This document shows positions 1-64,000 of a stretch of DNA of 64,000 bases, in pieces. Source of the DNA: Erigeron canadensis (lineage: Eukaryota > Streptophyta > Magnoliopsida > Asterales > Asteraceae); the NCBI RefSeq assembly GCF_010389155.1, contig NC_057768.1, forward strand, positions 25,553,966 to 25,617,965, given 5' to 3'. Position numbers and translations under genes: made by a program. Below the pieces are notes generated by a model. That model was not told the DNA's origin and searched no databases. It saw nothing but the letters and a program-made list of their open reading frames with translations. Numbering within the stretch: the first letter of the stretch is position 1; each line of letters starts with the position of its first letter.

Positions 1-918
1 TTTTTTGTTCATCTGATGACAAAATGTGCAAGGAATTTGAACAGAGCATGAAGGCTAAGTTTGAGATGAGTGCTATGGGGAATTAACCTTCTTCCTTGGA
101 CTACAGGTGGATCAACTGAAGGATGGCTTCTTTATACATCAGACAAGTATGTCAAGATCTTCTTACTAGGTTTCGAATGTCTGATGCTAAGGATGCTGTT
201 ACTCCCATTAAGACTAATCATGGGGTTGTTTCCTGATAAGCCTAATGATCCATCCGTCGATGCCACTCAATATCGAGCTATCATTGGATCCTTGATGTAT
301 CTGACAGCCTCACGTCCAGATATTACCTTTGCTGTTTCTATGTGTGCAAGATATCAGGCTAATCCGAAAGAGTCTCACTTGAAAGCTGCAAAGAATTCTT
401 CGTTATGTGAAAGCCAAGCCTCGTCTAGGTCTTTGGTATCCCATGTATGGTTCTTTGACTTCGTAGCTTATACTGATTCGGATTATGGTGGTGACAACTC
501 GGATAGAAATCAACGTCAGGTGGATGTCAGCTTTTAGGGGGAGAATTATATCGTGGCAGTGCAAAAAGCAGACATCTGTTGCACAGTCTTCCTGTGAAGC
601 AGAGTACATTGCTGCTGGATATTGCTGTTCTCAGGTGCTTTGGATACAGCAACAACTGCGCGATTAGTATGAATATCTCCAATACTCCTATTTGTATTGA
701 TAATAAATCTGCCATAGATATTACCAAGAATCCGAAAAACTTTAAAGTCACCAAGCACATATATAAAGTATCATTTCATACGTGACTGTTTGAGAAAAAG
801 CTTATTCATTTAGAAAAGTTATTACTGATGATAATCTTGCTGATCTATACACTAAGCTTTTGATGGACCTCGTCTTGAGTTGTTATTTCAACTCAATGGT
901 ATGAAGAATGCCGAGTAG
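1..918 (+). pseudogene. copia pol remnant: RT tail and RNase H, frameshifted
   Basis: The longest intact stretch (about 230-395) reads a conserved copia RT C-terminal block, with the motif YRAIIGSLMYLTASRPDITF. The RNase H part follows in other frames: an AYTDSDYGG-like segment near 466-490, then QTSVAQSSCEAEYIAA near 568-625, then a final stretch ending in an AE-stop at 916-918. Several frameshifts, an in-frame stop near 535 and a lost segment after about 390 show it is dead. In an intact element this polypeptide would perform reverse transcription and RNA removal inside the particle. The rest of pol is outside the window. Confidence 0.85.
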
Positions 919-3180
919 TTTTTCTCAAAGAACTTAAGTTATTTTTTCGTGTCTTTGTAGTGTAAGTCGTACATAGATAGAGTCATAAAAATACAAAAAA
1001 GTTGTCTTAGTATAAGTTTGTATATATCTAGTGTCAGAAAAATACAAAAACATTGAAAAATCGAAATCAAAGAATATGAATAAGTAAGGTTACTGCGCTA
1101 ATGATGAGAAGTGACGATACTTTAGCTTTTAAGCCTGCTTAATCGTAATATAACTGATTAGTTCAGTGATTACAATTTGGGATATATCGGTAGACACAAA
1201 GTACCAAGGTTTCCTTCAATCTGAACTTAAATTATACAATGTTCTTGTGGGAACATATTCAGATATATGGCTGAGATTGCTTGCTTTTCAGTAATGAATT
1301 GATCTAGTCCTTAAATTTTGTGAAAGATCTAGCATTACTATAAGATTTGTTCAATGAATAGGCAAGAACCTCTACCAATCATGAGCATAAAGTAAATGTG
1401 ATATTGTTATGCAAATCAATGAATGCAAATTAAGGGGCTAATGTGGTCTTTGAGATTCGGACAAGTATGTCCTCGGGGTGTCTTGTATACCTAGCCTACC
1501 TAAAGCTTACAACTTGGGATAGGTTGTCGGAAAGTTCGCTACATGGATCTCATAAAATCACGGGTTCCTTATAAATCATGAAATGCAGAAGCAAATATGT
1601 GAAATCACAAAGTAATTCAATTCAGTTATCCACAAAGTGTCTCATGATTGGTTAAGGATGTTCTTGAATATATTGAATATTTTTATCTTAGTGCTTGTAT
1701 CGATTACGAAAGTATATCTGAATGTGGGTTACATAAGTTCGCAAACTATCCAATGGCATATTAGGCTACTCGGGTTACATGGTGACTGTCCTTGGCCAGG
1801 GTATGTCGAAAGTGTCATAACACAAAGAAACTGGACGTACCGAGTGTTTAAGAGGACAAACATACCGGTAATCGCTGTTGGGTCACGGTTCAAACTTATA
1901 ATAAGAGAATTATTCTCACCGCAGGCTTATGTAACATGCTAACTGATCTAATCAGCAGTAATCATGCATAATGTGAATAATGTATAAAATAATGTTAAAG
2001 TCAAGTTAATTAGAATCTAGATTAGTTTATTATTCTGCAATTTTTATTCTGTGTTATTTTTTTTTTTTCTTTTTATTTTTTATAAATTCTTATTGCACGA
2101 GACCCTATTCAAATTCTGAGTATATGTTTTGCTGAATTCCTTCATGTGAATTTTTAATGAGGTTGTGTGCTTTGTTTACAAAGAAGATTTTCTAATATGG
2201 ACATTAATTTGTTTAAGTTTAAAAAATGATCTTTTCAAGTGTTATGTGAAATGTCAAAGTTATTTGAAATCTCACAATTTTCACTTGTCACCAAGTTATT
2301 AATCGGTTTGTGTAAGTTTGTGTGGTGACATTTTAGGGTTTGACAAGAAATGACCTCCCTTGATCTTTTGTTAGATTTTTAGTTATTTCATATTTGTTAA
2401 CCCTGATTGAGTGATTGTAACTTGAATTTTCTGCATTATACTGTTTTGTTCTCAATGCGTTGATGATGTCTTGGTAAGTGTGCAGTGTTCAGGTTAAGAA
2501 GATAAAGTTAGAGTGCTGATTTCTGTTACTACATTGTTATTTACACGGATGATATCATGACGATAATCCTTGGTGTGTAGTGATAATATTTGTGATGCAG
2601 ATTTGGGCGTGTGAAGGATGAATACATGAACTTGTTTTTGGAATAGTTATTTATTTATGATTCATGTATTTAATGAAAATAATCAAATTTGATATTAGTT
2701 TCTTTTGAATTTCATGTTGTGATTTATGACATACTTTTGGAACTTTACTAAGTTCTTCAATGAATTTTGTTGGATTGTTCATTGTTTGTTAGTTTTGTAG
2801 ACGGCATCTAGTATGGGACTTAAGTGTTTCAAGATGGTTTGCCGTCATGCATATCTATGATCAAAGAAGTTCTCGGTGTCATAATCGTCATTGGTAATGA
2901 GGTTCATATATAATTGATTATTTTCAGGTTTGTTTATGGTTAGTGTTTAAACCATGGGTTTTCATTCAAGATTATAATGTTCGGTTATCTACTTACATTA
3001 TGATTATGAATTTGGGTGATAAGCACGTTTTTAGTACAAGGCATGAACAGGTTGCTTTCTAACGAGTTTTTGCTATGTACAGATTGTGATAAAGGGTCGT
3101 GTTTTGGAAGATTGCTTGTATGAAAATCTGAAAATTTTTCAGAAACTTGCTGAAATCTGGAATATTTTCTGATTTTGATT
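919..3180. other. copia spacer between pol and the extra gene
   Basis: AT-rich sequence with no long or recognisable reading frame on either strand. The longest frame, 1637-1942, has no motif I recognise and uneven composition, so I do not call it a gene. Position suggests ordinary internal sequence of the retroelement. Nothing else seen. Confidence 0.5.
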
Positions 3181-4000
3181 TGTTCTTACGAAGATAACTA
3201 TTATCTTCGTTCGAAACTATTTTTGTTCAAACGAAGGTTATCTTCGTTTCGCTAACTTCGTTTGTGAAGTTTAGCCTGACCCATAGTTGGCCCATTGTTA
3301 TTTCACTATATAAAGGGGTTTTTCTTCGTTTCTTCTTCATAAAACGAAAATTACTCTTATTTTTGAGTAAAACCCTAAAACCTAAACTCTTTTCTTTTCT
3401 CTCAACCTAATTCGTTTTCTTGATTCGTTGTGCAAACTGTGATCTAAGTAAGTGTTTGATGTTATTTTCATTCACGAAAATGATCTAGGTTTTCTATGTG
3501 TCTTCGATTTGATTCATTTTGATTCTATATATCTATATTTTGAAATCATTAACTGGTTTATTCAAACGAAGTTAGACTTGTACAAACGAACTTAGACTTT
3601 AGTTCAAAACGAATTTAGATTTGTGAACATGGACTTAGATTTTGGGATTGAACAAATTTAACTTGGGTAGAAACGAAGTTAACTTTAGATGATGCCTTAC
3701 GAACTTAGACTTTAGTTGATAAGGAACGAACTTAGCGAGGTTTAACACCCTTAGTTTTATCCAAACGGACTTAGACTTCGTTTATACGTTACGAATATAG
3801 AAGATAAGTTATAACTTACGAACTTGCATGTCCAGTTTAGACCTTACGAATTTAAACTTCGTTAGGTGAAAACTTAAGTTTAGTTCTTACGAAGTTAAGA
3901 TTTATCTTCGTTTCATTCTTGCTTACGAATTTAGGTTCTATCTTCGTTTCTGTATACTTAACGAATTTAATGCTTAATTTCGTTCAGTTTGAATAAGTTT
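3180..4000. repeat. dense cluster of AACGAA / TTCGTT motifs
   Basis: Roughly two dozen short copies of (T/A)ACGAA or its complement TTCGT(T/A) lie here, often extended to ACGAAGATAA, ACGAACTTAGACTT or TATCTTCGTTT, in both orientations and unevenly spaced. They flank and overlap the inferred promoter and leader intron of the extra copia gene. The same motif recurs in the 3' LTR at about 7498-7575. Some pairs form hairpins, for example the ACGAAGATAA...TTATCTTCGT pair near 3187-3212. Confidence 0.75.
3307..3314 (+). promoter_or_regulatory. TATA box of inferred internal promoter
   Basis: TATATAAA sits in a CTATATAAAGGGG context about 800 bp upstream of the extra coding region. A pyrimidine-rich leader with ACCCTAAAACC follows, then a good splice donor GTAAGT at 3448. 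The layout (motif cluster, TATA box, ACCCTAAA leader) resembles that of the 3' LTR promoter. A promoter is inferred; no transcript evidence exists here. Confidence 0.5.
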
Positions 4001-4102
4001 GTGCAGTTTTACTTTGCGAAATTATTGATTAGGTTTTTCAATTCTGCAATCCATTTATCGTGATTATTTATATTTGTTTCGATATTGTGATTGGTTTTGC
4101 AG
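3448..4102 (+). other. predicted leader (5' UTR) intron
   Basis: GTAAGT begins at 3448, and TTTTGCAG ends at 4102, two bases before the ATG at 4105. The interval is T-rich, has no open frame of note and is full of AACGAA motifs. A leader intron next to the start codon is common in plant genes but unusual for a retroelement gene. Inferred from splice-site sequence only. Confidence 0.5.
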
Positions 4103-4104
4103 AA

Positions 4105-7100
4105 ATGGCTCTCGCTCCTCGTCAGTTTGTGAAGAAGCATAATCTTGCACTGAATCTTGATCCAGATCAGCATAATTGCGAACATTTTCATGAAATGTTT
4201 AACTACATTGCTCGCTCGCGCTTATTTTTTGCTTTTTGTGATTCACCGAGACTTGTTAGGCAGTATATCGATTCTTTCTGGTCCACTGCTCATGAAGTCA
4301 TGGTTGAAGGACAGAGTTTTGTACGAGCTACTGTTGAAGGCATCACTTTTGATTTCAATGCTGCATCGCTTCGTACTATTTTGCATTTAGGAGCAGAACC
4401 GGACGTAGAAGAAGAAGAAGACGTCGAGATGACTTATGAGTTTGAACTTCTTCTTCGCTGCTTTCAGAGAATGGGATTTGTTGGCCAGGTCAAACTTCCT
4501 TTTGACAAAAGTGGTTTTCAGGGACGATGGCGATATCTGGCGTATGCATTGCTCGTCTGTTTGAGCAATCGCAAGGCTGGATTTGATCAACTGTCTGCTC
4601 AGATTGCGTCGCAGATGGTTGCTTTGGTATATAATCGACCTTATCCTTTCTCACGATACTTTTATCAAGAGTTTATTGATCAGATAAATGCTAGGGGGAG
4701 GAAGAGATTTCTTTTGTCTCCTCGCTTTGTGATGGCTATAGTTAGACATTTTTGTTCTGACTTAGTATATGACCAAGGTCCTCGCTACGTTCTTCATGCT
4801 TGGCCTTCGCGTCTTTTTGCTGATCTTGAAGCCAATACGAGTAATGTGGCTGGTCTTCATGATCCACCACTTTTTGGTCACCTGATTAATCCAAACTATC
4901 GATCTCGTCTTGAGAATGATATGTTTGTGGATGATGTTGATGAAGATTCTGGTTCTGGTGATTCTGAAAGTTCTGTTGATGGTTCTGAAGATGATTCACG
5001 GGATGAGTCTGATGGTTCGGATGATGGAAATGATGGAGGTGATGTTGATAGTTCTGACGGTTCTACTGCTACAAATGAGACAGACACAGATGATTCTGCT
5101 GCTGCTGAACGTCGAACTAAGATGATTCATGATATCTCGGCTGCTTCTGAAAGCGATCATTCGCATCAGTCGTTTGATCAAGAGGGTGTTGCGTTCCATA
5201 GAGAGCGTAGAAGCAAGGCTTGTCATGCTATCCCCGCTGTTTCAGATTCAGCTAACTCCATTCCTGATGCTGCTGAGATTGATCCTGATGTTGCCGCTCA
5301 GCATGATTCTGAATTGCGTGAGATTTTTGAAGATATGGAAGATCCGGTGAACAGAGCCAGTTCGGTTAGTCCGGTGAAGCGGCAAGGGGGTGTTGAACTT
5401 CAATACACCAGAATTAAGCGTCGACGTGTTGTTGAAGCTTCTTCTGTAGCAATGCCTGATCCTCCAAGACCAACTGCTGCTGTTGTTCCTGTTGTTTCAC
5501 AAGCACCAGTATTGCGTCCTCTAGTGGCTCCTTCTTTATCTTACCAACTTCCTTCCGATTCGTCGCTTGGTCATCGTGTTGATCTTTTAGAGACTAGAGT
5601 TCGCACTTTGGAGTCTGATCTCACTGATACTCGCGCCGCCTTAACTTTTTTGATCAACTGGGTCAAGAATCAAGGGGGAGAAGTTCCTGAAGAGGTCTGC
5701 AGATTGTCAGCGGTTCAAACAAGACGTCAGAATGACGATGATGATGCTGATAATGCTGGTGATAGGAATGTTTTTCGCCCAGTTGAAGATAAAGGAAAGG
5801 GTGCTGAGATCGAGGGGAAGACAGGAGGTGATACTTCCGCTGTTGGTGCTTCTGGTACTGGTGCGGGTCCTTCTGGTGCTCCTCGTGATTCAGGTTTCTA
5901 ATTTTGATTATGATAAAGATTTTTAGATAGAATGTATAATTGATTGTGTGTAATAAGTTATGACATTTTGTGTAATGAAAATGTAATCTATCTTATTTCA
6001 ATACAAGTACATTTCATCTTTATTATAATTATCATGATTATTCTTTCTATTTTGGTGTTCATTTTGTGTAAATTTAAATAGATGATCCAGATTATACAGA
6101 TTTATTCTTTGATGGTGATGAGCTCGAGGAAGGTGAATTTGTTCCTGAACCAAATCTTAACATATTCAAGAAGCCTTATGGGTTTGATGAAGTATGGGAC
6201 TCAATTCCTGAAGATCCATCGATTGAAGAAAGTAGAGTGTTGGATCAGAAGAGATCAGATGTTCGGGAAAGAATGCTTCAAGTTCCATTCAGTAGCCAAA
6301 CTCAAGTTCTACATTTTGTTGTGTATGCTAAGAATGGTGATGTATCGATTCCATCTGATTATGAGATTAATGTGACAAGACCATTCAATCCAAATGATTT
6401 TCCAGTTCCTCTCAAAGATGATGATTCATTACATATGGTTGATCGACATGTTCCCGAGAAAAGAATTAATGAATGGATAGTACATAGGGAAACATGGAAA
6501 CCAAATCTGTATTGGACTCATATCTCAGACAAAGATGCTGCAAAGTACAAGACAATCATCTGGAGTTGGTTTTATGATGATGAACTGAAGTTATTTGTTC
6601 TTAAAAGACCAGAAGGTTGTCAGTACTTAGCGTGGTGTGAGAGACATTTTAGGAGTTTGTGTGAAGAAGATTTACATGAGCTTGGAAATAACTGGATTAT
6701 CAATCCAAGCGATGATGGCTTAGCTGATGTTGTTGGTATGAATCTCCGAAATGATTTTTGGTTGAGAAAGAACATGAAAGATTCAGATAAACCACAGTTT
6801 AAGATTGAGCCAAGATCGAAGAAAAGAGTGGTCAAACCAGATAAAACAGTTGAGTATGTTCAACATGATATTAAATGTATGATCAAAGTCCCTGCCAAGA
6901 AATGGGCACAAGATGTCTTGGACAAGATGGATAATTGGGAAATTGATCGAAATTCTGGTAAAGCCAAGATGTATGCAGACTCAAAGAAGAAAATTTTATT
7001 GAGAAGAGTATATGATCCGATGCAGCTGGTGAACTTCTCAAGAAATGATCTGAGGAAGTTATACGATACAGAGTGTTCGTTCTTGCCATTTTGGAAGCAT

Positions 7101-7187
7101 GAAGAAAGTAGATATCGTAAGATACTTCAACTCTGCTTACATGAAGATATTCATGCAAATAGCAAAAGATTGTTATTTGATGAATGA
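4105..7187 (+). CDS. extra (env-position) gene of the copia element, two inferred exons
   Basis: Exon 1 starts at ATG 4105, just after an acceptor-like TTTTGCAG, and is open to a stop at 5899-5901 (598 aa if unspliced). Residues 1-270 form a folded region related to the ORF often found after pol in Asteraceae copia elements. Then come a long acidic Ser/Asp/Glu/Gly stretch, a basic KRRR patch (nuclear-signal-like) and a short heptad-like segment (LLETRVRTLESDLTDTRAAL). A second frame, open from about 6079 to 7187, lacks any ATG before 6273. A donor G^GTTTCT at 5893/5894 and an acceptor AAATAG^ATGATC at 6081/6082 have matching phase. Splicing would drop the stop and give 964 aa. I see no obvious signal peptide or membrane segment, so an envelope role is unsupported; function is unknown. 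Two separate proteins is the alternative. Confidence 0.6.
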
Positions 7188-7227
7188 TCAGATTTTGAAG
7201 ACTAAAGAAATCGAAGGTGCTGCTGTC

Positions 7228-7236
7228 AAGGGGGAG
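7228..7236 (+). other. polypurine tract of the copia element
   Basis: AAGGGGGAG two bases before the TGTTGATG LTR start. This is the usual plus-strand primer position and is typical in sequence for Sireviruses. Confidence 0.75.
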
Positions 7237-7238
7237 TT

Positions 7239-7878
7239 TGTTGATGCATGTTGATGTGACAACAGCAACTTAGATTTGATACGTCGTTTAGATTAAGACA
7301 TTATGTTATTTTATGTCGTATCTATATATGTAATTGATAGATTATGGACTTTATGTTTTGGTAATGATCGATTACATGTTTTGGTGTTATATATATGTTA
7401 TGTATGATGTTTGTTGTGTGTTATACTAGTACAAACATAATATGTGTTAGGATTCCTTGATGATGAAACACTAAGGAATATAACTAAGTCTTACATCTAA
7501 CGAAGATAAGGTATATCTTCGTTAGAGGCAAACGAAGATAAACTTCGTTTGGTACAAACGAAGATTAACTTCTTTACATGGGCTGGGCAGCTAAGTTCGT
7601 AAGAACAAAGCCCAGCAAGCCCAGTTCGATCTGAAACATATATATACGAATGAATACCCTAAAATGATATATAATATTCGACATACACGTACTCCAGATC
7701 TCGAAGTTCGTTCTATAGCTTATAGAAACGAATATAGCATCATACGGCTGATTATCTACTTGATAATTAAGCGATATACACGTTAACTAATCAAACTAGT
7801 TATCTCGTGAGGATTCCGCACTCACGACATAATAATAGACGATCTCGAGAGCGATCTGTAGCTATCGAGAGACTCACA
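7239..7878 (+). repeat. 3' LTR of the copia element
   Basis: Begins TGTTGATGCATG directly after the polypurine tract and includes an AACGAAGAT motif cluster (7498-7575), a GGGCTGGGC/AGCCCAGCAAGCCC inverted pair, TATATATA at 7639-7646 followed by ACCCTAAAA, and an AGGATTCCGCACTC stretch near the end. The right border is set at a CA near 7878 without a second LTR to compare, so it could be off by tens of bases. Confidence 0.6.
7639..7646 (+). promoter_or_regulatory. LTR TATA box
   Basis: TATATATA lies downstream of the AACGAA cluster in the LTR, followed by ACCCTAAAA. This is the expected place for the U3 promoter of the element. Confidence 0.5.
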
Positions 7879-7884
7879 ACTTCC

Positions 7885-8200
7885 AATCCCAAATATAAAA
7901 GGTGTTGCTCCATAATTTTTCCCTAATCAAATCCTCTCCAAAAAGGCAATTATGTCCTTCAAACGCGTTTTTATGGAGTTCGACGACCGTCTCGGAATGC
8001 TAAGATTAAAACACTCCTAGCCCCACAGCTCTTTGTGTTGGAGCCGGCCGAGATAACCATTTCATACCTCCCCAGATTTTCAATTGTCAGTTGCCAAGGT
8101 TTGCCTTATACAGCTTAATTCGCAGGCAACAGAAAGTTTTGTGTCAGCAGCTCTACAGAGCCAGGGATACTATCCCATTTGCGATTTTATATTTCTGAAA
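7885..8200. other. unassigned less AT-rich segment
   Basis: This stretch between the copia LTR and AT-rich DNA has higher GC and exon-like composition, but stops in all frames and no motif I recognise. It may be an old gene fragment or the rest of an older element. No product can be assigned. Confidence 0.3.
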
Positions 8201-8299
8201 AATAGCAATTATTTATAACCATTTATTTTTAATACATATATAACATATCCATTGTAAAAAGATACAATGGATTTATTATCAATACTATGAACATAAAAC

Positions 8300-8814
8300 C
8301 AGTGGTGAAGCTAGAAATTTTTGAATGGGGGTCGGGATCTAAATTTTTTTTCCCTAACGTTATTTTTCAGGTAATATGTTCGGGTCAGTGATTCGATTCG
8401 GGTCGGGTCGGGTAAAAAATTAGATACTATTATTATAAAAAAAATTTCAATCACGACGAAACTAAACATTTTTTCAAGACAAACATTAAAAAGGAGACAA
8501 ACGGTTGGTACCTAGTTCGATTCACTGAAAAAATTAGAGTTCAGTCTTTCGACCTTTGAGAACCTTGAATTCAGTGGGCTAAGTTTTTATTTAAGTAATG
8601 AGTTTTAGTTTGGGCTAAGTAATTTTGTTGGCTTATGTAAAATGTAATGGATTAATTTTATTGCTTAGTATATAAAAAAAATTCACAATTAAGATGGGGG
8701 TCGAAAGCGAGTATATCAAAATTTTTCTACACTAAAACAATATACCCCTACATCGCAAAAAAAAATTTCGGGGGGTCAGGCGCCCCTCCCAGCCCCTATG
8801 TAGCTACGCCCTTG
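8300..8814. mobile_element. hAT-like non-autonomous element (515 bp)
   Basis: Perfect 8-bp target duplications CATAAAAC (8292-8299 and 8815-8822) flank it. The ends are imperfect inverted repeats, CAGTGGTGAAGCTAGA against CAAGGGCGTAGCTACA. Subterminal GGGGGTCGG and GGGGGGTCAGGCGCCCC are typical of a common plant repeat. An 8-bp duplication and CA(G/A)...TG ends point to hAT. No coding capacity. Confidence 0.85.
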
Positions 8815-8822
8815 CATAAAAC

Positions 8823-10639
8823 TCCATAATTGTTTTATCGACAACTATTTTCTTTGGAGTTAAATAATTAATATTTCCAACTCAATATAAATTAACTCAT
8901 TAATATTTTAAAAATTAACGAAAATAAAAACAAAATAGAAATTGTATCTACTTTTAGTTAATATTTCCAACTCAATACAAATTATATCTACTCATTAATA
9001 TTTTTTTATTAATTTATTTACTTTATGTTTAGAGTATTATTTTATGGATATTAACATTGTAATATTATTATTGCTAACTTTTAATCTTAAACTTAACATT
9101 TTCTTCTTATACATGAGGCTTATGTCTAGTAAATATTATCATTATTATTATGATTAATTATATTATTATATCATTTTAAAAATTAACTTAATAATATAAT
9201 CAAGAAACATGACATTATTAAAAGATAAATTTGAAGAAAGAACCAATGGATTACAATTAATAAGAAATAAAAAAAATTAATCTAAAATACTGGAAGTGAA
9301 TTATACTAATGTGATACCTAAGCCATTCAAATTAACTTGTCTAGATTACATTAAAACTATATATTTTTTCAGTTTTTTAAATTTCATACAAAAAAATTAT
9401 CATATACCAATAAATTAAAACTAAAACGACACGTGACGTAATCTTTGATCGATACATGCCATTTTAGTTTATTTATTTTATTAAAATAACTTTTTTTTAA
9501 TTGTATATAGATTTAATTTCTTTACAAGACTTACAATTAAACTCTAACTTTTAACTTATAGATACAAAACACATTATAATCTTATTTCATTAATCGTCTT
9601 TTCATTAATAAAACTGTTTTTTTTCTCTCTCTTAATTTTTCCAAATTCTATTACTTATAATAAGTTATTAACATGGAGACTTTGAAAATTTTGATTTTAC
9701 GATCCGAAATCACAAGGCTATTAGTTGTCATCCACCATGCTTACAAATTTCGATTTTGATGTGATTGTAAAAATTTAAGGTAAATCCAAAACTCTAACTA
9801 AACATATATTATATTTATCATTATTGTTTGTTATAATTTAGCTCCGATCATCAGTTTACTTTAACCATAATGTATTTTATAATCACAAATCATGTATGTG
9901 ACATATTCGAATTTTTTTATGATATATATAGTTACCGTATTATGTACAGTTATTAGGACTAGTAAAATAATAAAAAATCTGATAAATAGTGGAACAACTT
10001 AGGAAAAAAGAAAGGTAGTATAATTATGGAGATGCCTTATGTGCAACATCGGGTTTCAAATCCATACACGCCTCTTTTGTACAATGGCTCTATCCTAGCA
10101 CAATATAAAATCGATTTAAATAAAGGTTTGTTATATCAATATAAATTTTTTGGAAAATATTAGTAACAAATTTATTAGAAAATGTGTATCAATACGTAAG
10201 CGACACTACAAATCTACAATGATATACAAATATCAACTATGAGGGTGACATGTTTGGCTTCAATGTCGTAAAAATCTTATTTAGACTTTCATGACTATTA
10301 TCTTCGTGACTATTCCCAATATTTAATGTTTGGATTATATATCAAGTAAAAGAAATAAATATACATAAATTGATACTTTTAATTTATATAAAAGACTCAG
10401 AAAAGGTAAAATTCCCACTCAATAGTCAATATGCAATATTTTGAAATTCAAACTATAAAAGTTTGATGTTATGCTACTAATGAACCATCATGATAAGAAA
10501 AAGAGCTCACATGTCTTTCTAAATTGTTTTATTTTATAACTAATTAACGGATCTATGAATTAAAAATACGTGTATTAAATTATAATTTAATTATTTACTT
10601 TAAATGATTCAAAACATTTACTTTATAATTTATATAGGT
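8823..10639. other. AT-rich intergenic DNA
   Basis: No gene or complete element seen. An imperfect direct repeat (TTAATATTTCCAACTCAATA, near 8868 and 8958) is the only clear structure. Confidence 0.5.
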
Positions 10640-11078
10640 CTAAACTCTTACATTGTATTCTGGAGTTTTATTAAAAGAAAAGAAAGGAGAAGATTGGATA
10701 AGGGAAGAAATGATAGATAATTACATAAAAAAGAGGCATCCTTGAGTTGAAAGAAAAGAAAAGAAAGTTGATAGTTAAATGTATTCTTGAGTTAGAAGGG
10801 AAGGAAAAGAAAGGATAAAAAGATACAATTTTACATTTATAACCTTGTAGTTTTTAAAACCTTTATATAAGTTTGAGGGGTATAATAATAATTTCACCAC
10901 TTTTCCTTCCAAATCTTGCCAAAAGTGGCAAGAAAGTTTTGGGATCAAAACATCTTATTTTTCCCTTTCTTTCCCTTCCCTTTCTTTGAAAACAAAAACT
11001 CAAGAATACAAAAACTAAAATTTTCTTACCCTTTCTTTTCTTATCTTTTTAAAATAAAACTCAAGAATGCACTCTTAG
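10640..11078. mobile_element. inverted-repeat MITE with purine and pyrimidine arms
   Basis: The left end CTAAACTCTTACATTGTATT and right end (complement CTAAGAGTGCATTCTTGAG) pair, and both continue into GTTTTATT plus AAAGAAAAG runs, leaving arms of several tens of bases rich in AAGAAAAG on one side and CTTTTCTTTCCC on the other. No target duplication was settled, so superfamily is open. Confidence 0.55.
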
Positions 11079-11224
11079 ATAACATGTGTTCGATCAATCA
11101 TAATTTTCTATATGCTTTCTTTGCTTCAGGAGTCTGACTTTTATCTTAGGCATGCATGGTTCGAGCTCCACATACTACCTAATTGGATGTTACTATAATG
11201 TCTTGAATGCTAAAAAGTAAAGTA

Positions 11225-11465
11225 ACTCTCAATGCCGTCTTCCACGGGTTTTGGGTCCTAATACCGTCTTTGACGGTGTGTGTGGGAGGTTGATATGTAG
11301 ACACTAGACAGTATTACCCCTACCATTCTATCAAAGGTAGAGAGACTGCTTCCAGATTCTACCAAAGATAGAAAAGGACCTCCAGTCTTGCTGGGCATGA
11401 GGATCGAACCCTTAACCTTTGTTTCCAGAAACATGGGCTCCAACCGCTGATGCAACTCAGTCTCG
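11225..11465 (-). mobile_element. tRNA-derived SINE
   Basis: Read on the minus strand, it starts with an A-box-like GTTGCATCAGCGGTTGGAG and a B box GGTTCGATCC about 40 bp on (plus 11400-11412 as GGATCGAACC). The body has GGACCTCCAGTCTTGCTGGG and AGAGAGACTGCTTCC as plus-strand landmarks, a repeat I recognise as common in Asteraceae-like sequence. Ends are approximate. Confidence 0.65.
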
Positions 11466-12274
11466 AATGGTCTAAGTAGTTAAGGACCAAAATATAAAGT
11501 AAATATTAACAACCAACATTTGGCAATAAAAATTGTTTTGTTTACCGCTGCATGCAACTCAGTCTCGAATGCAACTTACTAGCATTGCAATATTACAGCT
11601 GCAAAATTAAAATGAAAGAATACGTAAAGAAATAATGGATACACGAATATGACAAATTGGTTTGTTTAATTAAATGGATTCCTCTATGTTACTCAAAGAA
11701 TATTTATCTAACGTCAAAAAGATGTCAACACATTCGTTCTGGATGATTAAATAACATATCGTTCCATTTGTTTATTAATTCTTTTCAGTTAATTAATACT
11801 AAATTGATTTCAACTATCATGGAGTGTAAGGATGAAATTGCTCCCATTAAACAAAAGTCACTATAGTTGCAAATTGCCACCTTGTGAACAAAAAATATTT
11901 GTGAAAGCAACCCTAGCTTTCAAGTTTTAACTTACTAGTCATTCTTAACCTAACATTTTAAAATTTAGGTTTAGATCATCTCATCATCATGCAATTGAAC
12001 GATTTTTTCTTGGCTATTTCCTGAGCTTTTTCATGGGCCATAATAATGCTTACTTTGTAAGAAATATACATAAGTCCAGATCTTAAATTAACATTCATCC
12101 TTAGGACAAACCATATGATTATCTGTGTTAACATACTAAAAGTCTATAACATTGAATATAATTTTTGAATTTGATGATACATGGAATGTGATATAATGTG
12201 CCTAACCCACACACAAACATAGATCGTAAGTCGTGTCCATATATTGATATATGTAACTAACAATTTATAATATA
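11466..12274. other. AT-rich intergenic DNA
   Basis: No gene, RNA gene or complete element seen. A CAACTCAGTCTCGAATG echo of the SINE end occurs at about 11555-11572, a small local duplication. Confidence 0.45.
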
Positions 12275-12934
12275 CTAGTTCTTTTACCCACACGATATTC
12301 GGCTAAGTAAAATATCGTAAAACCGGTTAACAAAAACATTAAACAACATGAGTTGAATCTGGACTCGACATTATAAAGAAAGATTATAACATATTTTCAA
12401 TAAAATACATAGCAACAATGAAACTCAAAAAATATCCCAATATGTCTTATTGTATATATGTCAAAATGGTAATCGATTTTTACAAATGATTATAAATCAA
12501 CAAAAAAAAAAACAACCAATTACATACATAAAAATCTAAAAACAACCCAATACTTATTTTAATAAAATAAAAAGTTAGATAAATAAAAATTTTAATTCTA
12601 ATATACACTATATTATGCGTAGGTCCATGTTTCAATAATCAAAGTAGCTATCGATGATGTATTTAATTACACGTGATCTTCAATTTTGGTTAGGAAAAAA
12701 AACAAGTTTTAGCTAAAATAAATAGATTTTAATACCTATATAGCATTAGAAATTAGGTAAGTCATTACTTTTTAATATTTAAATTAATTTTGTTTTAAGA
12801 ATAGAAAAATATTATTAAAAAATATGTAGAGATGCCACATAAGATTTATCGTATATGGTAATGTTATAAGATAACTTTTAGTTGAGGATGCCTTAGAATC
12901 GTTCGGATTCCTACTGTTTTAATAATTATATAGA
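12275..12934 (-). mobile_element. non-autonomous Helitron (660 bp)
   Basis: On the minus strand it begins A^TCTATATAATTATTAAAAC (12934) and ends CTAG^T (12275), the exact Helitron border rule with insertion into AT. A 7-bp hairpin CGATATT...AATATCG lies at 12294-12318, followed by 14-20 nt to CTAG. No Rep or helicase coding; the inside is AT-rich. Confidence 0.75.
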
Positions 12935-12952
12935 TATTGAGTCCACACAATA

Positions 12953-13961
12953 GGGATAAAGGCATGGGAGTGTAACCAACTATGACTAAAAGACTATGTA
13001 ATGTAACAATCTACTAGACTTGCTATCTAGTGTAACCAACTATGTTTTTTGAGTTATGCAATGTAAGAAAACCGGTTAGTCATCAAGTTATCGGTTACCA
13101 CTTTAATTTTTATTTCTTTTTTATTAAAAAAATTGCCAGCCGAAGAAAGTGAATATTTAGCATATAATAAACACTAGATAGTTAAAAGCAGAATCTCTCT
13201 ACAAAATCTTAAATGCAAATCCAGATACCCCTTAATTAGGTTTGTTATATGCATATTGATACTTTTCCAATTTACGGTGTAGTTACCCGTCTTGTTAACC
13301 AACCTCAGATCTGGCACTTGTCCGAATTATTTACACTAAAGCTTCTGGTGTCATTTCCAATACATATGATGAGTTAATATTATATGCCTTCTAAAAGAAA
13401 CCTAAGTCCTCCCTTTGGTGTATCCAACAATGTGGTTTTAAATGTTTGATAATACTGTGAGTACTTGAAAGTGACAAGCAATATCAGGATTTTTTCCGGC
13501 GAATCACCATTTTTTTCGGCGAGTGTTGGATTAGAAAATTTTTGGTCAGGGTTTGTGCGAGATCAGTTTTTGAGTCGACTGGTGGTAGTTTCAAGCCTTA
13601 ATTCGAAGAAACAACAAAGTTATCGCGATTTTAATTTTTCCGGCGAGTGTTGAATTCGAAAACTTTTGGTCAGGGTTTGTGCGGGATCAATTTTTGAGTT
13701 GATTGGTGGTAGTTTCAAGTCTTAATTCGAAGAAACAACAAAGTTATCGCGAGTTTAATTTTTCCGGTGAATCACCATTTTTTCTGGCGAAACAACTACG
13801 GCCACATGTGTGTATAACCAGATGGAAACCTATTGTAGCAGGTTGCTTACATTGCATAACCCAAAAAACCAAAGTTGGTTACACTAGATAGCTAGTCGAG
13901 TAGATGGGTACATTACATAGCCTTTTGATCATAGTTGGTTACACTCCCATGCATTTATCCC
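12953..13961. mobile_element. long-TIR Mutator-like element with internal tandem repeat
   Basis: Arms of about 115 bp are inverted copies: GGGATAAAGGCATGGGAGTG... on the left, and the complement of the right reads GGGATAAATGCATGGGAGTG.... Flanking 9-mers CACACAATA and CATAAAATA match 7 of 9, as for an old Mutator-type insertion. Each arm repeats GTGTAACCAACTATG twice. No transposase frame. Confidence 0.65.
13517..13766 (+). repeat. two-copy tandem repeat, about 124-bp unit
   Basis: The unit starting CGGCGAGTGTTG occurs at 13517 and 13641, each continuing with TTTTGGTCAGGGTTTGTGCG and TTCGAAGAAACAACAAAG. Differences are few. The flanks CCGG(C/T)GAATCACCATTTTTT also match, so part of a third unit is present. 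It lies inside the long-TIR element. Short frames across it are not convincing as protein. Confidence 0.8.
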
Positions 13962-14559
13962 CATAAAATAATAACATGAACTGTAGCTAAAGTGGTTGTC
14001 CTACGCTCCTACTTGTATGTCCATCGACCTCTTAGGTCACACCAACGAGGCAACGATTAAGGTTTTGTTTAATCCTCATTTTCGATTACATGAAAACATA
14101 GTTTTCATTCATCCCCATCAATTTCTATCTTTCTTTCGAGTAGTGGTAAATCTACAACCATTTTTAACCAACAAACTTATAAATTATAATATATACCTGT
14201 ATAAATTCGTCTCCGTCTGAATTGTCATAAGTGGCTAAAAGTTGTCGTGTGTCAATACCCTCTTTCCAACACCTTTTGAACTAAAACCTGTTGGTCCTGA
14301 TCCATATCAATGAGGGAACCCAATGAAATAATATTATCTAGCCCCATTTCCCCAACCAACAATCACAAAAGACCCTAAGCTCAATAACATACAAGCCCAT
14401 TATGGAACATTTAAAATTGACCCAACCCACCGATAATTAAATATCTCAATGCCTCAATTGCCGTTTTTCTAAACCGAGTTTTTTCACAATTTTTTTTCTA
14501 GCTTTCCATGTTTTCTCAAGCTTCTTTTTCATTATTTGTAATTCTTTTTTGGGATTTTC

Positions 14560-15882
14560 TAAACAATGCCCCTAAGGCAATGGTTTAGATTTTCTATTAT
14601 GGAAACTATTCTTCAATTCATGTTCCACATCATAACGTATCAAGAACCTTTGAATCACATTTATTACCTTTAATTCATTTACCTAATAAAATACTAAAAT
14701 TTAGTTATCTATAATTCATTTACCTAATAAAAATATAGCAGACTCGTATAGAAATTTTTTTACTACTTTGACTAGTTGTATATATGTCATACGTACGTGT
14801 ATATCAATCTTCTCTAATAAATGTTAGGACACACAAATCCTAAATGGTGTTGCAATTCATGCATTTTGAATAATAAATTAATGTTGATGTGCTTTTTCTT
14901 CTGTGATGATGTGTTTAGCGAGCAGAAAATGAATATATACTGGGTGATATATAGCAATTCAAGATTGTGATGGTTGAGACATATAGCAATTCAAGATTGT
15001 GATACTTGATAAATGTTATAACATGCCATCTTCTCTTCCAGAACATGTCAAAGTTTGTTTCAAAGTAATACGTATATGATTACACTCACCCTTCATAAAC
15101 ACCTTATTTCGTTAAAGATTCAATTTGTTCGAGTACGTGGTTTTTTACCTGGTATTCTGCTAGTGACACCTCTTACAAACCCTTTTTTATTTAATAAATC
15201 GATCTTTACAAATAGAAAAACCATTTTGTAGGCATAGTGTGTTTGTAGAAAAGATGTGCCTCTTCGAAAATTTAAAAAAATTGCCGAACGAAAGATTCAT
15301 AATCAACAAGTCTCATCTTCTTCTACGGTTGGAGGCTTTGTTCAAATCCAAATTACACATGACTAGATACTTTACAATAGAAAGTTTATATAAAAACATC
15401 ATTACCAGAAAAACATTACATAAATAAATTCTTACGAGTAAATATATTTTTTCAAGGGATTGAGATATAAAAAACGAGTGTCACACTGTTAACGATAAAG
15501 AATGCGTGTTTAATTTCTTATAAATTTTGAATGACATTCGCTTCCTTTATGTACGTATTCACTGAAATTGCAACATGGTTTAGATTTTGTTTCTTACCGT
15601 CTTTTGAAGTAGATCGACACACTCACACACACTAAATATATATGACATATATAAAAGTAGTCAAAGAGTAAATGATTGTTATATTTTAATAGTAGTTTGT
15701 ATTAGGTAAATTAGTTAATGTTAATAAATGTGATGAAAAAAAAAAATTTAAAAGTTCTTGATACGTTGTCATTTGGAACATTAAGTGAAGAATACTTTCC
15801 ATAATAAAAAAACTAAACCATTAAGTGAAGAATACTTTCCATAATAAAAAAACTAAACCATTGCCTTAGGGGGCATTGTTTA
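14560..15882. mobile_element. long-TIR non-autonomous DNA element
   Basis: The left arm TAAACAATGCCCCTAAGGC is matched by the complement of the right end at 15882. Homology runs about 150 bp inward on each side, sharing CCTTTGAATC/TTCTTGATACGTT landmarks with scattered differences. The core is AT-rich and non-coding. No confident target duplication, so Mutator-like or foldback type is open. Confidence 0.65.
15781..15860 (+). repeat. exact 40-bp tandem duplication
   Basis: Two identical 40-bp units (15781-15820 and 15821-15860) lie in the right arm of the long-TIR element; the left arm has only one unit. A recent local duplication or slippage is likely. Confidence 0.95.
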
Positions 15883-17024
15883 TATGTTATTGTTTCTACA
15901 TGTTCTGCCCCCATTATGTGAGTCCATCGATTATGTACATGGAAACATATATCTGCTCCATTTTGCGCTCTTTTCTCAACAATGTTTAAGTCGTGCTTAG
16001 ATTTTAAATACTAGTTCTATCGATCACATTATGAATCCTATTCGTGTGTTAGAGTAGAAAACCAACTGTGGTACCAGTTTCTAGATTCATTGTTATGTGA
16101 GTGAATAAAGCTAGTATAATAAAACAATATATGTAATTGATAGGGATTTTCAAAACTTAGCATAGACTGTTAGAAATTTTCTAAGTTGAATTGTTAATGT
16201 AATTGTTGCTGGTAAGATAAATGGTACAAAATGTCTTCCTATTTGCTTCATATTTGTCATGATAAATGGTAAGATAAATGGCCATGCCTCCACACTAGTC
16301 TCTATACAATTGTCAGTTAATCTAGGCCATATTGGCAGGAAAATTGACTATTGTAGTAATATAATTAATGCATTAATTTCAACTGGAATTCTAATATCAA
16401 ATAATATCTTGAGTATCAATACTTTGACAGCAGTCATGGTATACAATACATTTCATCTAATAATATATAAGATGACAGCCAATGACAAATTGATGGCACA
16501 ACTACATAATGCATTCTAGATTTCTAGATTCTAGATTTCTAGTAGACCTTTCACTTCTGCAAGTTGTTGAAGAATAAGTCCTGCCATCTGTCTTTGAATT
16601 TTTAACAAACAATCCTACTACTATTACTATTAATGTCAATGAACGTCAATGATACCTAATCCGTTCATAGATAGGGTAAAAAAACTGTTCCCAGAAGGAC
16701 CTTGTTTGAGACTACTAGTGCTAATGTGTATATTAATGTTACTCTAATTGCTTTGACTTGAACTTATTCAGGATAAAGTGTCTTTCATACATGACACTCA
16801 ATAAACTTAATATTACATTGGATCATTTCATATTACACAAAACTATATCCATCATCTTTGTGATACCATACTTATGATTGATTTAGCAAAAAGGAGTTCT
16901 AATCTCAGTACCAAAAATGTACACTGGCTCTAGCCTCACAAGCCATTACCTTTGCTATAATATTACAAAAACAGATACACTTATGTATGTGAAGCTTTAA
17001 GCTACATATGTTACAATAATACAA
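15883..17024. other. intergenic DNA and 3' flank of the receptor kinase gene
   Basis: No gene seen. The small frame at 16259-16519 has no recognisable domain. The part next to 17024 should hold the 3' UTR and polyadenylation signals of the minus-strand receptor kinase gene; I could not fix a site. Confidence 0.5.
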
Positions 17025-20000
17025 TTATACTTTTTCAGTCTCTTTCTTGCTATCATCTTTGCTGACGATTATCGTTAAGAATTTACATGGCTCGGCTTCC
17101 TTCAACATCTTAACCACATTTCTCATCGTCGGCCTGAGGGTTGGGAGCTTAGAAGTACACATAATCGCAACCTTTAGCACTTTAATTGTTTCCTCCTTGT
17201 AAGGTTCAGGAATACTTGAATCAACAAGGCTTAGCACACTTTCCTTGTTCTTCAATTTACTGTATACCCAATACACTAAATCCTTGTTTTCACCATACTC
17301 GAACTCAATTGGTTTTTTCCCCGTCACAAGCTCCATTAGCACGACTCCAAAGCTGTACACATCGCTCTTTTCATTCACTTTGTATGTGTATCCATATTCT
17401 GTTACAATAAAAAAAGTCAAGCGTCGTTAGTAATGGCATCAAATACGACATTATAATGTCAAAAAAATTAAACAGGGCTAAAAGTAGAGGTTTACCAGGA
17501 GCGATGTAACCATGTGTACCGGCAATGACATGAGTAGAACCATTGGAGGTATCGGTTTGCACAATCTTGGCAAGCCCAAAATCGGCAATTCTTGGTTTCA
17601 AGTGCTCATCTAAAAGTATGTTACTAGACTTAACATCTCTATGAATCACTGGTCTTTCACATCCATGATGCAAATACTCTAACCCCTTTGCAGCTCCAAG
17701 AGCTATTTCATATCTTGTCTCCCAATCAAGTCCGAGTTTCTTAGTTGTATGCAAGCGGTCCCAAAGACTCCCATTAGGCATATATTCATACACCAACAGA
17801 CTCGAGTCTTCACTTGTGATACTACAATACAGTTTCACGACATTTACATGTCGTATAGAGCTCAAAGTCTCCACCTCCGCGTCAAACTCCAACGACTTCT
17901 GTTTATTAAAGTACTTTCTCTGCTTACCCAAATCCGAATTCATGATGTGCTTGACCGCAAGGTCAACACCGTTTTTAAGAGACACACGGTAGACTTGCCC
18001 TGACCCGCCTTTTCCAATCATATTCTCATCTTTAATTGCCTTCAGAATGTCATCTTCCATGAAGCTTAATACATGAAATGATCTCACATTCCAAGATTCA
18101 TCCTTCAAAGCACGCGATTCGTCATCCCCTTGACTTTTGCTCTTCACATAACACAAGTATGCCAGTAGGACCAAAACCACAGCTGACCCAACCGACAAGC
18201 AAGTGATAAGTGTCCGAATCACGGGTGATATACTACCCATATCAGAAGAACACTTTTGGAAATACTTGACATTTTGGCTGCAAAGCCCGGGATTTCCAGA
18301 AAAGCTTCCATTATAAGCCTCAATGGAAAGAGATCCCGGGATTGGGCCAGCTAATCTATTGTGAGATAAATCTAACAGACTTAACCTCAATGATGACAAG
18401 CTTTCAGGGATATGACCAGATAACTGATTTGAAGACAAATTTAACGTGTTAAGCGTCGGTAACCATCCTAAATCTTCTGGAATTCGGCCAGAAAACAAGT
18501 TATATGCCATGTTTATATCACCGAGAGAATCACAAGAGCGTAACGATTTGGGTATTTCACCAGTGAACCTGTTGTTATCCAAATGAAGACTTCCTAGCTG
18601 CTTTAACTCACCAATTTTTTCAGGAACTTTTCCCGAAAAATCATTATGACTTAAATCAATCATAACCAACGAATTAGCCTTTGTAATCTCGGGTACTAAT
18701 TCACCAGATAAACGATTATGAGCTGCAAATATCTGCCCCAATGTTTTTGCATTCTGTATATCTGATGTAATACTTCCTTCCAAAAAATTATTAGCAATAT
18801 CAATAATTTCAGCTTTAGGAAGCCCCCATATTCCATTAGGAACAACACCAGAAAGCATGTTGTCACTCACACGAAACCGAGTTAGTGTCTTACAATCAGA
18901 ATAACTTCTCGGGATCTGACCCGTGAAGTTATTCTGTAAAATAAGCAACTCAGTCATCACCCCATTCTTGCACATATCCGGAGGAATCTCTCCAGTGAGA
19001 AAATTTTCCGACACGTCTATGAAGTTAAAATCAGACCACGAACCAAGTTGCTTAGGAAGCGTCCCGGTTAACTTGTTTCGATATAAAGACAAGTTTACAA
19101 GATCCTTAAACTCGCCTATTTCAGGGGGAAATACACCGACTAACTCATTTTCAAATAATTGCAAGCTTTTGAGTTTACTCAAAGACTTAACTTCATTGAG
19201 ATCACCTTGCAGAAAATTAGTAGACGCGTCGAAAAATTCAAGGTTAGTTAAGTTACCTAACCCAACTGGAAGTTTGCCAGTTAAGTTATTGTTGAAAAGC
19301 TCAAGCTGCCATAAGTTTTTTAACTTAGTGATTTCTTTTGGAATTTCTCCAGTGAGGTAATTCATTGACATTTCGAGATTTTTTAGCTCCGTGAGTTCGC
19401 CTATGCCAGCTGGAATCTCTCCCCCGATACTGCAATTTGACATGTATAGCCAATTCAAACGGGTCAGCTTCAAAACTTCGTTTGGAAACTGATTGGTTTG
19501 ATTGAATGGATTGTCTCCGACACTTAACGCCACCAAATGTGTCATGTTTTCGAGTGCCGCCCATGGAAAAGCTCCTACATATTCATAGGATAAATAAATA
19601 AATAAATAAATAAAAATTCGATACATACTATCTTTGTAGAGTTCTAATAATATATATTTCAGAAGTTTTGGGTTTAATCCTAGGCATACTTAAACAGGAG
19701 TAAGATAGTTTGTAGAGTTATGATAATATATATTAACGTACTGTCGTTGTTGTGAACATATCATTTAAAAATATTTGACAGCATGTACAAATAGAAAAAG
19801 ATTAAAAAAAAAGTAATTAGTACCTGTGAATCCGCTGCTATTCACGTAAAGATACAAAAGTTGGTTCATGGAAGAAATATCAGGAACCGAACCCGAAAAA
19901 AAATTGTTTCCGAGGTCCAAGTAAGTCAACTTGGAGCATTTGTTGAGGTCTTGTGTCACAAAGCCGTGCAAATTATTGAACCCGAAAGAAAGCTTTTGTA

Positions 20001-20295
20001 ACGAGTTAAGTTGACAAATGGAATCAAATGGAATCGAACCAACAAGATTCTGATTCGATAACTCGATTTCTTTAACTGATGAAAAAGTATCATCACAAGT
20101 GATTCCAGTAAAGTCGCATATAGAATTATTTGAATTCCATGAATCAAATACTTTTGTTTTTGATTCGGATAAGGAGGTTTTGAGAGTTAACAAAAGGTCG
20201 AGCTCGTCTGAACTCGCGACAGCGATAAGTCCGAGGAGGAGAAGTACGATGAAGTTGTGTTTCCGGTGAGTGTCGACGGCTGGTTCCGGCAACAT
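17025..20295 (-). CDS. RLK7-like: LRR receptor-like kinase, RLK7/HAIKU2 type
   Basis: Complete gene of three exons: 20295-19824, 19574-17496 and 17398-17025, with GT-AG introns of 249 and 97 bp and consistent phase, giving 974 aa. Order: basic start and hydrophobic signal segment (about 13-28), LRR N-cap with SWNSNNSICDFTGITC, about 20 LRRs, transmembrane helix (about 611-634), kinase. Kinase motifs are intact: GKGGSGQV (about 675), AVKH lysine (about 696), HRDVKSSN (about 800; RD type) and DFGLA (about 821). Length, intron placement and the IAGTHGYIAPEYGY block fit the LRR-XI clade with Arabidopsis RLK7 and HAIKU2. Known: RLK7 perceives PIP peptides in immunity, HAIKU2 controls seed size. 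Which role applies cannot be told here. It should sit in the plasma membrane. Confidence 0.93.
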
Positions 20296-21529
20296 GGTAA
20301 TGGGACGTGAAGATTAAGTTGTCGTGTTTTTTTTTTCTTTTTTCGTGGTCGTTTTGAAATAGACTTTGGAAGTGGGCATATTTAAGATAGGCCCATAAAA
20401 GGTGGTGTTCACACGGAATTAGATAACGGCGTTAGGAAGTTTGTACGTTGTTACTAAAGTTAACGGACGTTAGATACAATTTTATAAAAGTTTGTTTTAT
20501 TTTACCCCTCCTATAAAAGTAATCAAAAAGTGTGTAGGATAAACCATTTTATCTTTTACCAAGTTTTACAAAATATTTTTTCCAGTTTTACAACACACAC
20601 AGGATCGAGATGTTTGAAGTTTTGAGGCTTAGATTTTGAGATATGTGATTTTGGGCCAAAATCTGAAGTTCACATTGTGATTTTTCCTAAATCACAACTA
20701 TCATGTCGTAGTGAGGTTTGCGATTTTGTCAAAATCTCAATGCAACACTTAAAAATTACTCTTATCCACGAATTGTGAAGTTCGAGATTTTCCCAATGCG
20801 TTACAACTAGGGTGGCAATTTTTAAATGCGACACGGGATAAGCGACTTTAGTTGACCCTAAATGGGTGTGGGTCATGAACCGATCGACACAATCAACACA
20901 TCTAACCAATGGGTTATCTTTGGGTTTACCCATTCATAACGTACGGGAAGTGATCGGTATATTACCAGTCTTTGACGATACACCATTAAATATTTTACAA
21001 GGTTATACTGTACAACACAATAAAACATATTTAGTGGGGTATTGTCAAAAACTAATGGTGTACAGATCAACATTTATTCATAACCCGTAAACCCGTTAAT
21101 AACTTCAAATAGAAAAATTGAATAATTATAATTCAAATGTTTGATTGTAAATTCATTCCTAAATATTTATAGGTGCTGGGTTGTTGTGCGTTTATACATC
21201 ACTTATATAATATGGTATTTCAGTATTTTCGATTTCTAGAATGTTTATTTGGGTTCATTGGATGTTTGTTTTTTCAGAAGTAGATGATGATATGATTGTG
21301 ATGTTAATTGTTAAAGGACTCTAACTTCTAACATCATGAGATAGTTGACTATTGAAGTAGTATTCAATTATTTTCAATGTATTATCATCTATGTGTTTGT
21401 TATGGGAAATGATACACTTATCATAATACTTGATATATTTAATGATTTATTAACTTGTATAATGTGTTATAAAAGGTGTATTTTGTAATAAATAAATTAA
21501 TATATAAAGAAAAAGAATAAAGAAATTGT
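20296..21529. other. promoter side of the receptor kinase gene, then repeat debris
   Basis: Just upstream of the minus-strand start lie a long T run and, on the gene's strand, TTTTATGGGCC (a site-II-like TGGGCC) and a TTAAATATG stretch that could act as TATA. From about 20808 a sequence opens with AGGGTGGCAATTTTT and CGACACGGG and closes near 21090 with CGTAAACCCG, resembling a common plant hAT-type MITE. No gene. Confidence 0.4.
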
Positions 21530-21670
21530 TTAGTATCGTTTTTCGTGATTTTGGGCCCCAAGACATTGACGGTGTAAGGGGATAATAAGACAGACCTTAC
21601 CTCTACCTAAGTAGAGAGGCTGATTTTGTTTGGAATGTGAATCGAACCCATGAGTAATGTGATAAATTAA
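21530..21670 (-). mobile_element. degenerate tRNA-derived SINE
   Basis: Minus-strand B-box-like GGGTTCGATTC (plus GAATCGAACCC near 21640-21650), and a body with ACCTTACCTCTACCTAAGTAGAGAGGCTG on the plus strand, like the SINE at 11.2 kb. Ends uncertain. Confidence 0.45.
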
Positions 21671-21680
21671 TATATGAATT

Positions 21681-23377
21681 AGGGGCGAGCAAAAACCGAA
21701 CCGAAAAACCGAAAACAAAAAAAAAACCAAACTAAAGAAGAAACCATTGGTTTCGGTTTTGATTTTTCAAAAAACCGACTTTAACGGTTCCGTTTGGATT
21801 TATTTATAAAAACCTAGCATATAAACCGAAACGAAACGAACCGAACCGAATGTTTTAAAAGTAATCTCAAAGTTTAATTTGCCAATTTCATCTTCAATAT
21901 GTTAATAAACAATCTTGCTTGCTACTGTATTACGAACAAATAGTATTCAAAACATATTTATTTTGACTTTAGTCTTACACTTGATTACTTTGGTGAACAT
22001 TTTGGGAAAGGTTAAAACTCAAGTTCATAAAGGTATATACATTGTTACTTCCAAGGACGTCTATTGTAACTATTGAAGATAAAAAAAAAAAAAAAAACTT
22101 CATGTCTGAATCATCTTCTTTGTGGTTCTCTCTGCAACTCCATACTTTCTCCATTTAGATTCTGCATATGGCTTTAAATTTTATTGTTACTTACAAGTTC
22201 ATTAACGTAAACAGGGAGTATTATTTATGTTAAAACCGAACAAAAACCGAAACAAACTCAAAACCGAACCGCAAAATCGAAGAGTTAAGTACTTTTTTCG
22301 TCCCTGTGGTTTATCGCTTTATCACTTTTCCTCATCGCCGTTAAATTTTTGCTAAAATCATCCTCGTGGTTTGCATTTCGTCCCTGGATCCGTTAACCTT
22401 GCACGTGAGGGGCATTTATGTTTTTTCACCCATGGTTAAGTGCAAAATTCGTCCTTATGGTTTGTTGTTTTTGCATTTTTCATCCTTGTCTTTAACGAAC
22501 CTCCAAACAAGAATTTAAAAAAAAAAAACAAAACAAGCTTAAACCAAAAACTTGTATATAGCTACATATGAATATTTAATTTAATACCGGCCAGTACGAA
22601 TAATTTAATTTATTTTATTTTATTTCTAAAAATGTTATAAAACGTACTGTAATTTAACGTAAATAGTTAAAATATAATTACTATCCACTAAAAAAAAAAA
22701 ATACCTAATAGACACTTTATAACAAACTATAAGTTTTAAAGTTTACAAAATACAAAAAAATCATTCAAATATTATAAAAATAATTTTTAAAAAAATTCAA
22801 AACATTAAAATGAGAATAACGAAACGGTAATACCAAAAAAATATCAATAATACCGGAAATAGTTGTACCGGAGTACCCCCCGAGATAACGGTAACACCGA
22901 CCGGTATATACCTCTATTTAAAACAATGTATATACGTGTTTGCATTTGAAGGTGAATGACTAGATCTTCAAATATAGGTATATATAGGTTTTTGTTTTAT
23001 TGGATTAAATTCTTACGGATAATTTTTGTTTGTTAACGGCGAGAATGAAAAATGCAAAAAGAACAAATCACAGGGATGATTTTTGCACTTAAATTGGTGA
23101 AAAGATGAAAATGCCCCTCACGTGACTTGCATGTGAGAGGGTTAACGACAAAGTTATAACGGCAGGGATGAAATGCAAACCACGGGGATGATTTTAGCCA
23201 AAAGTTAACCGCGAGGACAAAATATGATAAAACGATAAACCACATGGACGAAAAAATGTACTTAACTCAAAATCAAAAAACCAAACCGTTGAAAAACCGA
23301 ACCAATCGGTTTGAAAAAACTGAAAACCGAATTAGTCGGTTTCGGTTTTAGGGTAAAACCGACCCAATCTCAGCCCT
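21681..23377. mobile_element. CCGAA-rich inverted-repeat element, split by a Mutator-like insertion
   Basis: The left end AGGGGCGAGCAAAAACCGAA and right end (complement AGGGCTGAGATTGGGTCGG) are inverted, and both arms are built of ACCGAA, AACCG and TTTCGGTTTT words. The outer element is interrupted at 22282-23268. No coding. Similar CCGAA debris occurs near 34.68-34.86 kb. Confidence 0.55.
22282..23268. mobile_element. Mutator-like non-autonomous element with long TIRs
   Basis: TIRs begin GAGTTAAGTAC and extend more than 200 bp with matched blocks (GTCCCTGTGGTTTATCG, GGGGATGATTTTAGC, CCCCTCACGTGA). Flanking 9-mers AAAATCGAA (22273-22281) and AAAATCAAA (23269-23277) match 8 of 9, the duplication length of Mutator elements. 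The inside holds a smaller TACCGGCCAGTAC/GACCGGTATA inverted pair. Confidence 0.8.
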
Positions 23378-24574
23378 AATATATGTGGTATTAATATCTC
23401 CATCCTATCTACAATATATAAACACTATATATCACTCATTATAGGAGTATTAGTTAATTAAGTATTAGATAATATTGCGTAGCTTTAGATGGATTTCCAC
23501 GCAATACGACGGGATAGCGGTGGCAGCTATGGGTAGTGGCGGCGGCTGCGAGCAGTATACTTTGTTGATATAAAAATAACTGGTATTAAAAAAATAATAT
23601 ACTTACTTTATAAATTGACGAATATATGTTGTAAATTTTTCTATTAAAATATTTAAAACATATCAATAAAGAATGAAAATAGACAATACAAAAATAAGGG
23701 TAAAACACGAATTTCAAATCATCATATGAAAAAAATTATGAGGGTGGGTTATAAAATCCACCAATTTAAGTACATTTTGTATATTTTTGCATTAATAAGT
23801 TTGACATTGAATTTGTATCTTAATCTTCAATGTAATAAATTGATTGAACACCAAATCGTGTTTAAGATGAAGATTCAACTATGAACTCTGTCTAGATGAA
23901 TATATGTATGTTAAGACGATCCTTTGGCAATTCCTAATTAGTAGAGTCAAACCACTTTATCCTTTAGAAATGTTTTTATTGTTTTTCTGATAACAGATAA
24001 CATATTTTTTTGAGAATGTAAATCTCTTCTTTTATAAAAGTGGTATATCTTGTTAAAGGTAATGGAAAAACTATATCTTGTGATTTATGTGCAATGATAA
24101 TGGTGAGTCACCGGACATAAGTTATATGCAATGTGTCTTTGGATACCAATGCGACTCATAGGATCAGAAAGTTTCACCCATTTACTCTTGTTTTAGGAGA
24201 AGTGCATTAGTGGACCCGAAGTTAGCTTAAGATAATATTTAAGCCCTAAGAAATCAACTTCAAGACTTATTAAGGATCATAACGTGATCCGATTTTATTT
24301 CTTTCTATAGTTAATTATTTCGTGTATACTTTTTAACTAGGAAAGTGTTTATGTAGATAAGGTTCAGGTCACGTATGAGCATAAGTAATATTAAGTATAA
24401 TTTAATTTGTTCATATGTGAACGAATTTGTTCACATATACGATACATATATGAACATCAAGTTATAATTCAAAAGTTTCATGGTTTTTTCCATTCAAATG
24501 ATTCTCAAATGAACATTTTCTTCCAATTTGAGCACATGACAACGGTCTTATTTACAAAACTAATATTAAAAAGT
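23378..24574. other. AT-rich intergenic DNA
   Basis: No gene or complete element seen. A short GC-rich GGTGGCAGC/GGCGGCTGCG patch near 23518-23550 is isolated. Confidence 0.45.
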
Positions 24575-24874
24575 AGGAATAATGTCATACGAATGTAACC
24601 ACCTATGGCAAAATGGTTATGTAATGTAGTAACCTACTCAGGTGACTATCTAATGTATGCACCTATGTTTTTTTGGCTATACTATGTAAGAACCTTTTTA
24701 TTTGGGTCAATTAATATAAGGACCTATTTTTTTGCTATACTATCTAAGGTCCGTACATATTTTACATAGTATAGCCAAAAAAACATAAGTGCATACATTA
24801 CATAGCCACCCGAGTAGATCACTACATTACATAACCATTTTGTCATAAGTGGTTACATTCGTATGTCATTATCC
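24575..24874. mobile_element. foldback MITE, Mutator-like (300 bp)
   Basis: Nearly a perfect palindrome with a short centre. The arm GGAATAATGTCATACGAATG... pairs with the right arm ending ...CATTCGTATGTCATTATCC. Flanking 9-mers TTAAAAAGT and TTAAAAACT match 8 of 9. The words ATGTAACCACCTATG and GCTATACTATGTAA show kinship with the arms at 12.95 kb and 61.8 kb. Confidence 0.75.
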
Positions 24875-25319
24875 TTAAAAACTAAATGGTTGTCTTAATA
24901 TGTAACTAGAAAATATATTAAACATTTTATAGTGTTTTACGACTGAAACCCAATATAATGTGTAGTTGAAGTGACATGCAACAAGTCATCAAGTCTATTT
25001 GCACTATCGTTTATCATAAGCGTTACTAGGTCGATGATTCACTCGAGCTAATCCTTAACTTTTGAACCGGAGACGTGATTTTTTTTTCCTTAAACAGGTC
25101 AATATTACATCAAATATATATTATACACCTAAAACTACCCCCAAAATCACAAATATCTATGAAAAGATTTGAACCTTGTTCTATTCTAATCAACATAATG
25201 CAAAAATAAGTCAAAAATCACTATATAAAGTTAGATAAATAAAATTAAACGTCTTTCCCACTATAAATATTCTTTTTAATGGAAAATACCCGCACAATCT
25301 TTTTCAATATATATATATA
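24875..25319. other. AT-rich intergenic DNA
   Basis: No gene or element end seen. Confidence 0.4.
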
Positions 25320-25655
25320 CTCCTTTATAAAAATTATCACACCCTCCATTTTTAGAAATAGTTAAACAATAATTACATACAAAATTACTAAATTACCCTT
25401 AACAAACACCCACTATGAAAATAATTTTATAAAATACTAAATTTGCTATTAATGAATTACATTAATTTACACTCTAAATTTTTTTATTTTAATAATTAAC
25501 ACTTTAAGCCCCTTATCTTCTAAAAATTTTCACTATCACAATTACATCAACCTACAACATTTGACACCGTCACCTTCACCAATAGTATCATCATCGACAC
25601 CACTAGACTGTCTTCCCCACCACCGTCGCCGCATTTTGAGGGTACCATGCTCGTT
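25320..25655 (+). mobile_element. Helitron-like fragment, variant 3' end
   Basis: Starts near a TCCTTTATAAAAATTATCACACC stretch and ends with GCCGCATTTTGAGGGTACCATGCTCGT. The end resembles plant Helitron 3' termini (GC-rich hairpin plus GGGTACCATGCTAGT) with CTCGT in place of CTAGT. Borders tentative. Confidence 0.4.
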
Positions 25656-25665
25656 ATGTTTAATA

Positions 25666-26011
25666 TCTATACTATTATACAAAATATCAACCCCCCACCT
25701 TTTTTCTCAAATTATAACTTTGAACTATCCAAAATACCCTTTTTAGTTCACTAATTTAAATATCTCTATCTAATAAACCTATAATTCCATTAATGGAATA
25801 TTTACAACATAAATCCTCAACCCTTAAAATAACTACACTATCACCTTTAACACCAATTACTTTAACAAGACCATCAATGACGCCCCCACCACCCGTCTTC
25901 GCCACCACTTTCAACACCACCGTTGTCGCCCCTGTCGCCGCTACCACCGCCGTTGGCACCGTGATCCCGCGCCATCACTATCACGCATTTGTATTGCGCG
26001 GGTATATGTGT
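25666..26011 (+). mobile_element. Helitron-like element, variant 3' end
   Basis: A^TCTATACTATTATACAAAAT at 25666 fits a plant Helitron 5' end. About 340 bp on, GCATTTGTATTGCGCGGGTATATG resembles the subterminal hairpin. The Pro/Thr-rich frame inside (CACCACC words) is low-complexity DNA in both strands and not a gene. Confidence 0.45.
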
Positions 26012-26256
26012 TATATAAGAAAAGAGAAAGATAAAATATATCTTAGGTAAGTTTCCATGGATTATTTTCGCTCTTGATGATCTAACCATTAATTATATTT
26101 GTCATCATTCTGATCTTCTAAGAATCGGAACTTTAGAAGGTACCAACACCGGATAAACTTAGCTCTTTCACCATTTTACCTTTTCAATTTTTTTTCTATT
26201 ACTCCTAAATCCTAATTAGTTTATAAGCTGACATTGCCATTAATATTATAAAATAA

Positions 26257-26469
26257 CTAGCATGGTACCCGCACGTTGCAGCAGATACCATTAACATGTT
26301 GTAAATGGAAAAAAAAAAGAAGAAAAAAGGAAAGATATTGAGAGAGTTGTCTGTGTGTGAATGAACGAATGAAAATGAGAAAGTTTTTTTTTTTTATGGA
26401 GGGTAGTTTAGACATTTTTCTTCATGTAACTTTCAACATGGAGCTATCATTTTTAATATGAAGTATAGA
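26257..26469 (-). mobile_element. non-autonomous Helitron (213 bp)
   Basis: On the minus strand it begins A^TCTATACTTCATATTAAAAATG at 26469 and ends GTGCGGGTACCATGCTAG^T at 26257, matching the Helitron border rule. Non-coding. Confidence 0.65.
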
Positions 26470-27852
26470 TATAGAAGTATACATAATATGAAGCTTTTAA
26501 TTACACTAATACATTAATTTATAATGTGTTTATTGAATATTTGAATGTTAACTTAATTATAATTTATAGCTTTACAAGGTCAACAGATTTTATAAAATTA
26601 AATATAACACAGTGAAATTCATGTGTTGATATACGTTTTGAACAACTTGATTTGGTATTCTCTGTTGATTCAGAGAAAAATGTTTAGCTATTTTTGAACC
26701 TACAACTTTTACATGATTTTTGTAAAGAAAAGAAAATAGAATCAAACTATATAAAGACTAAAGAGATAGAGCCATACGACTTTTAGATTTTGCAACTCAC
26801 TAAAAACAAAACAAGATATATTATTATTAAAATTTGTTATTATTAGTGCAGCCAGACAACTACGATCAACACATCATCCTTCCATTACCTTTCGCTTTCA
26901 CTAATAAAAACCACACTTTTGTATTAAATCAAAATATCATTTAAAATACTTATGCAAAAAGATACATATACGGAGTAATTGATTGGCAGTTTATGGATGC
27001 GATTGAAAGCCGCCTTCATTGACTCGGATGTTCACTTTTTAGTCATTACTCTTTTTTATCAAACACGAGTGCCCAATGCACATACATTATTTCTCACTAA
27101 TTGTCATAGTCAGTAATACACATGACTACTCTCCCCTTTAATCGATTGTAGATTATCGATTAGACAGTAATATGTGACATTCTTAACTCGTTCCATGACG
27201 ACTGATTTAAGATGACTAGTGATTAAATGTACTTTTAAAACACACTTCAATCATATTTCTTATATCAAATTTATATAAAACAAAAAAAATATACATGGTC
27301 AATTGGTCATACTTGAAAAAAACCTACAAATAAACAATAAAAATGAGATGGATGAAGTATATACATATTAGTATCAATTTAAACCCAAATATTTATATTT
27401 AATATAAATTCATCTTTTTGTAAGTTGAACAAACTAAATTCAACAAGTTAAAATTACATTAATATTTACAATAGTTTCATTATGACTTTTTGTTACCATG
27501 AAAGTTTTCTCTAAAAATGCCGAAGTAGAAATTTAGAATCAACTCTATTGACATTATATCTTAAATATTTTCAAACCAGATTACTATTTTACATGAGGGC
27601 TTTTAAGTGTTGGGTAGAGGGAAGTTTTCCAGTAGAGGTAAGGCCTTGTGTTCAAATAGAGATCCATTAAAAGTTCGATAATTTTATATATAAAGTTGGA
27701 GCAACATCAATCTATGTATTAAAATCAGGGATCAACATTTAAAAACTAAGATTGAATCCTGACCATTAATTTTGATCTTTATCCTTTGTGTTCAAGCCTT
27801 GCAAATGACTGTATTTCCTAGAGGGCTTCTCCAAGAAATAGGGTTACGAGTT
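26470..27852. other. AT-rich intergenic DNA
   Basis: No gene seen. A weak SINE-like stretch (AGAGGTAAGGCC...GTGTTCAAATAG, about 27.60-27.70 kb) is too degraded to call. Confidence 0.4.
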
Positions 27853-28106
27853 TTTTTTTTTTTTTGGAACAACAGAAATATTATTAAAATACTTTTTGGG
27901 AAGATACCGAAAAAGTAAAAAGAAGTGTTACATCAAATACTAATGACTAATTTGCCATGAGGGCCATGATGAACTAAATTTTTTACAACGAGACGAAAGC
28001 CATAAAAAGGAAATAGAAATAGTAGAGTGAAATATGATGTTGCTAGAGTCATACTCCGAGTGAAATACCGCATGATTCCTATTTTTCCATAAGGGGGTTA
28101 CGAGTT
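27841..28106 (-). mobile_element. 5'-truncated poly(A) retroposon with 12-bp TSD
   Basis: GGGTTACGAGTT occurs on both sides (27841-27852 and 28095-28106). Between them lies about 240 bp starting with a run of T on the plus strand, that is a poly(A) tail on the minus strand, as left by LINE-type target-primed insertion. No coding is kept. It could be a LINE 3' end or a LINE-mobilised SINE. Confidence 0.75.
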
Positions 28107-28530
28107 GCTCGAGCTAGAAGGCTTTGTGAATGACGATTTGACTTTCTAATCCACCTTAATCATATCTAGGTATTGATAAAAAAAAAAAAAAGAAACGTCA
28201 ATATCGTCGTTTATTTTTAACAATGTTGTGTCATGTTCATAATATGGATCATAGGATTCATAGCGGCACACTTCTTCAAGAATGTTTTAAAGTATTACTC
28301 GTAATACATATTAATGGACAAGCAATGCTAGAGTGACTAACAAATTCCAAACACAATTTGTACAAACTCATGTGTCACCATTAGAATAGAGAGAGAAAAA
28401 CATGAAACAAAGAAAAATTTTATTTTGATTGGTCCATCTTATTTGACAAGTCAGTTTGCAAACTTTTGTTTGTAATCTTTATCATTTCTCTAAATGGACA
28501 AATAATCAGTTGGTCTAAACCTATATCTTA
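28107..28530. other. AT-rich intergenic DNA
   Basis: No gene. A GTACAAACTCATGTGTCACC...TTGATTGGTCC...GACAAGTCAG stretch (28.33-28.49 kb) looks like a degraded MITE, with borders not seen. Confidence 0.35.
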
Positions 28531-30644
28531 GACTAATGGGAATGGAGAGTCCATGGAATGCCCCTCTTCCATGGAAATTGTGACATGTGGCACTCTCCAA
28601 TCATTTGGGGCATTCCCCCCATCCCTTTGGGGTGGAGAAATGCCCTTTAAGGCATTCCCTATTTTTTTTTTTTTTTAATTTTTAGATTTATAAATAATTT
28701 AAATAAAACATACTACTTTATATTAAAAACATACTTTTATTAGAAAAAAAAAAACAAACTACTTTTTATTAAAAAAAACACACTAAAAAAATTACATAGA
28801 CACTCAAAAGAAAACTAATCGGAGTCGTCGTCGTCGGTGCTAACATACTCTCGCAGATCGACGAAGGGATCGGCTGCAGGCTCGAAGTCATGTGGTGTGT
28901 TCGCCCAAAGATGGTCAACCAAATCTGTCGTTAGCATGTTGTGGGTTTCACGGTTTTTGACGGCATGCAGATTTTGGATACGAACTTCCGTTGGAGTTAT
29001 GCGCCTCCAATAATCTGGATTGAGACTCGGTTCTTGGGCGTTGTAGTCTTGGCATACGGCCTTGTTTTCGTCCTCCAGGATCATGTTATGTAAAATGATA
29101 CAAGCATAACAAACATCCTGCATATTTCTTTTGTCCCAATATAGTGCCGGATGTTTTAGCACCTTCCATCGTTTTTTAAGCACACCGAAAGCCCGCTCAA
29201 TACCCTTTCGTGCCGACTCTTGTTTCTTCTTAAAATGTCTTCTTTTTTCATCGATCGGGTCGGAAAAGGTCTTCACAAATGTAGCATATTCGGGATAGAT
29301 GTCGTCGCCCAAATAGTATCCCTTCTCGTAGAAGTTTCCGTTTGCCCAAAACGGAGCTGCGAATAAAACATTTAGAATAAAACATTTACAAAAAAACATT
29401 TACAAGTTAAACATTTACAAGTAAAAAGTATAATAAAACACTAACCAGTGGGTGCCAATCCGTTTACAATTTCTTCAAGAATTGGCGATGATTCAAACAC
29501 ATTGATATCGTTGTGAGAACCTTGCTGTCCAAAGTACGCATTCCAAATCCATAGATCGTTTGATGCTACAGCCTGAAGGATCAAAGATGGTCTACCCACA
29601 TGCCCGCTTGTGTAAGTACCTCGCCACGCCGCCGGACACATCTCCCATGGTCAATGCATACAATCTATACTAACGATCATACCGGGAAAACCAACAACTT
29701 GTTCATTAACATCGTATATACGCGGAAGATCGGACGGATTCGGTCTCCGTAGGTATCTTGCTCCATAAATTTCCCGTATACCTTTTAATGATAAATGTTA
29801 ACTTATATATAAGTATATAACTATATAGAATTAATATTTAAAAATATCATTACCAACACAAAAATTTAGGCAAGATTCCCTTGATGTTCGCTCAGACATC
29901 TGCAAATACTCGTCAAGGAAATCACTGTTAACGCCATATGCCAATTGACGAATTGCAGATGTACACTTTTGTACCCCGACAAACCCTCTGCGCCCAGCAC
30001 GGTCATATCTCATCTGAAAATATGGGTACCTAGCCTCCAAATCACCGACTATCCGCTCAAATAAATTTTTTGACATACGAAACCTTCGTCTAAAAAGTCT
30101 GGGTGGATATCGCCGTTCTTCAGCAAAATAGTCATGCATCAAACGAGCGTGTGCTTCAATACGATCACGATCAACTGGTACCCTTCTTCTAATGACTGAG
30201 GCAGGTTGTTCGTCAATCTGTCGTCTAATTAGTTCGGCGGCTTGAAGAAGCACATTCTGTACACGCTCTTCGTAATCAGCGGACTCGTTAGAAGATCCGG
30301 ATGAATCATCGGAATCCATATGGTGATTTTTTAGGATAATGTGTGTGTATGTAATTTTTTTGAAAGGAAAATAGATAGATATGTGTGTGTATGTATATTA
30401 ATATGTGTATGTGTATGTATATATATATAGAGTGAAAAGGCTAGAAAAAAATAAAAATAAATATCTCTCAAATTTCAAGGACATCAAACGGCTATTCTCA
30501 CTAAAATCCAAACGCCCGGACGCGTTCAAAATGCAACGGGGCACGACTTTTCACTAACCGGAATGCCCCCCGGGGCTGAAGTGGGGCGTTCCCCAGGCGT
30601 TCCGCACAAATATTTTTGGTGGGAACGGGCTACTCCCAATAGTC
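28531..30644 (-). mobile_element. PIF/Harbinger element carrying only the transposase
   Basis: TSD TTA on both sides (28528-28530, 30645-30647). Ends GACTAATGGGAATGG and complement GACTATTGGGAGTAG, with GGGGCATTCC and GGCGTTCC words inside both ends. Length 2,114 bp. It holds a three-exon transposase on the minus strand and no room for the Myb-like second gene usual in autonomous PIF elements. The related element at 48.7 kb carries that partner. Confidence 0.9.
28815..30319 (-). pseudogene. PIF/Harbinger (HARBI1-like) transposase with premature stop
   Basis: Exons 30319-29854, 29781-29446 and 29356-28815 join in phase across short GT-AG introns (72 and 89 bp) to 448 codons including the final stop. 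The order fits: acidic start, helical N-terminal region with FRRRFRMSKNLFERIV, then the DDE nuclease with first Asp in SIDCMH, second in SHNDINVF and the Glu in ARKGIERAFGVLKKRW, then an acidic tail. One in-frame TGA at 29651-29653 replaces the Trp expected after DCMH, between the first and second catalytic residues, so the protein would be cut early. Otherwise the frame is whole, so inactivation looks recent. Intact, it would cut and paste elements with TTA/TAA targets. Confidence 0.85.
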
Positions 30645-30877
30645 TTAGAGTCGCTTAGGCGTTCTATACAGTATACACACGTTCAATATATACAGTGACA
30701 TGTTGAGATTTGATCCTTATTTAACATTATATATGTAGTAGCATATGATTGTTCTTAATTAGAAGACGACTTAGAATGGTTTAGTGGACCTCGACTGGTG
30801 TTATAACACGACCATAGTAGAAGCTGGCAACCCGAATGTGGATTTTTAAGAGAATATGCCATAAGGTGAGCCACTAA
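30645..30877. other. intergenic DNA
   Basis: Nothing recognised. Confidence 0.3.
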
Positions 30878-31099
30878 TCTATACTTTTATACTATTATAT
30901 AAAAATTATACCACTATGTTGAAAAATTTACAATTTTAAGACATGCGAAAATACTATTTTACCCTTAATTAATTAACTTACACAATCATTCCATAATCTT
31001 TTAAAAGATATATTCACTATCCCTAAAAATCAAATATCTTTGTATCAATTACCTACATCACTGAACATCATCGCTGCATTGCACGGGTACTATGCTCGT
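30878..31099 (+). mobile_element. short Helitron-like element, variant 3' end
   Basis: A^TCTATACTTTTATACTATT at the left and GCATTGCACGGGTACTATGCTCGT at the right fit Helitron 5' and 3' termini, with CTCGT instead of CTAGT. About 222 bp, similar in size and ends to 61298-61520. Confidence 0.5.
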
Positions 31100-31274
31100 A
31101 TTTTTTTAAGACGATGATCTATTTTACTCGTATATACAAATTATGGCGTACTCTTGTAACTTAGGATCCCTCCTTTTCGCCCAAATAATTCAATTTCATG
31201 AATATGAAAAGTAATACTTAAACTCAAGTGAATTAATTGTAAGTTTGAAGTTGTGATGTTACAAGTTTGATGGT

Positions 31275-31946
31275 AGGGGGAGGGAGTGGTCACTCATCTT
31301 CCCCCATCACTAACCAATCAAAACTTTCCACTTCAATTTTTCCCAATCTTCCCCCATCTTCCCCTAATCACTGGCGACACTTTCTCCCATCTTCCCTCAA
31401 TCTCCACCTCATCATTTCTTTTTTATTTATTTTAATACCATTTCATTTATTTTTCATATATTTTTAATACTATATTATTTAAAAAAAACTATATAAAATC
31501 AAACATATATATATATATAAATAAAAAGATAATTAATAATAAAGTAAAATAAAACTACAAGGGCCGAAATATAACCAACACAAATATAAATATAGCTTTA
31601 AATTTTGTAAAATATGAGACTACAAGGGCTGAAAACATAAATATCTATAATAATTATATAAAAAAAAACACCCATCTGGGTGGTCATACATAGATACATG
31701 CCATTTTTTTATCCAAGCTTTTTTTTTTCCAATAAATTACAACGGTCAGTGGGGCCCTCACATTTCTGACCAACCAATCAATCAACTCTCTCTCTCTCTT
31801 CCTCCCTTCTCTCTTTCTTTCTTCCCCCCATCGGTGAACAACACCGATTTTCACTTTCTCTCTCCCTCGGCAAACCATCGGCGGTGGTGTGCCCGCGCGG
31901 GGCGACCATCGGGGAAGCCTTTTACCGCAACCACTCCCTCCCCTCT
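31275..31946. mobile_element. MITE with GGGGAGGGAGTGG ends
   Basis: Left GGGGGAGGGAGTGGTCAC and complement of the right AGAGGGGAGGGAGTGGTTGC are inverted. The inside is AT-rich apart from a (CTCT)n stretch near 31790-31830. PIF-like composition, but the target duplication was not settled. Confidence 0.5.
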
Positions 31947-33009
31947 TATCATATTTTGATAGGTAGATTCACCTTGTAAAGATCAAATATAATATAATAC
32001 AACTATTCTAATTACTTAATATGAATTGATCTGTTAGATCAATATCTTACTATATGAAATCTCCGATCTGTTAGATCAATATCTTACTATATGATATCTC
32101 CGTCTCATATGAATAGTACACTTTAGACTTGTCAAGTCTTGTCTTTTCAACTTTAATCATTATTTTTATTTATGTTATAGTTGATTAAATTGATGTAAAT
32201 ATAAAAAATTATATTTAAAACTCAATCCGTCTATATATTTTATGTGAAATATTATATAATACAAATAAAAATTTATACGGGCAAAATTGAAAAAAGATGA
32301 CTTAATAGTTTAAATTGAATATATAATATAAACAAAAAGAGTATATGAGATCATGAAAGTGTATGTTTGAAAAAATATGATAAAATTTTTGAACACCGAT
32401 AAATATGATAAATTTTTTAACAATTGTTGAGAATTAACAAAATTCTAAATCAAAAATAATGATATATGTAAGTAACTTATTAACTACTGTAATTTATCAG
32501 AGTAATTATTTTGTCGATAATATTGGTCAAACCTTAAAGCCATAGCCAAATCAGACTTCCTTCGTGGTTCACTGCATGTTCGTAATTAACTTTTGCTTTC
32601 TGTCCAACTAATTGTCGTTTACTCATTTAAACTAGACAAAGTAATACCTCGAAAGTTCAAAGCAGAATCCAGATTATCGATTAATCATAAATAACATCCA
32701 CGTTACACAAATGAAGGAGAAAATATATATATATTAGACTTGACATAAAGTTCTAAGAAGACAAATCAGTCATATAATAGGCATGAAAAAATGATTAACA
32801 AATTATTGGATGAATCTTCTGAGTTGTGAAGCTCAAAACACCTTTCAAAATTCAAACTACTCGTATATAAATGGTTTTTATATTTTATTTTAAATCATAT
32901 GTATTTTCCATTTGTTTCTTTACCCAATTAAATTTTTAATTCCCTGTGAGGATATTAAAAGTTGTCGAGGTTATTAAAAATATGTCAAATTATATAGTCA
33001 TTCCTTTCT
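31947..33009. other. AT-rich intergenic DNA with a small tandem repeat
   Basis: A 37-bp unit is duplicated in tandem at 32028-32064 and 32065-32101 with one difference. No gene seen in the rest. Confidence 0.6.
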
Positions 33010-33011
33010 AC

Positions 33012-33205
33012 CAACGAGTAAATAGCTCAATGGTACAAAGTATCATATAAAGTTTTTCGGTGATGCAAGACCCAGGTTCAAGTCTTGCTGATGGGACAAA
33101 GTTTTATTCCTATTAAATGTTGTGTTTTTAGATGGTTTAATTGAGGGTGAGAGGTCTATCTAGCGCGAATCCAATTAAGACAACGTAAGTTAGATCCCAT
33201 GTTAC
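33012..33205 (+). mobile_element. tRNA-derived SINE
   Basis: Clear pol III boxes on the plus strand: A box TAGCTCAATGGTA at about 33026-33038 and B box GGTTCAAGTCTT at about 33074-33085. A non-tRNA body with GAGGTCTATCTAGCGCG follows. Ends approximate. Confidence 0.7.
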
Positions 33206-33382
33206 GAGCAATTGATCCACACATTTAAAAACAGAAAACAGTCATACCATTTTCAAATTAAACATGCTCACCATGATGACTTGACTTATGACATGAACTC
33301 ATTTAATTGTAAAATAACATTACTTAACTGCACCATAACCAGTCACTACTAATTTTGTATTTTCATTTAAGATTTAGTCTAA

Positions 33383-33663
33383 GGAGGTGTTTGGTTCGCA
33401 GAATTCGTTGAAATTAGAATATGAATTCCATTCTATATCCTGTTTGGTTAACATAATGAAATTCAGATTCCATTCCATGACTTGTTTGATTCGTAAGGAT
33501 ATGGAATTGGAATCCTTTGAATTCCATGATATGAAGGAATTCAAGATTCCTTGACAAATTGGATGGAAAATTTTGAATTCCAATGGAATTCACAATTAAG
33601 CTCTTCTAATATTATTATGTTTTATTTTATATAAATTGTATTTTTCTCTTACTATTATTTATG

Positions 33664-33698
<35 letters not shown>

Positions 33699-34578
33699 TA
33701 CTAATACTATAAATTGTATAATTAATATAATAATAATAGTTAGTTATTATTATTATACTAAATTATAATAAAAATACAAATAATTATTATTAGTAAAAAT
33801 AATAAGTATTATATATAATAATAATAATAATAGATATAATTAATAACAATAATAATACTTATTATAATTAAAAAAATAATAATTATTATTGTTAGTTATT
33901 ATAATTATTATTATTATATTAATTTAAACAATAGTTATTATTAATATTTATAATAATTAACATTATCACAATTATAATTATTATTAATATAAATAAAAAT
34001 TATTATTATAATTAACAGAATAATATAATAATTTAATAATATAATAATTATTATTTTTATTAGTTTTAATTATAATTTTTATAATACTTAATATAAAATA
34101 TTATTATTATTATAAATTAATATTTATTATTATTCAACAATAAGTTAGAATTTTATACAAATTTACTTTTATTTTCTAAAAGTTTATTTTTATTTTATGT
34201 AAAATAATTAATTAATAAATAGTTATTTACTTTAATAAAAATGTTATTATTTTATAAAAATATTAATTATATTATAATATTTTTATTATTTTATAAAATT
34301 AATAATAATTTATACCCATTTATAACTTTTTTTAATAGAAATAACTAATATTTAATTTTTATAAAAATATACTTATTAATTAATTTTATTGATATTATTT
34401 ATATTATGAATTCCATTCCATTCCATTTAATTCCGGTCAACCAAACAAATACAAATTATAATTCATTCAAATTCCAATTCCATCATATTCTAATCCATTC
34501 AGTTTCCAATTCCTTCAAGTTCTAATTCCTTTGACAGATTCCAATTCATTCAAAAACATTCTGCAAACCAAACGCCCA
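33383..34578. mobile_element. Tourist-like (PIF) element with AT-rich core
   Basis: TSD TAA (33380-33382, 34579-34581). Ends GGAGGTGTTTGGTT and complement TGGGCGTTTGGTT. Subterminal arms are rich in GAATTCCA/TGGAATT words in opposite orientation. The 0.8-kb core is almost pure A/T with (TAA)n at 33660-33700. Non-coding. Confidence 0.7.
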
Positions 34579-34659
34579 TAAGTCTAACTTTTAGCCCAAA
34601 ACTAACACTCTAAATAGCAACTTTTTTTTCCAAACTTAAAAACCCAACACATCCTTTCT

Positions 34660-34870
34660 CACACAGGCTCTTGGGGTGAGAAAAAACCGGACTAAAAACC
34701 AAAAGAACCATGAAAACCAAAAAATTCGAATCAAGAAAACCGAAAACTGAAAAAACCAATCTTTTATGGTTTTGGTTTTTTGAAATCCGGAAGTTATGGT
34801 TCAGTTTTTGTTTCATATGAAAAATCGAACCATAAAACTAACCGAACCAAAAATATATATTGTTTACTCT
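34660..34870. repeat. CCGAA-rich element fragment
   Basis: Both strands are dense in AACCGAA, AAAACC and GGTTTTGG words, as in the element at 21.7-23.4 kb. No ends found. Confidence 0.4.
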
Positions 34871-34984
34871 TTATTTTTTTTTCATTCATACCATTTTATA
34901 AGTTTTTTCAGTTAGTATATTAATATATATGCATTTATAAGTGTATAAAATAATGTGAAATATTCATTTACAAACTTAATTTTT

Positions 34985-35537
34985 GGTGAAAACTAAAAAA
35001 CAAATCCTAGTCATTCATTTTATTGATCTAATGGCTAGGATTAAATACTCTCTCTTCTTCTTCCTTCTTCTTCTCTGGCCACCACCTTTATCTCCGACCC
35101 CCACCATCACCATCTCCGACCACCACCACCACCATCTCCGACCACCATCATCATCCTCTGGCGATGGCGACGGCGACCACCATCACCACTACGATCCAGA
35201 TTTGTTTTTTCTATCCACGGCGTTGGCGCCGACAACAAGGGTGGAGCCCGTACCATATCAAACCACCACCATCTCTTGGATTACCGCCCATCAAATCCAC
35301 ACCATTCCCATATGCGTCTGGTGACAACCAGTTTAGAACGGATGAGGGCAACACTGGTACCATATCCACCCGAAAACATAACTGATTCTTGCCGGAAAAG
35401 TCGTTGCCGGAGATGTCGCCGCCACCGGAGATGTCGCCGGATTTCTGGAAAACACGATTTGAGGAGGGAGGGAAGAGAGAGAAAGTAGATCTTGATCTTG
35501 AAACTGAATGGTTGAGATTAGTTTTCTAGTTTTCACC
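34985..35537. mobile_element. inverted-repeat element with GC-rich insert, possible Pack-MULE
   Basis: Ends GGTGAAAACTAAAAAAC and complement GGTGAAAACTAGAAAACTAATC are inverted. The inside is GC-richer, with CACCACC, CCGACC and GTCGCCGCCACC words and a Pro/His-rich frame (34983-35324) that starts outside the left end. The frame is low complexity and likely not a gene. A captured host fragment is possible; target duplication not confirmed. Confidence 0.45.
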
Positions 35538-35794
35538 AATTTTGATGTTTTCAAATGAATTTAACCCATAAAATAATAACATAATATCATTTTTTTTAAT
35601 ACCAATGGTGATTGTATTCAGCGGCATGCCTCTTCATCGTCCGGTAGAGATCGACCACGTCAACATCACAGTCAATCCGAAGGCATGACAGGCGGTGGAA
35701 GTCCCATTACCGTTCTGGAGGAAAATAGCATTTGGCTGAAAAACATAAGGGGCATTAAATGTTCAGTTGGGTTATTGTTTTAGATGAAGATACA
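35538..35794. other. intergenic DNA
   Basis: Nothing recognised. The last five bases (ATACA, 35790-35794) are the left target duplication of the solo LTR. Confidence 0.4.
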
Positions 35795-36060
35795 TGATGT
35801 GACTAATTTATACCCATTTCCACATCGTTATTGGCCATTTTAATATATGTTTTTAGTCGTTTTTGTATGCATTTGACGCGTTTATGGTGTTTATTAGTGT
35901 TTACAGGTTTTAAACAGGTTACGCGTCCATTTGGTACATTTTTCGGGTGATTATTGGCCAGGAAGTACGTTATACTGATGAGAGTTGATTTGAGTGGACG
36001 AGACGGCAGAGCTTAGCAAGTAATTGAGACCGAAATAAGTTGGTTCTATACAAGCTCTTG

Positions 36061-36324
36061 ACTGCACCGCAGTGGGGATGCACTAGCCCACTGCGCCGCA
36101 ATCCTGATCCACGGAAATTAATGGACAAACCCCCACTGCGCCGCAGTGGGGATGGCAACAGAAGGACTGCGCCGCAGTCAAGTGAAGAAGAAAAGAGGTC
36201 GTGGATTCATACTGCGGCGCAGTGGTGGTCACACAAGCCACTGCGCCGCAGTCAGCCGAAGTCAAGTCAAACAATACCTCACTGCGCCGCAATGAGGGAA
36301 GGCAAAACCCCACTGCGCCGCTGT
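36061..36324. repeat. eight near-palindromic ACTGCGCCGCAGT sites
   Basis: Copies start at 36061, 36090, 36135, 36166, 36211, 36240, 36281 and 36312. Spacings are 29, 45, 31, 45, 29, 41 and 31 bp, that is alternating, with a higher-order period of about 70-76 bp. The 13-mer is almost self-complementary (one central mismatch), and some copies extend to CCCC...GGGG. All lie 55-320 bp upstream of the LTR TATA box, in U3. The frames read through them are by-products. Confidence 0.9.
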
Positions 36325-36378
36325 GGGTGCACGGGGGAATCAGACCTGCCTTGTTTCTGCATCAGATTTTGGGAGGAG

Positions 36379-36385
36379 TATAAAA
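36379..36385 (+). promoter_or_regulatory. TATA box of the solo LTR
   Basis: GAGTATAAAAGC followed by AAACCCTAG, placed just after the palindrome cluster. Typical plant LTR core promoter. Confidence 0.6.
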
Positions 36386-36619
36386 GCAAAAACCCTAGTT
36401 CGAAAATAGGTGATCCAAAATCTTTCTAGGAGCTGCTCTATCAGGATTCTTCCTTCTCCAATCAAGTGAAACACTTAGGCGGACTCATCGAAGATATTAC
36501 GGGCACCCATCTAGATCGTATCTACTTTTTGTCTAGCATTTTATTTTCTTCAAACAATTGGTACATCATGTTTCTCTTCTATTTTATTCATTATTGTGAA
36601 TTGATCATGAGTGGCTAAC

Positions 36620-39155
36620 TGTGACATCCGTCAACAAAACTGGTAATTTATTATAGTCTCTAACTTACATTCCAAATTTCTTGACTAGTCAATGTGCCTA
36701 TATAGTATAACAAGCATAGAAATGTGGAGATCATTTCCAATATGGGATCTCTATTACTTGATATTCAATAGTTTAGGATTGAGATATTTGATCTTCCTAA
36801 ACGTAGATGACTATAACTATCCCCGTAATTTCTAGACTTGTAGTTGTTAGTCATATTTATTTATAGATATTGATAAATTAGTATACGCTATTTAGTGGTG
36901 AACGAAATCAATAATTATAAAAGTAATATATATTAGTATAAGTCGTAAGATGGTAATAGTAATAGTAAAATATCATATGTTTAGTAAAAAAATTTTAGTC
37001 ATATATATATTACCACAATTTAATGGTGAGCAAGGAATTTTAATTCCATTAGAATTCTTATGATACATTAAGTCTAATCATAAACTAACTAAAACACTTA
37101 TCTCCATATATATATATATATAATAAGTATACCCTAAATAATAATAAAAAAAAAAAAAAACAAAACTTCTCCTTGCTTTGCTCTGCCGTCGAACAAAGAG
37201 GGAACACCACCACCAAAACCAAATTTTTATCACACAATTGTCAAGCTTCCATCTTAAAAAAAAAGTTAGTATCGTAAGAGTGATCATCGACTTTGGTGGT
37301 AAAATTCTTAATCTCTATCTTTTATTAAATTATATATATTATGTACAATCTTTGTAATCTATTTGATGAATATATATTATGGCAAATTTATAATAATGAA
37401 TGAAAGGGTTTTTTTTTGGTTAAATCAAAAGCTTGAAGTATAAATCATATTAATGTTAAAAGTTTAAGTATTTAATGAAGTATAATAATTAATGTAATAA
37501 AAGAAATCCAATTACGAAGGCATGAAAATCATAATAACAGATTTAATTAGGTGTTGGAGAGATTTGAAAGTTTATATATAAATATTAGTTGTAGTAGTCT
37601 TTAAAACAGTAAGTTTGAGTTATTTTAGAATCTGGACAGATTCGTTTTGTTAACTTTGAAAGGTCGTATCTTGGTCATGGGAGATGGTTAAGTCACGTTT
37701 TTGGTGTCTAAAATTAAGTTCAGGAAGTCTACTTTCTGGTGGAAGCGGTTTCGTGTCAAAATATGAAGTTTAAGGTTGTCAAACGAATTTTATAACAAAA
37801 CTGCGCAAAGCTGAGTTTTCCGAACAGATTTTGGTCGACTTCAAATAGTCATATCTTGGTCGATTTTATGAACTGGACAATTATTTTTCTCCAGAAACTT
37901 TTTTGAGATGTTAAGATTGTACAGTAAAAAAATTGGATTTTTTTGAATCTTCGAAGGCCCTTAACTTTTATAAAACTTTTCTGTGTGCGAACAGTGATCT
38001 TTCTGACTAGTCTGTAATCATTGAATTTTTAAAAATAGTTAACGTGCCAAATAAATTATGTAAAATTCATGTAAGTATATAACACTCTAAGGTAACACTA
38101 GTTAAGATTTGGAATCTTGAATCATTCGTTTCATCCTAATAAAAAATAGATAAAGTTACAAAAAATTTCAGTTAATATGAACTTGTAGAATTTAATCTTA
38201 AATCAGTAAAACAAATATTATATATTAAGTTATGTGACTTGTAACTTAATAATATATGAAAAAAAAAATCATTTGTAAATATTTGAATGTAGCCATATGT
38301 GTATTTCATCAAATACGGGTTACAATGGACGGTTCTTGACCATGTCCATAATTGTAACTTGTTCATATTTATATGTTGTGTAGATTCTAGCGACCTTGTT
38401 GGATTTGCACAACTACTTGCTTGTTGAGGTGAGTTTCGTGGCCCCTTTTTATATTATTTCTTTGGGGGAAAATGATGCTCAAAACACTTTTCATTTCTTT
38501 ACTAGCTGTGTCAAAACTTGTTTGTTTTCATGGACAAATACATGTAATTATGAAATGTGTATGCTAGCTTGCTTGTATTGATTTCTTTGATGCAATAGAT
38601 GTCTTTTGATATCTATTGAAGACTATTGGAAAACTATCGACCAACTTTATACTCCAGCTGGTAGTTGTTGGTATTTAAAGCATGATTGAGTTGTTAACAG
38701 GAGTGATGGGGATTGTGTTGTTGGATAACTATGATGGCATTGATCAGTATTTAGTATGCTACTACATGTTTATATTTACGCTATTGTCCAAAACTTGATA
38801 TATCATGCACAGCAAACTCATTTGTATTCCTTTAAACCTACGAACTCACCAACATTATGTTGACATTTTCGAGCATTCATTTTCAGGTAATAACAATGCT
38901 TAAGAAGATTGAGCTTATGGACTTTAGGAAGACCAATAAAGAGATCCTTCATGGACTCCTAGATTGCATGTGAAACGTTGAACGCTATTTGCAATTATTA
39001 TTTCTTTGCTATTTGAGGCGTGCTGCCTAGATTTTCCGTTTATGAAATTTACATTTATTTGAATTTCATTTAGTATGACTCTATTATAAAGTCCATGTGC
39101 CATTGCTATATCTTTTAGTCATATCCTACGATTCCGCCTAAGGTGGGGTGTGACA
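36620..39155 (+). repeat. 5' LTR of the gypsy element
   Basis: 2,536 bp, TG...CA. An AT-rich TATA-like stretch (about 37105-37124) is followed by ACCCTAAATAAT and a run of A. Compared with the 3' LTR, the differences I could find by eye are one- or few-base length changes, mostly in A/T runs. Confidence 0.95.
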
Positions 39156-39158
39156 GAT

Positions 39159-39171
39159 TGGTATCAGAGCC
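39159..39171 (+). other. primer-binding site, initiator tRNA-Met
   Basis: TGGTATCAGAGCC begins three bases after the 5' LTR. It is complementary to the 3' end of plant initiator tRNA-Met, as in most Ty3/gypsy and copia elements. Confidence 0.93.
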
Positions 39172-39402
39172 AGGTTATAGAGAATTAGGTGGTTTGGCCT
39201 AGACTATAACCTAAGTACCCTCATATAGTGTACATTATAGGAACTATTTGTGCATCGTATATGTGTGAGTACTTTCATTAGATAGCACTAGTTATGTGAG
39301 CCTTATATTTGCGTTTAATTGCTAATTATGATGAAGCCTTATGTGCTTAGATTAGTGCAAAGTTTCAGCCTGTAATTTTAACGTAGCTAGTTTTACTTAG
39401 TC

Positions 39403-39828
39403 ATGGCACGTACAAAGAAAACAGCCCGTAAGAGTTCCGCATGGAGGGACATAATCATCCGTCGACAACTTAAAAGGGACGCCGCAGCTAACAAGGAAAC
39501 CCCCGCTCAAGAACCATCTCAGAAGCCTAGAGTTTCCTCTGAAAGCGAACCGTCAGAAGATCCTAACTACTACTCCAAGACAGTTATAATCATCGATTCT
39601 GACAGCGAGCCGGAGGAAGAACCGGACTATGATTCTAAGGCAGACCCCGAAAGCGTTCATAAGGGAAAGACAATGGAGGCTACGATAAAGGACAACAGAA
39701 GCTATAGTCCTACTAGCTCAGTAAGCTCTCAAGAGAGCCGGATCGGACCAACACGACAACAAGCTTCTTATCCTCCCACCATTTCCTCCAACTCCCCTTA
39801 TGACGCCACTTGCACGTGGGAGGGCTAG
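39403..39828 (+). CDS. leader ORF upstream of gag with histone-H3-tail-like N-terminus
   Basis: 141 aa, ATG at 39403, between the primer site and gag. Residues 1-11 read MARTKKTARKS; histone H3 has MARTKQTARKS, so K4, R8, K9 and S10 fall in place. Then RRQL and AANKETPA recall H3 RKQL and AARKSAPA at roughly the right distance, with a 2-3 residue insertion and loss of K14, K18 and R26 context. The rest is acidic, Ser/Pro/Glu-rich and probably disordered (IIIDSDSEPEEEPDYDS). No membrane or zinc motif. The stop is 447 nt before gag, so it would need its own translation from the genomic or a spliced RNA. A gag- or host-derived origin is unknown. I cannot say whether related elements share it. 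Confidence 0.6.
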   Translation: MARTKKTARKSSAWRDIIIRRQLKRDAAANKETPAQEPSQKPRVSSESEPSEDPNYYSKTVIIIDSDSEPEEEPDYDSKADPESVHKGKTMEATIKDNRSYSPTSSVSSQESRIGPTRQQASYPPTISSNSPYDATCTWEG

Positions 39829-40087
39829 CCTTCAAGGACTATCTAAGAATCCTATTGAACTTGCATTAGCTTCTTTTTCTTACTTTTGGATTTTATGTCT
39901 TGGATTCCTTCTTTCGAATTTGGATATTTCTTGGATTTATAAATTTTTTTTTTTTAGATTGATTGATTAATCGAAATGTCGTGCTTGGTATATGGATCTA
40001 TGTGTTTTGTGGCAATTATTTATGAAGGATGTGCTGAATTTGTGACATGTGAATTTGGACGATAAAAACATGTGTGGTGGGATGTAG

Positions 40088-40117
40088 TTGTAATTACGGT
40101 GCGCAACGTAATTACAA
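40088..40117 (+). promoter_or_regulatory. 30-nt hairpin with GCGC loop before gag
   Basis: An 11-bp perfect stem (TTGTAATTACG / CGTAATTACAA) with an 8-nt loop GTGCGCAA. The loop holds self-complementary GCGC, as in retroviral dimer-initiation hairpins. It lies between the leader ORF and gag, where a packaging or dimer signal would be expected. The structure is seen; the role is inference. Confidence 0.5.
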
Positions 40118-40275
40118 ATACATCACAACACACATGCGCTTATATGACCAAGTTTGCTGATCAAACTCAACACAATTAACAAATTGGACAAGGTGTAAGA
40201 ATTTTGCCATGAGTAGTAGTTATTCATTGAAAGTCTTCATCAAGTACTTATAAATCCTTTCTCTTTGTGTAGAAA

Positions 40276-41244
40276 ATGAATAGAGGAGGAAGAAATGGAG
40301 GACGTGGAGGTAGAGGTGGTGGTCGTGGTGGAAATAATGGGGTTAATGATGGAGAAGGTGATGGTGGCAATCCGGATATTGCAAACATGATCACTCAGCA
40401 AATAGCTGCCGCTATTCCTACTATTGTTACTCAAGTGACCGCTGCTGTTCTTAATGCAAACAACAATAACCCTAATAATAATAACAATAATGAGAATAAC
40501 AATAACAACAATGAGAACAACAATAACAATAATGAGAACAATAATAACAATAATGAAAATAACAATGATGGTAATCAGAATAACAACATCATTGGAGGCA
40601 ATAATAATGGATGCACCTATAGGGAGTTTCAATATTGTAAACCACCAGATTTTGATGGCAAGGGAGGAGCATTGGCAGCCACTAGATGGATAGAGAAAAT
40701 GGAAGCTGTCATGGATATTAGCAACTGTGCAGAGAATCAAAAGGTGAAGTATGCCGCAGCTTCACTGACTAATAAAGCATTGACATGGTGGAACACTGAG
40801 ATACAAGCTAGGGGTAGAGTAGCAGCTGTGGGGATGACATGGGACGAGTTTAAGGAATTACTACTGGAAGAATTCTGTCCGAAAAATGAAATGCAAAAGT
40901 TGGAAAATGAATTTTGGAATCATTCAATGGTAGGAGCCAAACATGCCGCTTACACTGATCGGTTTTATGAGCTTGCCAAACTAGTACCTCATCTAGTTAG
41001 ACCTGAATCAAATAGGATCCAGAGGTATATCTATGGTCTTGTTCCCCAAATTCGTGGGCTTGTGTCAGCAACTGAGCCAACCACGATTCAAAGTGCTATT
41101 CAGAAAGCAGGATCTTTAACGGATGAAATGGTGAGAAATGGGTCATTGTCTAAGGTTAATGAGAAAAGGAAGGATGGTACTGAGACAAGTGGGTCAAAGA
41201 ATACTAATGGAAATAACAAGAAGGCAAAAATGGCAACGGGTTGA
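40276..41244 (+). CDS. gag: gag of the gypsy element
   Basis: 322 aa. The N-terminus is RGG-rich (residues 2-22), then comes an Asn-rich stretch with E-N6 units in tandem (about 63-102), then the retrotransposon gag (capsid) domain from about 113 ([27 protein letters not shown]) to about 270, then a basic linker. The zinc knuckles are not in this frame but at the start of the pol frame. The stop TGA at 41242-41244 overlaps an ATG at 41244. The gag protein would form the particle. In related elements gag and pol usually form one frame, so the break here looks secondary. Confidence 0.92.
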
Positions 41245-44200
41245 TGGCAACGGATGCGACTAAGATCGGATATACGGGTTCTGCTCCAAAGTGTACAAAA
41301 TGTCAATTCCATCATTTCCAAAATTCACCTTGCCGTTTGTGTACAAACTGCAACCGATTTGGACACCTTGCTAGGGACTGTCGAGTGGGAGTCAAGCAGG
41401 TGGCTCCGGTGAATGCTGTTAACCCGATAAATAACCGTGGAACGTGCTATGAGTGCGGTAGTCATAACCATTACCGCAACACGTGTCCAAATTTGAACCG
41501 AGCATGGGGTCAGAGGGGTAATAATCCAAATCAAGTACTAGCTATTGGTGGAACTCAGAATCAAGGAAATAATCAGGGACAAAGAGCTAACAATCAGAAT
41601 CAAGTGGTAGCTAATGGAGGGAATCGGAATCAAGGGAATAATGCCAACCAAGCCCGTGGTAGAGCTTTTGTCATGGTAGCAAATGAAGCTCGTCAAGATC
41701 CAAATATTGTGACGGGTACGTTTTCCTTAAACAATCACCTTGCTACAGTATTATTCGACTCTGGTGCTGAGTACAGTTTTGTTTCTATTAAGTTCATGCC
41801 ACTCCTAGATAGAGAACCCATAATATTGAATACTTATTTCTTGGTTGAGGTAGCTAATGGAAAATTTGATAGAGTTGATAGAATCGTTAATGATTGTACC
41901 TTAGAAATAGAAGGTCATTTGTTTAGTGTTAACCTTCTGCCTTTCTCGTTAAGGAGTTTTGACGTAGTTATTGGTATGGATTGGCTATCGAAGCATAGAG
42001 CCGAGATAATTTGCTATGAGAAGGTGGTCCGTATACCGCTAGGAAATAGTGAAATGCTACTCATATACGGGGAGCGGGTGGAGGAAAATCAGAAGCACCT
42101 CATGGGCATTCAGGCTAACGAGAAGAAACTCGAAAATATTCCTATCGTACGGGTTTTTCCACAAGTTTTTCCCGAAGATCTAACAGGATTACCTCCTGTA
42201 AGACAAGTTGAATTCCGTATAGATCTTATTCCGGGAGCGACGCCAGTCGCCAAAGCTCCATACCGTTTAGCACCTACCGAAATGCAAGAACTGTCTAATC
42301 AACTCCAAGAGCTCCAAGAAAAAGGCTTCATCAGACCTAGTCATTCGCCTTGGGGAGCACCAGTATTGTTTGTCAAGAAGAAAGATGGTTCGTTTCGTAT
42401 GTGCATCGATTACCGGGAGTTGAACAAACTGACAGTTAAGAATCGTTACCCTCTTCCTAGAATCGACGACTTATTCGATCAACTTCAAGGTGCGAAGTTC
42501 TTCTCGAAAATAGACCTTCGGTCCGGATATCATCAACTCAGAGTTAATGAAGCAGATATTCCAAAAACAGCATTCAGGACTCGATATGGACATTTTGAGT
42601 TCTTAGTCATGCCTTTCGGTTTGACTAATGCACCCGCAGTTTTCATGGATTTGATGAACCGTGTATGCAAACCCTATCTCGATAAGTTTGTTATTGTATT
42701 CATTGATGACATTTTAATCTATTCGAAGTCTAAGGAAGAACATGAATCTCACTTGAAAATGATTCTTGAACTACTTTGGAAAGAGAGATTGTTTGCTAAG
42801 TTTTCGAAGTGCGACTTTTGGTTACAAGAAGTTCATTTCCTTGGGCATGTAGTGAATAGTGAAGGAATCCATGTTGACCCCAGTAAGATCGAAGCAGTAA
42901 AAGATTGGAAGACTCCTACGACGCCATCAGAGGTTCGTTCATTTCTAGGCTTGGCCGGGTATTATCGACGATTCATCGCTAACTTCTCGAAAATCGCTCA
43001 ACCACTTACTCAGTTAACCCAAAAGGATAAGAAGTTTGATTGGGGAGATAAGCAAGAAAAGGCATTCCAAACACTGAAAGAAAATCTATGTAACGCTCCT
43101 ATTCTTACCCTCCCCGATGGTCCGGACGATTTTGTAGTTTATTGTGATGCTTCAAATCAAGGCTTGGGATGTGTACTAATGCAAAGGGGTAAAGTGATTG
43201 CTTATGCCTCTCGGCAACTCAAAATCCATGAGAAAAACTACACCACCCATGACTTGGAGCTTGGTGCAGTGGTTTTTGCACTCAAATGTTGGAGGCACTA
43301 TCTCTATGGGACGAAAAGTGTGATCTACACCGATCACAAGAGTCTCCAACATATTTTCGATCAAAAAGAGTTGAATATGCGACAGAGGCGGTGGATTGAA
43401 TTATTTAGTGACTATGATTGTGAGATTCGTTACCATCCGGGTAAGGCGAATGTTGTGGCTGACGCGTTAAGTAGGAAAGAAAGAATTAAGTCAAAGCAAG
43501 TACGAGCATTGATCATGACAATTCATTCGGATATAAAATCAATGATAAGTCGGGCTCAAGATGAAGCATTGCAGAATATCAATGTAGAAAAAGAAGGGTT
43601 ACGTGACCTTGATCAGCAAATGGAGCGTAAAGAGGATGGAGTACTGTACTTTGTAGGACGAATATGGATTCCACTTGCAGGTGGATTAAGAACAGTGATT
43701 TTGGACGAGGCACATAGTACGAGATACTCCGTACACCCGGGAGCTGATAAAATGTATCACGACCTTAAGGATTTGTATTGGTGGCCGAGAATGAAAAGAG
43801 ATATAGCCAGTTATGTCAGTGGATGCTTAACATGTCTAAAAGTCAAAGCTGAACATAATAAACCACCGGGTTTATTAGTGCAACCACAACTTCCCGAATG
43901 GAAATGGGAAAGAATAACCATGGATTTTATTACAAAGCTGCCAAGAACTAGTAGTGGGCATGACAAGATTTGGGTGATAGTAGATAGATTGACAAAGTCT
44001 GCGCACTTTATAGCTATCCGTGAGAGCTACACAATGGAGCAGTTAGCAAGGATTTATATAAAGGAGATAGTGGCAAAGCATGGAATTCCGGTGTCTATTA
44101 TATCTGATCGTGATAGTCATTTCACATCACGATTTTGGCAGTCATTGCAAAAGGCATTGGGAACACGTTTAGACCTGAGTACGGCTTACCATCCTCAAAC

Positions 44201-45014
44201 CGATGGCCAAAGTGAGCGTACTATTCAGACTTTGGAAGATATGCTTAGGGCGTGTGTGATGGACTTTGGGGGAAGCTGGGATATTCACCTTCCTCTAGTT
44301 GAGTTCTCGTACAATAATAGTTATCATTCAAGTATTAAGTGTGCTCCATTTGAAGCTTTATATGGGCGGAAATGTCGCTCACCTGTCGTTTGGGCTGAGA
44401 TTGGAGAAAGTCAGTTGATTGGCCCGGAGATTGTACAAGAGACAACAGATAGGATTTTTCAAATCAAAGAAAGACTGAAAGCAGCTAGAGACCGCCAAAA
44501 GAGCTACGCCGACAAACGGCGAAGGCCTTTAGAATTCTATGTTGGTGATAAAGTGTTACTTAAAGTGTCGCCTTGGAAGGGCATGGTTCGATTTGGAAAG
44601 AAAGGAAAGTTGGCACCAAGGTACGTTGGACCGTTTGAAATTGTTGAACGGATTGGTCCGGTAGCTTATCGTTTAAGACTACCTCAAGAACTAAGTAGGA
44701 TACATGATACATTCCACGTGTCAAATCTCAAGAAGTGTCTCGCGGATACAAGTTTGCATGTACCGCTAGACGACATTAAGATTGATGACAAGTTACATTT
44801 TGTGGAAGAACCAGTTGAGATCATGGATCGAGAACTTAAGACATTAAAACGTAGTAAAATTCCAATTGTCAAGGTCCGGTGGAATTCAAAGCGAGGGCCA
44901 GAGTTTACTTGGGAGCGAGAGGATCAAATGAAAATCAAATATCCACATCTATTTAATGCTACGACTTCCAACCGTAATTCCAACAAAATTTCGAGACGAA
45001 ATTTTCTCAAGTAG
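41244..45014 (+). CDS. pol: pol polyprotein of the gypsy element (zinc knuckles, PR, RT, RNase H, IN, chromodomain-like)
   Basis: 1,256 aa from ATG 41244, intact. Two CCHC knuckles ([28 protein letters not shown]) lie near residues 33-81; they belong to the gag C-terminus in function. Protease FDSGA has Asp at about 172. RT has [11 protein letters not shown] and FIDD with Asp at 488-489. RNase H has YCDASNQ at about 635 and TDHKSLQH. The integrase has HHCC zinc finger residues from about 831, then D894, D955 and E991 with 35-residue spacing. The C-terminus (FHVSNLKKC..., then [14 protein letters not shown]) is a chromodomain-like end of the Tekay type, which targets integration to heterochromatin in the family. 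All catalytic residues I checked are present. Confidence 0.93.
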
Positions 45015-45021
45015 GGGAGAC
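45011..45021 (+). other. polypurine tract of the gypsy element
   Basis: GTAGGGGAGAC lies directly before the 3' LTR and overlaps the pol stop. Plus-strand DNA synthesis would start here. Confidence 0.8.
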
Positions 45022-47560
45022 TGTGACATCCGTCAACAAAACTGGTAATTTATTATAGTCTCTAACTTACATTCCAAATTTCTTGACTAGTCAATGTGCC
45101 TATATAGTATAACAAGCATAGAAATGTGGAGATCATTTCCAATATGGGATCTCTATTACTTGATATTCAATAGTTTAGGATTGAGATATTTGATCTTCCT
45201 AAACGTAGATGACTATAACTATCCCCGTAATTTCTAGACTTGTAGTTGTTAGTCATATTTATTTATAGATATTGATAAATTAGTATACGCTATTTAGTGG
45301 TGAACGAAATCAATAATTATAAAAGTAATATATAATTAGTATAAGTCGTAAGATGGTAATAGTAATAGTAAAATATCATATGTTTAGTAAAAAAATTTTA
45401 GTCATATATATATTACCACAATTTAATGGTGAGCAAGGAATTTTAATTCCATTAGAATTCTTATGATACATTAAGTCTAATCATAAACTAACTAAAACAC
45501 TTATCTCCATATATATATATATATAATAAGTATACCCTAAATAATAATAAAAAAAAAAAAACAAAACTTCTCCTTGCTTTGCTCTGCCGTCGAACAAAGA
45601 GGGAACACCACCACCAAAACCAAATTTTTATCACACAATTGTCAAGCTTCCATCTTAAAAAAAAAGTTAGTATCGTAAGAGTGATCATCGACTTTGGTGG
45701 TAAAATTCTTAATCTCTATCTTTTATTAAATTATATATATTTATGTACAATCTTTGTAATCTATTTGATGAATATATATTATGGCAAATTTATAATAATG
45801 AATGAAAGGGTTTTTTTTTGGTTAAATCAAAAGCTTGAAGTATAAATCATATTAATGTTAAAAGTTTAAAGTATTTAATGAAGTATAATAATTAATGTAA
45901 TAAAAGAAATCCAATTACGAAGGCATGAAAATCATAATAACAGATTTAATTAGGTGTTGGAGAGATTTGAAAGTTTATATATAATATTAGTTGTAGTAGT
46001 CTTTAAAACAGTAAGTTTGAGTTATTTTAGAATCTGGACAGATTCGTTTTGTTAACTTTGAAAGGTCGTATCTTGGTCATGGGAGATGGTTAAGTCACGT
46101 TTTTGGTGTCTAAAATTAAGTTCAGGAAGTCTACTTTCTGGTGGAAGCGGTTTCGTGTCAAAATATGAAGTTTAAGGTTGTCAAACGAATTTTATAACAA
46201 AACTGCGCAAAGCTGAGTTTTCCGAACAGATTTTGGTCGACTTCAAATAGTCATATCTTGGTCGATTTTATGAACTGGACAATTATTTTTCTCCAGAAAC
46301 TTTTTTGAGATGTTAAGATTGTACAGTAAAAAAATTGGATTTTTTTGAATCTTCGAAGGCCCTTAACTTTTATAAAACTTTTCTGTGTGCGAACAGTGAT
46401 CTTTCTGACTAGTCTGTAATCATTGAATTTTTAAAAATAGTTAACGTGCCAAATAAATTATGTAAAAATTCATGTAAGTATATAACACTCTAAGGTAACA
46501 CTAGTTAAGATTTGGAATCTTGAATCATTCGTTTCATCCTAATAAAAAATAGATAAAGTTACAAAAAATTTCAGTTAATATGAACTTGTAGAATTTAATC
46601 TTAAATCAGTAAAACAAATATTATATATTAAGTTATGTGACTTGTAACTTAATAATATATGAAAAAAAAAAATCATTTGTAAATATTTTGAATGTAGCCA
46701 TATGTGTATTTCATCAAATACGGGTTACAATGGACGGTTCTTGACCATGTCCATAATTGTAACTTGTTCATATTTATATGTTGTGTAGATTCTAGCGACC
46801 TTGTTGGATTTGCACAACTACTTGCTTGTTGAGGTGAGTTTCGTGGCCCCTTTTTATATTATTTCTTTGGGGGAAAATGATGCTCAAAACACTTTTCATT
46901 TCTTTACTAGCTGTGTCAAAACTTGTTTGTTTTCATGGACAAATACATGTAATTATGAAATGTGTATGCTAGCTTGCTTGTATTGATTTCTTTGATGCAA
47001 TAGATGTCTTTTGATATCTATTGAAGACTATTGGAAAACTATCGACCAACTTTATACTCCAGCTGGTAGTTGTTGGTATTTAAAGCATGATTGAGTTGTT
47101 AACAGGAGTGATGGGGATTGTGTTGTTGGATAACTATGATGGCATTGATCAGTATTTAGTATGCTACTACATGTTTATATTTACGCTATTGTCCAAAACT
47201 TGATATATCATGCACAGCAAACTCATTTGTATTCCTTTAAACCTACGAACTCACCAACATTATGTTGACATTTTCGAGCATTCATTTTCAGGTAATAACA
47301 ATGCTTAAGAAGATTGAGCTTATGGACTTTAGGAAGACCAATAAAGAGATCCTTCATGGACTCCTAGATTGCATGTGAAACGTTGAACGCTATTTGCAAT
47401 TATTATTTCTTTGCTATTTGAGGCGTGCTGCCTAGATTTTCCGTTTATGAAATTTACATTTATTTGAATTTCATTTAGTATGACTCTATTATAAAGTCCA
47501 TGTGCCATTGCTATATCTTTTAGTCATATCCTACGATTCCGCCTAAGGTGGGGTGTGACA
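45022..47560 (+). repeat. 3' LTR of the gypsy element
   Basis: 2,539 bp, same ends as the 5' LTR. Length differences of one to a few bases appear, for example at ATATA(A)TTAG, TATAT(T)TATG, GTTTAA(A)GTA and the long A run. No base substitution was noticed on reading. Confidence 0.95.
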
Positions 47561-47714
47561 CTAACTGTTTAATCATCTACCTTGATGAAACTAGACGGAT
47601 AATGTGATTGCAACACTTTTAATTCAAAAGGGTTTATTTAATTATCGTTGTTCTGTGATCTTGATGATATTAATACTTTTCATTAATTAATTTCGATATT
47701 GGTTGCATATGATT

Positions 47715-48012
47715 CTTCGTTGGTGGTACCAGTTGAATGTGTATGTGATTTTAAAACGGATACTTGTCTATAAGTAATTATCACTAGTTCATGGTATGAT
47801 AGTGAATATCATTTTAAGAAAAGATTAATTTTGTCAACGTGATTGATATCGGTTGGTGGTACCACGTTATTGTCACATAGGTTCAATTGATAATTTGATA
47901 GTCAATAAAACTGATTGTTAGAAGAATTGTCTTGATTTTGGTGGTACCGGCTTGGGTAATTCGACTAGTAGTTAGGTGATTCGATAATTTGTTCACGGTT
48001 GGTGGTACCACG
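47715..48012 (+). repeat. four scattered GTTGGTGGTACC motifs
   Basis: TTGGTGGTACC or TTTGGTGGTACC recurs at about 47719, 47853, 47938 and 47998 in the right part of the solo LTR. Its KpnI-like GGTACC core is palindromic. Spacing is irregular. Meaning unknown. Confidence 0.6.
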
Positions 48013-48388
48013 TGAGTAGCTTAATCTTGTCACGATTATCTTTTAAACTCTAGAGAATTTGTTCTTCATCAAATGCAATCACATTTGAAGTCAAGGGAAG
48101 TCAAGGTGGATGACTTTTAATTATACTGTCTGAACTGTTCTTTTAAATTTATGCAAACATTTTGCAAAACCAATTTATTTAATTGTCAAAAAAGGAATTT
48201 CGAAGCAACACCCGTTTTCCAAACCATTTTACAAGCAACTAATCATTTCACAGTCCTTGAGAACGAACTCAGACTTACCTCTTAACTATATTACAAACGA
48301 TCGGGTCCACTGCCCGTGAGTGCGTAGTAGTGAGTTTTTGGGTAGTTTTAGTTTATAAATTTAAAGTTCGATTTTGCATATCAATACA

Positions 48389-48711
48389 CATCAAGACTTA
48401 ATAGCTTTTTCAATTTAAAGATATAAACATGAAAAATATATGCACATTTACTGTGATAAATGGCGTTGCATCAATTTGATGTAACTTGGTTAATCACATT
48501 TAAGAACTTACGTCGTCTTTTCCTAAAAAAAAGAATAATAGAAAAACATGCAAGCAAGACAAATGACGATCAAATTAAATAATATAAATTACAAGCACTA
48601 GATTCATTTCATACGCTACTAAAGGTGCAACCAAACAAAATATTGCCCATCGATCATCATATACTTTTGAATGGAACTTAACTTAAGTAAGCAAGGGGAA
48701 GGGGTAGCTAA
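48389..48711. other. AT-rich intergenic DNA
   Basis: No gene seen between the solo LTR and the second PIF/Harbinger element. Confidence 0.4.
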
Positions 48712-50977
48712 GACTAAAAGGAGTAGAGGGTTATGGGAATGCCTCTCTTCTACTCTAAGCTTGACACGTGTCCTGTACCAATCAAAAGGGGCATTCCCCC
48801 ATTCCTTTGGGGTGGAGGAATGCCCCCTTGGCATTCCTTTTTTTTAATATTTTTTTTATAATTATTAAATGTAATTTATTTATTATATATGTTATTTATA
48901 TATAGAATAAAGCTTAAAATTGTAAATAAAACTTCGAATAATTAAAAGGACTTATTAAAATTCAAATTAAAAATACAATACAAATTCAAATTAAAAGTAC
49001 TTAATAAAAACATAATAAAACTAATCAAATCCATATTCGGCACGAATTCTAGCCTGCTCCTCTCGCAAAGCTGTTCGGTTTTCTGGCGGGACAGTAGACA
49101 CGTCCCTAAACAATAAGTCCATATCTCTGCTTCGTTGTTTTTTGGTCTTGAGTTGAAGCTTCTTAAGTTCGAGCTCTTGGCGTTGCTTGCCCTGTTCTTG
49201 CAAAGTCCGCATCTCCACCGCTAAGTTAAACGCCTCCTCATCCGCCGCCGCCGCCGCCTTCCCTTTCCGTGAGCCCCCTGCACGTCCGGCTTTTTTAGCC
49301 CGATCTCTCCCAACCGGACGGCTCAACCTAGACAGTTGTGGTTGCGGTTCCTCCTCATCAGTATCATTAAGATCAAATGCAACCCTAGTAGTTGACCCCA
49401 TACTTTGCTGTCCCGAACTGTCCGATGTCGGCTTAGACCTTTTTGAACTCGGCTCACCTTGACTACTCATCGACTCCATAGTTTGAATAACCTCCCACTT
49501 TGAACTCCTCCTCAAACACTGCCATTCCTTTAAAAAATTAAAATTCGGGTTTAGAGAATTATACTCGCTACACGCATTACTAATCAAATCTTGTTCGCTT
49601 GTACCACTTTGATAACCCGAACCACTAAGCCGAGTTGTGATAGTATTGAACTTGGTGACACTAGTCCGGATTTTTCGTCACTTCCCCTGTAACGATTCAA
49701 TGCCTCGATACGTCGACCTATTCAAGATTGTATGATAACCTTCTTGAACCTTCAACCAAAAAGTCCGAGCCTTTTGATAATTTGCTACAAAAACATAAAT
49801 ATAAATATATATATATATATATTAACCGAAAATTATATAAAAATATATAATATTAACCGAAAATTATATAAATATATATACATATATTAACTGAAAATTA
49901 TATAAATATATATAAATAAATCTATACCGCGTTTAGGGTCTTCGGAAACATCAACCCAAGCTCGACATAACGCCAAGCTTTCCGCTTCCGTCCAATTTAG
50001 TTGGGACGGTATTTTCTTCGGCTCGTCGGTGTCTCTCTTTCGATGTCTTCATCTTTCTTTTTGAGGAGACGAAACACTAACTTCGGGTTGTGTCTCTTGA
50101 ACTGCCTCCAAATCTTCGAAAGAGGAACCCGCGGGTGGTGTATTGATCATCCGTTGCGAATATTAAAAACAAAGAAATAAACATTGAACCATATCTATAT
50201 ATATATCTGAAATATATAAATAAATAAATATATATACCGAAAATAATATATATATATAAATATATAAACCGAAAATATATATATATATACATATATATAA
50301 ACTGAAAAAAATATATATATATAAATAAACCAAAATAAATATATATATATAAACCGAAAACATATATAAATTTTACCAAACATGCCGTCGGGTGTTTGAG
50401 CGAAACCCGACGGAGAAAGATTATAACCAAAGTTATCTTGTTGAATCCACGATGTCCTATTTCTCGGCGGAGTCATCGGTGATCCAATGTTCATTGTACC
50501 AAGTGATTGAATAAACTCCGGGTTTTGGTGAAGATTAGGATCATCAAGTAAGTCGGGTTGGAAGGGTGTTCTTTGAGTGTTACCCGCGGTTTGGTTGGGA
50601 AAAAGGTTCCACTGATTTGGAAACATTTTCGGTTTTGTGTGTAGATGATGATTTGTATTTTTAAAGAAAAAAATTTGAGGTAGAAGATGGAAGAAGAAGA
50701 AGATGGATAGATATAGGATATGTATAATGTATATATATATATATAAATTAAGACTACACGGATAAAAAATAAAAAAAATATTCAAACTTTCATTCATTTT
50801 CCGAGTTCCAAAGCGTTTGACCACTACACTCTAAGCAAAAGAGACGCGTTCGAATTGCGAAGGGGCTCGGTTTCAAATGAAGTGGAACGCCCCCCGGGGC
50901 CGAGATCCGGCTTTCCGGAGGCGTTCCGGGGCGTTCCGCACGAAAAAAAGGCAGGGGACGGGCTACTCCGTGTAGTC
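48712..50977 (-). mobile_element. PIF/Harbinger element carrying only the Myb/SANT-like partner gene
   Basis: TSD TAA (48709-48711, 50978-50980). Ends GACTAAAAGGAGTAG and complement GACTACACGGAGTAG. Subterminal GGGGCATTCCCCCATTCCTTTGGGGTGGA nearly equals that of the element at 28.5 kb, so they are one family. Length 2,266 bp. It carries a Myb-like ORF and no transposase. Confidence 0.9.
49021..50626 (-). pseudogene. Myb/SANT-like PIF/Harbinger second ORF, broken
   Basis: Exons on the minus strand: 50626-50377 (MFPNQWNLF start, Asn/Pro/Gln-rich), one of about 220 nt ending at 49928, and 49784-49021. The middle exon holds the SANT/Myb-like WTEAESLALCRAW; the last has ARTFWLKVQEGY and IRTSVTKFNTI, then a basic linker (KKAGRAGGSRKGKAA) and a coiled segment (RQELELKKLQLKTKKQR) as in NAM-associated C-terminal domains. 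Breaks: TGA at 50049-50051, TGA at 49678-49680 where Trp is expected (GK-W-RKIR), and no AG acceptor visible for exon 2. In active PIF elements this protein binds the ends and helps bring transposase to them. Introns are rich in (TA)n. Confidence 0.75.
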
Positions 50978-51021
50978 TAAGGGCCATGTACTATGTTCCG
51001 GGAAGATGATTTATTCACTTA

Positions 51022-51379
51022 AGGGGTGTTTGGTACAATGAAATGAAAAGGGTGGAATAGGAATGAGAAAACTTCTTATGTTTGGGTGCAATAAAGAATG
51101 GGAAAGAGAATCGAGAAGTGGGAATCGATTTCATTTTCTTCATTCTTTATAAATTGTAGAGAATGGATGGGAATGGAAAAATTTTTTTTTTTGTTTTAAT
51201 GATGTTATATGTATTAAATTTAATATTTACTTAAAATTTTGTATTTTTCATATATTTCATTCTCTGCTTGTACCAAAAGACGGAATCCATTCTCTTTCTA
51301 AATACTCATTCTTTTTCCCACTATATTTATTCTCTATTACATTTTCATTCTCTTTGATTTACTCGTACCAAACTCCTCT
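51022..51379. mobile_element. Tourist-like MITE (358 bp)
   Basis: TSD TTA (51019-51021, 51380-51382). Ends AGGGGTGTTTGGTAC and complement AGAGGAGTTTGGTAC. Arms are rich in GGGAATGG/CATTCTCT words in opposite orientation. Same end type as 33383-34578. Confidence 0.8.
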
Positions 51380-51382
51380 TTA

Positions 51383-52112
51383 TATATATATATTTAAATT
51401 AGAGTCTTATATATGGTAGTTTAAATATTACTCCGTATTCGTATTACTTTTGGAGCTGAAAAATTGAGCAATCATAACGTAGGGTAGTGGTTTTAAGTTT
51501 TAACCTACACCATGTTGTAGTGTTGTGTTTTTGCTATACATATGGAATATCATAAATGAAGTGTTTAAGGTTTTAATTAACGTGCATAATATTTTTTTAT
51601 CTTCTATATATCAAAAGCTCGCCTAACGAAAGATATAAAGGTTTCGTTTAGCAAATTTTATGATAAATGTACAATAATTTAATGCACTTTAACGAAAACT
51701 TTAAAGGCTTCGTTTAGCAAATTCTATACATATATACGAGCTTGGGTTGAGCTTAAAGGATTTTGAGTTATAAATGGGTCTATATGAAATATGATTGATT
51801 AACACGTATAATATATGGGTTTGAGTTATAGTATATGAATCCGTCAATCTTTTTATATAAATTTTGGTGTAAACCTTTAACCATATGAAGAATATGGCAA
51901 ATAGTTTAATTCTCTTGGTGAGTTGGTGCTACGAATGTTGTAATATTTATGTGGTTGGGATTGTGAATGTTATGAGAAAAAAACTAATATTGCAGAAACA
52001 ATTTGAAAGAATACAAACTCATTGTGGTATTGTTTTTGAAGTACCACTCCAATAGGAGCTTTCATGTTGGCATACTTTTGATGAATCGTGGGTTTTTTAT
52101 TTATTTTTTAGG
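51383..52112. other. AT-rich intergenic DNA
   Basis: No gene. A GGCTTCGTTTAGCAAATT direct echo occurs near 51640 and 51707, a small imperfect repeat. Confidence 0.4.
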
Positions 52113-52370
52113 GATTAATTACGGGAAGACCAATGTATTTTTTCTCATTTGTACACGGTTGCCCATTATACTTTTTTATTGATGAGGTTTGCCCACATAC
52201 TTTTCTTTTTTGTACACGGTTGACCAATATTACCGACTATCACAGGTAAACCGGTCAACTTTGGGTCAACCGTGTACAAAAAAAAATATGTGGGTAAACC
52301 TCATCAATAAAAAGTATGATGGGCAACCGTGTACAAATGGAAAAGTACGTTGGTCTTTTCGTGATTAATC
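52113..52370. mobile_element. 258-bp foldback MITE, copy 1
   Basis: Near-complete palindrome. GATTAATTACGGGAAGACC at the left pairs with GGTCTTTTCGTGATTAATC at the right. Inner words GTACACGGTTGCCCAT, TTTGCCCACATAC and ACCGACTATCACAGG form the arms and a 50-bp asymmetric centre. Confidence 0.8.
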
Positions 52371-52827
52371 AAAAAAAATAAGTAGTGATGTATGGCTAAA
52401 AAAATATCTTATGGATGATCCCGCATACTTGATACATGCGAATCTTTCTTACTAAAAAAGGGGATAACAACCAAATATTTCATACGAAACCCAAAATACA
52501 AAAATTTTGAACATTTTGACGTTGTGGATGTTGCATATCATTGCAACCCAATACTAATGAATGTTGGTGTCCGACCTCAAAACTTGTTTTTTCTTTGTAA
52601 CGAGATCTTAAGACCCGTGCGTTGTACGTCCGAAATGAATCATATTATTTTCATTTTTAACGTGTGATTTAAAAATGATCTATATTAAAACGATGTTGAG
52701 TTGTGTGTAAGAGCATAATTATAATATGGACATAATTATGAAAATAGAATGTAAGGAAACAATTGACAATATAATATATAGTTGCGTTGATTAAAAAGTG
52801 CATGTTTACGAACGTTGATTAAAATTG
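52371..52827. other. intergenic DNA between two foldback copies
   Basis: No gene. A GACCCGTGCGTTGTACGT stretch near 52612-52629 resembles a Helitron 3' hairpin, but no CTAG border is present. Confidence 0.35.
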
Positions 52828-53085
52828 GATTAATCACGAGAAGACCGACGTACTTTCCCATTTTTACACGGTTGCCCATTATACTTTTTTTTTTTGATAA
52901 GGTTTACCCAGATACTTTTCTTTTTGTACACAGTTGACCCAAAGTTGACCGGTTTACCTGTGATAGTCGGTAATATTGGTCAACCGTGTACAAAAAAAGG
53001 TATGTGAGTAAACCTCATCAATAAAAAAGTATAATGGGCAACCGTGTACAAATGGGAAAGTACGTTGGTCTTCCCGTGATTAATC
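52828..53085. mobile_element. 258-bp foldback MITE, copy 2
   Basis: Same family and exact same length as 52113-52370. Its asymmetric centre (GTTGACCGGTTTACCTGTGATAGTC) is the reverse complement of that in copy 1, so the two are in opposite orientation 457 bp apart. Confidence 0.8.
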
Positions 53086-54269
53086 TCTATTTTTTAATAC
53101 TTAAATAGTTAACTAAGCTACAAGGTTTTCATGGTAGAGTTAAAAGCTTTAAAAGGAGATGTTTTAGGATAATGACACGGCAAATTACCATGACCCGAGT
53201 TAAAAGCTTTTAAGGTCCTCGCAGTTAATACCTCGGGAAAAGTCTAGATATTTGGTACTTTTGTTGTGATTTTAGATTGTAATTGTAATTATACTTTTGG
53301 CTACTAGTACCTTGCTAATTTGCCTTTATTTTTAGTATAATTCTGTCGTTCAAAAAAAAACATATCTGCTATTATGGATGTTATCATAGTTCTTAAGAAT
53401 TCAGGTTAATCAAGACATGAGATTCAAAGGAAGTTGTGTGCTTAAAATATTTTAGAAAAAAGTCGGTGATGGGTGTTTGGGATTGCTTATTTACATGTTT
53501 ATTTGTGTACCGCTTGTTGTTTCAAGCAGATAAATTATCAGAGAATTATTTCTGAAACTTTCTTATTTGCTAATTTTGTTAACTACTAAACCAGGTTGGT
53601 AACTGTTTATTTCGCTAACTTTTTTTAAGTAGATTACCACTTATAAATACATATCCCCAAACACTGTTAGGGAAATTCAGTGACATAACGAACAAAACCG
53701 GATGCAATACAATCTTTGAAGACACGTGATCGCTTTTAGATTGAATCAATTTGGCGGTTCATCCAAAATTATTCAATCGGATACAATCAAATATTTAAAA
53801 CTTTTTAGTATGTATATGTTTGAGATCATAATAAATTCAAATAGGAGTGCAATCCACATTTCCAATCCTATATGATGTATTATTATAAAAAGGAAAATGA
53901 TAAATCCTCCTAAAACTATAAGAATGTGACATATGTTATCCATTATATTTATTTCCTAAATTTACCTCATGATTTTTCCACATGTCATCGTCTCGTGATT
54001 AGGAGGACTTTTAGGCTATTTTGTTAAGAGGAAGAGGAATAATCATTTCTATTATAAAAATACTGATCAAACAGATTAATCCAATTACACTAAAATATCC
54101 AATAATTACCTGCCTATATAATATTTATCTCTGGTATGTGATTCTTGTAGCATGTGTAAATAACCCATTGAATTATAGGTTGTGGGCTTAAGATCGAGTC
54201 GAGTTTTATGATAGACATTTCATGAATAGTTATAAATTTTGTACAATTTGATGTAGCTGTCTTTCTAAA
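53086..54269. other. AT-rich intergenic DNA
   Basis: No gene, RNA gene or element border recognised. Confidence 0.4.
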
Positions 54270-54482
54270 GAGAAAAGAAACAGCCCCGTTCTTTTTTTAC
54301 TTAATAGATTTAATAATTAAGAACTTAATGCATTCAGTCAAATTTCATGTTCTTTTTTTGATTTAATAAACAAAAATAACCGTCAATTACCTATTTTTTA
54401 CTTAATACATTCAAACATTATTTATACATTCAGTTACTTAATACATTCAGCACTTAATGACTAAAAAAAACCCTGCCCCTAG
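54270..54482. mobile_element. probable MITE
   Basis: AAACAGCCCCGTTCTTTTTTTACTTAAT at the left and complement AGGGGCAGGGTTTTTTTTAGTCATTAAG at the right are roughly inverted. The inside repeats CATTCAG and CTTAATACATTCA. A common plant repeat type; borders uncertain. Confidence 0.4.
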
Positions 54483-55331
54483 CTTGTGACCAAAACGACC
54501 TTACTAACCTTGTATATTAGTTAAGAAAAAAATTAAGAAGATATTACAATATAGAGAACCACATTTTCAACCGACAACTCCACAAGTACCACAAAATATG
54601 TATCACGTACAAACATGAAAACCTAACTTTAAATACACAGTATATTAAATCACATTTAACTAATCCAACAGACCAAGAACATTAACATGTTCCTCAAACC
54701 GTTCCAACAAATAATCACAATTCAAGAACTACAAGAGCCATCATTATATACCAGGCACCATTGGATTTCAACTTCAAAACTTATACCTTTAAAGTTTAAA
54801 CTATTAAATGGAGTTCAAATGGAATGCTAAGAGAACCCTAAAAAGTTAAAGCCTAGAAGATACATAATTGGCAAAAGTTGAAAAGCCAATAACCTTATAA
54901 TGTTTAATTAGCATTGGAAACTTTTGTCACACATATACAATAAAACACTTACAATTAAGGGCACAACTTTAACTTAATATATGTATGGCAAAACTTGAAA
55001 ATTTGACCTTTGAAAGTCATTTCTCCAAATGATTAGTATCTAAATAATGGAAATTTTATGTAGTGAAATAGAAGTTTTTTTGGTTAATGAGTGGGTAAGA
55101 ATGTAAGATTCAACCATATCAAATGCATTCATTGGTAGTCAAATCTATCATGCCCATTAGTCCTGAAACGGCCCACTACTTGTCCACTAGCCTGCCCACT
55201 TTACTAAGACTATTGTTCTTGAATATTGTTGTGAAAAAAAAATAAAATAAGCATTTAGCTTCTTTTATTTATTTATTTATTTATTTTTGACATGGTCTTG
55301 TATTTGAAATTTCTTCTTTATTAAATTTAAT
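54483..55331. other. AT-rich intergenic DNA
   Basis: No gene seen. (ATTT)n microsatellite near 55268-55286. Confidence 0.4.
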
Positions 55332-55637
55332 CAGAAGTGGCTCAACATTACTATGGGATTAGGCGATCGCTTTATACCCCCAAATTTCTAAGGCCTCCAA
55401 ATCTTGTATATTAGACTTAGTGTTTGAATTTTGGATTAAGTATCATTATATAATTTGCATTGCAGTAACGCCTTTTTGATTTTTGCATTAACATCTGCAT
55501 ATTTTTTTTATTACTTGTAGTTCAATAATAAAAGACGAGCTACTTTTTTTTTTTTTTTTACTTTAGTTTATATGGTAATGAACTAGGCCCCAAAATTAAT
55601 CTCGTTTGAGGCCTCCAAAAACCTTAAGCCGCCACTG
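55332..55637. mobile_element. hAT-like MITE (306 bp)
   Basis: Ends CAGAAGTGGCTCAA and complement CAGTGGCGGCTTAAGG. Flanking 8-mers AATTTAAT and GATTTAAT match 7 of 8. Both ends carry AGGCCTCCAAA/GAGGCCTCCAAAA words. Non-coding. Confidence 0.65.
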
Positions 55638-56280
55638 GATTTAATACGTTGTTCATATTTTATGTGGTAAATTAAAACTGATATTGTTAAAAAACTAATT
55701 AAACAAAATTATAAGTATATATAAACAAAGCATAGTCTAAAACAAATCGTTATTTTTATTACATTAACTTAGCACACACATGTATAATAATAAAAATGGG
55801 TTTTGCTGTTTGATTACAAAAACTGATGCACTATACTATATCTAAAATATCGAGAAGGTGATCCGTTGAAGTATATAAAAAGAATAAATGAGAAAGGTTC
55901 TTCTGGTTCAAGTTATATAAAGAGGATCTGATGATATCTTACTCAGAATAATTCAGTTACACACTATATCATATTTAATGTATTTAATACGAGCATCAAT
56001 TAATGAACGCCAGCAATGTTCATATTCGTCATTTAACTTAACCAATACATTTTTTGTTATGTTCGTTATGAATGAACATAGACGAATTTTCTGTTGAACA
56101 GTTCATGAGAAAGCTTGTCGAACATTGAGTTTTTTTTTTCACTGGAAAAAAAAAAAAAAATCACATTTGGTTCTTTTGTAACCGAATTGTACCATTACGT
56201 GTTTAAGTTTAAATGTTGTAGTTGTACTTACATTTTCTCACTAAAGGAATACTCATAATTCGCTTAATGTTTTTTCATTG
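55638..56280. other. AT-rich intergenic DNA
   Basis: No gene recognised. Confidence 0.35.
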
Positions 56281-56284
56281 AGAA

Positions 56285-56690
56285 AACTATAACTTTATGA
56301 CTTGGAATGCAATAAGTTTATGGTCAACCAAAGATAGAAAAATTGAAGAAAAGGTAAAAAAAAAAAAAGGTTCAAAGATGGATTTCAAGTTTTCAACAGA
56401 AAGTTTGAAGATAAAAAGTTGCCATTGTTGTTCCACTTTAAGAAACAATTCTAGATAATCATTACTCCATACTGATTTTTCTGTGATTAATAATTTAATG
56501 ATAATGTTCTTTCTTATATTTATGGGTTGCAACACCAATTCCAAACTTTTGTTTTCTTGGCCCAGCCCAGTAGATTTTGTTACCAAACATGCTAACTTAT
56601 ATACGATGCGTGATGGGTTTTGAACCCACAGATTATTGCACAATATTGTTTAGTTTTTTACTCAACTACTCATGTCTTCCCATTTCTATT
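56285..56690 (-). repeat. diverged repeat copy A, possibly SINE-related
   Basis: Shares about 300 bp of diverged sequence with 59400-59740: AACTTTATGACT(T/G)GGAATGCA, GTTTGAAGATAA, TTGCCAT.TTGTTGC and CTTGGCCCA. At its right end the minus strand has GTGGGTTCAAAACCCATCACGC, a tRNA T-arm or B-box-like hairpin. A 118-aa minus frame spans it but has no domain I recognise. Confidence 0.4.
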
Positions 56691-57408
56691 TGCACGTAGT
56701 TTGTTCGCATAAAGCTTGTTAAAACTAAAGGTAAGTTGTTACGGAAAACTTTCGGCAACTTGTCTTACAAAATAATTATAAAAGTCCATTATAAAAAGTG
56801 TAAAATTTAGTTCTACACATTTTTTACTGTGCACGTTTAGTTTACACATTTTTTAATGTGGATAAATTTCTACACACTTTTATAACTACATATTTTTACA
56901 TACGTGACAAATTTTTCAATTTGTTCACATTAATTAAAAATGTTAACAAATACAACATTATTTGTAGTGACTTTTTTATAATGTTTATTTATATATGTAC
57001 CTCACCTTCTCTTTAATCCTCCTTTTCCTCCTTGTGTTTTAAGCTTGTACTAGTTAAACATACTTTCGGTTAGAGTTAACATGAACATTTTTTTCTCAAA
57101 ATCAATAGTGTAAAACAAAGATAATTAAATCATCAATACTAAAATCAGTGTATATAAACAAGATTAGATGATAAGTCAAATATAAAACTAAAGCTATTTC
57201 AAAAAATAGAAATTAAAATTAAGACTCATATTTTTTTTTGCCTAAGACAATAATCGAGACTCATTTATACTTATATTATAAAACATATTTCCATCCATTT
57301 TGAAAACTTTTGAATATAAGTCGAGAAGTAATCTCAACTATCCAATAAAATTACATTAATTGTCTATAATTTTTATATATTTTCCTTTTAATTTATTACT
57401 AGATTACT
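56691..57408. other. AT-rich intergenic DNA
   Basis: No gene recognised. Confidence 0.35.
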
Positions 57409-57440
57409 ACCCGCATAATACGCGAAAAACATATATAATT
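57409..57440 (-). mobile_element. Helitron 3' terminus
   Basis: On the minus strand: CGCGTATTATGCGGGTAGTAATCTAG^T, a hairpin followed by CTAG at 57409. The matching 5' end to the right was not found with confidence. Confidence 0.5.
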
Positions 57441-58151
57441 AGTGACATATTAAATTTTATATAATTTTATAAGTTGACATATATTTAACCAGGTAAGAAT
57501 TAAACCACTAAAAAATTACATTAGTGGTTGTTTGGATTCCGGTTAACAGTGATCAGATAGTTGAAAAATGGATAGATAATCTATTAGAGGTCTTGCTAAC
57601 TAAGGTTTTCGTTTATTTGGATGTCTTTATTCATCTGGATATGTCTGCATTATTGTACTCGTGGTTTAATGTTTTGCTCGAATAATTTAGTTATACACTA
57701 AAGTTACAAAGCAATTTAATTATCTATCTATATATCGCGTGTTATGTTAATCTAAGTTAAAATTATACATAATATCATTGCAATTTTCATACACTTATTT
57801 TTTTGATTTATAATTGTGATAGCTTCTCATATACAAAAATACAATTTAATAAAAATGTATTACATTAAAAAAGAAAACTTTATTGTAAAAAAAATTAAAA
57901 CATAATTTTAAAGATAAATAATGATGTATAATATAAAAATATTAGTTTTCATAATTATATCATTAAAAACATTAATTATTAATGTATGTCTACAAACTTA
58001 AATAAGGAAATAATAATAATAATTTAAATTTATTAAAATAAAGTTAAATTTAAAATGTTAAATAAGGTATATGACATCATTATTTAATCTAATTACTCTA
58101 ATTAAAAGTTGAAGTTCATCTAAATGTCTATAACTCTCCAATTATAAATTA
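57441..58151. other. AT-rich DNA, Helitron interior or intergenic
   Basis: No gene. Composition above 75 percent A/T by eye. Confidence 0.35.
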
Positions 58152-58905
58152 CTAGATTAAACACGCATGTTGTGCGGAGAACATAAATAAAATATGCAAT
58201 AACTAATAGTTATATTATTATTCAAAATTTATGATAATATAAAAAACTGTCGGATTACGAATGATGTCAACAATAAAATTATAGTTTAAGAATATATGAT
58301 ACGTCAGATATGTTAAATTATGACTAATGAAACATAAATACTTATAAAAATGATATATATGTCTTATATATAATAAAATAAATACTTTCAAAAAGATAAA
58401 CATAATATAATAAAAAATCTCAGTTGATTATAATTATGATTGATGATTAGCATTAAAATTGATGATTAAAATTATACATGGCAATAAATTAAATGAAAAA
58501 TGACAGCTAATTAAAAATCTAATGTGACAAAAAAAAAATGTCATATAAGAAAAATAATATTCTCTCTTGCTTGGAGATATTTAAAATTTGATTATATATA
58601 TGTATACTTGGAAATGTCAGATTAATATGTATGTATGTTTTGAAAATTTTAAATTAATTAATGTTAATAAAAATGATGATTAAAATAAATAGATTAGGAA
58701 TAATTAATATATCTCCTTTTTTTTACATTTTTAATTTTTTGTTAGTAATTAAAAATGATTAGGATAAAGAATAATTTTTAAAAAAATGTTTAAAAGTAGG
58801 AAATTAATATAAATATGATAAATAAGAAAAAATCTGACACAACATTCTTTTATAATTGTCAACTAATCAAAAATTATCCTTTCTTAATTATTATATAGTT
58901 ATATA
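58152..58905 (-). mobile_element. probable non-autonomous Helitron
   Basis: The minus-strand 3' end CCGCACAACATGCGTG...CTAG^T at 58152 has a CGCA/TGCG hairpin. A candidate 5' end reads ACTATATAATAATTAAGAAAGG near 58905 (TC expected, AC present), and a second one A^TCTATTTATTTTAAT lies near 58690. Right border uncertain. Confidence 0.45.
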
Positions 58906-59400
58906 ATAAAGAAAAGGATTCTTTTTATATATATTTACATATTTTTCTTTCACCAAACCCCTTATCTCTCTTCATCTTTCCGTAAACATCATTCGCATGC
59001 AGGCATCCAATTACACACACACAAATTCAGACATCATAAGAAGTGATTGTTGTTGTCCCGCTATGAGCTAACGTGCTAGTATAGTCTTAATCTATATATT
59101 TAATTGTTTTTTGTTAGGACAAATTTATATTCTACTCTTAGTACTACCAATATCTTTCTTTCGCCAAATGTATTAAAACTGTTGCCTTGGATTGAAATAT
59201 TGGCCGAGCTTTACATTTCAAATTTGATATTTGGGCATCATCAATTTATTTATTGATCAAATGTTGCATTAAAGTTGGCATAAAATAATATTATTTTCTT
59301 ATATTAAGTTAGGTATCTTGAATTCTACTATGTTCTAAATAGATCTTGAATTCTACTTGAAATACAAATGAAAAAAAAAAAGACTATTTAATTGAGAATG
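58906..59400. other. intergenic DNA
   Basis: No gene recognised. Confidence 0.35.
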
Positions 59401-59740
59401 CAAAAGAAAACTTTATGACTGGGAATGCAGTACCTTTGTGGTCAATTAAAGATGAAAATCTTAAAGAAAAAGGTGAAAAAAGGGCAGATTCATGTTTGCA
59501 CCAATAAGTTTGAAGATAATAAATTGCCATATTGTTGCTCCACTCTAAGTAACGATCTTAGGTAAATCATCATTCCATTTTAATAGGTCTTCGAATTATT
59601 ATTTAGTTGAATGTCATTTAGCATTTTTTTTTTCTTTCTATGTCGTATTTCTTTTTAACATTTTATGGTTAAACACTTAAAATCAAAGAAAAATTCTTGC
59701 TTTCCTTGGCCCAACCCGTTTAAGAGTTTTGGAAAAACCT
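59400..59740 (-). repeat. diverged repeat copy B
   Basis: Counterpart of 56285-56690, about 3.1 kb away in the same orientation, at roughly 70-75 percent by eye. Followed by a (TA)n run at 59770-59791. Confidence 0.4.
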
Positions 59741-59809
59741 TAACCCATAACCATCGACTAAAATGTTCATATATATATATATATATATATACATGGAAAA
59801 ATGAATATA

Positions 59810-59972
59810 AAGTTGTCCGACACCTAAGCTTAGGTGTGGAACTCCTCACACACAAAGTTTTTAATATTTTTTTTTTATTAATGACTAAATGTTTGGGCTC
59901 CCATGATTTTATGGATTAAAAAAATAATTTGTGAGTGTTCTACACATAAGCTTAGATACCTAACAGCCTTAT
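59810..59972. mobile_element. short MITE with CTAAGCTTAG ends
   Basis: GTTGTCCGACACCTAAGCTTAGGTGTGGA and complement GCTGTTAGGTATCTAAGCTTATGTGTAGA are inverted around a poly(T)/AT centre. Non-coding. Confidence 0.5.
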
Positions 59973-60000
59973 ATTCCCATCCCCCTTATATATATATATA

Positions 60001-60172
60001 GGACAAGTATTGAAGTAAAACAAATATGACAAGATCTTGACCCTTAGATCATTGTTAAATTGATGCACGAAGATTCACGAAACAATTGATACACGATGAT
60101 TTTAATGATGCACAATGATCTTCAGTGAAGAGAAATCTATTGTTTTATTTGTTTTACTTTAATACTTATTTT
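60001..60172. mobile_element. short MITE with AAGTATTGAAGTAAAACAAA ends
   Basis: The left end ACAAGTATTGAAGTAAAACAAA pairs with the complement of the right AATAAGTATTAAAGTAAAACAAA. The centre repeats TGATGCAC(G/A)A(A/T)GAT. Non-coding. Confidence 0.6.
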
Positions 60173-61297
60173 ATTTTACCTAAAACCTATATATATTTTT
60201 ATCCTTTCTCCTTTTATGAAACAAACGACCTCATCTTTTCGGCTTTTGAAATCCTTAAGATATCCTTAACTTGTAACTCTATACCCAACCCACACACTAG
60301 ATTTACCCATTAAATTCCTTAAATATCTTTCAACGCATATCTACCTATCTAATATACCTATTATAAAATTCTCAATGAAATTACTTACAATATACAATCC
60401 CCAACCTTTTAAATAACTACATTATCATTTTACATCAATTAATTTTACATTTATAACTACATTGATATTGTCACCAACGTCGACGCCACTATCGCCGCCC
60501 ATCACCGACAATGCTGGTATATTACGAGAGTACCCCTCTACTTAATCTTATACTATATAGTAATCACATGTTCATCTCCAAAGTTCCAATTCACTACAAA
60601 ATTTCTCAGCTCTTCTTAAGCATACACCCAGTAAGTTTCTTTATTCATGTAAATTTTTTTATATTAATATAATCATTTTTAATTAGTTAATATAGATAGA
60701 TTTTATTTATTAACTAGGTAACTCACGCGATTTCTCTGAAGACATTACATTTATTGCGTACGATAACATGTAAAACGTATAACGTTTTTTAAGACAGTTC
60801 GAATAACAAAATGACAATCTCTTTAATGAGAAAATTATTCTACACTAAAAAAACAATTCAAAATATAATGATTTTATAACACATTAAAAAATTAAATAAA
60901 TTTTAAAAGACAATAAGTATGAAAGAAAGCCAGTTGCTAAGAAAAAGGTAGAACCATAAATACTATCCGAAATTGTGAAAAATGAGAAAAAAAAAATCAA
61001 ATACAAAATAATAATACAAGCAAAATTAAAGCATAAATGTCTATAATCATTAGAAAATGAGCTATATTATATTGACAAACGTTTACAAACTAATTTTTAT
61101 TAACATAAGTGACATGTAAGGTGGTTCAATCAAGTAAAAGAGAAAAAAAAAATACTTAGAGATGATTTAATCCGTAGTAATATTATTTCTAAAAAATTGT
61201 TTGTAAAAAAATTGTAAATCTAAAATTAGTCTTAAAAATAGAATGTCAAACGTTAGAAATTTACAATAATAAAAAAATCAAATGAAGTTTCCCTATT
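60173..61297. other. AT-rich DNA with Helitron-like fragments
   Basis: A TCTAATATACCTATTATAAAATT stretch near 60348 and CGCCGCCCATCACCGACAATGCTGG near 60490-60515 look like worn Helitron-like ends. A minus-strand CTAG^T with upstream ATCGCGTGAGTTAC lies at 60714. No gene. Confidence 0.4.
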
Positions 61298-61520
61298 TCT
61301 ATAATACCTTATAAAACAAACTGGATTCCTCCCTTAACTTAATTAAGAACCTGATAAGACAAAAATACCCTTAAATAATCTTCCATGCTAAGCACCCTCT
61401 CACGTGATATACCAACTATGCCCTTCAACCATTTCGTCTCTAGCAAAGTAAAACCCTATCAACGCCACCACCAGATTGTCTTCCCCACCACCGCCGCATT
61501 ACGCGGATACTATGTTCGTC
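61298..61520 (+). mobile_element. short Helitron-like element, variant 3' end
   Basis: TCTATAATACCTTATAAAAC at the left and GCCGCATTACGCGGATACTATGTTCGT at the right. About 222 bp, akin to 30878-31099. Confidence 0.45.
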
Positions 61521-62164
61521 TTTCTAAATGGAAAGTCAGAAACAAAACTATATTATTTCGTTATAAAAATAGTAGCCATCACCTAGCCAAAAGGGGAATA
61601 ATCTGAGGGGTAGCCGGCGAGCCAAGTGGGATTGCTGGGCTAACCAACCCCACTCCTCCCAGCCTAATGAATTGAGTTAGGGAATTTGTAATGTGGATCT
61701 TTCAAAAATATCATATGAATCTTGTAGACTTGTATATTTGGTTAATCTTTGAACCACTTTTTAGTTTTAACAACCATGTCATGAATCTTGTAATAGATTT
61801 AAGAAGGGATAATCACCTATGAATGTAGTAAATTATGACAAAATGTCTATGTTATGTATTGATCTAATCGAGGGTCTATGCTATGCAATGAATTTAGCAA
61901 AACTGTCTAAATGATGTATGTAACCGGTTAAACCAGTTACCATCCAATTTTATAAGCCTTATGTGGCGGGCAACTCATTTGTTTATGCTTATATGGCTGA
62001 TGACATATATAGCTAATAAATACTACGGATTAATAATTTAACAAGAAAAAAACGAATCATACGAATGAGAGAGATTCACATACATTTTTTTTTGAACAGC
62101 AGATTAACACGTACTACTTGTATTTGATCAAGTCGTCTTGGTTCTAATCTTTTGCTCAACATCT
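61521..62164. other. 3' flank of the chimeric receptor gene, with a lone foldback arm
   Basis: From about 61807, GGGATAATCACCTATGAATGTAG...GTAACCGGTTAAACCAGTTACCA matches the arm of the Mutator-like family at 12.95 and 24.6 kb, but no second arm is seen. The rest should include the 3' UTR of the minus-strand gene. Confidence 0.45.
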
Positions 62165-64000
62165 CTATGCTTGCTTTTGCTCATTAACTATCTTCATAAC
62201 CCATTTTGGCTTTCGGGTTTTGAACATAAGATATCCTAAACTTATACCAATTACAATACCACATCCATATCCCATGACAACAGATTTCCAAGTAAACCCT
62301 TCAAAAAAGGCTGAAGCATCTTCTTGTTCTGCTAACAATGGACTAGTCCGGTCATCATTGCCTCCAGAGTTTTTTGTCAAAGGAAATCCACACAACATCG
62401 GGTTTACTTGGTATGAAGTGTTTTCAAATGTATTGAATTGTCCCCCTCGAGGTATGGTTCCACTGAGTTGATTGCTTGAAACGTTAAAAAACGCCATAAA
62501 GGTTAGCCTAGTTAGCTCTGAAGGGATCTTTCCATTGAGCTTGTTCAAAGATAGATCTAAAGACTCGAGATTTGTCAAGTTTCCAAATGTTGTAGGGATT
62601 TTTCCATTGAGATGGTTGTGAGATAGGTTGAGATAACGAAGAGAGTTCAGCATTCTAAAGCTATTTGAAATCTCTCCTTCGAATTTGTTGTTTGAGAGGT
62701 CAATAGTTGTCAACACTGTGAGAATTCTCTCAAATGTCAATTCCATTCCTTTCACAACAAGCTCTACGCTATCTGTATATAATCCATCTCCACCCATGTA
62801 TTCTGGTACACGGTCTTGTCCAACACTAATATCCATCATCGCTGTAAATTTCTCAAAATACTTCCATGGCAAATGACCCGTAAACATGTTTCCAGAGAGG
62901 TCAAGGATTCTTAGTTGGGGAAAGGGAGATTGAATGTTCGTTAAGGTCTGGACAGTGCCATGAAACATATTATTTCTAAGGACAAGAACTTGTAGTTGTG
63001 GAAGAGCATCAAGCCAGGACGGAAACATGTCACTTAACATGTTCTCACCAAGATTCAACACTTCTAAAAATGCACAATGCATAAGGCTTCTTGGCACCGG
63101 TCCATGTAATTGGTTATCGTATAGGTTTAGGCTAGTCAGTAAACTATCATTCCAAAAACAATGTGGAAGTGTACCGCTAATGTAATTATGTGACACTTGA
63201 AAAACTTGCAAAAATCTTGAATTGCAAAAAGAAGATGGGATTTCTCCTACAATTGTATTATTGTTTATAGAATATGCAATTATGTTGATAGGTAACTGTG
63301 GGAGGGTTCCATGAAACATATTGTCATCAAGAATTATATAAAGAAGGGATGTTAGATTACCTATTGCTTCTGGTATTTTCCCTGAAATATAGTTATGACT
63401 TAAATCAATCATAACCAACGAATTAGCCTTTGTAATCTCGGGTACTAATTCACCAGATAAACGATTATGAGCTGCAAATATCTGCCCCAATGTTTTTGCA
63501 TTCTGTATATCTGATGTAATACTTCCTTCCAAAAAATTATTAGCAATATCAATAATTTCAGCTTTAGGAAGCCCCCATATTCCATTAGGGACAACACCAG
63601 AAAGCATGTTGTCACTCACACGAAACCGAGTTAGTGTCTTACAATCAGAATAACTTCTCGGGATCTGACCCGTGAAGTTGTTCTGAAGTAAAAGTAGTTT
63701 AGTCATCTTCCCATTCTTGCACATATCCGGAGGAATTTCTCCAGTGAGAAAATTTTCAGACACGTCTATAAGGTTAAAATAAGACCACGAACCAAGCTGC
63801 TTAGGAAGCGGCCCAGTTAATTGGTTTTGAAACAACACTAAGTATACAAGTTGCTTAAATACTCCTATTTCGGGGGGAACTACACCAACAAACTCATTTT
63901 CGAATAACTGCAAGTTTTTGAGTTTAGTCAAAAACTTAATTTCAGTAAGATCCCCTTGAAGAAAATTCATGGAAGCATCGAAAACTTCAAGGTTAGTTAA
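62165..64000 (-). CDS. chimeric LRR receptor-like protein: RLK7-type LRRs fused to a Cf/RLP-type end (5' end outside window)
   Basis: Open from the right edge of the window to a stop at 62165; at least 611 codons. The first 203 visible residues (64000 to about 63392) match the RLK7-like ectodomain (DMCKNG, FTGQIPRSYSDCKTLTRFRV). After SLVMIDLSHN the sequence changes to RLP-type LRRs (NYISGKIPEAIGNLTSLLYI) and has the usual Cf-like order: LRRs, an island region with MMDISVGQDRVPEYMGGDG, final LRRs (IDLSNNKFEGEI), LCGFPL cap, acidic segment, transmembrane helix (about VVMGYGCGIVIGISLGYLMF) and a short basic tail ending QKQA. No kinase. Such RLPs signal through partner kinases such as SOBIR1. 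The frame is intact, so it may be functional. The start codon and signal peptide are beyond the edge. Confidence 0.9.
   Translation of the reverse strand, partial: LTNLEVFDASMNFLQGDLTEIKFLTKLKNLQLFENEFVGVVPPEIGVFKQLVYLVLFQNQLTGPLPKQLGSWSYFNLIDVSENFLTGEIPPDMCKNGKMTKLLLLQNNFTGQIPRSYSDCKTLTRFRVSDNMLSGVVPNGIWGLPKAEIIDIANNFLEGSITSDIQNAKTLGQIFAAHNRLSGELVPEITKANSLVMIDLSHNYISGKIPEAIGNLTSLLYIILDDNMFHGTLPQLPINIIAYSINNNTIVGEIPSSFCNSRFLQVFQVSHNYISGTLPHCFWNDSLLTSLNLYDNQLHGPVPRSLMHCAFLEVLNLGENMLSDMFPSWLDALPQLQVLVLRNNMFHGTVQTLTNIQSPFPQLRILDLSGNMFTGHLPWKYFEKFTAMMDISVGQDRVPEYMGGDGLYTDSVELVVKGMELTFERILTVLTTIDLSNNKFEGEISNSFRMLNSLRYLNLSHNHLNGKIPTTFGNLTNLESLDLSLNKLNGKIPSELTRLTFMAFFNVSSNQLSGTIPRGGQFNTFENTSYQVNPMLCGFPLTKNSGGNDDRTSPLLAEQEDASAFFEGFTWKSVVMGYGCGIVIGISLGYLMFKTRKPKWVMKIVNEQKQA

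Follow-up and report, generated by a model that had tools for sequence, protein, structure and literature searches.

A candidate histone H3 tip mimic at the start of the leader ORF of a probable Tekay-like chromovirus in Erigeron canadensis

Chromoviruses are known to carry additional ORFs 5' of gag whose function is unknown (PMC11728184, PMC3485330, PMC7264820, PMC6317226). Those described for Tekay/Del elements (ORF0 or eORF-5'F; sunflower Tekay group 2 and rice Retrosat2, RIRE3, and RIRE8) lie between the LTR and gag on the sense strand, and the extra ORF of Retrosat2 is described as diverging in sequence faster than gag-pol (PMC11728184, PMC3485330, PMC6317226). The sunflower Tekay ORF is present in most copies and encodes a 402-aa protein with long disordered stretches and a basic signal, and the sunflower authors found no amino-acid similarity between this ORF and those of grasses (PMC11728184). 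The available text of these sources mentions no histone-like start for any of the Tekay/Del 5' ORFs. The ORF described here shares the position, the strand, the divergence faster than that of gag-pol, the presence in most copies, the long, probably disordered stretches, and the basic signal, and is much shorter, at 141 aa; it also falls below the 250 codons or more that were counted, according to the text available, in a 2019 eORF survey.

Both viral and host proteins are known to include histone mimics; the automethylation site of G9a and the C-terminus of influenza NS1 are both said to mimic H3. In these proteins, as in the ORF described here, a short H3-tail-like peptide occurs in a non-histone protein. 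Unlike them, the ORF carries the peptide at its very N-terminus, where A1 could be free, spans H3(1-10) including both K4 and K9, and is borne by a retrotransposon. Several transposon proteins counter host silencing, specifically VANC6, VANC21, TnpA, and MURA; they come from DNA transposons, VANC binds elements of its own family, and the available portion of the source makes no mention of an H3-like tail (PMC10706983). A comparable anti-silencing role for the ORF is purely hypothetical. Plant CENH3 N-termini (MARTKH...) have MARTK in common with the ORF, but the poplar CENH3 peptide, as given in the available text, lacks QTARKS (PMC11288735), and the ORF has no histone fold match.

The window analyzed here is 64,000 nt of the Erigeron canadensis genome (GCF_010389155.1, NC_057768.1:25,553,966-25,617,965, forward strand). 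It contains a Ty3/gypsy LTR retrotransposon with two LTRs, a target-site duplication, a primer-binding site, gag, and a pol ordered PR-RT-RH-INT. The flanking duplications, CTAAC, are identical (36615-36619 and 47561-47565). Within them, and all on the plus strand, lie the 5' LTR (36620-39155, TGTGACATC...GTGTGACA) and the 3' LTR (45022-47560), defined by alignment to each other. Because the LTR pair has no mismatch (8 gap openings over 2544 alignment columns, two flanking bases included), we consider the insertion recent. The sequence of the primer-binding site (39159-39170) is TGGTATCAGAGC, presumably complementary to the 3' end of initiator tRNA-Met. The gag gene (40276-41244) encodes a Ty3 capsid (PF19259, 4.8e-16; PF03732, 2.9e-13), and domain search placed zinc knuckles, protease, reverse transcriptase (RT), RNase H, integrase, and a C-terminal chromodomain region in pol (41241-45014). 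The chromodomain region (44796-44954), of plant chromovirus type and ending in HLF, was identified by a PF00385 match below the Pfam cut-off (E 0.083) and by alignment to related pol proteins. A polypurine-like tract, AAGTAGGGGAGAC (45009-45021), lies 5' of the 3' LTR. The RT piece of pol matched at least 7998 proteins (all 7998 candidates scored), and the 120 matches listed bear plant names where they are named. From its sequence we classify the element as a probable Tekay-like chromovirus, the Tekay label deriving from the first-pass annotation and from general resemblance rather than from named clade references.

Elsewhere in the window are two minus-strand ORFs (28815-29399 and 29831-30319) that to our eye resemble pieces of a Harbinger-type transposase. 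A pair of 81-nt inverted repeats (52206-52286 and 52917-52997), 98% complementary and 630 nt apart, is perhaps a small inverted-repeat element.

Between the primer-binding site and gag is the leader ORF (39403-39828, plus strand), whose coordinates and sequence the first-pass annotation had given exactly. It starts 248 nt past the end of the 5' LTR with G at both -3 and +4 of its AUG, and five short AUG-initiated frames lie upstream, between the LTR end and the ORF. The ORF is in the same frame as gag but is separated from it by several in-frame stops. Its sequence, its copies, and its indel pattern indicate a 5' additional ORF: it is in sense orientation, lies between LTR and gag, encodes no canonical domain, and is open in most copies. 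A Pfam search with its protein returned no family above its cut-off and no histone match at E <= 1; BLM_N (E 6.6e-4) and two weaker matches fell below the cut-offs and were taken as compositional.

The N-terminus of the ORF protein is MARTKKTARKSSAWRD. As the first-pass annotation had pointed out, the start MARTKKTARKS matches 10 of the 11 residues of Met plus H3(1-10), a direct primary-sequence match to the H3 tail whose single difference is K in place of Q5. We estimated the chance of at least nine matches to H3(1-10) in ten residues after a start Met as 6e-11 with the composition of gag/pol, 9e-10 with that of the whole ORF, and 2e-8 with that of its first 45 residues, against a background of about 1.3e7 ATGs on both strands. 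A degenerate codon pattern for the tail, which at position 5 admitted codons for K, Q, or E and was blind to any other residue, had 47 sites in the 426-Mb genome, versus 0 for the reversed control. Seventeen of these sites start histone H3 sequences (genes, first exons, and broken copies), and the remaining 30 belong to the element family of the ORF, 11 of them falling at loci also recovered by the six-frame search described below. The control comparison and the composition estimates exclude a chance origin of the H3-like start.

The first-pass annotation had extended the resemblance to RRQL and AANKETPA farther along the protein. Both are literally present in the window ORF, but the likeness is weak and relatives do not keep it: residues 12-45 scored equally well or better against H3 in 50 of 5000 shuffles for the window ORF and in 2648 of 5000 for its outside homolog P0122 (described below). 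Because this resemblance is weak and absent from older copies, we confine the H3-like unit to residues 1-11 and reject wider H3 homology. Also rejected was an H3 protein or histone-fold fusion, as there is no histone fold match and no H3 similarity is kept past residue 11.

A six-frame search of the genome with the ORF found at least 57 matching stretches, 25 of them full length. The first-pass annotation had named disruption of most sister copies, absence of the H3-like segment from relatives, and a chance origin as grounds for abandoning its interpretation; 22 of the 25 full-length copies have no internal stop, and the segment, which is not a product of chance, occurs in relatives both old and young. 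MARTKKTARKS is exact in 29 of 37 element start regions. The eight deviating starts comprise a deletion (L024), single-copy changes in L013 and L021, and five old diverged copies: L032 (MTRTKKTACKS), L035 (MARTKQTTRKS), L036a (MARIKQTACKS), L038a (MARTKQTSRKI), and L038b (MARTTQTTHKS). Across the 36 regions other than L024, R2, T6, and K9 never vary; A1, T3, K4, and S10 are each kept in 35. Lysine occupies position 5 in 32 regions, and the Q of H3 in the other 4. A7 and R8 are kept in 32 each, so that a non-H3 residue at either site is as frequent as Q at position 5; several of the frames concerned are open there, and decay can only be assumed. Two of the old loci are palindromic. L038:3112-5572 consists of an LTR end and leader ORF opposite an inverted second copy (a 2.5-kb palindrome, 80% identity), and L036:2969-4154 of two inverted 426-nt arms (92% identity). 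No gag or pol match was found at either locus. Transcripts of these palindromes could fold as long hairpins, a possible source of small RNA against the family.

Relative to the window copy, codons 1-11 have no differences at 33 nt in L025, L034, L031, and L033, two in L032 and L035, and three, five, and seven in L036a, L038a, and L038b, respectively; codons 12-22 differ at 7-18 of 33 nt in all nine of these diverged copies. The tail is thus identical in four of the nine, synonymous sites included. On a parsimony tree built without codons 1-22, codons 1-11 required 0.45 steps per site, codons 12-22 1.67, codons 23-80 0.79-1.00, and the leader 0.59-0.69. Within codons 1-80, only 4 of 208 33-nt segments are as conserved as the tail, specifically the tail's own two and two others with starts at nt 201 and nt 204. 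When the comparison was extended to the full ORF in 11 copies, as few steps as in the tail were counted in 19 of 391 segments, the tail's own two included; 13 of the 19 belong to the C-terminal end. In these 11 copies, which are alignable throughout, steps per site come to 0.45 for the last 60 nt and 0.39 for the first 33 nt; L031 and L036a were left out of this comparison because their 3' parts are rearranged. Within the ORF protein, conservation is thus concentrated at the two termini, codons 1-11 and the C-terminal end. The non-coding leader from the primer-binding site to the ATG is conserved about as well, with 29 of 192 leader segments equal to or exceeding the tail, and changes within codons 1-11 fall 8/4/3 at codon positions 1/2/3, which is not the pattern expected from protein-level constraint.

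Immediately downstream, codons 12-22 (39436-39468) have 20/25/10 steps at codon positions 1/2/3, avoiding the third position. This pattern may indicate diversifying selection adjoining the conserved tail.

Purifying selection acting across the entire ORF, which the first-pass annotation had put forward for testing, was not detectable in 23 young copies (L001-L023). These have 27 nonsynonymous variants, one of them a stop, and 3 synonymous ones, versus 18 and 17 in gag codons 111-322 of the same copies (Fisher P = 0.001); 3 synonymous of 30 compares with a neutral expectation of 22-25% (P 0.04-0.08). Among diverged copies, the main gag capsid pieces of L032, L033, and L035 are 87-92% identical to that of the window element, and their ORFs 46-49% over gapped alignments; for L034 the values are 93% for gag and 82-85% for the ORF. 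Indels in the ORF relative to the window copy are of 3, 36, 15, and 120 nt in both L033 and L035, of 9, 12, 147, and 2 nt in L038a, of 9, 12, 129, 2, and 1 nt in L038b, of 15, 1, and 139 nt in L032, and of 1 nt in L034; L022, L023, L025, and L026 have none. Non-coding indels are of 1, 2, or 8 nt in the leader and include 14, 34, 28, and 10 nt past the stop. Nearly all large indels in the ORF are multiples of three, and the odd ones occur in copies that also bear stops or breaks. Because of this preference for multiples of three, we read the frame as having been kept during transposition, with decay later.

Outside this genome, a first protein-database search with the window ORF alone found no homolog. 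A third search, with the window ORF and the open pieces of four loci, gave a single match among 2384 candidates, P0122, a 134-aa protein from a 1438-base contig (ENA source; database E 0.01, pairwise E 1e-13, 38% identical). It starts MARTKFTARKSC and ends SYPPVIYSESPYDATCVWE. Identity to the window ORF is 10/11 in residues 1-11, 30/110 (27%) in residues 12-121, and 15/19 in residues 122-140. P0122 therefore keeps both MARTKxTARKS and the C-terminal motif, and within H3(1-10) it departs from the window copy only at the Q5 position, where it has F, a residue outside the degenerate codon pattern used on the genome. DAESEYRPMN, missing from the window copy, is common to P0122, L032, and L035, and L033 has DVESEYRPMN. 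We treat P0122 as one suggestive data point, because seeding by exact 5-residue words favors tail-bearing relatives. As the database does contain plant proteins, the scarcity of homologs may partly reflect masking or missing annotation. A scan of viral contigs with P0122 gave one match, L071, confined to residues 50-84 in the acidic stretch, and two tail patterns searched against the viral contigs had 0 matches.

The ORF protein can be divided into four parts, all encoded on the plus strand. Codons 1-11 (39403-39435), delimited by the pattern search and copy comparisons, form the H3(1-10)-like tail. Codons 12-30 (39436-39492) evolve fast in the copy comparison and are a predicted helix (block pLDDT 80-82). 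Codons 31-121 (39493-39765), judged by indels, composition, and structure prediction, are an acidic linker of low confidence, probably disordered, with lineage-specific indels. Codons 122-141 (39766-39825) hold the conserved C-terminal motif SYPPxIxSxSPYDATCxWE(G), seen in the copies and in P0122, for which structure prediction suggests a possible beta-hairpin. The predicted structure of the whole protein has a pTM of 0.19. Within the linker, residues 60-69 (39580-39609) are TVIIIDSDSE, which we take to resemble a SUMO-interacting motif; it seems derived within younger lineages, because L033, L035, and L038 have another, longer sequence there.

Considering these features together, we tentatively favor, at slightly less than an even chance, the reading that the ORF is a genuine coding extra gene of a Tekay-like chromovirus and that residues 1-11 are a kept mimic of the H3 tip. 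Such a function is plausible because the H3-like start is non-chance, is present in young and old copies alike, stops abruptly at codon 12, and is retained by the far-diverged P0122. Weighing against this reading are the comparable conservation of the non-coding leader, the C-terminal segments as conserved as the tail, the codon-position pattern of changes in codons 1-11, the changes at A7 and R8, the lack of detectable purifying selection in young copies, the ORF indels of L032 (1 and 139 nt), L034 (1 nt), and L038b (2 and 1 nt), and the five upstream AUGs. Of the interpretation offered by the first-pass annotation, the non-chance and retained H3-like N-terminus thus stands, and the wider H3 resemblance and whole-ORF purifying selection do not. 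Met1 is removed from N-termini of this kind as a general rule, and its removal here would expose a free A-R-T-K-x-T-A-R-K-S end. Host readers and writers of H3(1-10) could bind this end, the acidic variable middle may serve as a linker, and the conserved C-terminal motif may bind another partner, such as the element's Gag or integrase or some other complex. The protein looks like an adaptor, because its two conserved ends are linked by a basic segment predicted to be helical and by an acidic, variable, probably disordered stretch.

The likeliest targets would be silencing factors that need K4me0 together with K9 (readers like AGDP1/ADCP1 or SHH1) or K9 methyltransferases, and the element may recruit, occupy, or locally misdirect them. 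AGDP1/ADCP1 is reported to be needed in transposon silencing (PMC7218100). In the AGDP1-H3 complex, as described in the available text, A1, R2, K4me0, A7, R8, and K9me2 are contacted, T3, Q5, T6, and S10 have no specific contacts, and T3 and T6 stabilize the bound conformation (PMC6208443). It is at the uncontacted position 5 that the window copy and P0122 diverge. Retention of T3, T6, and S10 is unexplained by AGDP1, save for the conformational role of T3 and T6, and the changes at A7 and R8 in several of the old copies do not speak for this reader. The minimal site of G9a is reported as TARKS, with R8 essential (PMC8541646), and TARKS is kept in the window ORF. The first-pass annotation had proposed that host H3K4 and H3K9 enzymes could methylate the peptide, which they may do, and had also raised titration of silencing readers. 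Bulk titration is implausible, because nucleosomal H3 must greatly exceed the ORF protein; local recruitment by an adaptor, or a role as enzyme substrate, seems better than occupation of readers by mass action. That a retrotransposon adaptor with a decoy H3 tip, K4 and K9 in register, captures AGDP1/ADCP1- or SHH1-type readers or writers and so shields or redirects the element is a more specific proposal, and a doubtful one.

Chief among the alternatives is a leader signal at the nucleotide level, in which the 33 nt act in cis (as start-codon context, or as a packaging or dimerization signal) and the H3 likeness is incidental. The comparable conservation of the leader between primer-binding site and ATG, the match of the four identical copies at synonymous sites too, and the 8/4/3 codon-position pattern are all consistent with this. 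However, a cis-acting element accounts neither for 9/10 identity to H3(1-10) nor for conservation that ends where the H3 match ends, and P0122 retains the tail residues despite its 27%-identical middle; we regard this explanation as unlikely. Slightly less likely again, in our judgment, is a basic N-terminal signal for nuclear localization or RNA binding with a fortuitous resemblance to H3. There is little reason for a generic signal to retain T3, T6, and S10, in the order of H3, at the exact N-terminus, although the first 30 residues of the window ORF (P0001) and of P0122 have 10 K/R versus 1-2 D/E, and a predicted NLS in the sunflower Tekay 5' ORF protein and predicted nuclear localization of the grass ones have been reported, according to the text available (PMC11728184).

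The tail could also be a functionless relic of the captured 5' coding end of a histone H3 gene, given that the identity begins at the ATG and that five of eight comparable synonymous codon choices equal those of the nearest of 17 host H3 sequences. Agreement at five of eight is, however, as expected from unrelated codon choice (P = 0.56), homology is absent beyond codon 11, and a functionless tail should decay at the rate of codons 12-22, which makes such an origin improbable. Least probable, and very much so, is the proposal of the first-pass annotation that the peptide is bound by the chromodomain of the element itself; such binding, by the integrase domain to the methylated tail, might for instance tether integration complexes. 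The element does bear a chromodomain-type C-terminus, and the C-terminus of pol gave 66 alignments among 120 related pol proteins, but the PF00385 match is below cut-off and the domain is of the plant group II type. Group II chromodomains of plant elements are reported, in the text available, to have no Y24 and in most cases no Y48, and no factor interacting with them was identified (PMC3350952). Because this plant type is described as having no aromatic residue at the first cage position and usually none at the third, the element's own domain is an unlikely partner; in the window only the cage Trp is clearly kept, the third position is non-aromatic, and the first reads as Phe only when the alignment admits an insertion of two residues.

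Among the open-access papers listed, judged by titles and abstracts, our literature search turned up none that describes a retrotransposon ORF starting like H3. A paper on carrot LTR elements (PMC9324142) mentions neither Tekay nor histone in the text available. Overall, a kept H3 tip suggests a concrete and testable function for one 5' extra ORF of a plant LTR element. If host readers or writers of H3 do bind this tip, histone mimicry would have arisen in transposons as a counter to the apparatus by which they are silenced, and the contrast between kept and free tail positions would reveal which reader imposes the selection. The leader ORF would then be a transposon-borne counterpart to viral histone mimicry.
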